64,000 nucleotides of DNA from Nannobrachium achirus (lineage: Eukaryota; Chordata; Actinopteri; Myctophiformes; Myctophidae). Below the pieces are notes generated by a model that saw only the letters and a list, made by a program, of their open reading frames with translations, was not told the origin of the DNA and did not search any database. The stretch spans positions 14,805,781 to 14,869,780 of the forward strand of contig OY997640.1 of NCBI GenBank assembly GCA_963921795.1, given 5' to 3'. This document shows, piece after piece, positions 1 through 64,000 of the stretch. Position 1 is the first letter of the stretch; the number at the start of each line of letters is the position of its first letter. The translations under genes and the position numbers were made by a program.

Positions 1-191
1 GTCTCCACAGCGTCATCTGTCATGCTGTTAGCTTGGAGGACGATGCAACAAAATCAATAGAGACAGCAGTGTGCCAAGTGGGGTAAAAAGCATAATGTAG
101 TTAAGTCCTTAATGTGAGTGATAGAGAACGGATGTTAAGAGAAGGGATGAATGGACCCATTGAAGGGTGCAGTGTTCATTTTGTTGGCTAA
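1..191. other. no gene seen
   Basis: I see no open frame or repeat signature in this stretch. It ends in TAA (189-191), which directly precedes the Harbinger-like terminus. Confidence 0.4.
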
Positions 192-240
192 GGCCTGGTC
201 CACACGTGAAAAATCCAGTGGGCTGACTTCGCCTTGAAAC
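192..240 (+). repeat. PIF/Harbinger-like left terminus
   Basis: The sequence GGCCTGGTCCACACG follows a TAA trinucleotide. Harbinger elements in fish often start with GGSCCTGGTCCACACG-like terminal inverted repeats and duplicate a TAA/TTA target. I did not find a matching inverted copy on the right side, so the element appears broken at that end, or its right end has diverged. Confidence 0.45.
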
Positions 241-325
241 CTTTACGCCTCCACATGGCCCCGTATAGAAAAAAATGTTGAGTCCACAGTCAACGACAAA
301 ACACTATTAAAATGCTGTCAGTAGG

Positions 326-1054
326 ATGCCACACCAACAGGTGGCGATATATCATTCATCCAAAACCCACACTGGCCAATCAGATGCCTGGGGCGAAAAG
401 CCACTACAGGTAGTTCTTCCTGTTTACGTTCACTCCCAAGTAAGCACGCCACGGGAAAGCAACAGAACACATAACACAAGGAGAAAAAAAAGCACCGACA
501 AAGCCGATTCTTTTGTCTGGTCTGACAGTGAGGTCGAGTTATTACTGAATGTAACTTTAGAATATAAAGTTAGTCAAGCTTATGAAAACGTGGACTGGGA
601 CACAGGTAGTACCAAGTACCCGGACATCACAGCTCTGTTCGTGGAACAGTATCCTTCTGAGACCAGCCCAGACTTTCCTCATGGAAAGGAGGATATCAAC
701 AGAAACATAATCACCACCAAGCTAAAGGCGATCCGGACGAAATATAGGGCAGCCATGGACCAAGGTCGTAAGAGCGGTCATGGCAGAGTGATACTGATCT
801 ATTTCGAACTCTGCGAGCAGATCTGGGGTGGACCACCATTCCCTCCGGGTTTGAGACAGGAGATATTGGCCAGGAGGAGTCCATGGAATCCGCGGATGGA
901 ACGTCATCATCACATGCTGAATCCAGAGATTCCTCGACGCCTTCAGCCGCGGTGGTCAAAGAAAGACGAGCTCTACTTCAGGTATTTACATCTGAGTGTT
1001 TGTCTAACGTTTTGGTCTAAAGGCACCCCTGTAAATAACCTTTTCCACCCATAG
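326..1054 (+). CDS. Myb/SANT-like protein of a PIF/Harbinger element
   Basis: This is a 242-residue open frame. Residues about 64-167 form a Myb/SANT-like (trihelix-type) DNA-binding domain, starting near WSDSEVELLLNVTLEYK and ending near ELCEQIWGG. PIF/Harbinger elements encode such a Myb-like partner, which binds the element ends and brings the transposase into the nucleus. The transposase remnant lies next to it on the opposite strand, as in several vertebrate Harbinger elements. A good splice donor (CTTCAG/GTATTT, junction after 979) suggests that coding leaves this exon there and that the last 25 residues are intronic. The domain itself shows no stop, unlike the transposase. The M at 326 is the first in frame and its use is not proven. 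Confidence 0.6.
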   Translation: MPHQQVAIYHSSKTHTGQSDAWGEKPLQVVLPVYVHSQVSTPRESNRTHNTRRKKSTDKADSFVWSDSEVELLLNVTLEYKVSQAYENVDWDTGSTKYPDITALFVEQYPSETSPDFPHGKEDINRNIITTKLKAIRTKYRAAMDQGRKSGHGRVILIYFELCEQIWGGPPFPPGLRQEILARRSPWNPRMERHHHMLNPEIPRRLQPRWSKKDELYFRYLHLSVCLTFWSKGTPVNNLFHP

Positions 1055-1109
1055 CACCCCTGAATTACACTGTTCATTTTTAGAATCATATTAGGCAACA
1101 TAAATATAC

Positions 1110-2174
1110 ATATCTTTCCACATGAAATAAGGGGGACCGTACCTATGTTCCCCAGGTTCTGTGTTCCCCACCCCCGCGAAACACACACAATAATGGGGAG
1201 AAATTACGAATACTAGTGGGACAGGAGGGTACGAGGGAATAATAGGGTTGTCCAAAAGCACACTCTATTACCATTCTGGCTTGACACAGAGAGAGAGCCC
1301 AAAATACTGCTCCTGGACCGTCCTGCCACCACAAGCATACTCCTTCATTAGATAGGGCAGTAGCGGGTACGCTGGGTCACCAAGGAGGAACACTGGAATG
1401 GGCTCCTCATCTTCTACTATTTGTTTGTTTACAGTAGGGGATGGTGCCGTTTTACAGATGGGTGCTCAGCTTTGAGTTAGCAAACACACGGGCGTCATGG
1501 ACACTACCCGGCCATTTAACCACAACATCAATAAATGAATATTTATAATCACACACGGCCTGTATTTTTAGCGAAAACCCTACTCTCTCGGTTCATGAAA
1601 TCCATGGCACCTATTAACGGCGGCTTTATTTCAACATGGGTGCCATCATCGGCACGGGAATACCATGATTAGCGTGAAATCCGGATGTAAGCTCCTCTAC
1701 ACTAGACTGGGTTAACGGTAACTGTATACGACGGGCCCAAATGTACAGTGATGGCTTCACACACTTGCCTTGTTATGTTCAAAACCACCTGAGTCGAGAG
1801 TCCGAAGGCGTTAGCAGTTTTCCGCATCCTCCCCATGTCGCCGAGATAGTAGAGTGTGAGTGCAACCTTCTTCACCACTTCGACAGGCCTCCTCATGACT
1901 GTTGTCTGTCCTTCACTGTAAGGACGAAGCAGCTCACTCAGCTTCAACAACGCTGTCCTCGACATGCGAAAGTTGTCTCGCCACTCTTTCTCGGGAACCA
2001 CTTGATTAACAAATTCCTCCACCAATCTGCGGTCCGACCGGGTTGAATCCAGTATTCACGGGGCCTGCCAGCGCGTCGCCTGTGGCGTCGGCTACTTGTG
2101 CCTAGCAGTGTCCTTAGTTGTGCATTTCTGCGGGTCTGTTCATCGCGGTGGAGAAATAGCAGCTGAACATGCAA
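1110..2174 (-). pseudogene. PIF/Harbinger transposase (HARBI1/DDE_Tnp_4 type), frameshifted
   Basis: Read on the minus strand, homology runs in order: an N-terminal part from about 2174 (REYWIQPGRT), a frame change near 2030, then EKEWRDNFRMSRTALLKL and GQTTVMRRPVEVVKKVA (1702-2025). The DDE domain follows in pieces: [20 protein letters not shown] near 1490-1550 (catalytic D region), VFLLGDPAYPLLPYLM near 1340-1400 (second D region), and LCQARMVIECAFGQ near 1240-1290 (E region). These are hallmark blocks of the HARBI1-like DDE superfamily, which cuts and pastes DNA with a 3-bp TWA target duplication. Several frame changes separate the blocks, so the gene is dead. The order opposite to the Myb-like ORF fits a single decayed Harbinger. 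Confidence 0.8.
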
Positions 2175-2197
2175 CTGTAAACACGATAAAAGTCCCG

Positions 2198-2817
2198 TTA
2201 ACCCTTAAGTGCTGTTCGGGTCATTTTGACCCGTTTTACATTTTCATTTGGAAAAAAAAGGTAGAAGTTAAAAATGTTTCCACCTGAAACTCACTGGCCT
2301 TAAAGATTCTTCTGAGATGAACATGTAAAAAATATATTTTTGCACTACACCCATGCTACACCCCCCCTCATATTTTTTGAACCTTAAGTGCTGTTCGGGT
2401 CATTTTGACCCGGAAGCACAGAAATACACAGTATTATGCCAAAACACAGACACACAGTCACCCCCACTTCTAACACCCCCTTCCGAAGCCCCATTCCGAA
2501 CCCTCCCCCCCTTCCTATAAACATGATCAATATTGCCCAGTATTAAATGAAGTAGTTTTTTTACATGGATTTCAGCTAAATCAGTAAAAACGCCTAGCTC
2601 TTTCAGTGTTTAATGTGATAGAGCAAAGCAGAAATGCAAACATTTACCAAATATATCATATGAATTGTTTGGTATTGAGTCAAAGTCAATGTATCATGAT
2701 GATTTGTTAAGTTAAAATTTATATTAGTGTTGTTTTTTTTAAACCAAATATCCACCGGGTCAAAATGACCCGAACAGAACGAAGGTGTAGTGAATCTGAA
2801 CAGAACTTAAGGGTTAA
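2198..2817 (+). mobile_element. piggyBac-type MITE, copy 1, with TTAA target duplications
   Basis: The left end is TTAA (2198-2201) then CCCTTAAGTGCTGTTCGGGT; the right end is the inverted counterpart ending in AACTTAAGGG then TTAA (2814-2817). Ends beginning CCCTT and a TTAA duplication are the signature of piggyBac elements. Inside are further GGGTCATTTTGACCC palindromes (about 2216-2232, 2397-2412 and 2757-2772). There is no transposase frame, so it is non-autonomous. A second copy in inverted orientation lies at 18449-21524. It sits just upstream of the Harbinger transposase start. Confidence 0.85.
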
Positions 2818-3730
2818 TAGGTTTATAACGACAACGAAGTATTTTCTTAAAATCCACACATCTTCCCATTTCCCTGGATCAGATTTAACAAAGGTTTTAC
2901 TCGACGTCGAAAAAAAATACAGACACAGGGTCCAAGTGTCTGCAGAGGAGCGGGCGCAACGTGCCAATCGGCGCAAATGGGAACGTCCCAGTGCCCAGAA
3001 GGCCGACATTCACCTTGGTGTTTCAGGCGGCACCAGCTGTCCCATTCCCACCCCCACTCAGACCACGGGTGCAAGTGGGACGCCTGCCCCTTTGTGGCCA
3101 AAAAAGATGGACGATATGTACCGTCCCCCTAAATCCCTCTTGGTATGACCCGACCCCTCAGCGACCAGATGTTTGCCTGGACCCCACCCTGTTACTGGAC
3201 CCCGCCCGCCCCCGTCTTGTTTGTTTATTTTTGAATTTTTTTATTAAATGTTTGCTGCTACGGAAGTAGAAAGCGGGAGAAGAGAGACTACTCCGGCGTG
3301 GTAATATGACGTTGTAGTGGCGCGTAAGATGGCGTTGCCAGGCAGAACCTCCGTTTACGGTGTCCACACGGCAAAAGAAATACGCCCGGGTAACAAAAAT
3401 GCACTGCAGCCAGAGTTTTGGAAACTATTCGTCTAGTCCTCCGTTTTCATTTGTTTGTGGACACTCATGGGCAACCGTAAATGTTCCTCCCCGGGCAAGG
3501 ATTTTCCCTGACGAATGTTTTTTCGTCGACTACCTTTTTTTTCACAGACAAAAACGACATAAAAATGACATAAAACTACATGTATGTGGGGAATGCACGT
3601 CTGAAAAGGCCTGTGGTATTCTTATTGCAATTTTTGAAAAATCTTGAAAATGTCTTTGAATATTTTGACCCGATTGTATAAGTGTCTTCTAAATCCGTGT
3701 TTTCTTTTTTAAAAACACGTTTCTATGTCA
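2818..3730. other. possible Harbinger right part, no firm gene
   Basis: A plus-strand open frame continues to 3148 with a basic stretch (SAEERAQRANRRKWERPSAQ) and a Thr/Pro-rich tail. I do not recognise it. It could be a downstream exon of the Myb-like gene. From 3161 to 3730 I see only non-coding sequence with fragments resembling Harbinger ends (TGTCCACACGG at 3360). Confidence 0.25.
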
Positions 3731-3850
3731 GTGGTGCTTAAACCATTTCAGGTCAAGGACCCCCCCAAAATGATATATATTTTGCCACAAAACCCCATCT
3801 CAAAATATTTAGTTCCAGGGACCCCCAGGAGCAAAATTTGAGTTACAAAT
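3731..3850 (+). repeat. hAT-type non-autonomous remnant
   Basis: CAGTGGTGCTTAAACC followed by TTTCAGGTCAAGGACCCCCC resembles the CAGTGGTTCTCAAACT ends and the adjoining text of hAT/Charlie-like MITEs. Similar copies lie at 34478 and 34600. The right terminus was not found. Confidence 0.45.
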
Positions 3851-3903
3851 GTTTGCTCTAAATACATATATTAAAAGATTTGCACAAATTTTCACGACTT
3901 TTC

Positions 3904-3960
3904 AAAAATAGCAGATCTATAAGCTCTCAGTGTGGCACTCGGTGCCGTGCTGTGAGCTTA
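3904..3960. repeat. palindromic mini-foldback, degenerate copy a
   Basis: AAAATAGCAGATCTATAAGC is followed by a CTCAG...CTGTGAGCTTA hairpin. The outer right arm is lost. It belongs to the dispersed 60-75 bp palindrome family. Confidence 0.55.
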
Positions 3961-5037
3961 ATTATTTTTCAGTAGCTAATAAAGTATAAAATAATTCCAG
4001 GTCTAGGGTTAAATCAATAGCCTTAACTTAAAATAAAGTCCTTGAACACCTTGGTATTATAATCTGCCCCCCGCCCCCACCCCTCCTTTCTCTGTAAATA
4101 TATCTTACTAACATTTCTTCCAATATATTGTATTGTAATGTATTGTGTTTTAAGTATTTCTGATAAATTGAGTGAGTAATGGACCACAATGGAAAAAGCC
4201 CCCGGGGGGTTTAGTGATATCCTTTTGCCGTATAACCTTTGACTGTAGTGCCCTGCGCTGTTAACAAACGTGTGAATAAAGCATTCAATCAGTCAAGTGT
4301 AGTTTTGTGTTCCGCTGGTGCTTTTGTATCTTATTTTGTAGTAGTGTTCTTGTGCTTCCTGTCTGCCCTTGTGTAGCTGTCAGCTGTCTTGTCTCCCCAC
4401 CCTGATTGTTGTTAAAGCTACTCACCTGTGTCCTGTTTGCCCCAGCCAATCATTGTGTTAATTGTCCTTGAGTTCACCTGTGGTCTAGTTAGCTCCCTGT
4501 CTATAAATACACCTCTGTTTGCTTCAGTGGAGGTTGTTGCTGGTGGTCAGTGAGCTGTGTTAGTTAAGAGTGCCTATAACCGGTGGTGTGCAGAGCTTTA
4601 TCTTTTCTGTCTCTGGCCCAGGGGTCATCAATTATGTCCGTACACAGTAATGTGTACGTGGCAAAGAATTGGCTTTGTCTGTGGCAAAATGTTAGATGTT
4701 CTGTTTTGCACACCAGCATAATGTTCCTACTGAAGACCCACAGGCACATGCACACATAGACATCAAAGGGGGCTTGAGCCCCTGCCCTTTTATCCGTCTG
4801 TAAAAATTGCCCTCTCCAGACCATGAATGTGTTTTTTACTATGGTGAAAGAAAATGCAAATGCCCTTTTCCATGCCATACCCGAAGGCAGCATTCCAAGA
4901 GAATTGACTTGTTGTCCAAACTATGCTGAACTTGAATGCAGCATCTTTTGTTGAAAGAGTTGCCCTCACTGTCCAGAAATCCACACCACATCTCCAGTAC
5001 TGCCTTTTTTATGCTTAGTTTAGTGCTATGAAGTACT
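3961..5037. other. no gene seen
   Basis: The stretch is AT-rich with no convincing frame. Around 4380-4560 there is sequence like the 5' regions of fish retroelements (runs of CTGTGTCCTG text, then CTATAAATACACC), suggesting an old promoter or LTR fragment. I could not find its partner repeat. Confidence 0.3.
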
Positions 5038-5108
5038 GAAAATAGCAGACCTCCAAGCTCACAACGTGTCGCAGTGTGACGCACTGAGCTTGGAGGTCTG
5101 CTGTTTTC
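5038..5108. repeat. palindromic mini-foldback, copy b
   Basis: Both arms are present: GAAAATAGCAGACCTCCAAG at the left and its complement with GGTCTGCTGTTTTC at the right, 71 bp in all. Compensating changes (CCTCC opposite GGAGG) keep the pairing. Confidence 0.75.
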
Positions 5109-6401
5109 AATATTTTCACCAAAAGGCCTTTTAGAAATTTCAGCCCCCGCCTCTAACATTCTCTGTGCGTACCTGAAGACCCAATTGATAAATGTTATGA
5201 CTGGTTTTAACTCCTACATGCAGATTTGAGGAGATGTTTGTGATTATTTGTTTTACATTAAACAGTTGAACCCTAGCATTCCTAGACTGAGATCTTTAGC
5301 CAAAAATAGCATATGCAAGCTCACATAAGTATGTAGATCGGCTATTTTCAGCAAATAGGCTTGGTGTATAGTCAAGAACAGCAGACCAAGTACAGAGCCA
5401 AGTTTACAAAGTATTGAGGGTTTCATTTAAGTGGTTAAATGAATCCAACATATAACGATGATAGCGCTGTAAAACAAGTCTAGGACTAAATAGTATAGTT
5501 AATCAAAGTTTAGATGTAAAGAAGTTCACTGGAATAATAATTGTAGTGGAATAAAATACATTTACAACTGGTGGCCATTCACTGGTGGGGGAGGCCAGCT
5601 AGTTCATTGGGATGTAAATGTAATTCTGCTTGCCTTTTGTTCCTGCTCGCCTTTTCGCCTTTTGTTCTGTGCATCCTGACAAATGGACATATTGATTTCA
5701 AATAGTGTTTTTATTTATTTATTCACTTTAGCATATTTTAAAATGTGTTTTTTTTTGTTTTTTTTCGATTTCAATTTATTAAAGATCACACTTTCGTTAA
5801 TAACACACTATACAAATAATTTAAAAACACTGTATACATTATGTAATCTTGTTTACATTTTTTATACAAATGTACAACTATTTACAAAAAAGACACGTCA
5901 CACAAAAGACCGTACAGTGGGAAAAATAATTAAAAAACGTAAAAAATAATTAACATGAATGCAGCACACACACACACACACACACACACACGCAGCACGC
6001 ACCTTGACGGGAATATCCAGTGAAACAATTTACATTACAACTGAGACCTCTACAGTTCTGATACGTGCAATATATTCTATTTCGCTGAGAAGAACAACAT
6101 TTGAATAGTATAGATCTACACAGCCTAGGCCTATTATACACACATCAATACCTCTGTCAAATGATGGCCTACAAACTATAACAACTAACCGTTGTGTGCA
6201 GTTATGCCAACGTCCAAGTCCAATTCAACATATGACAACAGCAGTTAATAAAATAATGCAGCAAATAATGAATGCAGTCCGGCCAGATAAGTCATCATGT
6301 ACAATTTGACTACATACTAAGAAATCATTATATTAGGCTATTCATTATCATGGCCATACCTGTGTCCTCTGCGGCTGTAGCCTTTGCCTGTAATTGACCT
6401 G
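5109..6401. other. no gene seen; short CA repeat
   Basis: The stretch is AT-rich with short spurious frames. A (CA)n tract lies at about 5965-5993. I see no coding signal. Confidence 0.4.
5302..5348. repeat. palindromic mini-foldback, degenerate copy c
   Basis: AAAATAGCATATGCAAGCTC and GTAGATCGGCTATTTTC are kept, but the central part is shortened. Confidence 0.5.
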
Positions 6402-6644
6402 TCAGCCACATGCAGTTGTTGATGACTGGCGATGTGAGAGAACTGAGAGCTGGCAATATGTTTTGTCTACTAATGCTTTACCAGCAAGCATAGTTCGAAC
6501 ATAATGAGGAGGCTGCTCAGTTCTGGTCTCCATTGGCCGTGTCTTCACATCGTTGCAGACTGCCACAGCCAGTCTTTTTATAGTCTTTTCTCGCTTTGCA
6601 AGAGCTTCCTTACTCTCGAGGCGTTGGGTACACGCAAACTGAAA
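6402..6644 (-). CDS. possible terminal exon of an unrecognised gene
   Basis: On the minus strand a good acceptor (TGCTTTCAG) precedes an open frame of about 80 residues rich in Lys/Arg (ESKEALAKREKTIKRLAV) ending in a stop at 6402. I recognise no family and see no second exon nearby. It could be a chance frame. Confidence 0.25.
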   Translation of the reverse strand, partial: FQFACTQRLESKEALAKREKTIKRLAVAVCNDVKTRPMETRTEQPPHYVRTMLAGKALVDKTYCQLSVLSHRQSSTTACG

Positions 6645-7039
6645 GCACATAAGATACAACTATTAACAGTTATCACAAGCATTTGGAAAAAAATGATTTA
6701 TGTTGCATGATTTGTCAATGACTACACAATACCAGCAATACTTCCTACAAGAACTACAGCAACTACATTTGTTCAGTACTACAGTACTACAGTACACTTA
6801 AAATAAACGCTGAACCATAATAATAATAATAATAATAAAGCTTTATTTGTATAGCACCTTTCATGACATGAAATGCAGCTCAAAGTGCTTTACGGAGCAG
6901 AAAATGAAGCACAGTTACTTAACAGAAAAAATAAAATACACATGAATACAATAAAGCAGAACAATAAAAACATAAAACATTGAAGAACAATTTCAGAACA
7001 GTGTGGACGTCAATAGCATCAAAGAGATAAAAAAATAAT

Positions 7040-8701
7040 TCAGCTAAAAGCAAGAGTAAAGAAATAGGTCTTGAGCTGTGCTTTAAAGCTATCCACAGAG
7101 GCTGCCTGTCTTAGGTGTAGTGGGAGTTTATTCCAAACTGTCGGTCCGTAGAAGCAGAAAGCTGCTTCACCATATTTTTTATATTTCATTTTAGGCACAT
7201 CGAGTAGGTCAGCACTAGAAGACCTGAGTGGGCGGTTTGGAACGTATCTATGCAGGCAGTCATAGAGGTACGAAGGTGCCAGACCATTTAGAGCTTTATA
7301 AACAAGTAAAATAATTTTAAAATCAATCCTAAAAACAACCGGGAGCCAGTGTAGCGACGCTAAGACTGGAGTAATATGTTCTCTCATCTTAGCTTTAGTT
7401 AAAACTCTGGCTGCCGCATTTTGAACAAGTTGCAAACTGTCAGTTGTTTTCTTTGGCAGACCAGAGAGAAGTGCGTTGCAGTAATCAAGCCGAGAGAAAA
7501 CAAAAGCGTGGATCAGCGTTTTTGCATCGTCCAATGTTAGATAGGCTCTAATTCGCGCAATATTTCTAAGGTGAAAGAAGGCAATCTTGGTGACATGATT
7601 AATGTGTGTATTAAAATTCAATTCAGCGTCAATGATCACTCCCAGGTTCTTTACAGAAGTGTTACTTTCTTTAGACAGGTTACCAAGTCTACTTATTATT
7701 GATTCTCTCTGCGCAGTAGAACCAATTATGAGAACTTCTGTCTTGTCCTCATTTAGTTTGAGAAAGTTCTCACTCATCCAGCATTTTATGCTAGACACAC
7801 ACGTCAGCAATGGGTCTAGAGCACAGGGGTCGTCCGGAGCTACCGAAAGGTACAGCTGGGTGTCATCAGCATAGAAATGGAAATTCACACCGTGAGCGGA
7901 AATAAGTTCTCCCAGCGGCAGTATATAGAGGGAGAATAATAAAGGACCAAGAATTGAGCCCTGTGGAATACCAGAGCAGATGTTGTGTTTGTTTGACTCA
8001 AAGTCAGCTAGATTAACAAAGTAGCTTCTGCCTGTTAGGTAGGAGTAAAACCAGGACAAAGCTGTGCCTGACAGCCCTACCCAGTGTTCAAGACGTTGTA
8101 TTAGAATTGTATGGTCAATTGTGTCAAAAGCCGCCGTTTGATCCAGCAGTAGGAGAACGGATACATTTTTGTTATCAGCAGACACCCTAAGATCATTAAT
8201 TACTTTTAAAAGTGCAGTTTCTGTGCTGTGTCCTTTCCTGAAGCCGGATTGGAATTTGTTGTGCACCTTATTGTTCTGCAGAAATACATCCAATTGATAA
8301 AAGATAATTTTTTCTAGGACCTTGCCCAGAAAAGGCAAATTGGAAATGGGTCTATAATTACACAGCATGGACGGGTCGAGGTTGTGTTTCTTGAGTAAGG
8401 GCTTAACTACGGCCGTTTTCAGTGTTTCTGGAAAGACACCTGATTGTATAGAGTTATTTACTATTTTTAGGATATCTCCAATCACACAGTCTACAACCTC
8501 TTTGAGAAATGGCGTGGGTATTGCATCCAGCGAGCAAGAAGACGATGTCATTTGCGATATGGTTTTACGAAGTTCCTCTTCATCAATTTCACAAAATGAT
8601 ACTAGGCTGCCCCTAGATTTATCTACACTTTTACACATGGCACCATTAACCGCATTTGCATTTGTGACAGTATTATTCATAATACCAGCTCGAATGTTCA
8701 C
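7040..8701 (-). pseudogene. L2 reverse transcriptase (ORF2, C-terminal 553 residues)
   Basis: The frame is open for 553 residues with the classical RT blocks: PLLKKHNLDPSMLCNYRPIS, LLLLDQTAAFDTIDH (block with a catalytic D), GIPQGSILGPLLFSLYI, and FYADDTQLYLSV (YADD catalytic centre). The C-terminus (YKALNGLAPSYLYDCL and PLHLRQAASVDSFKAQLKTY) is typical of L2/CR1-group elements. The usual LDLSAAFDTIDH reads LDQTAAFDTIDH here. The upstream part is in another frame (8745-9293), split by a shift in or near the G run at about 8777-8785, so ORF2 is broken, though the RT portion is still open. Confidence 0.85.
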
Positions 8702-8744
8702 AATTTTGTTGTCAAAGAAGGATGCAAACTCATTACACTTTGCT

Positions 8745-9293
8745 TTAGAGGCAAGGAGTGACTGCTTGTAGGACTGGGGGGGGGTTTAAGAGGCGTTCAA
8801 TAGTGGAGAATAAGACCCTAGCATTGTTCTTGTTCTCATTAATAATTCCGGAAAAATAGGCCTGCCTAGCCAGACGCATGGTTTTATTGTACGTGGCTGT
8901 TAATGACTTAAAAATCTGTAGATGGATAGTTAGTTTATTTTTTCTCCAAGCTCGCTCTGCTTTGCGGCATTGTTTCTTGAGTGAGCGTATATGATCGTTT
9001 ATCCAGGGTGTTTCTTTTACTTTATGTTTCTTTTTAGTTTTCATAGGAGCCACTATATCCAGAGCTGACTCTAATTTAAGATTAAAATGTTGAACCATAT
9101 AATTTACTGAGGGAATATCAGGAAGGGGGGGTGCACATGCAAGATGGCGAGCAAACTCTTCTGCTGCCGATGCCCTGAAAAATCTCTTTTTTATAGTATA
9201 TTCTCTATTGTATTTTTCTAGATCAGAGACAGTCATATTAAAACACAGTAAATAGTGGTCCGATAAGTCAGGCTTAGCGATGATCCTGTCCAT
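8745..9293 (-). pseudogene. L2 ORF2, end of endonuclease and linker
   Basis: This 182-residue frame starts in the end of the apurinic-type endonuclease (PDLSDHYLLCFNM contains the SDH motif) and runs through the basic linker (ETPWINDHIRSLKKQCRKAE) towards RT. It stops after LNPPPVLQ at a homopolymer G/C run, while the RT continues in another frame. The N-terminal catalytic part of the endonuclease is missing. Confidence 0.8.
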
Positions 9294-9869
9294 AGAAATA
9301 CTTAGCCCTCGAAAATCCTGTGCATACTTGCAAGCTCCAACTGGATGGATAAATGGGACATCCTTTTGGCTCCATGGTTAACAGTAGATGTGCAATGGCA
9401 CAACTGGCACTTTTAGTGGCCTTAGATGCCCCTTAGATAGCTCAGACCTTCAAACACAGACAAACACACCGTGAGACATGTTGCGGATTGAGTTTATTTA
9501 CTGCATACTAATTAGTGAAGTGTGGCATGCCACAGGTGAGTTATGGTCAGGGCGGAAATAGGTAACTGGGATTGAAAAGAGATGTAATGCAATAAGGAGT
9601 GGCTGGAGTAAAATTACAGAAAGCAAGAGTAAGAGGCAGCTGAGGCAGAACATCAAACTACAGTGTTTTGACTTACTGGGCAAAGAAAAAGGAAGGTTTT
9701 GTGTCCTTCTAGGTCACAGGCTGCAGGAGGCCTCCCTCCTGCAGCTTTTGGGGCAGGTAAACTTCGGTCAGGTATTTTGGGGCTATGTCCGTGAGGGACG
9801 TGAGGGATGCCTTCACACCCTTCTTCATCATCAGCCTCATCTGCAACGCCAAAATAAAATGAAATAAAC

Positions 9870-9932
9870 AAAATAGCAGTTCTACAAGCTTCACATTGCG
9901 ACGCATTGTGAGCTTGTAGATCTGCTATTTTG
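9870..9932. repeat. palindromic mini-foldback, copy d
   Basis: AAAATAGCAGTTCTACAAGC at the left and GAGCTTGTAGATCTGCTATT at the right pair almost perfectly. Confidence 0.75.
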
Positions 9933-10627
9933 AAGTAGGTATAATGTAGGCTATGTTCTGCAATAATAACAATGTAAATCTATTAAAGGTGTATTCAGTG
10001 ATAATGAAAATGTCTGGGGGTCATCTTGTCCCTTACTGCATGGCCCGTTTGTAAATCTTTCCCTTCTCACAGTGCAGGTTGTGCTGTTCTTTCTTATGGC
10101 ACACAATGTGAACGAGCTTCAGATTTACTCTGGTGAACAGCAGACTGTAGAAATAATCTATGTTGATGTCAGTGCAAAAGAAAAAAAAAAAAGGCTAGAA
10201 CTGGGGGTTTAGCACTGCAGATCCTAACTGTCTGAGTCATAGACTCATTAGACTCATAGAGATTAGATTAGATTAGACCACAACATTTCCTTTTTGTGTT
10301 TTTTGTACTATTATTGATGCGGTCTAACACTGCCACCTAGAGGCGGTAACCTTAACATTCTTTCAAAGAGAAATAGGTATAGGTTTAGGTTTCTTTCAAT
10401 GATGACTAGTCCTGCTGTACCTGTCTTTAACAAAATGTTATGATGCGTTCATTTCCTTTTATCATTCTTTGAATTGCATTTATGCACATGGTGTTATTTT
10501 TTTTATTTTTTTTTGAGTGATTGATTGAACAATTTATTCAGCAAAAATGTAAGCATCACAGGGAAGGACTACAGTCAGACATTGAGGCTTAACCCATTCA
10601 AAACAGGTACACTATGCTTTAACTATT

Positions 10628-10685
10628 GAAAAATAGCAGATATACAAGCTCACAGCGCGGCTGCGAGCTTTTAGATCTGCTAAAA
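10628..10685. repeat. palindromic mini-foldback, copy e
   Basis: AAAAATAGCAGATATACAAG pairs with CTTTTAGATCTGCTAAAA around a short GCGCGGCTGCG centre. Confidence 0.7.
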
Positions 10686-10850
10686 TCAGAAATTTTACCC
10701 GATTCTTTTTCACAAATAAGACAAATAAAATGGGTTATACATTGGCACTAAGCATGCATGTGAATAACCCTTTAGGTTCAGAACAATTACAGATGATCCC
10801 AGATAAATGTAAATGTGTGAAACATTTTTCTTCTGCCATATAGGTCTGTT

Positions 10851-11123
10851 TTAGAGCCTTCCATTTGGTGCAGAGGATATCCCAGGGTTTGTTGAACCTC
10901 CTATCTCCCTTTCATGATCCTGGAACACAGCTCGGTTCCTCTTCTGTTTCCCATCAATTATTGCACTTACATTTGCCTTGCGTATTATGTAAAAATGTTT
11001 CTGTCTCTCTCTCTTCCCAGTTGTGTCTGTTTGTATGGTTAGTTTTCTTTTTCTTCTTTCACCCTGTGTTTTAAATTTCCCTGGGGTGTCATAAGATTCA
11101 CATGCTTTTTGAAGTGTTTCCAT
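10851..11123 (-). other. unrecognised basic open frame
   Basis: A 90-residue minus-strand frame rich in Lys/Arg (ERRKRKLTIQTDTTGKRERQ, then GGSTNPGISSAPNGRL). It looks more like real protein than most shadows here and may be an exon of the same unknown gene family as 11777-12540. No family recognised. Confidence 0.25.
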
Positions 11124-11410
11124 TAAAAAGATTTAAGCGCAGATTTCACACCACTATAGACTCAGAGATTAGATTAGACAACTCAATCCCAGATGATCCC
11201 AGATAAATTTAAAGGCGTGAAACTTATCAAATATTTACATACACAGTAACATTTATTGCCATGTGAGGCCTTTATTGCAACCTAGCCTGAACAAACAACT
11301 TTAGGGTAACAGTACAGAAATATTCTCTCAGGAACATTGAGGTAGGGACATAGACCTACAGAATATAGGCCTATATAAAAAAAAACTAAAATAAAAAAAT
11401 ACTTTGAACA

Positions 11411-11543
11411 TAAAGGCCTATCCATACTTCGAACGAAACCGCCGTTTTCGGTCAAAAGGTCCTTTTCTACCATAAAATTATATAAATTTGCACGTCGGAA
11501 AACACAAACCGAACATTTCGGTCGAAGTATGGAGAGGCCTTAA
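11411..11543 (+). mobile_element. Harbinger-type MITE with TAA duplication
   Basis: Ends AGGCCTATCCATACTTCG and its complement CGAAGTATGGAGAGGCCT form inverted repeats of about 25 bp (11414-11540), flanked on both sides by TAA (11411-11413 and 11541-11543). TAA/TTA duplication and GGCC-type ends fit PIF/Harbinger. The internal 75 bp has no coding capacity. Confidence 0.7.
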
Positions 11544-11569
11544 GACACAGAAAGAGAAATTTTAAGTCA

Positions 11570-11735
11570 TAACAGACAGTGGAATGTAATAGGCCCTGGA
11601 AGATGCAGCCTCTTCACCTCCTGATCCTCCCCTCGCCACACCAGCACATATGTCTGGTTCCTTTCTGGACAGTTCCGATAGAAGTGACCTGCCTTTCTGC
11701 AGATGGAAGTCCTGCGGTAGACATCTAAAACAACA
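11570..11735 (-). pseudogene. zinc-knuckle-like fragment
   Basis: On the minus strand an open stretch reads RRTSICRKAGHFYRNCPERN, then WRGEDQEVKRLHLPGP and a stop. CRKAGHFYRNC is a CCHC zinc knuckle (C-x3-GH-x4-C) lacking only its first Cys, where a Thr stands. Such knuckles bind single-stranded nucleic acid and are common in retroelement Gag proteins and in some transposases. Origin unknown. Confidence 0.35.
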
Positions 11736-11776
11736 TAAATTCTCTCACTTTGTGCACCTTCCTGGAGGACAAATGG

Positions 11777-12540
11777 TCAAAATGGACATTGCCACCTATT
11801 TGAATGTTCAGCATTCAGTTTTTGAACAAGGCTCATTCCGTCGATGAAGCAAGTGGATGGTGTTGGGATGTGTTCTGCTGGAGACACATTCTTTTCCAGT
11901 TCTCTAGCAGGTGCAGCCTTGTTGGTTTTGCGTATTAAAGGTCTCATCAGCATTTGCCAGTGCCCATGGCAAGGGGCCAAGTGGGTAAGCAAGAACAATC
12001 ATCATATTGACCTTACTTTCAGCCACCAGGATCGTGTGACTGAACAGGTTCCTATCAGCCTTTAGGACAACATTCTGACCATTCTTTCCATGAGAATTTC
12101 TTGTGAAAATATTGGGGAATGTTTTTAGCCTTTGCATGGTCATCTTGTCATGGAATTTAAATGTTGGTGGGTCCTCTTCTAGCCTTGTTTTTCTGAATAT
12201 CTGGTAGGCCTCTTTGCCTATCTCAGGAGCTCTCAAGAGATTTCTGGTCACATCAGGTGGAGCAACGGAGCCAGTGGAGAGGCCAACCAGATCAATGCCA
12301 TTCTCAGCCACAGGATTGAGACAGTTATTCTCCATAAGATCAATGAGAGCCTTGACATAGCCTACTAATCATCCCTTTTGATCCTTGGACCCTGTAGATC
12401 TGGATGGGAAAGCTTCTGTACCAGGCTGTAAGATAATATCTAGCCACAGCTCCTGGCTTCAAGCTGAATCCCTTTGTCCCTCCAGCTGTCTGGATGTCTT
12501 TGTTCACTGTTTCTTCTAAGACAAATAAAATGGGTTATAA
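11777..12540 (-). pseudogene. fragment of a multicopy fish gene of unknown function
   Basis: Two overlapping minus-strand frames form one broken protein. 11904-12335 carries RNLLRAPEIGKEAYQIFRKT and ends in AYPLGPLPWALANAD. After a frameshift near 11910-11930 it continues in 11777-11998 with IRKTNKAAPARELEKNV and CFIDGMSLVQKLN. A further upstream piece (KGFSLKPGAVARYYLTAW) lies at about 12410-12500. I recall PLGPLPWALAN/KTNKAALARELEKNV text from repeated uncharacterised fish proteins, but no enzymatic function. No catalytic motif is visible. Confidence 0.5.
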
Positions 12541-12798
12541 ATTGGCACTAAGCATGCATGTGAATAACCCTTTAAGTTCAGAACAATCCCAGATGATCCC
12601 AGATAAATGGTGGGGGAAATCGCTCTCGTGTGCGTGTAGTTTTAGCTTTCATTAACTTCACTTTTAGCTAACAAATACGAGAAATAAACGATTTTATGTT
12701 GTGTCACGCGTGTTGTTCAATACACATTACCTTGCTTTCTTTATCAAGATTCTTCTCCGGACCGCAGTCACCGCATGTCCACTCTCTTCCAAGCCTTG

Positions 12799-13074
12799 TG
12801 TAGTAATGAATGAGCACAGTACGGTACACTGGAGTGTGTGTTATGCAAGGATGGGGAGGGGAGGGGCCCTGAACCTGGCCATCTTGATCTTGTCGTCAAT
12901 CACTGTGGAGCTGAGCCTGGAGCCTACGGTGGGGCTGACCCTGAAGCATGAGGTGGGACTGAGGCTGGAACAATGGCCTGGGCTGGAGCCGGGGCTGGAA
13001 CCGGGGCCATGAGCCCTAGTTGCAGTGCACCTGCATAACCAAGCAGCAGCACGGGGGGGGGGGGGGGGGGGGGG
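12799..13074 (+). repeat. duplicated segment, copy 1 (pair with 14364-14640)
   Basis: About 265 bp beginning GTAGTAATGAATGAGCACAG and ending in GCAGCAGCACG plus a long G run (about 24 G). It repeats almost unchanged at 14364-14640. It contains a 9-10 bp periodic GAGCCTGGAGCC/GGGCTGGAACC tract. Neither copy shows real coding. Confidence 0.75.
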
Positions 13075-13689
13075 TGATATTAAGGGGAATTCCCCCCGCC
13101 GGGTTCTTTCGTCTGGGCCTTATCGGACCCTGAACCATGGTCCAGCGTGGTGGGTTGGGCCCCGGCGGGATGGCCTTCGGGACCACCAGGTTGCATCGAC
13201 GATTTTATGTTGTGTCACGTGTGTTGTTCGATACACATTACCTTGCTTTCTTTATCAAGATTCTTCTCCGGACCGCAGTCACCACACGTCCACTCTCTTC
13301 CAAGCCAATTTCGAAAGACCGGGGCTTCAAGCTGAATCCCTTTGTCCCTCCAACTGTCTGGGTGTCTTTGTTCACTGTTTCTTCTAAGACAAATACAATG
13401 GGCTATAAATTGGCATGTGAATAACCCTTTAGGTTCAGAACAATCCCAGATGATCCCAGATAAATGTAAAGGCATGAAACTTAACAAATAATGACATACA
13501 CAGAAATGTGTATTGCCACGTGGGGCCTTTATTGCAACCTAGCCTGAACAAACAGTACACAAATATTCCTTTAGATTTTAGTTTTATTTTATACAATTTT
13601 AAAATTTTAGTTAAAATTAAAGTACAATTTAAAATGTGAACAAATTATGAGGTGACACACAGGTGACACAAGGAGGACTCTCGTGTACA

Positions 13690-14260
13690 CACGCCACTGT
13701 TGAGCAAGGATATCAAATGTACACTCCACAGTCTCCACAATCCTCCGGGCTCCAGACAGACGGTAGTTGTGCATCCTGTGCTTTAATGACAGCAGCCCAG
13801 AGGATGGCTTAGCAATTGCGCCTCATCAGGTTCCTAAATAGACAGAGATCATTGTATAATCATCAGTTTAAAAGCAAAACAATGCACCTTCAAAGTGCCA
13901 ACATGGATAAAGTCAAGCATGGATCAAGTCACATGAAACAAACCTGAGCAGGGGAAATGCTTCATCTCCCACAAACACGAAGGGCATTGGTTTTGTAGCT
14001 CCTGGAAGCGGTGTGTCTGGTGGAAGGACAGTATGGAAAATAGCTTTACCAAAGGCAGAGGATGCCAGTGTACCTCCATCATAAACACTGACATCAACAA
14101 TTCTAAAACGATACCTATATGGAATTTGTACAAAAATTAAATAAAAAAAATAATTAATTGATGTGAATTAAAGTATGTAGGCCTACTGTATGTAATCCAC
14201 AAATGAAATAAATAAAGATGAATTTAAATGGAAATGAAATACCTGGCATCAACCGCAAAC
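13690..14260 (-). pseudogene. second PIF/Harbinger-like transposase (DDE_Tnp_4), broken
   Basis: Minus-strand translation in shifting frames gives FRIVDVSVYDGGTLASSAFG (about 14040-14110; first catalytic D region), then PLPGATKPMPFVFVGDEAFP (about 13940-14010; second D region), and after a gap HNYRLSGARRIVETVECTF (about 13690-13770; E region). VDV...DGG, VGDEAFPL and YRLSRARRIVE are hallmark blocks of the fish HARBI1-like DDE endonuclease. Stops and an AT-rich interruption (about 14130-14230, possibly an intron) break it. It differs from the Harbinger at 1-2 kb. Confidence 0.7.
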
Positions 14261-14363
14261 CGTGCCGCCATTTCCATGGCCTCTTCATCGTTAAGCACCC
14301 AGATAAGTTCCCTAATGGGCCCGGCCACCATGGCCTTACAGAATGTCAAAGGATTTTTACTTG

Positions 14364-14640
14364 AGTAGTAATGAATGAGCACAGTACAGTACACTGGAGT
14401 GTGTGTTATGCAAGGATGGGGAGGGGAGGGGCCCTGAACCTGGCCATCTTGATCTTGTTGTCAATCACTGTGGAGCTGAGCCTGGAGCCTACGGTGGGGC
14501 TGAGCCTGAAGCATGAGGTGGGACTGAGGCTAGAACAATGGCCTGGGCTGGAACCGGGGATGGAACCGGGGCTGGAACCGGGGCTATGAGCCCTAGTTGC
14601 AGTGCACCTGCATAACCAAGCAGCAGCACGGGGGGGTGGG
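14364..14640 (+). repeat. duplicated segment, copy 2 (pair with 12799-13074)
   Basis: Same text as 12799-13074 with few substitutions, ending in a G/T-rich run. It joins directly to the 556-bp MULE duplication beginning at 14664. Confidence 0.75.
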
Positions 14641-14663
14641 GTGGGGGGGTGGGGGGGGGGGCG

Positions 14664-15219
14664 GGTATAAATACAGACCGACAAATTAAGTAGTCACTAT
14701 TGGGATATTGTGTGAGGTGTGTAATCGCTGATCATGTGCCTCACTGAGTTCCAGTACTCGTCCAGTGTAAGCACCCCTGCCTGGTACTGGCCTTTGCGTC
14801 TCGTAACTCTGTCCTGCAGATTTCGCCTCTTCACAGCAGGCCTCGGTCCATCTTCACCTCGATGTGCAGCTCTGATGGTGGCCTCAGTCTTTTTCTGCAG
14901 ATCTTTCATCATCAAGATGAAGATCCATAGATTTGGGTGCTTTCCGTTAAGATGACGATTCCAGGTGGCATGGAAGGCTAAAAAAATTAAAAAGAATCTT
15001 GGTGAGACAATGAGGTTGCCATGATGATGAATTCAGAGCACTTTTTCATGGATAGATATATTTTAAATAGGAACTTATCCAAAAACATCTCCTTTTAATA
15101 TATTTCTTACATTCAACATGGTTGTTGGTCCGGTTATCCATGTCTCTGTCATAGACAATCCACAGGGAAGGCGGGAAGACTGCCCCCGCTGGATGTAATT
15201 CCTTTCGACATACCTAATG
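14664..15219 (-). pseudogene. MULE-type transposase 3' part, copy 1
   Basis: Minus-strand pieces separated by an AT-rich gap: SLWIVYDRDMDNRTNNHVEC (about 15120-15200), then after the gap ATWNRHLNGKHPNLWIF and DLQKKTEATIRAAHRGEDGP, down to DEYWNSVRHMI (14697-14990). The order (TNNHVE, then NGKHPNLWIFI, then a basic tail) is the end of the MULE transposase domain found in FLYWCH/MULE proteins. Splice-like borders suggest two exons. The 556 bp recur at 17023-17578, virtually unchanged including the gap. Confidence 0.6.
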
Positions 15220-15339
15220 TGATTATGTCAAATAATTGCGATTGTGATTGAGTAAAAAAACAAGAGAGACGAAGACTAATGGAAGACAGACATGGAAGCA
15301 TAGAGAAATAGGGTGAAAAGATAATGTAACTGTAGCGTG

Positions 15340-16012
15340 ATTGACCAACCTGTGGTAGGTTGTGTCAATCATCTCACACCAGGATCTGGCCCGGTCCACT
15401 GCACAGCCATCAGAGTCCGTACACTGTAGGGGTCAGTAATCGAGAAACAAAAAATGCTCTCAGATTAGAGGGGTGAAGAATCACTCTGTGCTATGGTGCA
15501 GCTGTTATATTAAGGTATTAAGGTGGGAAACCATTCAAAGCACAATGTAGGTTAGTTTTCTCGTCATGTTGACTAGAATGTACTGTATTTAGGTCTCTTT
15601 GTGCATAATTGAAAGACCTGCAGACGACCATGGAAATGTTTTCTCCTTATGGTCTCCGGTTTGAGGGCAAAACAATGTAATATAACCATAACTATCACCC
15701 ATGGGAAACAAATTTTAATTGTGTTATATGTTTGTCATTTTAACTGATTTCATTTTGTTATTGTTTGCATTTTATGTAATATTGGTATCATTGCAAATTA
15801 GGGTCACCCTCAATGATTTCTTTGAGAATCTTAAACAAAGGCTGAACGAATAAATGAATTAACAAACGAATGAATGAATGACTATACTCACACAGTCCAC
15901 CAAAAATTTGCTCAGCTCCATGAATCCTACAACGCTCTTGGCCAGTTCCAGAGGGTTGGAGGGTCTGAAGACATCCACTGAATTCACCCCCACCTGAGGA
16001 GGCTTGCCTGGA
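15340..16012 (-). other. two exon-like pieces of an unrecognised gene
   Basis: 15896-16012 reads on minus [20 protein letters not shown] then [18 protein letters not shown], between an AG acceptor and a GTGAGT donor. 15340-15425 reads TDSDGCAVDRARSWCEMIDT. Both have usable splice borders. The family is not recognised; they may be middle exons of the FLYWCH/MULE gene or another duplicated gene. Confidence 0.35.
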
Positions 16013-16119
16013 GATCACACACAAGGGCAGAAATATTCATATTTTGTTTGTCTGAAATGCAGCATTTTTACTCCTGCAACCCAGTGTCCATCATTTCATT
16101 GAAGCTTACAGTATTTGGC

Positions 16120-16870
16120 ATTACAGCCAGCCAACCTCTCATTTATGACATAATCTCTTCTAGTGGCAGGACAGCGGCGGGTGTGATATTAAGGGGAAAA
16201 CCAGGTCCGTGTCCGAGTCATTTGTGGGAAAAGATCTCTTGCGATATTTATGGTGTATGGAAACAGGCCCCCCTGTATCGCAGTGACGGTACTGTTCAAA
16301 TGATCCTGCAAATGTCTGTATGTTCCTGAGCTGGCTACACAGTTGATACCAAGTTGTGGTTGCAAAATCACATCGTATGAGTACATGCTGGGAAGGGTGA
16401 ATGGTATGGGAAAGATGAAAGAGATATGGGATAGTTTTCTAACATATATGACACTTATTTGAAGATGTGAAGAGCTTCCTACTTTTATTTCCTTTGTATT
16501 ATTTCCTTTGCATTTTTATTCTTGTATTATCTTGGACTGACTGTATATGTTTGTACCTGTTGTTGTGCTGCACTGTACCACCCATTACCACTTTTTGTAT
16601 TAAGAATAAAAAATAAAAAACATTTGAATTATAAAAAAAGTTGTGGTTGCATCTTGATCTTAGTTGCTTCTAACCTGCTATCCACTACTTTGCATTTGTG
16701 GATTGTGCATTTGTGGATTGTTACAACCTTGGAGTCACTGCCCATTAAGATGGCTCGACCTTGATCTACGATCATACTGACAATAATTGTGCCTTCCTCC
16801 ACTTTGTCATCCTGGAGGTCTTCCCCGTCTCTATGGCTGGAACTCCTGTCCGGAGTCGTATGCCCCCATG
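16120..16870 (-). repeat. duplicated exon fragments (pair with 23119-23400 and 23733-23797)
   Basis: A minus frame with INIARDLFPQM (16189-16330) matches INIARDLLPQM at 23119-23289. The stretch GAGTCACTGCCCATTA...GACAATAATTGT (16733-16787) recurs at 23343-23400, and CCACTTTGTCATCCTGGAGG (16798) recurs at 23738. The two sets are diverged by several percent and cut at different points, so this is an older duplication than the 556-bp pair. Confidence 0.6.
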
Positions 16871-17022
16871 GTGGTGGGGGTGAACAGATGGAGAGGAGTT
16901 GGCACCGTCGTCGCGGACATAGGTCCCGGCATCAATAATGAAAACCTTTTTGGCATCACGGTTCAGGATACTCAGGTCCTTGACATTGCCCTCTCTGGTG
17001 TATGTGCATTTGTCCAAGTGCA

Positions 17023-17578
17023 GGTATAAATACACACCGACAAATTAAGTAGTCACTATTGGGATATTGTGTGAGGTGTGTAATCGCTGATCATGTGCCT
17101 CACTGAGTTCCAGTACTCGTCCAGTGTAAGCACCCCTGCCTGGTACTGGCCTTTGCGTCTCGTAACTCTGTCCTGCAGATTTCGCCTCTTCACAGCAGGC
17201 CTCGGTCCATCTTCACCTCGATGTGCAGCTCTGATGGTGGCCTCAGTCTTTTTCTGCAGATCTTTCATCATCAAGATGAAGATCCATAGATTTGGGTGCT
17301 TTCCGTTAAGATGACGATTCCAGGTGGCATGGAAGGCTAAAAAAATTAAAAAGAATCTTGGTGAGACAATGAGGTTGCCATGATGATGAATTCAGAGCAC
17401 TTTTTCATGGATAGATATATTTTAAATAGGAACTTATCCAAAAACATCTCCTTTTAATATATTTCTTACATTCAACATGGTTGTTGGTCCGGTTATCCAT
17501 GTCTCTGTCATAGACAATCCACAGGGAAGGCGGGAAGACTGCCCCCGCTGGATGTAATTCCTTTCGACATACCTAATG
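17023..17578 (-). pseudogene. MULE-type transposase 3' part, copy 2
   Basis: Virtually the same 556 bp as 14664-15219. I noticed only one difference near the left border (ACAGACC versus ACACACC). Beyond 17578 a different upstream sequence follows, whose frame runs into the exon (ATFIRYVERNYIQRGQ), which matches the Y/F-rich block before TNNHVE in MULE transposases. Confidence 0.65.
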
Positions 17579-17689
17579 AAGGTTGCCAAAAGTCTGTACG
17601 TACGGATCAGTTGGAGTGTGGCCACGACCCGAGCAAGAGCCGGAAATTCTGGCGTACCAACGGGAGTGGAAGATACCTATAACACATGT

Positions 17690-17828
17690 ATTCATGGGTT
17701 GCATTTGTAGTCCTACACCGTCCATGTTGAGGACCAACACAGGTGTTTCAATTGTCTGATTGCCAATAAGAAACCCTGTGTTGGTCCTCAACATGGCCGC
17801 TGTAGGACTACAAACGCACCCCATGAAT
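17690..17828. repeat. small foldback
   Basis: Arms beginning TTCATGGGTTGCATTTGTAG and containing TGTTGAGGACCAACACAGG are repeated inverted on the right (CCTGTGTTGGTCCTCAACA ... CCCCATGAA) around a loop of about 35 bp. Confidence 0.7.
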
Positions 17829-18448
17829 TAGGCAGTTCACTTTTTCTGAAATGCTAAATAATTATTTCCTTATGTCGATAGTTTGGCTTCTGGGGCAAAG
17901 CCATGCGCCTCTCTGATGGTGGACCACGGGGGGGCGACCACGACATTCCAATAAGAATTCCAATAAGGAACGGTTTCGGATTTTCAGCCAGTTCTCCTTC
18001 CAGCCACTGGAGCCATTCTTCAACCTGATTGTTCTGGTCCCAGGTATTTTCATACCAGTCTTCTCCGCATACTCAAGAAGAGTTTCCTGAAAAAATTCCG
18101 ATCCAGCCATCAGCTTTCGATTACGACGAGTCAGAGGGGTAGCGATGTACCGTTGCAAGATGTACAGATGTTGTTTACATTTGTTTCTACTGCATTTATC
18201 TCCGGGTTAGTGGACTGCTTGAAGCTATGGTCTCTGATGCTTCCAGCAATATGATGAATAAATATACGGCAGGACTTTGAATTGTGGTAATCCACAAGTA
18301 ATCCACACCTTCACCCGATACTTGCGTTCCACAGACAGTTCAAGCAAGAACAACGAGCCCTTCCATTCTCTCATGTCTGTTTTCAACCAGATGTGTCTTC
18401 ATTTCACCCTCATGATGCATTATGTGGTTATTTGGTCCAGCAATCCCT
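17829..18448. other. diverged gene-like sequence, no firm call
   Basis: A minus frame at 17862-18158 (SEFFQETLLEYAEKTGMKIP) could be an exon of the duplicated gene set, but I recognise no family. The last 40 bp (18411-18452) recur at 22269-22318. Confidence 0.25.
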
Positions 18449-18464
18449 TTAACCCTTAAGTTCT

Positions 18465-20909
18465 ATCTATCTATCTATCTATCTATCTAGGTCGTCCTCA
18501 GACGAGCCCTCCATCGTTGTTTCCAGTCATCTCGGTTCTCCATACATCTGGCCAGCTCATTGGTGTTCTGTGTCCCTACGTCTTCCTTGAGTACGTCCAC
18601 GTATGTTTTTGTGGGACGTCCTCGCGGCCGGTGCCCGTGTGTTGGCTCCCACAGTACCAATTTGCTGGCTGGAAGCTCCTGGTGTCTTTGGCAGTGTCCT
18701 GCTAGTCTCATTCTTCTGGTGGCAATTTTCTCGCTTACCTTTGGTATTCCCTCATACAGGCTCTCGTTTGTAACATGTGCACTCCTGTTGATGTTGAGTA
18801 CTGCACGCAACATTCTAGTGTAGCACCCGTCTAGAGACTTCTGCAGGGTTGGCTTCAGGGTCCAGCATTCACTGCCATAGAGGAGAACAGACTCCACCGT
18901 TGCAAAGAAGAAGCTAAGTTTGATTTGGCGGGGGAGGTTAGAGTTCCATACACTGTTCATGCCGTTCAGGGCCCTCCAAGCGAGTGCCTTCCTTACTTTA
19001 AGGTCTTTCTCAGTTGAGTCGACCCATGCGCCCAGGTACTTGAAGTCCTTGACTTCCTTCAACACAGCTCCTTCTGTTGTTGTCAGAGGTGAGTGATCAG
19101 GTAGGTTATAGGTGATAACCTCAGTTTTCTTAGCGTTTAGCCTGAGACCAACTTTGGCACACTCTATCTCCACCCTGTTCAGGAGTTCTTGTGCTTGTTC
19201 CATGCTGTCGGAGAGCAGGCTGATGTCGTCCGCATAGTCCAGGTCTGTCAGAACTACTGCGGGATGCCGTCTTGACCTCCTTGGTGTTAGCGTGAAGCCA
19301 AGCTCTTGTTCCCGTCCCCCTATGGCTTTCCTGAGCGCATAATCTAGAACTATGATGAAGAGGTAGGGGGCTAGGGTGTCTCCTTGCATTACCCCAGCTC
19401 GGATGTCAAACACCTCACTGCTGCCATCTGGGGTCACCACTTTGGCCCTTGTTTTTGCGTACATGGTCTCGATAGCCCGGAGAATGTTGGGAGGGACATT
19501 GTAGGCCTCAAGGATCTTCACCATCTTGCTTCTGTGGATAGAATCAAAAGCCTTTTTGAAGTCAATGAAGCACAGTACAGCTGCTAGGTTGTTCTTTTTC
19601 ACCTCCTCTATTAATCTCCTTAATGCCAGGATCTGTGCTACGGTTGTTCTCTCCTCTCGAAAACCATTTTGGTTCTCTCTCAGGTGAGGGTCGATGGCAT
19701 GCCGTATCCTGTTCAGTATCATTCGGTTGAAGACCTTAGCAGTGATACATGTCAGGCTGATGCCTCTGTAGTTGTCTGGCTTTGAGAGGTCTCCAGCTTT
19801 AGGCACCGGGATGATATTAGACAGAGACCATATTTCAGGTTGCTTGTTGTGCTGTAGAGCATTGTTGCAAAAGTCTAGGATGAGGTTGTCTAGGTCGCAG
19901 TTCTTCAAGACCTCTGGGGGTATGCCATCCGGCCCAGCACTCTTTCCCTCTCTTAGGGTGGATTTTGCCCTGGCGAGCTCGCTGATTGTGAAGGGTCCAT
20001 CGTCGATGTTCAGGCCCTGGAGGACTGTCGGTATATTTTCCTCCTCTCCCTCTTCCACTGATGTTCCCAGGAGCCTCTGGAAGTGGTCGAACCATGTTGC
20101 CACCCTCTCCTCTGGGCTGTGTCCCTCCACCTGGCCCTCCTTGGCCCTCTTCCGCCCTGTCATCTCATTTATTACCTTCCAGGCCTCCCCGTATTGCCTT
20201 TCACCTTGCGCTGCCTGCACTCTTCGCACACTTTCCATCACTTCTTCCCCTTTGATGGTGTCGTAGGTGCTGAAGAGAGACTGTTTGGCTTCGTTCAGTG
20301 TCTCGCGACCCTCCTCTGTTGGCTCACGCTCAAAGTTGAGTCGTGCTTCCTCCATCCTGCCTCGTGCTGCTACAACCTTCGGGTGTCTGGACCGTGGTGG
20401 TGCCCTTACTCTGTTCAGCACTGGCACGCACAGTCTGGTCGCCTCCTCATTCGCTGTGATGAATCTCCCATATTCACGGCTGGGCTCCTCTCCCCTATCC
20501 AGCTGCCGAAAGCGCTTCCTGACTTCCTCCGTGTACCTGGTTTGGAGGCCCGGATTGGTCGTGAATGCCTTCCAGTCATGCCGAATCTTGGGGCTTGGCT
20601 TTGGGACCCTGAGGCTCAGTCGCACCCTCATGGAGACCACACGGTGATCAGAGCCTACAGAGCTGAACGTGCTGTATGGCTCAGCGTTCAGGATGGAATT
20701 CCTCCACTTTTGCCTCACTAGGATATAGTCCAACTGGCGTTGCATACCCGAGGCTCGGTCCTGGAAGGTCCACCTCTTCCCTGTTTTCTTCCGGAACATG
20801 GTGTTCGCTGCCAGGAGCTGGTGTTCCATGAGAAGGGCTGTGAGGTATGCGCCGTTGCGGTTGGTAGACTCATGGTATGGGAATGGTGCATCCTCCTGTC
20901 CAATCCTGG
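18465..20909 (-). mobile_element. RTE-like LINE inserted in the MITE, 5'-truncated
   Basis: Flanked by the 10-bp duplication CTTAAGTTCT (18455-18464 and 20910-20919). The 3' end on the minus strand is a (GATA)n tail (about 18465-18489), as seen in RTE-group LINEs that end in short tandem repeats. The 5' end falls inside the endonuclease domain, so it is a truncated insertion made by target-primed reverse transcription. Confidence 0.85.
18487..20829 (-). CDS. RTE-like LINE ORF2: endonuclease end, reverse transcriptase, C-terminal domain
   Basis: An uninterrupted 780-residue frame, unusual in this window. It opens in the endonuclease (RQLDYILVRQKWRNS and SVGSDHRVVS with the SDH motif at about residues 30-65); in-frame sequence continues upstream of the M to 20909 (FPYHESTNRNGAYL). 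RT follows: SNIIPVPKAGDLSKPDNYRG, LCFIDFKKAFDSIHR, GVMQGDTLAPYLFII and LDYADDISLLSD (YADD centre). The C-terminal GHRPRGRPTKTYVDVL region resembles RTE/RTEX-group elements. The clade is my judgement by motif style only. The intact frame means a young insertion. It cannot be autonomous because the N-terminus is missing. Confidence 0.85.
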   Translation of the reverse strand: MEHQLLAANTMFRKKTGKRWTFQDRASGMQRQLDYILVRQKWRNSILNAEPYSTFSSVGSDHRVVSMRVRLSLRVPKPSPKIRHDWKAFTTNPGLQTRYTEEVRKRFRQLDRGEEPSREYGRFITANEEATRLCVPVLNRVRAPPRSRHPKVVAARGRMEEARLNFEREPTEEGRETLNEAKQSLFSTYDTIKGEEVMESVRRVQAAQGERQYGEAWKVINEMTGRKRAKEGQVEGHSPEERVATWFDHFQRLLGTSVEEGEEENIPTVLQGLNIDDGPFTISELARAKSTLREGKSAGPDGIPPEVLKNCDLDNLILDFCNNALQHNKQPEIWSLSNIIPVPKAGDLSKPDNYRGISLTCITAKVFNRMILNRIRHAIDPHLRENQNGFREERTTVAQILALRRLIEEVKKNNLAAVLCFIDFKKAFDSIHRSKMVKILEAYNVPPNILRAIETMYAKTRAKVVTPDGSSEVFDIRAGVMQGDTLAPYLFIIVLDYALRKAIGGREQELGFTLTPRRSRRHPAVVLTDLDYADDISLLSDSMEQAQELLNRVEIECAKVGLRLNAKKTEVITYNLPDHSPLTTTEGAVLKEVKDFKYLGAWVDSTEKDLKVRKALAWRALNGMNSVWNSNLPRQIKLSFFFATVESVLLYGSECWTLKPTLQKSLDGCYTRMLRAVLNINRSAHVTNESLYEGIPKVSEKIATRRMRLAGHCQRHQELPASKLVLWEPTHGHRPRGRPTKTYVDVLKEDVGTQNTNELARCMENRDDWKQRWRARLRTT

Positions 20910-21520
20910 CTTAAGTTCTGTTCAGATTCACTACACCTTCGTTCTGTTCGGGTCATTTTGACCCGGTGGATATTTGGTTTAAAAAAAACAACACTAATAA
21001 AAATTTTAACTTAACAAATCATCATGATACATTGACTTTGACTCAATACCAAACAATTCATATGATATATTTGGTAAATGTTTGCATTTCTGCTTTGCTA
21101 TATCACATTAAACACTGAAAGAGCTAGGCGTTTTTACTGATTTAGCTGAAATCCATGTAAAAAAAAATACTTCATTTAATACTGGGCAATATTGCTCATG
21201 CTTATAGGAAGGGTGGGAGGGTTCGGAATGGGGCTTCGGAAGGGGGGTGTTAGAAGTGGGGGTGACTGTGTGTCTGTGTTTTGGCATAATACTGTGTATT
21301 TCTGTGCTTCCGGGTCAAAATGACCCGAACAGCACTTAAGGTTCAAAAAATATGAGGGGGGTGTAGCATGGGTGTAGTGCAAAAATATTTTTTTTACATG
21401 TTCATCTCAGAAGAATCTTTAAGGCCAGTGAGTTTCAGGTTGAAACATTTTTAACTTCTACCTTTTTTTTCCAAATGAAAATGTAAAACGGGTCAAAATG
21501 ACCCGAACAGCACTTAAGGG

Positions 21521-21829
21521 TTAAAGGAGTAGTTCAACCCCCAAATTACTTTTTTTTCCTATTGATTACTCATGCCATGGAGACTTGAGTTCAATAATAT
21601 TTGTTTGTATTTGTCGCACTCCTAAGACAAAATATTGTAAATTTACCCCATTGATTCCGGATGGGGACCCGAATGCATTCGGGTCCCCATCCGGAATCAA
21701 TGGGGGTGCATTTATTGTAATCAAATTACTGGAATGCAACAAAAAACAAAAAATATTATTGAACTCAAGTCTCGATGGCATGAGCAATCAATAGAAGAAA
21801 AATTATGTTGGGGTGAACTACTCCTTTAA
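21521..21829. mobile_element. TTAA-flanked foldback MITE (AGGAGTAGTTCA family)
   Basis: TTAA (21521-21524) then AGGAGTAGTTCAACCCC; right end TGAACTACTCCT then TTAA (21826-21829). The arms pair over most of the length, meeting at the palindrome GGGGACCCGAATGCATTCGG (about 21664-21690). The left TTAA is shared with the piggyBac MITE, which entered exactly at this border. A partial copy is at 22315-22413 and a diverged one at 58081-58160. Confidence 0.75.
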
Positions 21830-21859
21830 TACAAATAACCAAAATGTGTCTCTGGCCCT

Positions 21860-22262
21860 GCACGGGGCTCTGAGTCTCTCCCCCCCCCCCTCCCTCTGTT
21901 GCTCGGTGGATGGCGGAGCAACAAGGGGCGATTCGTTGTTTTTCTCGCCATCTGAAATATCAGAATCCGTGTCCCCTTCATGGTCGTCGTCCTCACTGTC
22001 GTGTGAATCCTCCCCGCTGTCGTCTGTGTCCTCCCCGCTCTCGTGTGTGTTGTTATCGCTGTCTTCTCCGGGCCGGGGTGCTCTGTATCTGTGTCCCCCA
22101 CTCGATCGCGGCCACTCTCCGCCTCAGGCGGCGGCTCTATGATCCGTGCACGTTTCCCCTGAGCTCCAAACTTCATGACCTCCATGAGTGTGAGCTGGCG
22201 AGACTGGCGGCGCGGGGGTGAAGCGTCTCGGCTGCGGCTCCTGGAGCGACCACGACCGCGGT
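21860..22262 (-). pseudogene. RS-rich then acidic exon, frameshifted, unassigned
   Basis: Minus strand: an Arg/Ser segment (GRSRSRSRDASPPRRQSRQ), then MEVMKFGAQGKRARIIEPPP. After a frame change near 22075 there is a strongly acidic stretch (SGEDTDDSGEDSHDSEDDDH ending SDISDGE). Acidic SD-rich N-termini are common in piggyBac-type transposases and in chromatin proteins. An RS run suggests nuclear location. I cannot assign a family. Confidence 0.35.
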
Positions 22263-22268
22263 TTGGTC

Positions 22269-22413
22269 ATGATGCATTATTTGGTTATTTGGTCCAGCAA
22301 TCCCTTTAAAGGAGTAGTTCAACCCCCAAATTACGTTTTTTTCCTATTGATTACTCATGCCATGGAGACTTGAGTTCAATAATATTTGTTTGTATTTGTC
22401 GCACTCCTAAGAC
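22269..22413 (+). repeat. empty-site paralogue of the piggyBac MITE insertion
   Basis: CATGATGCATTATTTGGTTA and GGTCCAGCAATCCC then a single TTAA and AGGAGTAGTTCAACCCCC. This equals 18411-18452 joined to 21525 onwards, with one TTAA instead of two and no MITE. Identity ends at CCTAAGACA (about 22413). Confidence 0.85.
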
Positions 22414-22590
22414 ATAGGACATAGCGACATGTAAGCAATATCAAATCATGTGCGCATGTTTGTCAGGAAATACATTAAATGGTTTCAATGGACAATAACT
22501 GTACTCGGTCGGCTGTCATCCTGTTGTGTTTCAATATTATGCCTGTCGTCATCCATTTCATGGAAGGTAGGCTGATTGGTGCCTCTTGCC

Positions 22591-22980
22591 CTAGACAGGG
22601 TGCTGGGACCCTGGAACTCGAGCTTCTATATTTGGTGAGGATGAGAACAGCTCACACAGCTTACCCGGCTCCTTATTGTATCTGTCTACCCCTTGAAGGG
22701 GACCCCCTTGTGTATTGGGTGTCTTGTTACGTGATAGATAATTCCCCCTTTTGCCATAAAAGTGTTGTTCGATATTTCCATCCGCATGTATCGTTGCTAC
22801 TTTTATTTCGCCGCCACAATAATCTTCGTCATTACTTATTGTGTAAGCTATGGCATCCATGACCATTTTACGTCCAGCATCCACCCTCATTTGAAGATGA
22901 TCTTTTTTGGATCCACAATTTGGCAACAGCTCCTTGCCATGCCCTGTGGCGCAGGCGTCCTTCCACTCTTTAAAGGACAC
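22591..22980 (-). other. unrecognised open frame
   Basis: A 129-residue frame on minus (MSFKEWKDACATGHGKELLP, then YCGGEIKVATIHADGNIEQH). Its composition is protein-like and it lies between fragments of the MULE gene, but no family is recognised. Confidence 0.3.
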
Positions 22981-23118
22981 TTTATCTTCTTTACTTCTTT
23001 TAGCTTTTTTTCCATAGAAATGAAGAAGATGCGGGCACGGTTAGGGTTGCCATGGTCGACATGGCCCACAGACCATGTATTGCAGGCAGGTGCGGTAAAA
23101 TCCATCGGACGAATGGGG

Positions 23119-23400
23119 TCTCACATAACCAGGTCTCTCCATTTGTGGGAGCAGATCTCTCGCGATATTTATGGTGGATGGCCTCAAATTAGCCACCCCC
23201 ACATTGTTGATGGTTGTGTGCAAAAGGTCCTGCAAATGTCCAGCCGTTCCTGTTGCCAATGGCTGGTGGCTGCCTGGTGGCATAGTTAGTTGCGTCTTCC
23301 CTTCTATTCACTATTTTGCCTTTGCAGATTGTTACAACCTTTGAGTCACTGCCCATTATAATGGCTCGACCTTGCTCTACGATCATGCTGACAATAATTG
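23119..23400 (-). pseudogene. duplicated exon fragment (INIARDLLPQM)
   Basis: Minus reading LATGTAGHLQDLLHTTINN and INIARDLLPQMERPG, homologous to 16189-16386. The neighbouring 23343-23400 matches 16733-16787. Confidence 0.45.
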
Positions 23401-23740
23401 TAAAAGAAACTTAAATAAAAGTTCTTACAAACTTAATTATGGATATAATGAAGTGAACTAGAAAACAGTGCCCTGGGGGGCATGAACTGGCTCAGGCCCC
23501 CACAACAGAATCCCCCCATACCCTCTACCCCCCAACTCCACCACCTGAAATATCCCCCTCAAACCCCACCCATTGCTGTATTCCAGTTAGATTCTTAAGT
23601 CAGCAGTGTGGTACTGTGCAGTGCTATGGCTCCTTTAAGCAGTGTGGTGACACAAGCGATCGTAGAACTCATGGCAGTCCCGAGGAAGAACAGACTTCAT
23701 CGCTTGCAAGTCATCATATTTTTACTTCTTCCTTCCTCCA
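23401..23740. other. no gene seen
   Basis: Contains a C-rich stretch (CCCCACAACAGAATCCCCCC) and AT-rich text. Nothing recognised. Confidence 0.3.
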
Positions 23741-23745
23741 CTTTG

Positions 23746-23952
23746 TCATCCTGGAGGTCTTCCCCGTCTCTTTGGCTGGAACTCCTGTCCGTAGATTGTC
23801 AGTTCATATTTGCGCCCTTCTTTAACTCTGTATCCTAGAACAACTCTGCACTTCTTCTTCACAGCTGCCAGCATTTCCATCATAGTCACACCATCCTTCC
23901 CTTGTATTTCACCTCCAAGTGTCAAGGCCTTCTCATACTTTTTTTCTTTCAC
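23746..23952 (-). pseudogene. exon with AT-hook-like end
   Basis: Minus frame of 68 residues: VTMMEMLAAVKKKCRVVLGY, then YGQEFQPKRRGRPPG. KRRGRPP matches the core of an AT-hook, which binds the minor groove of AT-rich DNA. The homologous piece at 16798-16860 carries a stop in place of K in QPKRRGRPP. Probably an N-terminal region of the FLYWCH/MULE gene or a neighbouring duplicated gene. Confidence 0.35.
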
Positions 23953-24368
23953 CTTGTCATTTTGTATCTCCGGTGCTTGGCATCAGATGGTCGGACATAC
24001 AATGCCTTTGATCGGTACACCTTTTGGATCATGTGACCATCGAGCATTTGACCATCTCTGAGCTTTGGTTTCAACATTTTGTTTACACAGGCCATTAGAA
24101 ACTCCAGGCTCACATATTCATATGATCCCAGGATTTATTGAACTCAAATGCAGATAGGTTGTGTCCTCTCTAATGCAAAAACAGTTTTGACCTCTGTTTG
24201 ACCACGAATGCCCATGTGGGGTCTGGTAGTAAGATTACGTCCTTATTGAAGCACTCATGATGCTCCACAGCAGCGGGTCTCGTCCTCCTTGAAATCAGAT
24301 TGACAGATTACTTGATCAAGCATTGATAATATAAAATATTTCAATTGGCATTTCACAAACAGGGCGTT
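23953..24368. other. no gene seen
   Basis: Non-coding or unrecognisably decayed sequence between exon fragments. Confidence 0.3.
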
Positions 24369-25354
24369 TTAAGGGAGGGGGGTTCTCACGTGGTCACATT
24401 GGCTCAGTTTTTCATAATTATCATCTGTTCCAAACACAAGGAAGCCATGCTGCCTGTTGTTCTTGGAGAGGAACTCATCCCCTCCCCAAGTAACAACCCA
24501 TTGCCCCTGCACGGCGACCTCTTGCACTGTAAGGGGGATGGGAGGCATGAGCCTGGCCCGCCGTCTCTCCAGACGAGTTTTATAGACTCGAAGGGGGGAA
24601 TGTGTTGCACGTGTGCTGTTTGGCAACAACTTGGTCGTACACCAGGGTTGAGTTGGATCGGCCGTCACCAGGTTGAGCATCCGCTCTACTACAGCGGTAG
24701 TGGCGACCAGATCCTCCTCTCCCGCATGCGCGTGGTCACCTGGTGGCTTTAAAATGGTGATTGCTGGATTCTCAGCGTCCACATCGAGCCACCGTGTGTG
24801 GTGTTGCACCCCTGGTGAGTGCAACGCCAGTAATTTTTTCTGGTAATGTTGGCCGAGGAGGAAAACGATGAAAAAGCTGGGCACGAAGCCTTTGAGGAAC
24901 TCAAACAGTAATCCAGGTAGGCTGTAGTAGAGGACTTACATGTAGTAAAGAAAGACTCCAGAGGGGAGGCCCAGGAGGATGCCAATGATGAGGGCCAGGG
25001 CGCAGCTGAGGACGGTGTCGGGGAGGGCGTGGAAAATGACGAGGGCTATGATGGCTATGATGGCGCCAATCAGTAGTCCGGGGATGTAGCTGCTGATGGA
25101 GGGGGGGAAGGATCCGTAGTAGAGTTTGTAGAGGAGGATGAGGAAGTAGAGAAGGTGGAATAGATAGGGATAGCCCAGTAGAAAAGTTGACGGTTCTGGT
25201 GAAGGCGGCGGTAAAAGAGACAGTTGAGGAGGCAGAAACCGTTTTCTGGTAATGTTTTATTTTTCAGGTAACGGAAATTGTCCATCACTAGGGATTTCCC
25301 TCCACGACTATTCGGGGTCTGAATGTATGGCACTGCCATCTTCTTGTTAGTGTT
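24369..25354 (-). pseudogene. FLYWCH zinc finger / MULE-type transposase gene, 5' part
   Basis: Minus strand, right to left: PYIQTPNSRGGKSLVMDNFR then YLKNKTLPE (25257-25354), an insertion (24851-25241), then KNYWRCTHQGCNT (about 24790-24840). Together these form a FLYWCH zinc finger (Y...WRC...C). After one frame change comes ITILKPPGDHAHAGEEDLV with the zinc-binding H-x-H, then EFLSKNNRQHGFLVFGTDDN (about 24400-24470), the start of a MULE transposase domain. FLYWCH plus MULE is a known architecture of Mutator-like elements in animals. The 3' part is represented by the copies at 14664 and 17023. Confidence 0.65.
24851..25241 (-). mobile_element. 391-bp insertion in the FLYWCH exon with 15-bp target duplication
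   Basis: Bounded by TTTTCTGGTAATGTT at 24836-24850 and again at 25242-25256. Without the insertion and one repeat, the FLYWCH frame reads straight from LKNKTLPE into KNYWRC. The inserted DNA is itself almost fully open on the minus strand: LLYFLILLYKLYYGSFPPSI, PGLLIGAIIAIIALVIFHAL, SCALALIIGILLGLPSGVFL, one stop, then FVPSFFIVFLLG. That is three to four membrane-spanning segments. There is no poly(A) tail. The source gene is unknown. Confidence 0.7.
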
Positions 25355-25680
25355 GAATAAGAGAATGTATCCTTGATGGGACTCTCTTTTATAAACTTGA
25401 TTGATTAACATCTGCGTCCAATACAGTACACAAGGGGGAGGGTTAAAAAATGGCGATCTGGACACAATTGGTTAGACCAGACCAATACTGGGCCCAGATT
25501 GGTCACCCAACTCTTCGGAGGAAATGGATTCACAATTGAGCGAGGCCAGACCCAAATCCGCCATTTCTTTTTTATTTTTGCACCGTCGGATTTGTCTGAT
25601 TACAGGCTAACAAAAAGGAACCAGGAAAATGGTTGTTAGAATGTATATTTCTCAAATTCTACTATACTTATGGGAACATT

Positions 25681-25714
25681 TTGCACACACGCACGCACGC
25701 ACTCACGCACACAC

Positions 25715-25772
<58 letters not shown>
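25681..25772 (+). repeat. (CA)n microsatellite
   Basis: About 90 bp of CA with a few CGCA variants at the left end. Confidence 0.95.
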
Positions 25773-25775
<3 letters not shown>

Positions 25776-26239
25776 GTGATACTGTATACATAGCAGCCAA
25801 CAAGGCACTGAGGTGAGATGATGGATTGTGCTGTGGTGTGAATAATGATGCTCTTCTATGCCGGTCCCAAAGGACAATCAGAGAGGGAGAAAGGCGAGGG
25901 AAGACTGAATTAGGACAGGAAAATTAATCTTAAATGAGAGAGAGTGAGAGAGAGAATACAAGCCCGGTGTAAATTAGAGAGTAACACCAAAAGAGAGAAA
26001 GAGAAAGAGGGAGCGAAGGCAGGAGAGAACATTTCTAATACCCTTGCGGAGCAAGTGTATTTACTGCAACGTTAAATAGCACTCATTTATCTTACAAAAA
26101 AAAAAACACACACGCACGCACACACAAGGATTTTCCCCTAGACGTTAGCTCTAATTAGCTTCATATAAATGATAGGGTTAAGAGATGCCATTTATGTGCT
26201 TGCTCTACTAATGCAGTGTATTCACTAGTGTTGTGACAC

Positions 26240-26258
26240 GCACGCACGCACGCACACA

Positions 26259-26331
<73 letters not shown>
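26240..26331 (+). repeat. (CA)n microsatellite
   Basis: CGCA-rich start followed by uninterrupted CA to 26331. Confidence 0.95.
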
Positions 26332-26334
<3 letters not shown>

Positions 26335-26739
26335 TAGACGATTATGTAATAATTGTGACAGCCTTAACCATAAACTGCAAGTTCATTGTCAAAGCATAAG
26401 CCATGTTTTCTTTTGTTAATGCCACAAATACAAGGTTTTAATAGTTAACGAAAACAAACTAAATAATGCAAAGTAAAATTGGAAAAAATATTTCCATCAA
26501 TTGAACTAAATAAATATAAATATATATAAAAAAAAAACCAACTGAAACTATTGTGTGTATAAAAAAAACTATAAACTGAAATAGAAAAAAAGGCAAAACT
26601 ACCTTGTGACACTCCTACACTAGACACACAATAAGGTTAATTTTCATGTCAGAAATGTTTCATTTTGCCAAAAACTGCACACTCATGGACTCATGGTTGA
26701 AATGTGAGCAATGTTGAATAAAAACATTCAAGAACGGTA

Positions 26740-26895
26740 AACCATCTTCATTCCCATTTCAAAGCACTTTGCAAATGGTACGGCTCTCTTCGTCAATGAT
26801 GCAGTCTTCTTGGAATTCGCAGCTGTAGGGCTTGCTAAAAGCCTTCCGGAAGAAGACCGCACAGGGGTTGCAGCTGAGTGCCCCATAGCGATGTC
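26740..26895 (-). pseudogene. nuclear-receptor-type C4 zinc-finger exon, copy 1
   Basis: After a good acceptor (GTGTTCAG/GACATCG) the minus frame reads HRYGALSCNPCAVFFRKAF then SKPYSCEFQEDCIIDEESRT and ICK. The pattern G.xYGxLSCxxCxxFFRK, C.F...C.I, R..CK is the nuclear receptor DNA-binding domain. After ICK the frame shifts, and the other frame gives CFEMGMKM, matching the CRxxKCxxxGM end of the domain. So one small deletion breaks the exon. The first Cys pair would lie in the preceding exon. Nuclear receptors bind DNA response elements with this domain. The subfamily cannot be named from this much. Confidence 0.65.
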
Positions 26896-26953
26896 CTGAA
26901 CACACAAATGTAATAGATGTGTGTGAGTCACTGCATATTTGTTGTTTTAAAGA

Positions 26954-27132
26954 GGTGGGTGGAGGTGGGTAGAGGTGAAGTGGGTGGAGGTGGGTAGAGG
27001 TGGGTGAAAGTGGGTGGAGGTGGGTGAGAGTGGGTGGAGGTGTGAAAGGGTGAAAGTGGGTAGAGGTGGGTGGAGGTGGGTGAAAGTGGGTGGAGGTGGG
27101 TGAAAGTGGGTAGAGGTGGGTAGAGGTGGGTG
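26954..27132 (+). repeat. GTGGGTGGAG minisatellite, block 1
   Basis: About 18 units of a 9-10 bp motif alternating GGTGGGTAGA, GGTGGGTGAA and GGTGGGTGGA. It directly follows the zinc-finger exon segment, as does block 2 after copy 2. Confidence 0.95.
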
Positions 27133-27296
27133 ACTACAGATTTCTTTTTTTCTTTTGGAGCCCAACAACTGCGATAGGTGACCGCACATGGAGCTTTAGC
27201 TGGAGTTAAGACCTCACAGATGATCGGTCGGCGTTTCCTTTTCTTTTCCAGCCTTCAGCAGCACTGTTACTATCAAATTCAATGAAAAGTTACTTA

Positions 27297-27600
27297 CAAT
27301 AGAAGCCCCCGTCATCGTCATCATCCATGTGGACCCTTTTTGCCCTGGCCTTTCCGCCCACCCTCCTCTCTTTCGGCTCGTTCTCTGGGGGCGCCCACCT
27401 TAACCGACATTCTCTTTTTTCCTGGTGTCAGGTGTGCCAGTCTCCATTGCCACAGCCATGCTGCTACTCGGAGGGTCAATAACCGGAGCAGAGTTAAGTG
27501 ATGGAAACTCCTCACATCTGATGGCAACTGGGGAGGTGTGTAGTACTGTCATGACTACGGATAAAAAAAAAAATTGGAGCCCAACAACTGCGATAGGTGA
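27297..27600 (-). pseudogene. exon-like region upstream of the zinc-finger exon
   Basis: Minus frame RCEEFPSLNSAPVIDPPSSS to MAVAMETGTPDTRKKENVG, then after one frame change WAPPENEPKERRVGGKARAK and HMDDDDDGGFY, ending at a strong donor (GTAAGTAAC). It could be the N-terminal exon preceding the receptor DNA-binding exon. Joining it directly to the acceptor at 26895 gives a stop, so either a small exon is missing or they do not belong together. Confidence 0.35.
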
Positions 27601-27609
27601 CCGCACATG

Positions 27610-27751
27610 GACCATCTTCATCCCCGTTTCAAAGCACAGCTCTCTTCGTCAATGATGCAGTCTTCTTGGAATTCGCAGCTGTAGGGCTTGCTAAAAGCCT
27701 TCCGGAAGAAGACCGCACAGGCGTTGCAGCTGAGTGCCCCATAGCGATGTC
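27610..27751 (-). pseudogene. nuclear-receptor-type C4 zinc-finger exon, copy 2
   Basis: Almost the same sequence as copy 1 (CNACAVFFRK instead of CNPCAVFFRK), with the same acceptor and the same intron flank (ACACACAAATGTAATAGATG). A 16-bp deletion removes the codons around RTICK, so the domain end is lost. The duplicated unit covers exon, intron start and minisatellite. Confidence 0.65.
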
Positions 27752-27809
27752 CTGAACACACAAATGTAATAGATGTGTGTGAGTCACTGTGCATATTTGT
27801 TGTTTTAAA

Positions 27810-28312
27810 GAGGTGGGTGGGGGTGGGTGAAAGTGGGTGGAGGTGGGTGAAGGTGGGTAGAGGTGGGTGAAGGTGGGTATTGGGTGAAAGTGGGTGGAGG
27901 TGGGTGAAAGTGGGTAGAGCTGGGTGAAAGTGGGTGGAGGTGGGTGAAAGTGGGTAGAGGTGGGTGAAAGTGGGTGGAGGTGGGTGAAAGTGGGTAGAGG
28001 TGGGTGAAAGTGGGTAGAGGTGGATGAAAGTGGGTGGAGGTGGGTGAAGGTGGGTAGAGGTGGGTGAAAGTGGGTAGAGGTGGGGCGCCCGCTGGACTAG
28101 TGGTCAAGGTGCATACCACATACTAGGCTATGATGCCTGCTGGCGTCGCAGGTTCGATTCCCGATCCGGACGACCTTTGCCGCATGTCATTCCCCATCTC
28201 TCTCTCCCCATTTCCTGTCAGTCTACTATCCTATCAAATAAAGGCATAAAAAGCTCCCCCAAAAAAACTAATCTTTAAAACAGAAAGTGGGTAGAGGTGG
28301 GTGAAGTGGGTT
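27810..28312 (+). repeat. GTGGGTGGAG minisatellite, block 2, split by a SINE
   Basis: The same 9-10 bp units as block 1, about 27 before the SINE (27810-28081) and three after it (28283-28312). Confidence 0.95.
28082..28268 (+). mobile_element. tRNA-derived SINE
   Basis: GGGCGCCCGCTGGACTAGTG gives an A-box-like TGGACTAGTGG, and GGTTCGATTCC is an exact B box about 50 bp downstream. The tail region GACCTTTGCCGCATGTCATT, CTCTCTCTCCCCATTTCCTG and CAAATAAAGGCA plus poly(A) is common to a family of fish SINEs. AAAGTGGGTAGAGGTGGG occurs on both sides, but this is minisatellite sequence and so is weak as a target duplication. Confidence 0.85.
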
Positions 28313-29172
28313 GGTACAGTATGTTATAACTTTGTCTCCCAGTCCGTGCTCTTTTATTGAGACATTTAATAATAAATATAAAATAACAAATAAAAACATT
28401 TCATTTGAACTTGCTCTGCCTGTGTTTGTTCCCCTCTTGTGTAGATACACTGTAAGCAGATTCAACGTACCATACCTACACCTTTGGGATGGAGCCGTCT
28501 GTGGGTTTAGCGTTTAAGCCAGTTATTTGTACAAGGGCTCAATGCTCAGCAGTGGGACAACTTTAATATAAAAAAGTAAAATACAAGGGAAGTTCAAACG
28601 AGAGATACCAAATAAAAATTGGAGCACTTTTTACTTGCGTCTTCAGAGCCAAATGTTTAGTTTACTATAAGTTACTATACCCTGACAAGGCCTCCCAGAA
28701 CCGGCATCTATTGTGATGGAGCCAGATAAATGTAAACAAAACACACTAATACATGCAAGTTACAGACAGAGGTGGAAAGACACAGATGTAAAGAGCTTTC
28801 ATTGTATTTACGAACGGCCATTTATAACCATAAAACAACACACATTTCTGTATGGAGCAGCGGTGTGCTTTTCAGTCTGCACTCTGAAAGAAAACATTTC
28901 TGAAGTGGAATAATCATGCTCAAACGAACTATTAAGCCTTAAATAGTGCATTTCGCTATCACTTCCTCCATTTTCATCTCCTGGGGAACAGCAAGAGACA
29001 GAGCAATGATGTCACGCACCCGCTAACACCACCTCCAGGGGTAGGGTTGGAAAGTGTGTGCACCAAACACACCGGTGCGTCACACACCCAATAAACGAAC
29101 AACAGTGTCCCCAACGCACTGAATAAACGAACGACAAACTGGCAACCGAGTGTGTTCGGTGCCATGGCATTG
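28313..29172. other. no gene seen
   Basis: AT-rich text without convincing frames. CACACACCCAATAAACGAAC-like text near 29090 is repeated loosely. Confidence 0.4.
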
Positions 29173-29311
29173 GTCCGAAGGTTCATTAGTCCGAAGGTTC
29201 ATTAGTCCGAATTTGTTAACAATACTATGCCTAACTCTAACCCTAAACTTAACCTTGGTAACCCTAACTAAATTTGGACTAATGAACCTTCGGACTAATG
29301 AACCTTCGGAC
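29173..29311. repeat. foldback with doubled arms
   Basis: Each arm holds two copies of CCGAAGGTTCATTAGT (left, 29173-29212; inverted right, about 29272-29311). The 60-bp loop has CTAACTCTAACCCTAAACTT, a telomere-like composition. Confidence 0.8.
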
Positions 29312-29993
29312 TTATGGGCAGTCCCCATGGTCCCCATGGTTAAAGAGAAAACGAAAAGAAATGAAAAAAAAAAAGAAAGACAATTTGGTGAACAATTCCA
29401 TCTGAATTGTTTCTTATTTTATTTTTTGGTATTTCATTTTGTAATGGTAATGCATGGTTAAAGAGAAAACGAAAAGAAATGTAAAAAGAAAAAGAAAATA
29501 GTTTTTTACCGGTACCGGTATGTGAAAAAAAAAGTTGCACCATGGTGTATATTTTAAATGTACTGAGGTCCCCTATTTCTCTGGAGAGCCAAAGTGCAGA
29601 ATGGGCCATTTTCCTCACACCTTTCCGCCAAGCGCCCTTGGAGAACTTCCGCTGAAGTGTCAAGGACGAAAGAAGTGGTGGTCAGGTGACATCCGGCCCT
29701 GTGTCTGCAACTATCGTATTTCATCACTGCCACCTGCTGAGTTAAAGGACGATTTCGACACTTTTCAACCATTCATCCTCATTAACAGTTTGACTGCCAC
29801 GGGAGGTATATACCGCCCGCCACTTCCTGCGCAATCTTGCCAATTAAAAAGTTAGGAGGTATATACCGCCCGACCCTTTTTTTTCATATTACAGTAGTAC
29901 AGTGTTGGATCTATGCGGTAACCAAGATACAGCCCTTTTGGACGATGGGACGGTTGTCATGCATGACAATTCAGTGGCGTCAGTTCAGAACAA
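29312..29993. other. non-coding with short direct repeats
   Basis: GGTTAAAGAGAAAACGAAAA occurs at 29338 and at 29456, and GGAGGTATATACCGCCCG at about 29802 and 29852. GGTATATACC is itself a palindrome. No coding. Confidence 0.6.
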
Positions 29994-30056
29994 GCTAAGG
30001 TATGGCAACATGACTGGTGTCTGGTGAAGACACCAGTCATGTTGCCATACCTTAGC
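29994..30056. repeat. perfect 29-bp inverted repeat, 5-nt loop
   Basis: Arms 29994-30022 and 30028-30056 are exact complements (GCTAAGGTATGGCAACATGA at the outer left). Loop GGTGA. The transcript would form a perfect hairpin. Neighbouring text at 30100-30132 repeats AAGGTATGGCA and TGCCATACC in a looser inverted form. Confidence 0.9.
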
Positions 30057-31070
30057 AACAGGCACGATGAAAAGTACATTTTTATTATTTCCCCCTGTCA
30101 AGGTATGGCAGCTGCATACCCCTGCCATACCCAATTGACGCCCCTGCATGACATCACACGCTCATGTTACCAAATTCAAGCATGCTGATTGGCCGGTTCC
30201 CCCCAGACACAAGGGTCTACTCTAGAGGCCCATTATACAAACAACAAGAGTGACTTTACGTAACCGGACACACAGCAATCAGAGGGAGAGAGAGATATAT
30301 TGAGAGAAAGAGCGAGAATCAGAAGCAGCAGAGAATTTAGTTATAAAATCATAGAATCATGCCCCGCATCCCGTGGTCTCTCCCCGCGCCGGGTCAGCGG
30401 AGTGGCGACATGTCGGAATGGAGAGCGACACCCCCCCGCGCCATGCCCCGTGAACAGTCTGACTCTGGACACCAAGCCCGCAGTCAACGGCGGTGGCCGG
30501 CGCTCTTCCACGATCGGTTCATCAGCGACTAGCGAGGGCCTCTGCTGCTACATCCACTGCCTCGATTTTGGATCTGGCGGCGAGAAGAGCTCCTAACGGG
30601 CGATCGGTTCATCGAAGGCCTCGGCTGGTAGGATCCACGGCCTCGATTTTGGATCTGGCGGCCAGAAGGCAGAGCACCGATTGCTGCCGTTTCTCCCCGC
30701 GCCCTGTAGGATGCACTGCGAACCCGGTAAGCGTTACAAAGTTTATGTTTTCTACGATTCACTTTGTTCTTTACGTCTGTCTTTCAATGTTATATGAGCT
30801 CAGTGCTGAGTTCAACCTGTAACGCACGTATACGGCGTCTGCTGTCGGAAAATAAAAGGCAGGGGCAGGTAGGATTAGCCCGAATAGTAGCTGATCGTAT
30901 GCCCTCAAAAAAAGTCTAGAACACACACCACTGTATGAGATGCATAAAGTGTGTTCCTGTGGAAATGAGCCATGAATCTGTAGGTCTACTTCTTTCTAAT
31001 GCAAGCTTGTAATACATTCTTCAATCAATCAATAAGCCTGACCTGCTATTGTTTTTTTTCCACGTGGGGT
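30057..31070. other. GC-rich region with tandem duplication; no firm gene
   Basis: 30350-30735 is GC-rich. A unit of about 89 bp beginning CGATCGGTTCATC and holding GCCTCGATTTTGGATCTGGC is present twice (from 30512 and from 30600). A donor-like ACCCGGTAAGCG follows at 30724. It could be an untranslated first exon or a retroelement leader. No frame is convincing. Confidence 0.35.
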
Positions 31071-31079
31071 GCATTTGGT

Positions 31080-31170
31080 AATATACAATTCAATTCAAAG
31101 GAGCTTTATTGGCATGAGAAAACATACGTTTACATTGCCAAAGCAAGTATCACAAATACAATAAAAAAAA
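31080..31170 (-). repeat. LINE/SINE 3' tail fragment
   Basis: AATTCAATTCAAAGGAGCTT and TATTGGCATGA, the complement of the fish repeat end TCATGCCAATAAAGCTnCTTTGAATTG. The same end occurs in forward orientation at 57132-57176. Confidence 0.65.
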
Positions 31171-31454
31171 CAGTTGAAAATATACATTTGGAGGGGGTAC
31201 AGCATTGTTCAAACAGAGCTATGTCGCATTGTGTCATTTTATATATATACAGGGTACAAATAGCAGCATTATTTTCCTCATAGTACATAAAGGTATCAGC
31301 TCTGTTTCATACTGTATGTGCAGTATAGGTCTAGATGTCAATCCATGGTTTGTGGTGTATGAAGTTCCTCCAACTTCTTCCAGTAAGAATACATTTCTTT
31401 ATAGTTTAGTTTTTATTGTGTGTGTATACCTAGATAGATAGTTTAGTAATACAA

Positions 31455-31456
<2 letters not shown>

Positions 31457-31511
<55 letters not shown>
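31457..31511 (+). repeat. (TG)n microsatellite
   Basis: Uninterrupted TG, directly abutting a mini-foldback copy. Confidence 0.95.
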
Positions 31512-31514
<3 letters not shown>

Positions 31515-31574
31515 TACAAGCACACAACGCCTCGCACCGCGAGGCGTTGTGTGCTTGTAGATCTGCTGTTTTCA
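31512..31574. repeat. palindromic mini-foldback, copy f
   Basis: TCTACAAGCACACAACGCCT and its complement around CGCACCGCG. The left outer GAAAATAGC end has been replaced by the TG repeat. The right end is CTGCTGTTTTCAC. Confidence 0.75.
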
Positions 31575-31639
31575 CTACTTTTGTGCGACAGCCTTTGCTA
31601 AAGAACATACAAATTATACAGAAGCACGATCATTTAGTA

Positions 31640-31997
31640 TTTTTTATTTATTTCTATCATATACAGGGCCCGTGGAGTCTGACTGGATGGAGGAAGGATG
31701 GGAGCCCGATCTGCAACCAGACCAATGACAACGCAGAGGACAGTATGATGGCGGAGATAGCGAGAGCGGAGGAGTCAGGCATAGGTCATACACACTGTAG
31801 GTTCGCTGCCTGGACCAATGTCACTCTAGGGGAGCTGAAGAACTTTCTGGGACTTCTCTTCCTCACAGCTATCGTTCACAAGCCGGAGAGCCATGCACTG
31901 GTCAAAAAACATTGCCATGCCGACGCTGTACTTTCCCAGAACAATGGCAAGGAACAGGTACCAGGCCATTTTGAGGTACCTGAGGTGCACGCACGCA

Positions 31998-32000
<3 letters not shown>
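31640..32000 (+). pseudogene. piggyBac transposase fragment (PGBD4-like)
   Basis: Plus strand: MMAEIARAEESG, then WTNVTLGELKNFLGLLFLTA and IVHKPES. After a frame change, NIAMPTLYFPRTMARNRYQA then ILRYLR. This is the N-terminal half of the DDE_Tnp_1_7 (piggyBac) domain: V.ELK.FLGLL...I..KP, MPTP.F...M.RNR...ILR.LR. It is cut at the right by a (CA)n tract (31980-32046). No catalytic Asp region remains, so it is dead. It could be related to the source that moved the TTAA MITEs here, but that is inference. Confidence 0.75.

Positions 32001-32046
<46 letters not shown>
31980..32046 (+). repeat. (CA)n microsatellite
   Basis: GCGCGCGCACACAC grading into pure CA. Confidence 0.9.
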
Positions 32047-32049
<3 letters not shown>

Positions 32050-33100
32050 GAACAGTACCATCTTTGACCTTGATTTGTGGTGCCTTTGACTCCTGAATGT
32101 TGGCTTGTTGAATGCCTTTTTTGAGAATACAGTACTTTATTTTGACTTTTATATTATTTTATTTATTCTTTACTTGCTGCACATTTATTTTATTTTACTT
32201 TTATCCAGTTATATTTTATTTTTGTGAAGTCATATTTGTGATTTTTTTTTTTGGAAATATTTGTAAATATTGTTGAACATAAATATGTTCATGCTGGATG
32301 TGTGAGGTACTCACCAGGGTTAGGGTTCGATGTTGCCATAAAATAAAAGGTTGACATCGCTTTTCTGACTTTTTGTCTTCCTGACCTTTTAGACCAGGTA
32401 AAAACACAGTGAATTCACAGTGCATAGTTCTATCAAAATGTAAGGCAATTTCCACCTTCTGAGTCATTTCATACTTTTTCACTTTGCCCCCTTGAAACTA
32501 GACGATGGTACAATATTTTTTTCACTTTCTTTGCATAAAATGAAAGTATGCATGCTATTCTTTCTGTCAAGGGTACTTGTGTTCCGTTACCATTTACCAA
32601 TTTGTTGCTATGGCTTCCTAAAGTTTTTTTTCTTTGAACTCAAATATCTCAGAATCTAGATTTCTGAGGTTATTGACTGGTTTGCGCAGTGTGCACTCTC
32701 GAGCACCTATCTCCAAAACCGCTCACCGAAATCACTCCAAATTTTTTTTAGTAAAAAAAGAAATCCTCTTTTACCAAATTTCCCATTTTTGTTCCGATAT
32801 TCACATCGCATCATTTTCAATTTATTCTCTGGAATGGGGGCAGAAATGAATGGGCCTTGATGGTGGCATTGGCCGGGGGAGGGGGGTGGGGGGGTCTGGC
32901 AGTCAAAGTGTTAAATAATGTTCATGATAAAATTGCAAAAATTTAAAACTACGCATGAAAACCAGAAAAAGCACAAAACTATGGCACTTCAGGCAAGTTG
33001 AATGCTATTGAAAGTACATTCTGATGGCAATACTTGTCCAAACTAAAATACAGCGCACTGAGGGCATTAAACAAGGCCACACCCCCTACACTGGCAAAAC
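32050..33100. other. no gene seen
   Basis: AT-rich with short frames only. A G-rich run lies at about 32873-32893. Confidence 0.4.
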
Positions 33101-33729
33101 TCAACAAACCGCCAGTGTGGATTTTCGAACGAGGGTAAGCCTACTGCCTAAGCTTTTTCTTAATGTTTTGTAGCCTATTTTGTTATAGACAAAATATTTC
33201 ACATCTCTCCATGATCGGTTGTTGAGGACGGGAGACTCTTTGGTGACGCACTTAAGACAGTCATCCATTCTTGGGACCTGCCTTAAGGCAATGAACGGCT
33301 GCATCCTTTTCATTACTGCCGTCTTCTCACGTTCAGTCCAGGGTTTTCTTTTTGGAGCACCTATATAAACAATTATACAAAGCACTTGATTAGAAGATAG
33401 GTTTAAAATGTTACCTGCTTTTTGAGCTTGTACAGTAGATCTGTTCATTTTGTCCCATATTGAGAAGCAGCTAGCTGGGCGCTATTGCATACAGTATATT
33501 AGGCTGCAATGTTATACATGCTTTAGAAAATGTTCCAACAAAATCAGTAACCAAAACTATGCATGGCTCAATATTTTCTAATTTCAAAACTTTTCCAGGA
33601 ATTTCATGACAGTGATGATGGGGGTAAGCAGGATTCCTACTGTCTCTACCTCCTTTAGGTACATTCTTCTGCTTTTTTTTAACAGTTCATGTAGAGCCAG
33701 GTGAGGCCAGGTGAGGCTCTGGTTACACC

Positions 33730-33900
33730 CCGCCATTCCGAAACACCGCCATTCCGAACATTGACTTCTAACCCTAACCCTACCCCTAACCCTAACCCTT
33801 ACCCTAACTAACCCTAACCCTACCCCTAACCCTACCCCTAACCCTAACCCTAACCCTAACCCTAGTCAATGTTCGGAATGGCGGTGTTTCGGAATGGCGG
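33730..33900. repeat. foldback with telomere-like loop
   Basis: Arms CCGCCATTCCGAAACACCG... (33730-33765) and the complement ending CGGTGTTTCGGAATGGCGG (33865-33900). The loop (about 33771-33864) is almost only CCCTAA/CCCCTAA units. Same design as 29173-29311 but with different arms. Confidence 0.85.
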
Positions 33901-34039
33901 TCTGACACCGAGGCTCTCCATCTGATAAGAGCGCATACATTAGTACAGAGAAATCAGCACTCCGTAGTCTGTCTGTGTACGATGGGACAATATGAACATT
34001 TCACATCACGATTATTGTGACCAAAGAAAAAGCTCAAGA

Positions 34040-34070
34040 CGTGTTGTGAGCTTGTAGATCGTCTATTTTA
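34040..34070. repeat. palindromic mini-foldback, half copy g
   Basis: GTTGTGAGCTTGTAGATCG then CTATTTTA. Only the right arm is kept. Confidence 0.5.
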
Positions 34071-34150
34071 TCCCCAATATCCCCAACATCCTTTATCCTG
34101 GGCAGAACACTTGCAGCAAATTAAAAAATCTACAAGCTCACAATGCAAAA

Positions 34151-34207
34151 AATAGCCCATCTCCAAGCTTGCGATGCGTTGTGAGCTTGTAGATTGGCCA
34201 TATTTTA
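34151..34207. repeat. palindromic mini-foldback, copy h
   Basis: AAATAGCCCATCTCCAAGCT and GTGAGCTTGTAGATTGGCCA around TGCGATGCG. A stray arm (TCTACAAGCTCACAATGC) lies just left at 34130. Confidence 0.7.
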
Positions 34208-34477
34208 TCAATCTAGAAAAATAACAACAAGCACCTAGTCAGTAAAGAACATTACATATACCCAAGAATGCTATCTAGAGTAGCTTTCAGGTATGGTCAA
34301 CTTTTCAGTCTTCAGGTCACGGCAGAAGCTAGGGAGTGACACATTTTTACTCACCATCATTACTAGTTTCGGGTTGGCTTTCAGCGTCTGTCCTTCTGAC
34401 TTTGGCGTCTCTTGGACCCTTGGTTGAGGGTGGTGTCATGTCCACTACCTATACAAATGGGAGCGTACATTAAGACA

Positions 34478-34700
34478 GTGGTTCTCAAACTATTTCATGT
34501 CAAGGACCCCCAAATTGACAGTTATCAGCCTGTGGACCCCCATGTGAAAAATGCCCAGGGACCTTCATAAAAGAAGATAGAAGATTGTCATCGCTCTAGC
34601 AGTGATTCTCAACCATCTTCATTTCAAGAACCCCCAGTTTGACATATATTATAGGCTACGGACCCCCATTTAATGGCATTTCTATCCATTTAATGGCATT
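34478..34700 (+). repeat. hAT-type non-autonomous remnants
   Basis: CAGTGGTTCTCAAACTATTT at 34480 and CAGTGATTCTCAACCATC at 34600, each followed by CAAGGACCCCC/CAAGAACCCCC text. CAGTGGTTCTCAAAC is the hAT/Charlie-type terminal inverted repeat. A TTTAATGGCATTTCTATCCA tandem repeat follows at 34666-34735. Confidence 0.65.
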
Positions 34701-35130
34701 TTAATGGCATTTCTATCCATTTAATGGCATTTTTATCTCTTGGACCCCAATTGATACTGTAAAATCAATGTGAATTTAACTCTGAGATGTGACCAAATGA
34801 TTTGGTTCCATTTGTAGGCCTACACTCTGAGTTACATACCCATAAGGGGTCCATTTGGTTCCTAACTATCATTTAGCTGGACATCAGCAGTCTGTAGGCA
34901 ATTGAACTACAGAGTCTGGCTGTGTAAGATAGGGATGGAACGATATGAACACGTTAATTCCATATCATGATTGTGAACAAAGAAATTGCAATTTGAATGA
35001 ATCGCCACCCGGTAGCCAGAAACCTGTAAATAAAATACAAATAAAAAGTCATAAAGTTTTGTGTCACACACCCAATAAGTCATGTTTTATAAAGACACGA
35101 CAAGTTACATTCTAAGCTGAACATGGCTTA

Positions 35131-35131
<1 letters not shown>

Positions 35132-35195
<64 letters not shown>
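35132..35195 (+). repeat. (CA)n microsatellite
   Basis: Pure CA, 64 bp. Confidence 0.95.
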
Positions 35196-35199
<4 letters not shown>

Positions 35200-35422
35200 C
35201 TAGATGAAAGACCAAAAAAAAGAGAACGGTTATTTACCATTGTTTTATTTTTCATCATAACAATGAATTGCTTCATCCTGAACTGGACTGAACGCCCTCT
35301 GAGGTCTAACCTTAGTTTTCTGAAAAAGAAAAAAAAATCTAAAATTATAAAAGGAAACTACTGTACTTCCAAAATTATAAAAGACAACTACTGTACATGT
35401 ACTGTATACAGAGCTGTGTCAA

Positions 35423-36054
35423 TATACCATATTCACACCGCGGCCATCTTTGATCACATGACTTCCTGGAGTAGCAGCCTGCAAGGCCCTGCATTACAAA
35501 CCATTGTGAACAATGGAGCGATGGTCCCAAAATACGAGTTCTATTCAACCAATTTCTTTTTACCAAATTGACAACAGATGACAACATCAACATCCCCAAA
35601 AGGATTAAATAGAAGGGTATAGTCACAATATTCATGGTAGTTAGGTTGCAGTGTTACTCTGTACAAAGACTTGCTACAGTATGCAGACTAGTGCTTGCTC
35701 TGCCATCATATAGTTAATAATACTGTATCGTGATTTTTGCATATTAATCAGAAACAATCTAACAACACATAGTTAATATGATAGTGGAGCAAGCACTGCA
35801 CAGATAGCAAGTCTTTGTACACAGTAAGGTTGCAACCTAATTACCATGAATATTGTGGATGTACCCTTCTATTTAATCCTTTTGGGGATGTTGATGTTGT
35901 CATCTGCCCATTTGTCAATTTGGTAAAAAGAAATTGGTTGAATCGAACTCATATTTTGGGACCATCGCTCCATTGTTCACAATGGTTTGTAATGCAGGCT
36001 GCTACTCCAGGAAGTCATGTGATCCAAGATGGCCGCGGTGTGAATATGGTCTAT
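35423..36054. mobile_element. 632-bp foldback element
   Basis: The left arm starts ATACCATATTCACACCGCGG and the right arm is its complement, ending CCGCGGTGTGAATATGGTCT. Arms of about 290 bp pair with few mismatches down to a loop near 35740. It directly abuts the ISXO2 transposase remnant. No coding. Confidence 0.85.
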
Positions 36055-36055
36055 A

Positions 36056-36439
36056 CTACACCAAAATGTGTTCACGGCCAGAGGGACAAAACACAAAAAT
36101 GATGACATCAGGGATCTCCATATATGGGGGAGTTGAGTTGTGAGTTGTTCCCTTCCATAATGGGTTAATCAATAAAAAATAGTGTTTGGCAATGTCATGG
36201 AGCAGCCTACCAAGTGGGCCATCAGCATGTTTAAAACCCAGCCATTCTGTCCACTCAAAGAGGCAAAGATGTTCAGACAAGAGTTTCTGGGTTCGATTGG
36301 CCCTTTGTCTGAACACCTGCTCCTTGACACTTCGCCAGACTCTGTCAATGTGCTGGGTGTGAGCACCAGTCCTCGGATCAACGAAAAACCTTGAATGGTT
36401 GACTGTTTGGTGGTTGTAGCCAAAGTCTTGCAAGGTGCG
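36056..36439 (-). pseudogene. ISXO2-like (Merlin/IS1595-type) transposase, C-terminal half, split by the Ngaro element
   Basis: The minus frame continues the one at 43294-43488: RTLQDFGYNHQTVNHSRFFV, DPRTGAHTQHIDRVWRSVKE, then RTQKLLSEHLCLFEWTEWLG and a stop at 36056. NHS..FVDP.TG.HTQ.IE..W..LK is the signature of the ISXO2-like DDE domain, used by Merlin-type DNA transposons. The expected E in HTQNIE is a D here (HTQHID), which may weaken or change catalysis. The other half is 6.9 kb away because a retrotransposon sits between them. Confidence 0.8.
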
Positions 36440-37215
36440 TTCACTAGTAAAGACCACACCATCAAACAGAGAACCAGTTTAGTTGCGTTTATTGGACATT
36501 GTGGCAGAGAAAACGTTGTGACGTGAAATGCATTGAGAGAGGGCAGTGCCTTTGTGACTGAAGGCTGCGCCTTAGGAGGCGGACGAATGGTGAAGTGAAT
36601 AATGGAATGGGGACTGAAATGGGAGTAGGGGTGAATACTGGAGTGAATAATGGAATGAAATGAATACTGGAATGGATGAATACTGGATTGAATTATGGAA
36701 TAGATGCGGGAGTGAATACTGGGGTGGATGGTAAGTGACTGGCTTGGTTAACAGGGGGAGAAAATGTTAGTGATGGAGGGGTTTAACGGGGACGACGGGG
36801 ACAGACGTTGGGTGGGAGGTGTAGTAGGATGGAGGCCGTGCAGGGGATGGAGATGGATGACAGATGGGGTGGCAGGTAAGGGTGGGGACGATGGGAGCCA
36901 CGACGGCGGCGTGGCGTTGGGAGGGCGTGATGTGGGAGGAGGGTAAGGGAACCGGAGGGACATTAGTGCCGGTATGTGACGGGGCGTAGGGGGGCAGCAG
37001 AGAATGGAGCGGGGGGGGAGTGGGGTGCCTGGCGCACGGACCCTGGAGGGTCTGGGAGGGCGGTGCTGCACAGAGCGGGGAGGGGGGGGAGGTAGGGTGC
37101 TTGGGGCATGAGCCCTGGGTTGTGTGGGAGGGGGGGGAGGCAGGGAGCTCGGGGCATGAGCCCTGGGTTGTGTGGCTCTGGGGCTCTGGCCCTCGATTGG
37201 CTGGGCCTGGACCGA
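36440..37215 (-). repeat. B2, terminal split direct repeat of the Ngaro element
   Basis: Starts TTCACTAGTAAAGACCACAC on the plus strand and matches B1 (37537-38304) almost completely, with a few small indels. G-rich on plus; the long proline-rich minus frame in it (36767-37270) is composition-driven. Confidence 0.85.
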
Positions 37216-37318
37216 GACCCCCGCCTGGGCTGAGTTTCCCCTCTGGAACTGGTATCTGGAGGAAAAGCAAAGGAAAGTTAGTTACTGTAGATGGGGAGGA
37301 GAAAGGGGTGGAGGCGGG

Positions 37319-37536
37319 ATGCGAGAACTGAGCATGAAATGCTGCTGGCGAGGCCAGGTTTAAATGCAGCGCTTGATTGCTTGATAGGAGGAGATAAGGG
37401 AGGGGTTGTTATCAGTGAGATCTGAGGCAGGTGAGGTAGGGAGGAGGAAGGTAGTTAGATTGGAGCGTTAGGGAAGGTAGGAGGTGGTTATCCGGTGTGG
37501 TCTGTACTCCTGAACTTTTGTTGTCTCCAACAGCAT
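37319..37536 (-). repeat. A2, internal split direct repeat
   Basis: 218 bp from ATGCGAGAACTGAGCATG to GTTGTCTCCAACAGCAT, matching A1 (43076-43293) with about one visible difference. 104 bp of unique sequence (37216-37318) separate it from B2. Confidence 0.9.
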
Positions 37537-38304
37537 TTCACTAGTAAAGACCACACCATCAAACAGAGAACCAGTTTAGTTGCGTTTATTGGACATTGTG
37601 GCAGAGAAAACGTTGTGACGTGAAATGCATTGAGAGAGGGCAGTGCCTTTGTGACTGAAGGCTGCGCCTTAGGAGGCGGACGAATGGTGAAGTGAATAAT
37701 GGAATGGGGACTGAAATGGGAGTGGGGTGAATACTGGAATGAAATGAATACTGGAATGGATGAATACTGGATTGAATTATGGAATAGATGCGGGAGTGAA
37801 TACTGGGGTGGATGGTAAGTGACTGGCTTGGTTAACAGGGGGAGAAAATGTTAGTGATGGAGGGGTTTAACGGGGACGACGGGGACGGACGTTGGGTGGG
37901 AGGTGTAGTAGGATGGAGGCCGTGCAGGGGATGGAGATGGATGACAGATGGGGTGGCAGGTAAGGGTGGGGACGATGGGAGCCACGACGGCGGCGTCGGT
38001 GTGGCGTGGGAGGGCGTGATGTGGGAGGAGGGTAAGGGAACCGGAGGGACATTAGTGCCGGTATGTGACGGGGCGTAGGGGGGCGGCAGAGAATGGAGCG
38101 GGGGGGGAGTGGGGTGCCTGGCGCACGGACCCTGGAGGGTCTGGGAGGGCGGTGCTGCACAGAGCAGGGAGGGGGGGGAGGTAGGGTGCTTGGGGCATGA
38201 GCCCTGGGTTGTGTGGGAGGGGGGGGAGGCAGGGAGCTCGGGGCATGAGCCCTGGGTTGTGTGGCTCTGGGGCTCTGGCCCTCGATTGGCTGGGCCTGGA
38301 CCGA
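37537..38304 (-). repeat. B1, internal split direct repeat
   Basis: Copy of B2 adjoining the end of the recombinase ORF. It joins A2 directly at CAGCAT/TTCACTAG. Confidence 0.85.
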
Positions 38305-38324
38305 GATCCCAAAAAGAGCCGTGA

Positions 38325-39301
38325 TTAACGGATGAGCGCAGCGTGGGCTTGGCGGAGGTCGTGGGCGTTGGAGCGGATGTATGTGTGGTAAGCGGACGAC
38401 GACCAGCGACCGAGAATCTGTATGATGTGCTCGGGGATACCTTGCCGGGATGCTGAGGACGCCGCACCTATACGGAACGAGTGGCCGGAAAAGTGCTCGG
38501 CTGCGTAGCCGGCCTTGGCTAGGATTTGGCGAAGGTGGCGATGGAACCAGGACCGGGTGATCACGGTGCCGGTTTCGGAAATGAATAGTGGGTCGGAAGG
38601 TGAAGCGTTTTGGGACCGGCGGGTGTGAAGGTGGCGCACGAGAGGCTCGTAGGGACTGAGGGGTGAATTTAGCTTGAAAAGGTAAATGGGAGCCGATGCT
38701 CCGAATTGGTCTGTTTTACTGTGCCTGAGCGTGTAGATCAGGGTAGAATGGTCTAGGATTGTGAGGTCGGCGAGGCAAGGGTGGCGAGCCGGATCGAATC
38801 TGGTATTGGGAGCGGTGAACTCAGAGCACCTGAGGAACCCGTAAAAGGCCAGGAGGAAGACCGATTCGAGTGTGGAGTCGGTGAACGGATTGGCATGGCC
38901 GGAACGGAGTACCGTGATACAATCGGCGAGAATTGGTGAGGTGAGGGGTTGGCGGCTAGGAGGATGGCGTGGCTCGTACCGTCTAATGCCTTTAAGAAGC
39001 AGAGAGACGTGGGGATGTGAATGGAAGGGGTGAGGAGCGCCGGTGAGTAGTTTTGTTACGAAGTTAATACCGGCGAGGTAGGCACGGATGGTGGACGAGG
39101 GCATAGACCGGGAAGTGTGGCAGTGGCTGATGTAGGAGGCGAGGGTGGCTAGGTCTAGGGACGGGAAAGGTAGTGCATAGGTGGAGTGGAATAATTGGAA
39201 ATTTTTCCAGGCGGTCCAGTAGGAGGACAGGGTGGACGGGGCGAGTGACAGGAGAATGGTTTGTTGGGCGTGGAGTATGAGGTGGCGGAGAGGGTGGTCT
39301 A
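38325..39301 (-). CDS. tyrosine recombinase (YR) of the Ngaro element
   Basis: The first in-frame M gives 259 residues (to 39104), but the frame is open further upstream (HDLPIDHPLRHLILHAQQTI) and overlaps the end of the RT frame, so expression may use a -1 frameshift or a spliced/initiated start. Catalytic residues of the lambda-integrase/DIRS family are visible: the first R in FYGFLRCSEF, HxxR in GHSFRIGAA, and the W and nucleophile Y in GRWSSSAYHTYIRS. The enzyme would integrate circular double-stranded cDNA by strand exchange. The stop at 38325 is 20 bp before B1. Confidence 0.85.
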
Positions 39302-40915
39302 TGGGAAGGTCATGTGAGAAAACGGAGGTGCCGGAGTGGGGTGGATGTCCGCGTCTGGAGCCAGTAGCCTGAATTTCTGGAAGAGAAAACGAGAAAGTGA
39401 GTCAGCTATGGCATTGAGGTGACCGGGAATATGGGCAGCACGGATAATGAAATTGTGAGTGACTGTGAGCCAGGTGAGCCGTCTGAGGAGGGACATGATG
39501 GGGAGTGAGGAGGAACGGCCTTTGTTAATAATATCTACGGTGGCTTGGCTGTCTGAGTGAATGAGAACGGAGCGGCTGGTCCATTCTGAACCCCAAAGGG
39601 AAGCCGCTACGACGATGGGATAGAGCTCGTACATAGCGGAGGAATGGTGGGGGTCGCGCTGGGAATCTAGCATCTCCTTTGGCCATTCGTCCGCGAACCA
39701 GCGCCCACGGTAATAGCCTCCGTAGCCTACAGAGGGTGCGGCATCAGTGAATAACTGGAGGTCCTCTGGTGAGGAGTGAAAGTTATCGTAGAAAAAACTA
39801 ATGCCGTTCCAGTTTTGGAGGAGGACTCGCCAGAGCCTGAGCTCCATTCTGCACTCTTGTGAGAGTGAGACCTGGTGGTGGAGGGATGGGACGGAGGAGG
39901 CTAGTGAGAGGAGGTGGGAGATGAACGAACGGCCTTGGGGGATAATGCGGGTTGCGAAATTGAGGTGGCCTAGGAGTTGGAGTAGTTGCTGTTTTGTGCA
40001 GGAGGTGGTGTCTGAGAAGTTTGCCACGATTAGGGTGATTCTGTCCAATTTTTCCTGGGGAAGGGAGGCCTGGAAGGCGAGAGTGTCTAGTTTAATTCCT
40101 AGGAATTCAACGCTAGTGGCAGGGCCTTCTGTCTTGTCTTCGGCGAGGGGAACACCGAGAGCTGTGAAGGCTGCTTTCAGACAAGACAGACTGTGTGCGG
40201 GGGGGGATGATGGGGGGTCAATAGTGAGGAAGTCGTCTAGCAGGTGGACGAGGGAGGGGATGCGGTAGATGTTTAACAAAATCCAGCATAACAGTTCTGA
40301 CAGGTTATCGAACAGCTTGGGGCTGCTTTTGCATCCGAAAGTTAGGCGGACTGCAAAATAGTATTGGCCTTTCCAGCAGACTCCGAACCAGCGCCAGGAG
40401 TCTGGGTGGAGGGGGAGGACCTTGAAGGCCGAGGTGATGTCGGCTTTGGCCAGCCAGGCACCGCGGCCGGCTAGGCGAATGAGGGATATGGCGTGGGCCA
40501 CTGTAGAATAATGGAGGGAATAGTCGGAGCTGGGGATGAGACTGTTAATGCTAGGATTTGCGGAACCGTGGGGGGAAGACAGGTCTATGATGAGGCGTTT
40601 TTTGCCGGAGTATTTGCGGGTGGCTATTCCGACGGGGCTGATGCGGAATTTGGTGAAGGGGGGAGAGGGAAATGGGCCTATCATGAAACCTTGCTGGACT
40701 TCCTTGGTGATTAGGGTATCGACGGTGTCTGGGTCTGTCAGGGCGGATTGGAGGTTATTGCAGGTGAGATTTGTGTCTGGGGGTGTGACGAGGCCCGGGG
40801 AGAAGCCGTGGTTGAGGCCGTCTAGGAAAAATCGGACAAAATCGGGGTCTGGGTGTGAAGTTAGCTCTGAAGCTAGGGCTGGGATGTTGATAGGGGTGGC
40901 TAGGTGCTTTGCTAG
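39299..40915 (-). CDS. reverse transcriptase and RNase H of the Ngaro element
   Basis: The first M (40684) gives 461 residues, but the frame is open from the codon directly after the Gag stop (NIPALASELTSHPDPDFVRF), so the full product has about 538 residues if made by readthrough. RT blocks: GKKRLIIDLSSPHGSANPSI, GAWLAKADITSAFKVLPL, LTFGCKSSPKLFDNLSE and LVHLLDDFLTID (the LDD centre in place of YxDD, usual in this group). RNase H: LFTDAAPSVGYGGYYRG, ELYPIVVAA, LIHSDSQATVDIINKG, NAIADSLSR. No methylase follows. Confidence 0.88.
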   Translation of the reverse strand, partial: LAKHLATPINIPALASELTSHPDPDFVRFFLDGLNHGFSPGLVTPPDTNLTCNNLQSALTDPDTVDTLITKEVQQGFMIGPFPSPPFTKFRISPVGIATRKYSGKKRLIIDLSSPHGSANPSINSLIPSSDYSLHYSTVAHAISLIRLAGRGAWLAKADITSAFKVLPLHPDSWRWFGVCWKGQYYFAVRLTFGCKSSPKLFDNLSELLCWILLNIYRIPSLVHLLDDFLTIDPPSSPPAHSLSCLKAAFTALGVPLAEDKTEGPATSVEFLGIKLDTLAFQASLPQEKLDRITLIVANFSDTTSCTKQQLLQLLGHLNFATRIIPQGRSFISHLLSLASSVPSLHHQVSLSQECRMELRLWRVLLQNWNGISFFYDNFHSSPEDLQLFTDAAPSVGYGGYYRGRWFADEWPKEMLDSQRDPHHSSAMYELYPIVVAASLWGSEWTSRSVLIHSDSQATVDIINKGRSSSLPIMSLLRRLTWLTVTHNFIIRAAHIPGHLNAIADSLSRFLFQKFRLLAPDADIHPTPAPPFSHMTFP

Positions 40916-40918
40916 TCA
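40912..40918 (-). promoter_or_regulatory. candidate stop-codon readthrough site UGA CUAG
   Basis: The Gag frame ends AGC AGT TGA and the next bases are CTAG, then the RT frame continues in phase (231 bases, 77 codons, to its first Met). UGA followed by CUAG is the best-known readthrough context in animal genes and in several RNA viruses. Confidence 0.65.
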
Positions 40919-42958
40919 ACTGCTTGAGGGTTTGGTGGGGTTGTGGGGGCATGCGACACGGGAGTGGGCTCCGGAGCAAAAAGAGCATACATGCAACAAT
41001 TTACAAGCGGACGAGTTACAGCCCTTGTCATTGAAATTATTGCACAGCATTTTTTGCCCGACAAATAGGATGGGGCGGCCTCGACGATCCCTATCCTGGG
41101 AGGAGGCTGGGAGTGCGGTGGGGCGTTGGGTTACGGGCTTAGCTGGGCGGGCCGTGAGCTGTGGGAGTTGTGTATGGGTTTGGGGTACCTGATAGGAAGA
41201 TGGCCGGGTGAAAGAGGTGGAGGTTGAGGGGCGGGAGGTGGCGAGGACGCAGGCTGAGGTGGGGTGGGCCGGGCAACTGCACAGGTCGCAAGCGACGGCG
41301 GTTCTGCCGGCAAAGAGCCGGCAGTACAGCTCGGAGTCCAGTGCCCCCCAGTAGGTCAGCTGGTTCGACTGCTGGAGTCGGGCTGCCGCCGTCGCTGCGA
41401 ACTGCCTGTGATAGTGGTAGAAAAGGGGCCCGGAGAAACGGATAGCTAGGTCCATGATTATTTGCAAATAATCATCCAGCTCCTGCCTGCGGTAGGGGAA
41501 AACGGAACAAATGACATTCCGGTAGAGGGAAAAAGCCAGGACGAATTCTGTGGGGGAGAGAATAGTGGGGTTAGTGGCTGAGTTGAGATCGCGGAGGGTG
41601 ATGGACACCCCTCCGCAATCTACGGTCCTGGCCTGGTGGGAGAAAGCAGAGGGTTTGATTAAAGCAGCTAGGTCCACGTCCGTACCCTGGAGAATCTGGA
41701 TGCGGAGTGCGTTTGACACCGGCATCGGGTTGGCGGAGATGGCCGACGGAGGTACGGGAGCGGGCAGGGCTGTGGAGAGGGAAAAAGCAAATTGAGGTAT
41801 GGGTGTGTGGACGTGGGCCTGGGCTACTGGTAGGTAGTTCAGGGGGACAGTTTGTAGCTGTGGGTTGAAGTAAGCGGCCTGGTTGGCCGTGGCGAGGGAG
41901 TGAAGAATGGGTGGTAGGGCCTGGGTTTGGGGAAAAGTGAGCTGATTAGCTGTGGGGGGGAGGGGGGCAGTTAAAGCCTGTTGAAAGAGAGTAGGCTGAT
42001 TAAGCATGGTGGGGGGAGGGGGAACAGTTTGGGCCTGGGTTTGGGAAAAAGTGAGCTGATTAGCTGTGGGGGGGAGGGGGGCAGTTAAAGCCTGTTGGAA
42101 GAGAGTAGGCTGATTAAGCATGGTGGAGGGAGGGAGGACAGATTGGCTCTGGGTCGTTAGACCCGTGGCCTGATTGCGGGGGGGAGGGGGGGGTGTTTGT
42201 GTGTGGCCGAGAATAATGGAAGATTGGACGGGGGTTTGGGTTTGTGCAGTCCCCTGTGCATACATGTTAAGTAAGTGCAGCAGTGGGTTGGAATACGTGG
42301 ATGGGGAAGAGTGAACAGTGGTTGCAGAGACGTTAGTAGTGACAGCGGGGGAAATGGCGGGGGAAGCGACGTGGCGAGTTTTACGAGGAGCTTTCCTAGG
42401 GGGTGGGCGGGACGGGGATTCCCCGGGGTTTCCCTCTGACACGCCTGTCGGTCCCGCGTCATCAACGTGCGACGGACCGGGCATGGAGGGATCTCGCATA
42501 GCATTACAGTATAGATCAAACAAAGTGGCTTTAACTGCAGCTCGGGGAAATGTTACGTTTAAACTAGTCAGGGCGTTCTGTAAGCCACGTATGGTCCAAT
42601 CATTAATGGCAATGGAGGGAGTGACTGACCTGGCAGATGGCACGGAGGTGGCAGAACGGCTCCTGGTGTACGGGCGAAGAGCGGAGGCGGCAGTGGAACG
42701 GTGAGTGGAGCGTGCTGGGGATGAATGGTGGCTCCGTGTAGGAGTGCTCCTCGGCCCGTGGTGAAGTTCCGCGGGGGTGGGGGTGAGGGCGGGTGGCGGC
42801 GCGGTGGTGGTGGAAGTTGCCGAAGTGGTGGTGGCGGTGGTGGTGATGGCGGTGGCAGCGACGGTGGCTCGCTGTCTGTCCAAAATGACTCGGAGGTCGA
42901 TGGTTGGAGGGATCTCGTCCTCCGAGGCATTGAGTTCCATTGGCTCATCTGGGTCCAT
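40916..42958 (-). CDS. Gag-like ORF1 of the Ngaro element
   Basis: 680 residues. N-terminus acidic then Thr/Ala/Pro-rich. A SAP-like block near residues 125-165 (INDWTIRGLQNALTSLNV, then VKATLFDLYCNAM) recurs in the relative at 48182-48503. The middle is Gln/Pro/Thr-rich with an internal repeat (TMLNQPTLFQQALTAPLPP, present twice). The C-terminus has a Cys/His cluster (CNNFNDKGCNSSACKLLHVC, then CSGAHSRVACPHNP), the zinc-binding end typical of DIRS-group Gag. It should coat element RNA. The M at 42958 lies about 120 bp inside the A1 border, a sensible start. Confidence 0.85.
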   Translation of the reverse strand: MDPDEPMELNASEDEIPPTIDLRVILDRQRATVAATAITTTATTTSATSTTTAPPPALTPTPAELHHGPRSTPTRSHHSSPARSTHRSTAASALRPYTRSRSATSVPSARSVTPSIAINDWTIRGLQNALTSLNVTFPRAAVKATLFDLYCNAMRDPSMPGPSHVDDAGPTGVSEGNPGESPSRPPPRKAPRKTRHVASPAISPAVTTNVSATTVHSSPSTYSNPLLHLLNMYAQGTAQTQTPVQSSIILGHTQTPPPPPRNQATGLTTQSQSVLPPSTMLNQPTLFQQALTAPLPPTANQLTFSQTQAQTVPPPPTMLNQPTLFQQALTAPLPPTANQLTFPQTQALPPILHSLATANQAAYFNPQLQTVPLNYLPVAQAHVHTPIPQFAFSLSTALPAPVPPSAISANPMPVSNALRIQILQGTDVDLAALIKPSAFSHQARTVDCGGVSITLRDLNSATNPTILSPTEFVLAFSLYRNVICSVFPYRRQELDDYLQIIMDLAIRFSGPLFYHYHRQFAATAAARLQQSNQLTYWGALDSELYCRLFAGRTAVACDLCSCPAHPTSACVLATSRPSTSTSFTRPSSYQVPQTHTQLPQLTARPAKPVTQRPTALPASSQDRDRRGRPILFVGQKMLCNNFNDKGCNSSACKLLHVCSFCSGAHSRVACPHNPTKPSSS

Positions 42959-43075
42959 CGTGGCGGATGGGTGATGAGAATGGTAGTAGTAGTAGTAGTA
43001 GTTTAATGTCGTTTAGGACAGGTTTTTGCGAAAACAAAGTTTCTCTTAGTACGAAGTACTGTTGCGTGGGTTCCC

Positions 43076-43293
43076 ATGCGAGAACTGAGCATGAAATGCT
43101 GCTGGCGAGGCCAGGTTTAAATGCAGCGCTTGATTGCTTGGTAGGAGGAGATAAGGGAGGGGTTGTTATCAGTGAGATCTGAGGCAGGTGAGGTAGGGAG
43201 GAGGAAGGTAGTTAGATTGGAGCGTTAGGGAAGGTAGGAGGTGGTTATCCGGTGTGGTCTGTACTCCTGAACTTTTGTTGTCTCCAACAGCAT
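43076..43293 (-). repeat. A1, 5' terminal split direct repeat and likely promoter
   Basis: 218 bp matching A2. In element orientation it lies upstream of Gag, so transcription must begin in or near it. The outer end is GCATG.. on plus (CAACAGCAT then host GTAGGGACG). Confidence 0.85.
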
Positions 43294-43488
43294 GTAGGGA
43301 CGCCATTCATCAGAGAAGATCGTAGACCCTATTCTGACATGGTGCAGAATTATCGGGAGAAGGTCTCCTCTGCGTCTTCTCTGGATGAGGCAGAAGACAG
43401 GCTTTGCTCTTTGGTTGGGCTTAACACCGACCATGCCGAACACCCAGCCCTTCTTTTGCCACGTCTCTCCCACTCTTCCTCTTGCATA
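43294..43488 (-). pseudogene. ISXO2-like transposase, N-terminal half of the split domain
   Basis: Exon start at a clear acceptor (TTTGTGTCATTACAG then TATGCAAG). The frame reads GETWQKKGWVFGMVGVKP, FCLIQRRRRGDLLPIILHHV and TIFSDEWRPY, where it meets the Ngaro element; SDEW holds the second catalytic Asp. The next codons are at 36439 and read on in phase. The exon with the first Asp (usually VEIDE) is not found; it may lie to the right, beyond the intron. Confidence 0.8.
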
Positions 43489-43753
43489 CTGTAATGACAC
43501 AAACCATTAAAGGAAAACATGTACTCTATTGATATTTTGAGAAATTCGGGTTGTGCCTGATTTAGATTTGTGCTCTGGGTTGTTAAAAATGTTTGAGATC
43601 CATTGATCTCAAGGCGCTAGACTAGTAAACTAGACTCATCCTGTCTTCTGAATCGAATTTATTGAGTCGAATCAGGAGGCAGGATGATTTGAACAGCTGT
43701 GGGAGATGTATATGAATGCCATGGAAATAAATACCTAATGTAATATATATAGG

Positions 43754-43788
<35 letters not shown>

Positions 43789-44871
43789 TTAAAGAAATAG
43801 GCATGTGCAGGTGGTATGAATGTGTGTGAATGTGAATGTCTTTGTCTTTATGTATTATATGTAAAAAACAAGAAAAAACAATAAAAATATATTTAAAAAA
43901 AAGAAGGCAGGATGAGTCTGGTTTTACGAGGCTATCAATGAGCTTCAAATGGAGAAGATAGGAAACATGTTAACAAGTGAAACACTTTAGGACTTACTTT
44001 TGTTTTACTTGGACATACAGTGTCCTGGGCATACAGTGTCAAATAGACAGAGCTAGTTGTTACATTACACATAACATTGACAGTGCAGAACCACAATAAT
44101 AAACAACAGAAAATAAAACTTTGACAGTGCAAGTCTTTGAATTAAATAGAAAATAAAAATATACTTGATAAGATTAAAATGTTTAATATGGTATAGATAT
44201 CATTTTCAGTGTTAAAAGTCAATGCCATGATGTTTTGAACAAATAACTAACGCAGGAGAATGACGCTGAGAGATGCCAATCAGGTCAAAATGCCCAGGAC
44301 ACTGGATAACGAATTGATAATGCCAATCCATGCCTTGTCCTTCTCTTTACTGGGCCCACGACAACATGAAAACATCTGATATCTATTGTTATGTTCTACA
44401 TTGTTATTTTCTATTGGCCAATGAAAGTCTTCTATGCTGTGTACACTCAACTATATATGTGAAATTATTATGCTTTGTACTGAGAGAGCTACGATGGGTG
44501 ATTTTGCTCTACTGTACTTGCTACAATTTGAACTCTGAACTATATTTTCAATACATCTAATAGAAAAACGGACTCGTACACTGTGTGGGCTCCTTTTATT
44601 GTGTGAGACTCTAACTGTGATTTTATTCTGTGGAGAGAAGCTGAGTCTTCTTGTGAAAGGATAACATTCTGAAGAAATTACAAATATGGGAATAATCCAT
44701 CAATACTCTTACTCAAAATCCATAACATTGAACATGAAAGTGAGGTATTCTTGCACAGTGCAAATTTGGCATAACATTGAACATAAAAAATAGTGCAAAT
44801 TATGTATACACATTGGAAAAACTTAAAGTAAGCATTATTTAACACTGCTATTTTAAAGTTTTTATTAAGAT
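43489..44871. other. no gene seen; TA microsatellite
   Basis: AT-rich with (TA)n at about 43740-43787. This is probably intronic to the ISXO2 gene or intergenic. No frame is convincing. Confidence 0.4.
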
Positions 44872-46189
44872 CTAAAATGAATTACCCCACTTGTAGTCAC
44901 ATGTAGCCTCTTTATCCAACTTTTTTTCCCCCTTCCCCCTGAACGTCTTGGACTTCTTTGAGCGGGACTTCTTCCCCTTGCTCTTCTTCTTCTTCCTCCT
45001 TCCATTGGAACTGGAGGAGCTGGAACTGGAACTTGCGGTGGGACTGTAGCTGGAGTCTGTGTCAGAGATGGTGTATTCGTCTCCGGAACTCTCCACAGAG
45101 ACGGCGGCAGCCTCTCCGTTTTTTTTTTTTTTTTGGCACGCACTGTATACAGAAAATGAAATATGAACCACATAAGACAAATCAGGATTTATTTTACTCT
45201 ACCACCTTTAAAAACAAAACTACAGTATACAAAACAAGGTAATTACACCAATGGTTCTCAAACTTTAGGATCATGCCATATCATGCCATATGTTGTGTTT
45301 ACTTTAATTTAGTTTCTCCAAATATATATTGCGTTCAGATGGACCAATAGCCTTTCGGTAATTGGTGTTCATCTTTACGATTCTGGGTCCAACTCTGTAC
45401 AGAACCTCCTTAAACTGGGTCGAAAGTACTGGGAGAACCGCTCCCCATCCAGCCGAAACTCTCGTATACGAGCCTACGGTACTCTCCCCTTTCAGTCCAA
45501 CCCTGGAGGATGGGGTGAACCCAGAATCTCCGGGGTGGCCGCTCACATACCATTTCACGGGTCCGCCGAATCGCCGATGATGCATGAGCGCGATGACCAA
45601 CAGAAATCTTCATCAGTCTGACCGGTGATCTGCAGCATTGGAATGGGAGGGCCTTCTTTCTGCCCTGGTACGTCAAAATGGCGGCGTAATGTTATCTCTA
45701 TGAAAAGAGTACGGCCTTCTCCTGTCAGTACCATGACGACACCTGGTGGGTGTACAACTGGCATGCCTCTGCATGGGTCCAGGACCACAGGTACGAGAAG
45801 TAAGGGTTGGTCAGCCAGGCCATCATCACCATACACGTTTGATAAGGGCTTTATTTGTTGTGGCATCATCTCGATGATTTTCTGTGACAACGGATACATT
45901 TTTCCTGGTGGGGGTTCCCCCCGTAAAAGTATTTGTTGTGGCATCATCTCGATGATTTTCTGTGACAACGGATCAATTTTTCCTGGTGGGGGTTCCCCCC
46001 GTAAAAATAAAAGTCTCTCTCCTCTCCCTGGCAGCGTTTTTTGCCTTTGATTTCAGGTGTTTTTCTTTTTTTTTTCAGCACGATTTCAAGCTGGGGACAT
46101 AACATGTATACTGTATTCCCGCATAACCACTGAAATGGTACACACCTCGTCCCAAGCCAATTATTCAGAATCTCTGGGGCGGCGTTCAC
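44872..46189 (-). pseudogene. unassigned coding island with an internal duplication
   Basis: Minus strand, right to left. 45555-46010: LRGEPPPGKIDPLSQKIIEM then MPQQI, repeated (75-bp tandem duplication), then NVYGDDGLADQPLLLVPVVL, PPGVVMVLTGEGRTLFIEIT, LRRHFDVPGQKEGPPIP. After one frame change near 45590: GGPVKWYVSGHPGDSGFTPS, GSYTRVSAGWGAVLPVLSTQ. A following exon (44872-45140, acceptor CTGTATACAG) has SVESSGDEYTISDTDSSYSP, a Ser run and a Lys-rich end. The pieces look like one protein of over 350 residues. I do not recognise it. It may belong to an uncharacterised mobile element. Confidence 0.4.
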
Positions 46190-46459
46190 GTTGCCATTTC
46201 ACGGGTATCTCTGATATCTCTGCATGGGATCTATAATGACATATAGGATACAGTACCAAACAACCTTCGCCATTTTAACTGAGAAAAATTGTTTTCTCAG
46301 TAAACAAACCAACATAACGTTTAAGTGAATAGTGGGTATATGCACATTTCTAAAGTGACAATTGACACCCACATTACGGGTGCAATTGAAGGACCTTTTA
46401 ATACCTCTAAAAGGAGAAATTAAACATTGTCCAAATTGTCAATTAGAGGCAGAAATTGT

Positions 46460-46506
46460 GAAAATAGCCGATCTACATGCTCACAACGCCTCGCGCTGCT
46501 ATTTTC
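46460..46506. repeat. palindromic mini-foldback, deleted copy i
   Basis: The left arm GAAAATAGCCGATCTACATG and GCTCACAACGCC are kept, then the copy jumps to the outer right end GCTATTTTC. Confidence 0.65.
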
Positions 46507-46968
46507 ACAATATAACCGTGTTATACAAAATGTAATGCCTCAACTCTTAGTGCTCATCAGGGTGGGGGTGGGGGTGGGGGGGAGATCAGCTGGAGATCAG
46601 AGTGGCTATTCAATAATGCAGGGGGCACACAATCTGTCACAGCTCCACCGCCTGTGTATAGGGAGGTGTTATCCCACAAAGTGTGCCTTGACTTGTTAAC
46701 ATTATCGACTGTTGTTGCCCGGTGATGAGTGATATGGGCAAGTATTGGCATTTATTCTTATTATGAAAGTGGAATTACAGATAGTGTGCGTACACTGTAT
46801 ACATCATGGTCATGAGCAGATAGCTGAAACCATGTCCCACATCTTAAATGGTTGCCATGGCATGTATACAGGGGGCCTCTAAGTGTGACAGAATAGTGGA
46901 GTGTCAGTGTTCATGTCCTTTGTACAAGGTGTTCTTGTACTTACCTCACACCACACATTTGAATTGTA

Positions 46969-46975
<7 letters not shown>

Positions 46976-47031
<56 letters not shown>
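46976..47031 (+). repeat. (TG)n microsatellite
   Basis: Pure TG, about 56 bp. Confidence 0.95.
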
Positions 47032-47033
<2 letters not shown>

Positions 47034-47543
47034 ACATGTTTCTGTATGAGCTTGTATGACCATATGTATTTGTATTGTGTCATAGTGCACCGGGTTCGAG
47101 GGGCAGAGCGGAGCGGGCACCTGGGACACAGACACAGGCTGTTTCACTAGTAAGAGACCACACCTCCGCTTAAGTTGAACACGTTTATTAAACAAAGTGA
47201 ACATGGATGTTGAGGTGTATGAGGTGTGATGATGATGATGGAGCCCGGGATAGGGTGAGACTCAGTATGGGGGTAGTCTCTGGAGTGACGGCACGGATGC
47301 TCTGCTCGGGAGCTGTCTGAGGCCTCTGCTCCAATACTCCCCGGTTTATATTTACCTGTCGTCGAGGAGGGTGTGGAGCTGCTGGAGTCTGAGCGGAGGA
47401 AGAAAGGCGAGCTGTAGAGCTGGAGCGTAGGGCTCGGGGGGGCTGAGCTGGACGAGCAGTGGCGGGAGCTGAGCTGGTGCAGTGGTGGTTGGCGGTGCGG
47501 TGGATGGCCATAACCGCTCTATAGTCAAGTAAAAATGAAGCTG

Positions 47544-48167
47544 AGGTTGGAAAAAATTGTGTTATTTAGTTTTTCAACTGATTCTGACAGGAAATTAGGT
47601 CTACTAGCCAGGATAAAAAATCTACCATAATCTGCTCACTGCAAATACCCACAGTGGCCAAATCAAGTTGGGCTCCCATCGACTTTCTATACAGGAGGAA
47701 AATACCCAGAAAAAAAATCCGCTTTAAGTAGGATGTGAGGGGTCTAACTAGGGGTTTGTCATGATGCTGAATCCATTGCAAGCATTTGTTTTGCACAAAA
47801 AACATTCATTGGCCCCAGAAAACGCCCACAAAACTGATGAAAAGTGATGACTCGTCACTTTTCATCACTAAACCATCATTTTCTGGGGCCATTTTTAGCC
47901 CAAGGAATGTGTTTTGTGCAAAACAAATGCTTGCAATGGATTCAGCATCATGACAAACCCCTAGTTAGACCCCTCACATCCTACTTAAAGCAGATTTTTT
48001 TCTGGCTGTTTTCCTCCTGTATAGAAAGTCGATGGGAGCCCAACTTGATTTGGCCACTGTGGGTATTTGCAGTGAGCAGATTATGGTAGATTTTTTATCC
48101 TGGCTAGTAGACCTAATTTCCTGTCAGAATCAGTTGAGAAACTAAATAACACAATTTTTTCCAACCT
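47544..48167. mobile_element. 624-bp foldback element inside the Ngaro relative
   Basis: Left arm AGGTTGGAAAAAATTGTGTT, right arm its complement ending AATTTTTTCCAACCT. The arms pair over about 300 bp to a centre at AAAAGTGATGACTCGTCACT (about 47845). A few indels separate the arms, including an ACATTC/ACACATTC region near the centre. No target duplication recognised. Confidence 0.85.
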
Positions 48168-48181
48168 GAGTGGATTTTTTT

Positions 48182-48503
48182 CCTAGAATTACTAGACTAC
48201 TAAACAAAGCTGCCTTGCGGTCCGTCCTAGCAAATGGAATACCGGCCGCCATTAAGACATCCTGGAGACCGGCGACAGTCCAGTGAGAAATGGTCTGCAG
48301 AGGAAAATCTAGTCCCTGCAATGCGGATGGCCGCCGGTTGCATGTGCATCTCGGTGTGAGGTGGATGGCTGGCTAGGAACGATGACGGCCGGCTGCGATG
48401 GTGGAAAGTCCGCTGCGCTAGAACGGCTGCTTTCAGCAACTGAAAAGAGCGACGCGTCGGAAAACAGCTCGTCGTCGAATGCGTTGTCAAAAAGCTCGTC
48501 CAT
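48182..48503 (-). pseudogene. Gag N-terminus of the Ngaro relative
   Basis: MDELFDNAFDDELFSDASLF, then SVAESSRSSAADFPPSQPAV. After a frame change near 48310, LQTISHWTVAGLQDVLMAAG, then DRKAALFSSLVILGKK. The last part aligns with the SAP-like block of the large element (INDWTIRGLQNALTSLNV ... VKATLFDLYCN), with W, GLQ and K-A-LF in the same places. It is cut off by the foldback. Confidence 0.65.
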
Positions 48504-48879
48504 GGTGCATGGCCTCGAGCCCGAGCCTACTACTTTACACTTATAAAACGTATAAACTTAAATAACAAAAAAAAAAAAGTTTATTAACTAAATTAGCAAA
48601 CGATGCTTGGAAGACAAATAATTTAACTTTGAGACAAAGAATTTAGCTTTGAAATGCGAGTGAACTTGAAATACAAGCAACAAACACTGTTTCGTTTGAG
48701 ACCTACTTTTGCAGATACAAACTGGTAGGGGAGGCAAACACAGGTGCTTTCATACTGTGGAGATTGCGAAGTGGATTGGCCAGGAGATAGTGAGGCAAGT
48801 GTATGTGATAAGGTGATTGTGACCGGGGAGTGGCAAGGATGAGCAGAGGTGGGTCTCCACTCCTGAACCTACGTTGCAT

Positions 48880-50639
48880 GCAACTACATAAGTCATGTTC
48901 AATGGAAGCCAATGACAGGAAGATAAAAAACCAACGCTCGAAAGGGCTACAAAAAGCCATACAAAAACAGCTGATCTAGATTTAACAGTTCCAATGACAT
49001 GTCGGTGAAGCATCAATCTGGGACTGCAGAGTGGCACATGCTCAGGGACCCCCTCCAGGGACCCCTGGAGGTATCGCAGAGCTCTGGGGACCCCCTAGCG
49101 GTGCCGCGCCGCCTCCTGCTGGAAAAATGACCCCTCCAACGGAGCTGCAGTCCCAGGCCGAGGCCCCGAAGTTGGATAGGAGTAGAGCGGCGGCCGCCTG
49201 GTTCTCCAGAGCCATAATCCACAGTCATATCGCCAGGGGTCCCTGGAGGTGGTCCCCGGGGGTGGTCCCCCACTCTGCAGTCTGAGGCCAAGGCCCCAGA
49301 GTCGGATGCGAGTGAAGGCCCCTTGCGCCTGGTTCCCAAGTCTCAATTTCCCCCTCTTGCCCTGGATCCTTGGTATCCTTCCCCTAATATGAGCACTCGT
49401 GCTGGGCATACAATTTACCGAAAAAAGTAGATCTACAAACCCCCCCCCCCCTCCCATGTAGGCTCATATGAATTAATATATTAAGTAACACCCTTAACTA
49501 ATAGTGTAAGTAATGATGAATTCCTTGTACTTCATCATGAATTGAAGCTTAATAAATGCTTAATAAATAAAAAAGTAATGTAATAGTAATAGTTAACTAA
49601 TGTATTAGTCAAGTAATACTTTCAATTCTTTTTTTTGAGGTTATGAGAAAGTGTTATCCATTATTATACACTTATGTTGCTGCTGTTCCACATATATTGA
49701 CCGATTGAATGAATCACAGATTTGAGGTTTTATCCATTTGCTTTTATGACATTTCTGAGACCATGATTCATGTTTAAATTGTGTTAGATGCTTCGAAACA
49801 CATGTACTCCATTTGTTAGTGTTGGCATACACTTTAATCTTAGCTGATCTACAAAGATCATCTATTTTCGCTGCGCGACATGCTGCCATAGAAGACATGA
49901 TGGCTTAAAAAAATAAAATAAAAAAATAAAAAGGAAACATTTTATAAGACGTGCAGGCCACATTTTGGAATCCTTTATCTGAGAATTTTAGAATATATGC
50001 TTTTGTCAAAAAATATCAATCAATCAATATACAAACAAGTGTCACTGCAAACCTTTGCCAGTCCACTCCAAATAGTCTGAAACGCGCTCCCGTGGGCTTT
50101 ATGGGAGCACAGATCCGCTGCAGCGTCTCCTCCCGCATCCGTAGACGGGTGCTACGTCCCGGTCGGACCTCGGGACCCAAATCCCATTGGTTCCTATGGG
50201 AGAGTTGAAAAATGGCAGCCGTTGCACATGTGCAACGCCTCCCATTTTTCATCAGTTACACAGAGCCCTTACAGGAGGCTTAGCTCGGGTTCTAGTGGGC
50301 ATAGAGACAAACAGGAAAAACCTGCTCGGTCTGCTTGCCGAGACAAACGAGACAGGCCTGCTTACCTATACACTAACGCTACTCCAGCGCCAACTAGTGG
50401 CCGTCTTTACACTCAAACAATTAAAAAAAAACAATGACAAATAATCAAAAACAATATTTTTTAGTTTTTTCCACACACACTTTAAGCAACATTAGAACTA
50501 ATGCAAACTAAAAAAAGAGATAGATCGTTAAAAAAAAAACAGAAGTTATTGCCTAGGAGTTTAACTATTGCAAACTAAAGATAGAAATATACATATCCTT
50601 TAAAAAATAGAAGAAAAAAAAAGAACAGAAATTAGGGTC
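48880..50639. other. no gene seen
   Basis: 49020-49330 holds two diverged tandem copies of a unit with GAGGCCCC(G/A)(G/A)AGT and CCAGGGACCCCTGGAGG palindromes. A degenerate mini-foldback lies at 49838-49880. 50150-50260 forms a loose hairpin (AAAAATGGCAGCCGTTGCAC and CAACGCCTCCCATTTTT). No coding. Confidence 0.4.
49838..49880. repeat. palindromic mini-foldback, degenerate copy j
   Basis: TTAGCTGATCTACAAAGATC and CATCTATTTTCGC. Arms only; the centre is lost. Confidence 0.4.
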
Positions 50640-51475
50640 TAGCAGTTCAACCAGTCGTAGTCTGCAACTTCCCTTCCAAATGAGCTCTTATTGATGCCAT
50701 AGTCAAAGAGAATTTCTTCGTATGCATTGATGTCTTTTATGACATGTTCTTTCTCAGTCTGATCGTCTTTCAGCAGCATCTTGTAGGCAAATGGTTTTAC
50801 ATTTGGTATTTTTTATGAATGGTTGATCTTCCTCCCAAATGTCCTCATGCCGGGATGACAATTGCAGCTGTCTGCTTGAGCGTCAAACCACCCGTACTTG
50901 AACTGGAAGAAGTAGTAATCCGGTGCCTCTTGCTGTTCGAACCTCGTTTTCCCATCTTGAAGGGAAAGATATTCCCCATGATAATCACAGACAAACTCCC
51001 CCTTCTTTATGTCTGTCGCGGCAAAAAGGCCTGTGGAAACAAATAATGTGAACGTTAGGTCTAGTTACTCTGCTACAGTCCTACCCTCCAAACCTCCTAC
51101 TTTTCTTCCATATTGATACCTCATTCCAATGTCCTTTTGTCTTTAAGGGTTTCTTTTTGTTTCATTTTGTTAGTCTACATGTTGTAGTCTACAGCTCTAA
51201 AAGAGCTGTTTAATCTTAGTATTCTCGTTTAAAGCATCTTTGGGTAGATACCTTCCCCTTTTACGCCCACATCTTTGATGATCACAGCTGGCCAAGCTTG
51301 TGTCTTCACAAAACAGAGTATTTCTGGATCTTGTTCGGGGTCTAGCGGTGCAGTTTCAGTTTTCAGGTCTTTCATTACAGTATCAGGATCTGGCTTGATC
51401 TTCTTCCACTTCTGTTCAATGGAAAGTGTAGTCCTGCGTTTAGAAGGTTTGCGTCTGGAACCTTCACCTGTAAAA
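50640..51475 (-). pseudogene. SET-domain gene (KMT5A/SET8-like), two exons, one in-frame stop
   Basis: Exon 1 (51252-51472, minus) follows a TTTTTACAG acceptor and reads RRKPSKRRTTLSIEQKWKKI ... KTQAWPAVIIKDVGVKGE. It is spliced (GAAG/GTATCT donor; TTTCCACAG acceptor at about 51031) to exon 2: GLFAATDIKKGEFVCDYHGE, then FGRKINHS, a TAA, then KIPNVKPFAYKMLLKDD, EEILFDYGINKSSF and the final stop near 50640. GxGLFA, Y.GE, INHS and ELLFDYG are the SET methyltransferase core; INHS and the final Tyr bind S-adenosylmethionine. The order fits the KMT5A group that methylates lysines such as H4K20. The TAA directly after INHS replaces what is normally a Lys/Arg, so this copy is disabled unless read through. 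Upstream exons are not seen; TA repeats and the TRIM-like element lie there. Confidence 0.7.
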
Positions 51476-51518
51476 AGAATATATATATATATATATACAG
51501 TATATATATATATATATG

Positions 51519-51654
51519 TGTAACGGAGGTGATCCGAACCTCCCCACCCGGCTTCGAACCCGGGTCTCCCACGTGAAAGTCCAATATCTTAACCACGAGA
51601 GCAGATACTAGACTTTTGAGGCTTCAGGCTGGGGCTGCGACTCTCTCTGCCACA
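51519..51654 (-). repeat. TRIM 3' LTR (shorter copy)
   Basis: Keeps the B box (GGGTTCGAAGCC on minus, about 51549-51560) but lacks the 27 bp with the A box. Confidence 0.7.
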
Positions 51655-51711
51655 CTCACCCCCCTTTGACCTCCTCCTACGGGGAAGCCCGAATCCGGGT
51701 CACGGCACCAA

Positions 51712-51874
51712 TGTAACGGAGGTGATCCGAACCTCCCCACCCAGCTTCGAACCCGGGTCTCCCACGTGAAAGTCCAATATCTTAACCATTACTCCAAAGG
51801 AATTTCTTTTTGGAACGAGAGCAGATACTAGACTTTTGAGGCTTCAGGCTGGGGCTGCGACTCTCTCCGCCACA
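51712..51874 (-). repeat. TRIM 5' LTR (longer copy)
   Basis: Begins TGTGGCGGAGAGAGTCGC and ends CACCTCCGTTACA on minus. Contains the full tRNA-like segment. Confidence 0.7.
51733..51804 (-). ncRNA. tRNA-Glu-like sequence within the LTR (not a functional tRNA gene)
   Basis: Minus strand: A-box-like TGGAGTAATGG (51796-51786), an anticodon-loop-like GGACTTTCACGT (TTC, Glu), and B box GGTTCGAAGCT (51753-51743); A-to-B spacing 33 bp, as in tRNA genes. The acceptor stem does not pair cleanly. It may serve as a Pol III promoter inside the LTR. Confidence 0.5.
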
Positions 51875-51879
51875 CATAC

Positions 51880-51883
<4 letters not shown>

Positions 51884-51946
<63 letters not shown>
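51884..51946 (+). repeat. (TA)n microsatellite
   Basis: Pure TA up to the terminus of the next element. Another TA tract lies at 51479-51517. Confidence 0.9.
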
Positions 51947-51948
<2 letters not shown>

Positions 51949-52658
51949 GTCAGTGACGTGACGCCCCAAAAAATGTGTTTTTAAAAAAACTTTAAATTGC
52001 AGGCATAAAAGTTATTTACTTTTGTTCTACTCACTCTCAACCTTATGGAAATACATTTTGTTTTTAGATATTTTATTGGAATCAGACTTTATTCAGCAGT
52101 TTGTTGTACTTGTGCCTAAAATCGTCATATGGTGTGACATGAAAATAATTGTTCATAAAATGAAAATGGAGTACATCTTTCTTAAGTTACTCACTTTATC
52201 AAAGTCCTTTATCATAACTAACCAGTGATCCACTATAGTTTTTTGAAAATTAATTATATCTGTATATTTTTTTCATAATCGACACTCTGTGTGAGGCCCA
52301 TGTTCATGATCTTACAACATATTTTAAATGTATTCTGTCAAAACTTTCTCTAAAATTAAACAAATATTTGTGACTCTTCCTGATAATATTCTCTATGTAA
52401 TCCATAAAAAAATTTTTGGTTTAATCATTAACTAGTTCACAGCCAAATCGCCTTCCATCGCCATTTTGAGGAGGGTGAGGCAGCCAGATCGCCAAACGTC
52501 GCCTTGGGGATCATTTTCTGATCATTTTGGTATTTTTTTGACATTTTTTGAGCTATAAATGACCTTTCTAGCTTAATTTTAGTCTAAAGTTACATATTCG
52601 AAGGAAGTGACATCATCGATGACGTAACCCGGAAGTCGTTCGGCCATAACATAGAATG

Positions 52659-52999
52659 AGAGAGTGTTTTTTACTGGTGATTCAGTCAGAGTGTATGAAA
52701 GGGTGCGCTCGTTTTATTGTCCACGACATTGCAAGCGGCGCGAAGGCCAGCGGACCTTGGTCCTGCTCTTCGCCCCCGAGCGCCGCAGGCGCGAGTGGCC
52801 GCGAAGAGCGGGCCAGGGCCGCGCGGCCGGCGGAGCGCCGCACGAGTTACGAAGCCGTGGTGAATGCAATCGTTATATTTATGCCCAGGCCGTAAGGCCT
52901 GGGCAAGCCCACGATAAACGCCCGCGCAGTCCGGTGCGCATTTCCGAACGCACCCTTTCCCCACACTCGGACTGAAACACCAGTAAAAAACACCATCCC
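52659..52999. mobile_element. GC-rich MITE with 11-bp flanking repeat, Mutator-like
   Basis: AACATAGAATG flanks it on both sides (52648-52658 and 53000-53010). The ends are inverted repeats of about 50 bp (GTGTTTTTTACTGGTG and AAAGGGTGCG in both). The centre is over 70 percent GC with further short palindromes. A 9-11 bp duplication with long inverted ends fits the Mutator superfamily. Confidence 0.65.
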
Positions 53000-53937
53000 A
53001 ACATAGAATGGGCCTTTTTACAGCATTGAATGTTGACGTTTTTCTTATCAAACTTTACCATTTTTAGACCGATTTTCATTCGGAAAAAAATGGCTGGACT
53101 GACAGATTGGTCACTCAAGAGCAAAAACGAGTGTAAATGGCGTGCACACGACGTTCGGATCGTGTTTTATAGCTCCCGTTCGGCGGACCGGGAGACATAA
53201 TGGCCGCCAATGGGCGCCGCCATTATGGGTCTACTGCTGTCCACTCGCTAGTCCAGACTCTAGGAGATTATCGTTGGGCACACTCTAGTGGATAGTACTA
53301 GTACTACATTCTACAACAATATGATCCCTGTTGGGTTAGATTAAAGCTAACTTGGAAATTAATAAAATTCCTGGCAGTATAGGCGCACAAGCCTATTGTA
53401 AATGGCTGGGAGAGAGTTTAATAAAGGTATGATTTTTCACTATTTGGAATGTCACACCAAATGATTTAGTGTCACACCGTATGATCATATCTTCATGTGT
53501 CAAAGCAAACTGTGTTTTAACCTACCTATTAGTGAGTACTGAACTTTACTGATTGATTAAACAATTACCCAGGATAACATGGCCTTAATATTTCTGAACA
53601 GGATATTATTGTAGGGCTTTAACATGGGATAAGAAAGAATTGTAGTAGTAGATGGATGATGAGGATGTGCACAGGAATGCTACGCACACCTAAGTCTTCT
53701 GCCGGCCCACGGCAGAAGGATCCTAAAGAGACAATAAGGCGCATAGCCACACTTGGAGCCAAGGCAACATTTTATTAACACCAATTAGTGGAAACAGAAC
53801 TCAGCATTCAGGTAAATTGCTTTTTTCCGAAGTCTCCTGAACTTGAACACAGCATTTTGTGTTGAACAAATGTAATTAGGAATCATGACATTACACCACA
53901 TCTCCACTAGCTAAAGAGTGCTGGGTTGCGCAACTCC

Positions 53938-54002
53938 GAAAATAGCTGATCTACAAGCTCTCGCAGCACAACGTGTTGAGAGCTTGTAGATCAGCTATTT
54001 TC
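53938..54002. repeat. palindromic mini-foldback, copy k
   Basis: GAAAATAGCTGATCTACAAG pairs perfectly with CTTGTAGATCAGCTATTTTC. The shared C-to-T change in both arms (AGCTGATC) keeps the pairing. Confidence 0.85.
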
Positions 54003-54095
54003 GCTAGTTTTGTCTCGGGTCCTACCTTAACACTGTCCACTGTCCAGTCCAGTGAGTGAAAGTACAAAAGTATTAGATCAGATTAGATTATACAT

Positions 54096-54290
54096 TTAGA
54101 CTGTATTGTACATCAGCCAGTCGTATTTGGTGAGGGTAGCAAACCGGCTGCCTTGTTGCGGTTCTGCTATGCCACAGACAACCTCCTGCTCTTCGTAGAA
54201 AATGCAGTCTCGCCCCTTTGGCTCCTCTCTCCTTGCTGGGTCATTGTTTAGTTTCTCCCTGTACTTTCTCGTTCTCTCAGCACTTGTCAT
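54096..54290 (-). CDS. short ORF with ERTRKYREKLNNDP motif
   Basis: 64 residues: MTSAERTRKYREKLNNDPAR then REEPKGRDCIFYEEQEVVCG. The start (AERxRxYRxKLxxDPxRxEE) is a basic helical motif seen at the N-terminus of several uncharacterised transposon proteins. The rest is probably intronic or decayed. It lies inside the 51947-55341 element and may be the start of its transposase. Confidence 0.4.
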   Translation of the reverse strand: MTSAERTRKYREKLNNDPARREEPKGRDCIFYEEQEVVCGIAEPQQGSRFATLTKYDWLMYNTV

Positions 54291-55341
54291 TTTCCAGCTG
54301 ACAAAAGAAAATGGAATGTATAGTTTAAGACAAAGAGAAAATATTGTTTAGATTGAAACAATATGTTAAGGTTTCTGTGAAGGGGTTTCTGCTCTGTCTG
54401 ATGAATTTGAAGTATCACTGAATGAAGCTAAATGACATTTTATGTAAAAATGTTTAAAACAAATGTACAAAAGAAACATGGAACTTTGTTATTTATTGTT
54501 ATATCTGTAGTTAAATACAGTATAAATCATATGGTGTGACAATCAAGTCATATGGCGTGACAAGCAGACATGTCACACCATTATGATTAAGTGTCACACC
54601 ATATTACGTTTTCTGCATTTAGGTTTACCTTGAGGCTACTATGTACACATTAGCATGCTAACAGCATGCTAGCTATAACAAAGCAACCTAGATCTACATG
54701 GAAATATGACCAAAACTTCAAATAACTTAAGCTTTTTTTAATGAAAAGGTGTCACACCAACAGACATCCAAAGTGGTGAGTTTGTCAAAGTTTCAACAAG
54801 ATGGCATTTCATGAAAATGTTAAAATCATAACTCACCTCAGACACCTGTCTTGCAGTTGTGCTGGGAGTGCTGAATAGCCTTACAGAAGAAGGACCTCTC
54901 TAGCCAATAGGTGTCCAAATAATTGCCTGTTTAATTTGTCCAAACTAGTGTCACACCAAATGATTTTGGTTTGGGGGACAAAATGTTTTTGATCAGAAAT
55001 GACTGAAAACATTATGCTTTGACTTTGAAAAGATATAGGCTCACAAATAGACATTTTTTTAGCCTAAATTCATTTTCAAATGATTTTTAGCAATTCTTTT
55101 TCTTAGTTTTATTCAAGTTCCCACTTTGAGAAACAAGGTCAGGACAGTCACACCATATGAGTTTTGCCATGTTTGGTTGAAAATTCTGAAGAAATGAGGA
55201 ATGAAATGTTTAAATCTTGAGTAAGTTCACATAAAGCTTAATGTCCTGCACAATATTCAGAAGGTTTTTGACAAATATATTTTTTATTTATACATGTTTG
55301 ACACCGAGGACAGCGAAAACGTTATGTCACGTCACCCACCC

Positions 55342-56303
55342 ATATATATGTGTCCCAGCACCCCCAGCAGCTAGTCATCTCGGGGACTGTCATTATTCCC
55401 TGTAGCCAAAATGATTTTTTTTTTTTTTTTGCTCTTTTTTTTTTAATGCCACAACAGCATCTCATAATATCTAGGCTACATTTCACTTAAACGCCAGAGC
55501 TTAACTCTGCATGTAAATAAGACTTTTTTTAATTAATGTGAGAGATCGGTACATAATTCTGTTAGTCCTCCCAGTTTATATTAGCTAAAATGCTAACTAG
55601 CCAGCCTTTGTTAGCCGTTTGTAGCCAAATGCGGTAATATCGGGACTCCATTACTTAGCGAAGCAACCCACAGTATTTATCCCATTAATTTAATGCCACG
55701 TGTGTTCCAAATGAACAATTATTAACCACGTAATGTATGATTTTGTGTATTATTATTTATTATTCTTCCGCCGTTCTTGACTTCCGCTGTTTCTTCTTCT
55801 ACGCTGGTGAAATGATCCTGGAGCGGCCTGGAGACGTCTGTGACGTATGCTCCGGTGCGGAAGCTTCCTTTGTCACTGAGTTAGCTTAGCATTGAATAGA
55901 TCAGTGTCGTCCTAAACTATCTAATTCTAACGTTCAGGGTGTTTGTTTTTTTGGACAATAAATTGACAGCCAAGAAAACATGGATGGAATGCAATCGTTC
56001 ACTCGCCGTCGGAAAGTTGACTTTAGAGTAGACTATTCTGGTTGACTGGCTATGAGTGGCTAACGGCTAACGCTAGCTAGCGTTAGCTAGCGCTAGCTGC
56101 AGCGCTAGCTGCAGGCTATAAACAAATAAAACGTGACCCAACTCTATTGTTGCTCTCTTCTACAAGCTCACAACGCGAGGCGGTTAAGCCTGTAGATTGT
56201 GTTTTATTATCAGGTCAAATAATCCTTCTGGCTGAAGTTACACAAACACTGATTATGCTACATTTAGCACAGTTAGCCCTGTTGCACACGTAATAGGTTC
56301 ACT
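55342..56303. other. no gene seen
   Basis: Poly(T)/poly(A) runs near 55410-55445. 56055-56116 consists of overlapping GCTAGC palindromes (ACGCTAGCTAGCGTTAGCTA). A degenerate mini-foldback lies at 56160-56206. Confidence 0.4.
56160..56206. repeat. palindromic mini-foldback, degenerate copy l
   Basis: TCTACAAGCTCACAACGCGA then GCCTGTAGATTGTGTTTT. Right arm damaged. Confidence 0.5.
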
Positions 56304-56736
56304 TCAACCTCGTGTTGAGCAGTTAATCCTATTTGCTACGTACGTCTACAAAAACCTTCATATTTCAAAGATAACGTGCTTACTGAAGTCTCACAGATGT
56401 CACAGTATGGTACGCTCAAGCAGAATTACCCGTATCTTTCGTATTGTTTAATAAACTGCATTTTAATCCGATCAGATGCCATTTTCTGTTGTTTTTCAGC
56501 CATGCGACCCCATCGGTTGCGAGGTGTACTGCACTTAGATACATTAATACCTTTTTAAGGAAACGACGACCGATCGGATTAAAATGCTCCTCATTAAATA
56601 ATACGATCATTACGGGACATTCTGCTGGAGCGTACCCTATGGTGACATCTGTGAGCCTTCACTAAGCAATTTATCTTTGTAATCTGACCGTTTGTGTAGA
56701 CGTATGTAGCAAATTGGTTAAACTGCTTCACGGTTG
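56304..56736. mobile_element. 433-bp foldback element
   Basis: Left arm CAACCTCGTGTTGAGCAGTT..., right arm its complement ending AACTGCTTCACGGTTG. Inner parts such as TTTTAATCCGATC and GATCGGATTAAAA pair around a loop near 56500-56550. No coding. Confidence 0.8.
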
Positions 56737-56870
56737 GCGCACTGTAGCGTCTTTACATTTAGCCCAATAATGCTTGAGATGCTGTTGTGGCATTATCTTT
56801 TTAGAGAGCAATAACTAAAGTTTAAAACATACATAAACCACTTTAGCCCTATGTTATACCAAGGCTATTT

Positions 56871-56943
56871 GAAAATAGACGATCTACAAGCTCACAACGC
56901 ATTGCGGTGCGACGCGTTGTGAGCTTGTAGATCTGCTATTTTC
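56871..56943. repeat. palindromic mini-foldback, copy m (best copy)
   Basis: 73 bp: GAAAATAGACGATCTACAAG and CTTGTAGATCTGCTATTTTC with GCTCACAACGC/GCGTTGTGAGC inside. Pairing extends 2-3 bp outside (TTT/AAA). Confidence 0.85.
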
Positions 56944-56945
56944 AA

Positions 56946-57116
56946 ACATTTTGTACTTTTACTTTTGGTACTTTAAGTACATTTGGATACCAATACTTTT
57001 GTACTTTTACTCAAGTACATTTTTTATTCTGGACTTTTACTTGTAACAGAGTGATTCTACATTGCAGAATTGATACTTTACTTTATTATAAAATGTTGGT
57101 ACTTTTTCCACCACTG
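56946..57116 (-). repeat. hAT-type non-autonomous element
   Basis: The right end, complemented, reads CAGTGGTGGAAAAAGTACCA, a common fish hAT terminal repeat, with the usual ACTTTTACTCAAGTACATTT text. The left end is obscured next to the mini-foldback. Confidence 0.6.
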
Positions 57117-57129
57117 TGTAAACGTTTGT

Positions 57130-57176
57130 GTTCTCATGCCAATAAAGCTTCTTTGAATTGAAGATTGAATTGAAGA
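57130..57176 (+). repeat. LINE/SINE 3' tail fragment
   Basis: TCTCATGCCAATAAAGCTTC then TTTGAATTGAAGATTGAATT; the same end as at 31080-31170, inverted. Confidence 0.65.
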
Positions 57177-58661
57177 TTGCTCCCCATGTGGCGGAGTCAG
57201 GTCATTGCAGGTTAGAAATTTATTTAAAACTTGAATATCTCAAAAGTACTATTTCAGCATGGCATCATTCTATAAGCCATATCTTCAAAACTGTTGGGTC
57301 AATCTCCACAACCAATATATCATTTTGTAGCTATGATCCCCAGCTTTCAAATGAAATGAAAAAATGAAAATGAAAAAAATTGCAATGACTGGCTCCTGGG
57401 GAGATTGGGACACATATATATATATATATATATATATATGCCTATATAATTTTTTTTCTTATGGGCGCAAGTAATTATTTCAAATAACCATTTATTAATT
57501 CAAATAAGTTACCTGATTGCAGCTTTAAGACACACTTCTCACATGTTCAGACATCCATAATAATGTATGCTGTACTGTATCCTCTGCCACAGCTGCCATG
57601 TTAATGTTATGCATAAGGTACAGTATGCACCCAGGGGACGTTTACTTGGCGCTTCCTGCATTAATGAATTCTATAAATATTTGCTGTGTTATGTAGTAAG
57701 CAGCACCCTGGGGAGTGGAGTCATGCTGCAAGGTATAATTATATTGGCTCACAGTTGCAACAAACTGTACCTTTGGTTGTCAATTTGATCTTTGCGTTGC
57801 TTGGTTCAAACAGTTTTTTTTTTATCTGGCTGGGTGTAAGGAGCAGCACAGCCTCTAGGGGCTGCTGTTAGGCCTTTTAGACTCATCTTGGGGACTTTGG
57901 ACTCCTAGGCTGTTCACATAGGATTATACTCAATGGGATGTTCAACACACTTCTGTGCGCATACAGAGTAGTATGTATCTTTAGTGTCAAACCACACGGA
58001 ATGTGAGGAAAGTGCCCCATCTGTTGGCCAGCAGAGGTATTACACATAAAGCTTCCAGTTCCATCTCAAGCTTCAAGGTTTAAAGGAGTAGTTCACCGCC
58101 AAAATGACTCTTTTCTATTGATTACTCATGCCATGGAGACTTGAGTTCAATTACAACAAAATGTGTTTTACTTAAAAAAAAAATCTCGGGTCAAATATTA
58201 ACACATCTGTTGCCATGGCTTATTTCTGTCTGTACTGTGCTCTTGCCATGTTTTTGACCAACTTCGAAGACAGCCTCAGCATTCAGTTTTATCGTGACAA
58301 AATCACACAACACACCGAATGAAAGAGGAGATTCTCTAGTTTCACCCGGTCCAAGAACCATGTTTCTACGATGTTCGCTTCTGTATTTATAGGCCAGACA
58401 AAAAAAAAAAAGCGGACAAAAATGACCCCTTTTTAGACCTTGTTTTGAGAAAAACAGCTTTTAGTGAATGATACTGTATCAGGCTGAAAACTCACTTGAT
58501 CTTTTTAGCTTTGACTTCAATGACTTCAATATTGTATTTACAGTATTTTTCCTTCAAAGAAATACAAAAGAATAAGACAAATAAGTGTTTTTTATTTTGT
58601 TTCTTTACCGTTTTCAATCAAGTGTATTCTTGCTAGTTCAGTGTTTCTCTGGCTTGTTCAC
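57177..58661. other. no gene seen
   Basis: (TA)n at about 57413-57440. 58081-58160 is a diverged copy of the AGGAGTAGTTCA foldback end (TTTAAAGGAGTAGTTCACCG, then TTGATTACTCATGCCATGGA). Otherwise non-coding. Confidence 0.45.
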
Positions 58662-58830
58662 ATTGTTTCTCACATTGTGCGTGTGCGCGCGTGCATGCGT
58701 GCGCCTGTATGTGTGCACGTTCACAGTTCAGAGTCTGCATGCGTGCTTGTGTGCGTGTGCATGTTCACAGTTCAGAGGCTGCGTGCGTGTTCACAGTTCA
58801 GAGGCTGCGTGCGTGCACGTGTGAGTTGAG
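58662..58830 (+). repeat. GTGCGTG-rich minisatellite
   Basis: Three units containing GTTCACAGTTCAGAG and CTGCGTGCGTG (from about 58728, 58764 and 58790). Confidence 0.8.
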
Positions 58831-58961
58831 ATGAGGCCGGTCAGAAACAGCGGGCAAGGAAAGTTTTCAGTTCTCCAAAGGGAAGTCAGTAGGCTCCTCT
58901 GCACGAACCACTACCTATAAATATAGAAAAATAAAATCCATTTACAATACAATGTGTCTCA

Positions 58962-58967
58962 CACGCA

Positions 58968-59046
<79 letters not shown>

Positions 59047-59127
59047 ACACACACACACACACACACACCACAATACATGTTCTCTATCCCTCTCTCTCTC
59101 TCACACAATAAAATACATTTCCTCTAT

Positions 59128-59192
<65 letters not shown>

Positions 59193-59278
59193 TCTTTCTA
59201 TCCCTCCCTCCCTCTCTCTCTCCTTCATTTCTCTCCTCCCTCCCTCTTTCTCTCTCCCTATCCCTCCCGCCCTCTCTC

Positions 59279-59353
<75 letters not shown>

Positions 59354-59408
59354 ACATTTTCTTTCTATCCCTCCCTCCCTCCCTCTCCTTCATTTCTCTC
59401 CTCCCTCC

Positions 59409-59501
<93 letters not shown>

Positions 59502-59575
59502 CAAGAGAAAACATTTTCTCTCTCTCTTCCTCCCCCCTCCTCTCTCTCTCTCTCACACACACACAAACCACAATA
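58962..59575 (+). repeat. long compound CA/CT microsatellite
   Basis: Four (CA)n blocks (about 58966-59068, 59130-59190, 59284-59351 and 59427-59499) alternate with CCCTCCCTCTCTCT/CATTTCTCTC polypyrimidine blocks. The unit ACAATA...TTTCTATCCC TCCCTCC...CA recurs three to four times, so the whole array has a higher-order period of about 145 bp. Confidence 0.95.
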
Positions 59576-59600
59576 ACCGTTTTACTAAACAATAATCTTA

Positions 59601-59822
59601 CCTTCAGGGGCATCACGTGACACATGATGGTCATCATCATTATCTCCAACAGTATCGTCTGATTCTGAGTCTAAATAAATAACAGATGGGAGGGGGAGAA
59701 AAGCACAAATCAATTTACACCTTTAGCCTAAAAGTTTTAGGGGTTTAGAAGACACATTTATCCTACCCAGAGCAACTTAGATTATAAAACATACATTGAT
59801 TCATCTGACGATTATATATAGG

Positions 59823-59874
<52 letters not shown>

Positions 59875-60392
59875 TGAGAGCTGAATGGACTCTCCGACAT
59901 CTGTGAATGATTGAATAGATACATTCTAAATGTAATCGTGGATCACTACTATACCGGCAGTTCGCGATACAAATACAACTTCAGAAACAGAAGGGGGGGG
60001 GGGAGAAAGAAAGAAACATTTACCTAACGAGCTGCTGGTTTGGCACGTTCACGACGGGGCCTGTGTGTGGGCTGCGGGCCGTCCCCGCAGCCAGCTGGGG
60101 AGAAGCGACCGGGTCCGCCTCTGGTGGTTCTGGCTCCGGTTCTGGCTCACAGAAACCTCCGACTCAGTGTCAGGCCTCGGAGCAGAATGCTGTATTGGCT
60201 GTATAGGGCTCTCTCATAGGGCTCGATCATCATGTCCACTCGTCCAGGGCTCAGTGGGTCAACCCGCGGTCGCGGTGTTGCGCTGTTGCGCTGAGTCGGA
60301 TTACCTCCGTAGTTGAAGTTGGAACCAGACAAGAACGCGATCCACAGTGAGGAGAGGCCGCCGTCCGATGGCTCCACTATGGACGCGTACAT
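59601..60392 (-). other. exon-like pieces of an unrecognised gene
   Basis: 59602-59670 on minus: SESDDTVGDNDDDHHVSRDA between a TTATTTAG acceptor and a GTAAG donor. 60022-60392: MYASIVEPSDGGLSSLWIAF ... PRPRVDPLSPGRVDMMIEPY. In the overlapping frame, TESEVSVSQNRSQNHQ and PEPEPPEADPVASPQLAAG, ending at a GTAAATG donor. Could be the 5' exons of a transposon or host gene whose acidic second exon is at 59.6 kb. A (TA)n tract lies between (59824-59872). No family recognised. Confidence 0.3.
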
Positions 60393-60399
60393 ATTGCAT

Positions 60400-62609
60400 T
60401 CTGCTCCGAGGTCTCTCGCTCTCTCTCTCTCTGTGACAAATGTCCGACTACAACTCGCTCAAACAGGTATGTTTTAGACTCCATTATATAGGTTCAGGCG
60501 ATGGATTCTTCCTTTGATCGTGGCTGTTTGTTTTGTATTCCAGGGTCGAAGGAACGCAAAAGTAGATTGTCTAGCTGCTGCTGTAGCGCCACCGTCTTTT
60601 GACATTGTTGTGATGACTGATGAAGTAGAAAATGTTTGTCACAGTGACCCACTAATGCCAGGACATTCACAGCAGCCCGTGATAGCACTAGAGTTAGTTG
60701 TGATGACGATGATTATGAGGAAGAATATGTTGTTTGTCACCGCGACCGACTAATTCCAGGGCTGCATAGCAGCCCGTGATCTAGAGTTATTGTTTTGACC
60801 TGGGGGAAACACCCTGGCTCCAATCCATTGGTTTCACACAACAGGGCTTCCACTAATCTGACAATAGCGCCATCGTGTGTAATAAAGGTGCAATTGACTA
60901 GCCTAATGCACGGAAAGCAGTTCAAAGCAGTGAAATGCATTTCTGGTTTAGAGCGAGTAATGAAGTTAGATATTTGAGCCATTTGAGCCATAGTTTAGCA
61001 ATATTGTGGTTCATGGGAAGCATTTGTATTTGTTTTTGCTCACATCACTTGTTGAATATGTGATTTCTGACTTTTTTTTTATCACAGAAGCACCACACTT
61101 TGTAACAAGATGGGGGAGAGTGTAATTAACCTAATTAAGTAATTAAACCCAAACTCGGGAAACTCGGGGTTGGCACAGCGGTCTATTTGAAATCAAACTC
61201 GGGAAACTCGGGGTTGGCACCATATGTGTTAATATGCGATTAAAATGTGATTAATTGCGATTAATTAATTTCTTTTAATCGCATTTTAATCGGATCCCAG
61301 CCCTAATCTTGTGTACAGCTAACTTATTTTGGTTTGGCATTCCTTCAGCCTACATGTAAATGTGGATACAAAATACATTGCTATATTGTACTGTATACGC
61401 ACTGCCTGCTACTAACAGCTACTGCTATCTTTGTGTATAGCAGTAAAAGGTTGTTTATTGGACAAGACTGGTTTCAACAAATACATATAACTACATTGTA
61501 GATGCATTTAAGTGAAGAGCAAATGACGCTATGCCAGGATTTGGTCACTGTCCTCCATGTCAGTTCTGTTGTTTTGGTGCCTGTGTAACCACACTAAACA
61601 GACTATATTATAGTACTTGTCCGACTTCATTCCGTCAAATCGACCGACTTCATTGGGACATTTTGCTAAGAGATACATTATAATGTTTACTTTATATCAA
61701 TATGTTTGTGAATTAATGAATTAATTCAAATTTTAACTTTTCACAGATATGAAGATGACTGACATCATAGACCACATGAGACTGGCACAGTATGTCCATG
61801 TATGGGCATTACAAGATATGGGCTTAATATTGATGACATCAAGGATCTCCATGAATGGGCATGAAAGGGACAAGGACTGATTCAGACAGAGATATATGAC
61901 CATTCATTTATTACTGAATAGATTTTCCCAGTTGACTTGAATGGGGAAAATTCAAATGGTAAGAAGGAATTAATTTGCAAGTGTGATTTGCGTCACGGCA
62001 ACCACACTTGCAATTTCCAATTGCATCTTTCTTGATCTGATTTAGTCTTAGTCTTAAAGTGCGGGTGCCATGATTTTTCCCCCCTCTAAAACATGATTAT
62101 CTACTATTATAATTATACTAGGAGGAAGATGTTTTCCAAAAAAGTGTACAGAAAGAGTTAAAATGATGTTTTTATGTGGCCACACCCACCAGTTCATTGG
62201 TTTGCGTGGTTGTCATGGTGGGTGGTGACCCAGCTGAAGTTAGCCACACCCACGTATGTTGGGTGAATGGTAATTAGGGGAGGGGTTGATTCTGTGATGT
62301 AATAAGTATCTGTGTTTATGGACCGGCACGTTTGACCCCACAAGGTGGCAGCCTACAGCTAAAACCCAAATAGAAAAGCAATACATAATTGCTAATAACA
62401 ACCACACCAGTGGGTCTAATGAAGTACTGTCAACCTCCTAGACACGTACATGAAAACCAGAAAAAGTACAAAACTGTCCAATGACTGCTAATTTCCAGGA
62501 AATGGTACAGTATGCAGGCAGTTCAAGGTTTTTGACACACAAAATCTCACGTTTTAGCCAAGTGGCCGAGGGCCGGCTCCTGTCCAGTGTCCATGTGTCT
62601 GTCTGGGTG

Positions 62610-62650
<41 letters not shown>

Positions 62651-63330
62651 GTGTGTATCTATGCAGCTAATCTTGGACACAGCTGGACCGGTGGAGGACC
62701 TTTCTCGTTAGTAGCTCTGCAAGCCTATAAATTGTTCTGTAAATATACCTCTGAGATTTGTACAAACATGTGTCCATTTGGTTCAAGATCATTTAGCCGG
62801 GAAGCACCTGCTCACATTGAGAACCACTGCACTTCTAAGATACAAAAGCATAAAATCGTCGTTGTCGGGTGGAAACCTTGTATGTCCAAAACCGTTTCTT
62901 TCGTATTGATCATTTAACTCATACAGTGCCATCCGGCCACAAGGGGTGCTAGAGTGCCAGAAATTTCTCCATTGACCTTCTTTATAGCTTTCGTCGACCC
63001 TCTCCCAACTGGCCTGTGTTTTCACTCCGGTCAATCCTATGGGTGTCCAGAGGAGGAAGCTAGCTGACACGTAGCCAAAATGCTAACCCATTGAGAAGCC
63101 CGATCTAAAGCTATTTCAGCCGCAAAAAACTTTCTCATTGGGTCTGGGGACACAATCCGGAGAAAATCCTGTCTAAAGATGTGATTTATTATTGGAGTGG
63201 GCGGCGCGATTCGGCCGTTAGCGCGAATACGGCCCGTGGATGGCCGAGTCTATAAGTCCCGGCCAAGGATGGACGTCTAGACCGGGGCTTCGTTGAGGCC
63301 TCCGATAAAATAATTCATTTTATTAAATAT
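60400..63330. other. no gene seen; small repeats
   Basis: A diverged tandem duplication (CAGCAGCCCGTGATAGCACTAG at about 60670 and TAGCAGCCCGTGATCTAGAG at 60770). A doubled AAACTCGGGAAACTCGGGGT (61151 and 61196). A loose ATTAATCG/CGATTAAT foldback of common fish type at 61225-61295. A (GTCT)n tract at 62611-62648. GATGACATCAAGGATCTCCA at 61833 resembles 36100-36122 next to the ISXO2 remnant. No coding. Confidence 0.45.
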
Positions 63331-63589
63331 CCCGGACTAGTTCGGGATAGGCACCCTGGAATACGTCGCGCCGCCTACAATGAACATTTGGTGAACATTG
63401 GGGGGGTCTAAACTTTATTTTAAACCATTTTCAATGGAATAAATCGTCGGAGCATCTAGCGTCTCTCGTTGGTGAGCGCTGGGCGAGCCGGGACCACCCA
63501 CGTTGCTCCAAGCAGCTCGGGGTAAGTAAAATAGCAAATAAAAAATAGTTTTTGATCCCGAATATCCCGAACTAGTTCGGGATAGGCAC
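63331..63589. repeat. pair of ATATCCCGRACTAGTTCGGG repeats
   Basis: ATATCCCGGACTAGTTCGGG (from 63335) and ATATCCCGAACTAGTTCGGG (from 63563), both followed by ATAGGCAC. The second holds the perfect palindrome TCCCGAACTAGTTCGGGA. Confidence 0.75.
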
Positions 63590-63620
63590 TAAAAGGGTTA
63601 AAAGAATTATTCAACTTAAA

Positions 63621-63696
63621 GAAAATAGCCAATCTACAGGCATACAGCGTCTCACACCGCCGCAAGGCGTTGTGTGCTTGTAGATCTGCTATTTTC
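63621..63696. repeat. palindromic mini-foldback, copy n
   Basis: GAAAATAGCCAATCTACAGG at the left and GTGCTTGTAGATCTGCTATT then TTC at the right; centre CACACCGCCGCAAGGCG. The right flank CACTATTCTTGTGTGACAGT resembles the flank of copy f (CACTACTTTTGTGCGACAGC). Confidence 0.8.
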
Positions 63697-64000
63697 ACTA
63701 TTCTTGTGTGACAGTCTTGTATGGTGAAGCAGGGCTTTACTTTACGAAGAAAGAAAAAAACATACTAATTTGAAACTTGGAGATACAAGGTTTCTTCCCG
63801 ACAGTGACGATTATATTCTATCCATGTTAAAGCTGAGCACTATTAATAGTCCTAATGAGTTTACAGCATACACTGCAGTGTCACCTGTCTGTTCCTGTTT
63901 TCTATACGTGCTTTGAAATGCTGAAGTGAATGAATGATGTGCAAACAAAGGCGGCTCATACTGTTCTTTCACTTGGAACGGCGAGTTCGGCATAAAGAGC
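63697..64000. other. no gene seen
   Basis: No frame or repeat recognised beyond the flank shared with copy f (63697-63716). Confidence 0.35.

What the first reader, a model, noticed from the sequence alone, without database searches (positions are those of the whole stretch)
51519..51874. A 356-bp TRIM-like LTR element with a tRNA-Glu-like Pol III promoter in its LTRs
Seen: two TG...CA LTRs (163 and 136 bp), a primer site TGGTGCCGTGACCCGGAT one base after the first LTR, and AAAGGGGGG before the second. The LTR carries A-box-like TGGAGTAATGG and B-box GGTTCGAAGC at tRNA spacing with a TTC loop. Known: the primer site fits the 3' end of vertebrate tRNA-His with one mismatch, from memory. Plant Cassandra TRIMs carry 5S RNA promoters in their LTRs. 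Inference: a vertebrate analogue carrying a tRNA instead of 5S RNA.
Basis: partly seen in the sequence, partly recalled or inferred. Interest (0 to 1): 0.85.

Follow-up and report, generated by a model that had tools for sequence, protein, structure and literature searches.

The report
Helenus-type mini retrotransposon with tRNA-like LTR
This is one small, damaged copy of a retrotransposon whose repeated ends carry a tRNA-like promoter; this kind of element, in fishes as well, was already described in 2024 under the name Helenus, so it is ordinary.

Summary
The structure is real, on the minus strand. Two direct repeats (51712-51874 and 51519-51654) differ by two substitutions and one 27-nt gap. 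A primer site one base after the first repeat matches the recalled tRNA-His 3' end at 20 of 21 bases. AAAGGGGGG directly abuts a TGAG that is the likelier start of the second repeat. The longer repeat holds a 66-nt ungapped tRNA-like stretch with A- and B-box-like motifs; 0 of 300 shuffles scored as high.

Corrections: the A box lies only in the 5' LTR; "tRNA-Glu" is not specific (Gln scores best for the 5' LTR, Glu for the 3' LTR); no cloverleaf is supported.

The idea of a vertebrate, tRNA-bearing counterpart of Cassandra is right in kind but already published: Kojima 2024 (PMC10886601) named tRNA-bearing TRIMs "Helenus", found in zebrafish, carp, goldfish, sturgeon, paddlefish and coelacanth among others. 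Vertebrate members use tRNA-His, -Leu or -Lys primers.

No exact target duplication was found; AT microsatellites flank the copy. Copy number, host species and exact Helenus family stay untested: the whole-genome search did not complete (9 tries) and no reference sequence was held. Pol III transcription and Gypsy mobilisation are inferred. Low interest.

The parts
51712..51874 (-). 5' LTR, 163 bp; outer end possibly eroded (the 3' LTR suggests a TGAG start)
   Evidence: self-alignment
51519..51658 (-).
   Evidence: the TGAG start is inferred from its adjacency to the purine tract
51659..51711 (-). internal region, 53 bp, no room for a protein
   Evidence: sequence
51690..51710 (-). primer-binding site; 20 of 21 bases complementary to the recalled vertebrate tRNA-His 3' end with CCA; next best of 25 recalled tRNAs 17 of 21
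51659..51667 (-). polypurine tract AAAGGGGGG
   Evidence: sequence
51736..51801 (-). tRNA-like stretch, ungapped 46 of 66 identical to recalled tRNA-Gln-TTG
   Evidence: 0 of 300 shuffles score as high
51786..51796 (-). A-box-like motif, 5' LTR only
51743..51753 (-). B-box-like motif, 5' LTR (1 mismatch)
51550..51560 (-). B-box-like motif, 3' LTR (0 mismatches)
51789..51815 (-). 27 nt of the 5' LTR that are absent from the 3' LTR; taken as a deletion in the 3' LTR because tRNA similarity runs through it
   Evidence: alignment; polarity inferred
51883..51946 (.). flanking AT microsatellite on the upstream (sense) side
51479..51517 (.). flanking AT microsatellite on the downstream (sense) side

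Best explanation
One copy of a Helenus-type TRIM, a non-coding miniature LTR retrotransposon. Shown from sequence: two LTRs, a tRNA-His-type primer site, a purine tract, a tRNA-derived stretch in the LTR with A/B-box-like motifs, and a 27-nt gap in the 3' LTR that takes out the A box there. Inferred: RNA polymerase III starts near the tRNA-like part of the 5' LTR and reads through into the 3' LTR; a helper Gypsy element's reverse transcriptase and integrase copy the RNA from a tRNA-His primer and insert it. The tRNA-like part acts as promoter only, not as a tRNA. This copy is now a mildly decayed insertion, on the same strand as an adjoining SET-domain gene remnant.
For: LTRs, primer site and purine tract in the right order and spacing; primer site 20 of 21 to recalled tRNA-His, next best of 25 tRNAs 17 of 21; tRNA-like stretch 46 of 66 without gaps, 0 of 300 shuffles as good; three best tRNA-like tiles of 2,130 in the window are here; no cloverleaf, as the paper says of most Helenus; length 356-360 bp lies inside the published 311-1263 bp; Kojima 2024 reports fish Helenus and vertebrate tRNA-His primers.
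Against: No exact target duplication. The A box lacks the TRGCY that the paper finds in most Helenus. The 3' LTR has no good A box. No TTTT in the sense strand of the element; the first T5 lies 42 bp downstream, so a Pol III end inside the 3' LTR, as in Cassandra, is not evident. The fold of the tRNA-like stretch is no better than shuffles (z +0.80, 167 of 200 fold at least as well). Only one copy in 64 kb; no relatives found by pattern in viral or prokaryote contigs, where none would be expected. No reference Helenus sequence was available for a direct comparison.
Confidence: 0.88

Rival explanations
1. An LTR-type TRIM that is transcribed by Pol II, with the tRNA-like stretch a passive relic of a SINE that landed in an ancestral LTR.
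For: A box imperfect and lost from one LTR; no internal T4 terminator in the sense strand; Pol III function of Helenus is not experimentally shown, as the paper itself says.
Against: A and B boxes at tRNA spacing are rare by chance (5 of 3,000 shuffles); no Pol II promoter or polyadenylation signal was looked for here, so nothing positive favours it.
Confidence: 0.25
2. A dimer of a tRNA-derived SINE mobilised by a LINE.
For: tRNA-like head in each repeat; the paper reports tandem arrays of zebrafish LTR-11_DR.
Against: Primer site and purine tract exactly at the inner LTR edges, TG...CA ends, no poly(A) or simple tail at the sense 3' end.
Confidence: 0.04
3. Chance repeat or a local tandem duplication inside a microsatellite region.
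For: AT microsatellites on both sides; no exact target duplication.
Against: The spacer between the repeats holds a primer site and a purine tract, and the repeats begin TG and end CA.
Confidence: 0.02

Closest known systems
Helenus (TRIMp3), fish families related to zebrafish LTR-11_DR; Kojima 2024, PMC10886601
   Same: TRIM size, two LTRs with a tRNA-derived Pol III-type promoter region, GGTTC in box B, tRNA-His among vertebrate primers, purine tract, no coding capacity, tRNA unlikely to be functional
   Different: Here one LTR lacks the A box, box A does not read TRGCY, no exact 4-bp target duplication is seen; sequence identity to a named family untested (supplement not open to me, Repbase not held)
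Helenus of coelacanth (LTR1_LCh, LTR2_LCh) and of sturgeon and paddlefish, same paper
   Same: same architecture in other vertebrates, as the paper describes
Cassandra (plants), seen through the introduction of PMC10886601 and search listings
   Same: TRIM with a Pol III small-RNA promoter in its LTRs
   Different: Cassandra carries 5S rRNA; no 5S match was listed here
Ajax (nemerteans), same paper
   Same: TRIM with a small-RNA promoter
   Different: 5S-derived, tRNA-Leu primer

Membership tests
Helenus (TRIMp3) | two LTRs, total length 311-1263 bp, no proteins | tested here: met
   356-360 bp, internal region 53 bp
Helenus (TRIMp3) | tRNA-derived sequence inside the LTRs | tested here: met
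   46 of 66 ungapped to recalled tRNA-Gln-TTG, 0 of 300 shuffles as good; the 3' LTR tile also scores high, 49, but lacks the A box
Helenus (TRIMp3) | box A TRGCY and YGG (most members), box B GGTTC | tested here: inconclusive
   YGG and GGTTC present; TRGCY not met (TGGAG); the paper says most, not all
Helenus (TRIMp3) | primer site for the 3' end of a tRNA (vertebrates: His, Leu, Lys) just after the 5' LTR | tested here: met
   20 of 21 to recalled tRNA-His, one base after the LTR
Helenus (TRIMp3) | polypurine tract at the 3' end of the internal part | tested here: met
   AAAGGGGGG flush with TGAG
Helenus (TRIMp3) | 4-bp target site duplication (animals) | tested here: inconclusive
   no exact 4-6 bp pair in 189 boundary registers; flanks are AT microsatellites that could have blurred it
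Helenus (TRIMp3) | dispersed copies and solo LTRs in the genome | not testable with these tools
   The genome search unanswered 9 times; one copy in the window
Helenus (TRIMp3) | Pol III transcription | not testable with these tools
   no RNA data; not shown for Helenus in the paper either
Helenus family LTR-11_DR in particular | sequence identity to the consensus | not testable with these tools
   no sequence in the main text; supplement look-ups capped at 0
Cassandra | 5S rRNA sequence in the LTRs | tested here: not met
   no 5S match listed
tRNA-derived SINE dimer | poly(A), simple-repeat or LINE-derived tail | tested here: inconclusive
   no poly(A); the sense 3' end is followed by an AT microsatellite, and LINE tails were not compared; primer site and purine tract argue against

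The most novel reading that the evidence does not exclude
A Helenus lineage outside the hosts listed in 2024 (chordates there: coelacanth, sturgeon, paddlefish, Cypriniformes, one catfish, milkfish), or one whose tRNA head is of separate, tRNA-Gln-like origin (the paper aligns fish Helenus with tRNA-Val), with read-through rather than in-LTR termination of its Pol III transcript. Host and family are unidentified, so this is not excluded.
Probability: 0.2. Interest if true: 0.35.

Novelty: already known. Interest (0 to 1): 0.15.

Why it matters
Little beyond confirmation: a reader without tools found, from one copy, a kind of element described only in 2024. If such copies are Pol III-transcribed they can mislead tRNA annotation and may affect nearby genes; here the copy lies about 50 bp before a probable splice acceptor of a SET-domain gene remnant.

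Tried and rejected
Whole-genome copy search: not completed. Pattern scans for relatives: TTGGTGCCGTGACCCGGATTCGGGC, 0 in viral contigs and 0 in genome contigs; an LTR-start pattern, 0; an anticodon-region pattern, 0; a B-box-side 20-mer, 1 stretch (L001), which I did not examine. These collections are not fish genomes, so the misses say little.

Host: the best named relatives of a window LINE (7043-8785, minus) are fishes, first Astyanax mexicanus at 59% (120 of 7,828 hits listed, the 14 best unnamed). Another LINE (18490-20910, minus) has Synaphobranchus kaupii as best named relative, but also amphioxus, sea urchin and oyster names further down (120 of 754 listed). A joined SET-domain query found nothing. 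So: probably a fish, species open.

tRNA reading rejected: ARAGORN found none in the window; Rfam listed no tRNA (the hits listed are mostly AT-repeat matches to microRNA and other models); no cloverleaf fold. A very permissive ARAGORN run on the LTR alone gave three calls of mutually inconsistent type (Leu, Ser, Gly on the other strand), taken as noise.

Dating from LTR divergence (2 of 136) left out: too few changes.

Full report
Observation. The element is on the minus strand. Read 5'->3' there, a 163-bp LTR (51874-51712) is followed by one base, a primer-site-like stretch (51710-51690), a short spacer, AAAGGGGGG (51667-51659) and a second LTR ending at 51519. Repeat finding and self-alignment show the two LTRs. 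In the global alignment they differ by two substitutions and a 27-nt gap over 136 shared bases. AT repeats flank both sides (51479-51517 and 51883-51946). No exact 4-6 bp target duplication was found in 189 combinations of start, end and length; the best of ten inexact comparisons have 2 mismatches.

Primer site.

tRNA-like part. The 5' LTR aligns without gaps to recalled tRNA-Gln-TTG, 46 of 66 identical (score 52); the maximum over the same 25 tRNAs in 300 dinucleotide shuffles was 39. Asp-GTC (44), Glu-TTC (41) and Val-CAC (40) follow. Tiling the whole window, 2,130 tiles, the three best are on this element: Gln-TTG for the 5' LTR, Glu-TTC (49) and Asp-GTC (43) towards the 3' LTR. So a tRNA origin is well supported and the isotype is not. 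A box (one mismatch) and B box (one mismatch in the 5' LTR, none in the 3' LTR) have starts 43 nt apart in the 5' LTR; 5 of 3,000 shuffles do as well at spacing 40-48. With wider spacing allowed, such pairs occur at 11 places in the window, four of them on this element counting both strands, so loose motif matching alone would not convince. The 5' LTR has two other A-like matches with one mismatch, at LTR offsets 2 and 86.

Not a tRNA. ARAGORN: none in 64 kb. Rfam: no family at gathering score in the window, and no tRNA or 5S match listed for the element with relaxed thresholds. Folding the tRNA-like stretch gives one T-arm-like hairpin of 6 bp with an 8-nt loop and no cloverleaf; 167 of 200 shuffles fold at least as well. 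The 3' LTR piece folds differently (z -1.12).

How it most likely works. Shown: the anatomy. Inferred from established LTR-retrotransposon biology and from the Helenus paper: Pol III starts near the tRNA-like part of the 5' LTR; the RNA spans primer site, purine tract and 3' LTR; tRNA-His primes first-strand synthesis; proteins come from an autonomous Gypsy element. One feature does not fit a simple copy of the Cassandra scheme: there is no TTTT in the sense strand of the element, and the first T5 is 42 bp downstream. Read-through of the whole 3' LTR would still leave enough repeat for strand transfer (inference). The 27-nt gap removes the A box from the 3' LTR, so this copy has one good promoter at most.

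What is known. A literature search (35 papers, 20 listed) brought up Kojima 2024, PMC10886601. I read parts 1-4 of 6 of the text, the figure legends and tables, and passages; the supplement was not open to me. It defines Helenus as TRIMs with tRNA-derived sequence in the LTRs, in fungi, animals and a plant; lists 13 chordate species, all fishes including coelacanth; states that vertebrate families use tRNA-His, -Leu or -Lys; that animal families make 4-bp duplications and share primer sites with Gypsy; that zebrafish LTR-11_DR has 5,575 LTRs and 2,618 internal parts; and that most cannot encode a tRNA. Further searches for LTR-11_DR and TRIMp3/Helenus returned only this paper; searches added Cassandra and SINE papers, seen as listings only. 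The finding is therefore an instance of a published kind. Whether it is LTR-11_DR or a relative is untested.

Surroundings. The element lies about 50 bp upstream, in the same orientation, of a probable splice acceptor (AG at 51468-51469) of a gene remnant with a SET domain (PF00856, 32.9 bits against a cut-off of 22.4), with an in-frame TAA at 50813-50815. The exon reading is mine; no transcript supports it, and a protein search with the joined pieces found nothing.

Verdict. Real, ordinary, already known in kind; host and family open.

Noticed in passing
38328-43012, minus strand: Reverse-transcriptase-like ORF (RVT_1, E 2.3e-06 but 27.9 bits, under the 29.6 cut-off) next to a tyrosine-recombinase ORF (Phage_integrase, 35.4 bits), preceded by a long gag-like ORF: looks like a DIRS/Ngaro-type retrotransposon (name recalled).
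   Followed up: partly
50642-51467, minus strand: SET-domain gene pieces with an in-frame TAA at 50813-50815; probable pseudogene or decayed copy.
   Followed up: partly
28081-28200, plus strand: Another tRNA-like tile, best with Ser-GCT, score 40, with good A and B boxes; probably an ordinary tRNA-derived SINE (recalled resemblance to fish SINEs).
   Followed up: no
35422-36054, 47531-48179, 56318-56727: Long near-palindromic inverted repeats (83%, 90% and 72% self-complementary), possibly foldback or palindromic DNA transposons.
   Followed up: no
14661-15219 and 17020-17578: Direct repeat of 559 bp at 99.6% identity 2.4 kb apart, not identified.
   Followed up: no
7043-8785 and 18490-20910, minus strand: Two LINE reverse transcriptases; best listed relatives are unnamed database proteins at 94% and 86%.
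   Followed up: partly
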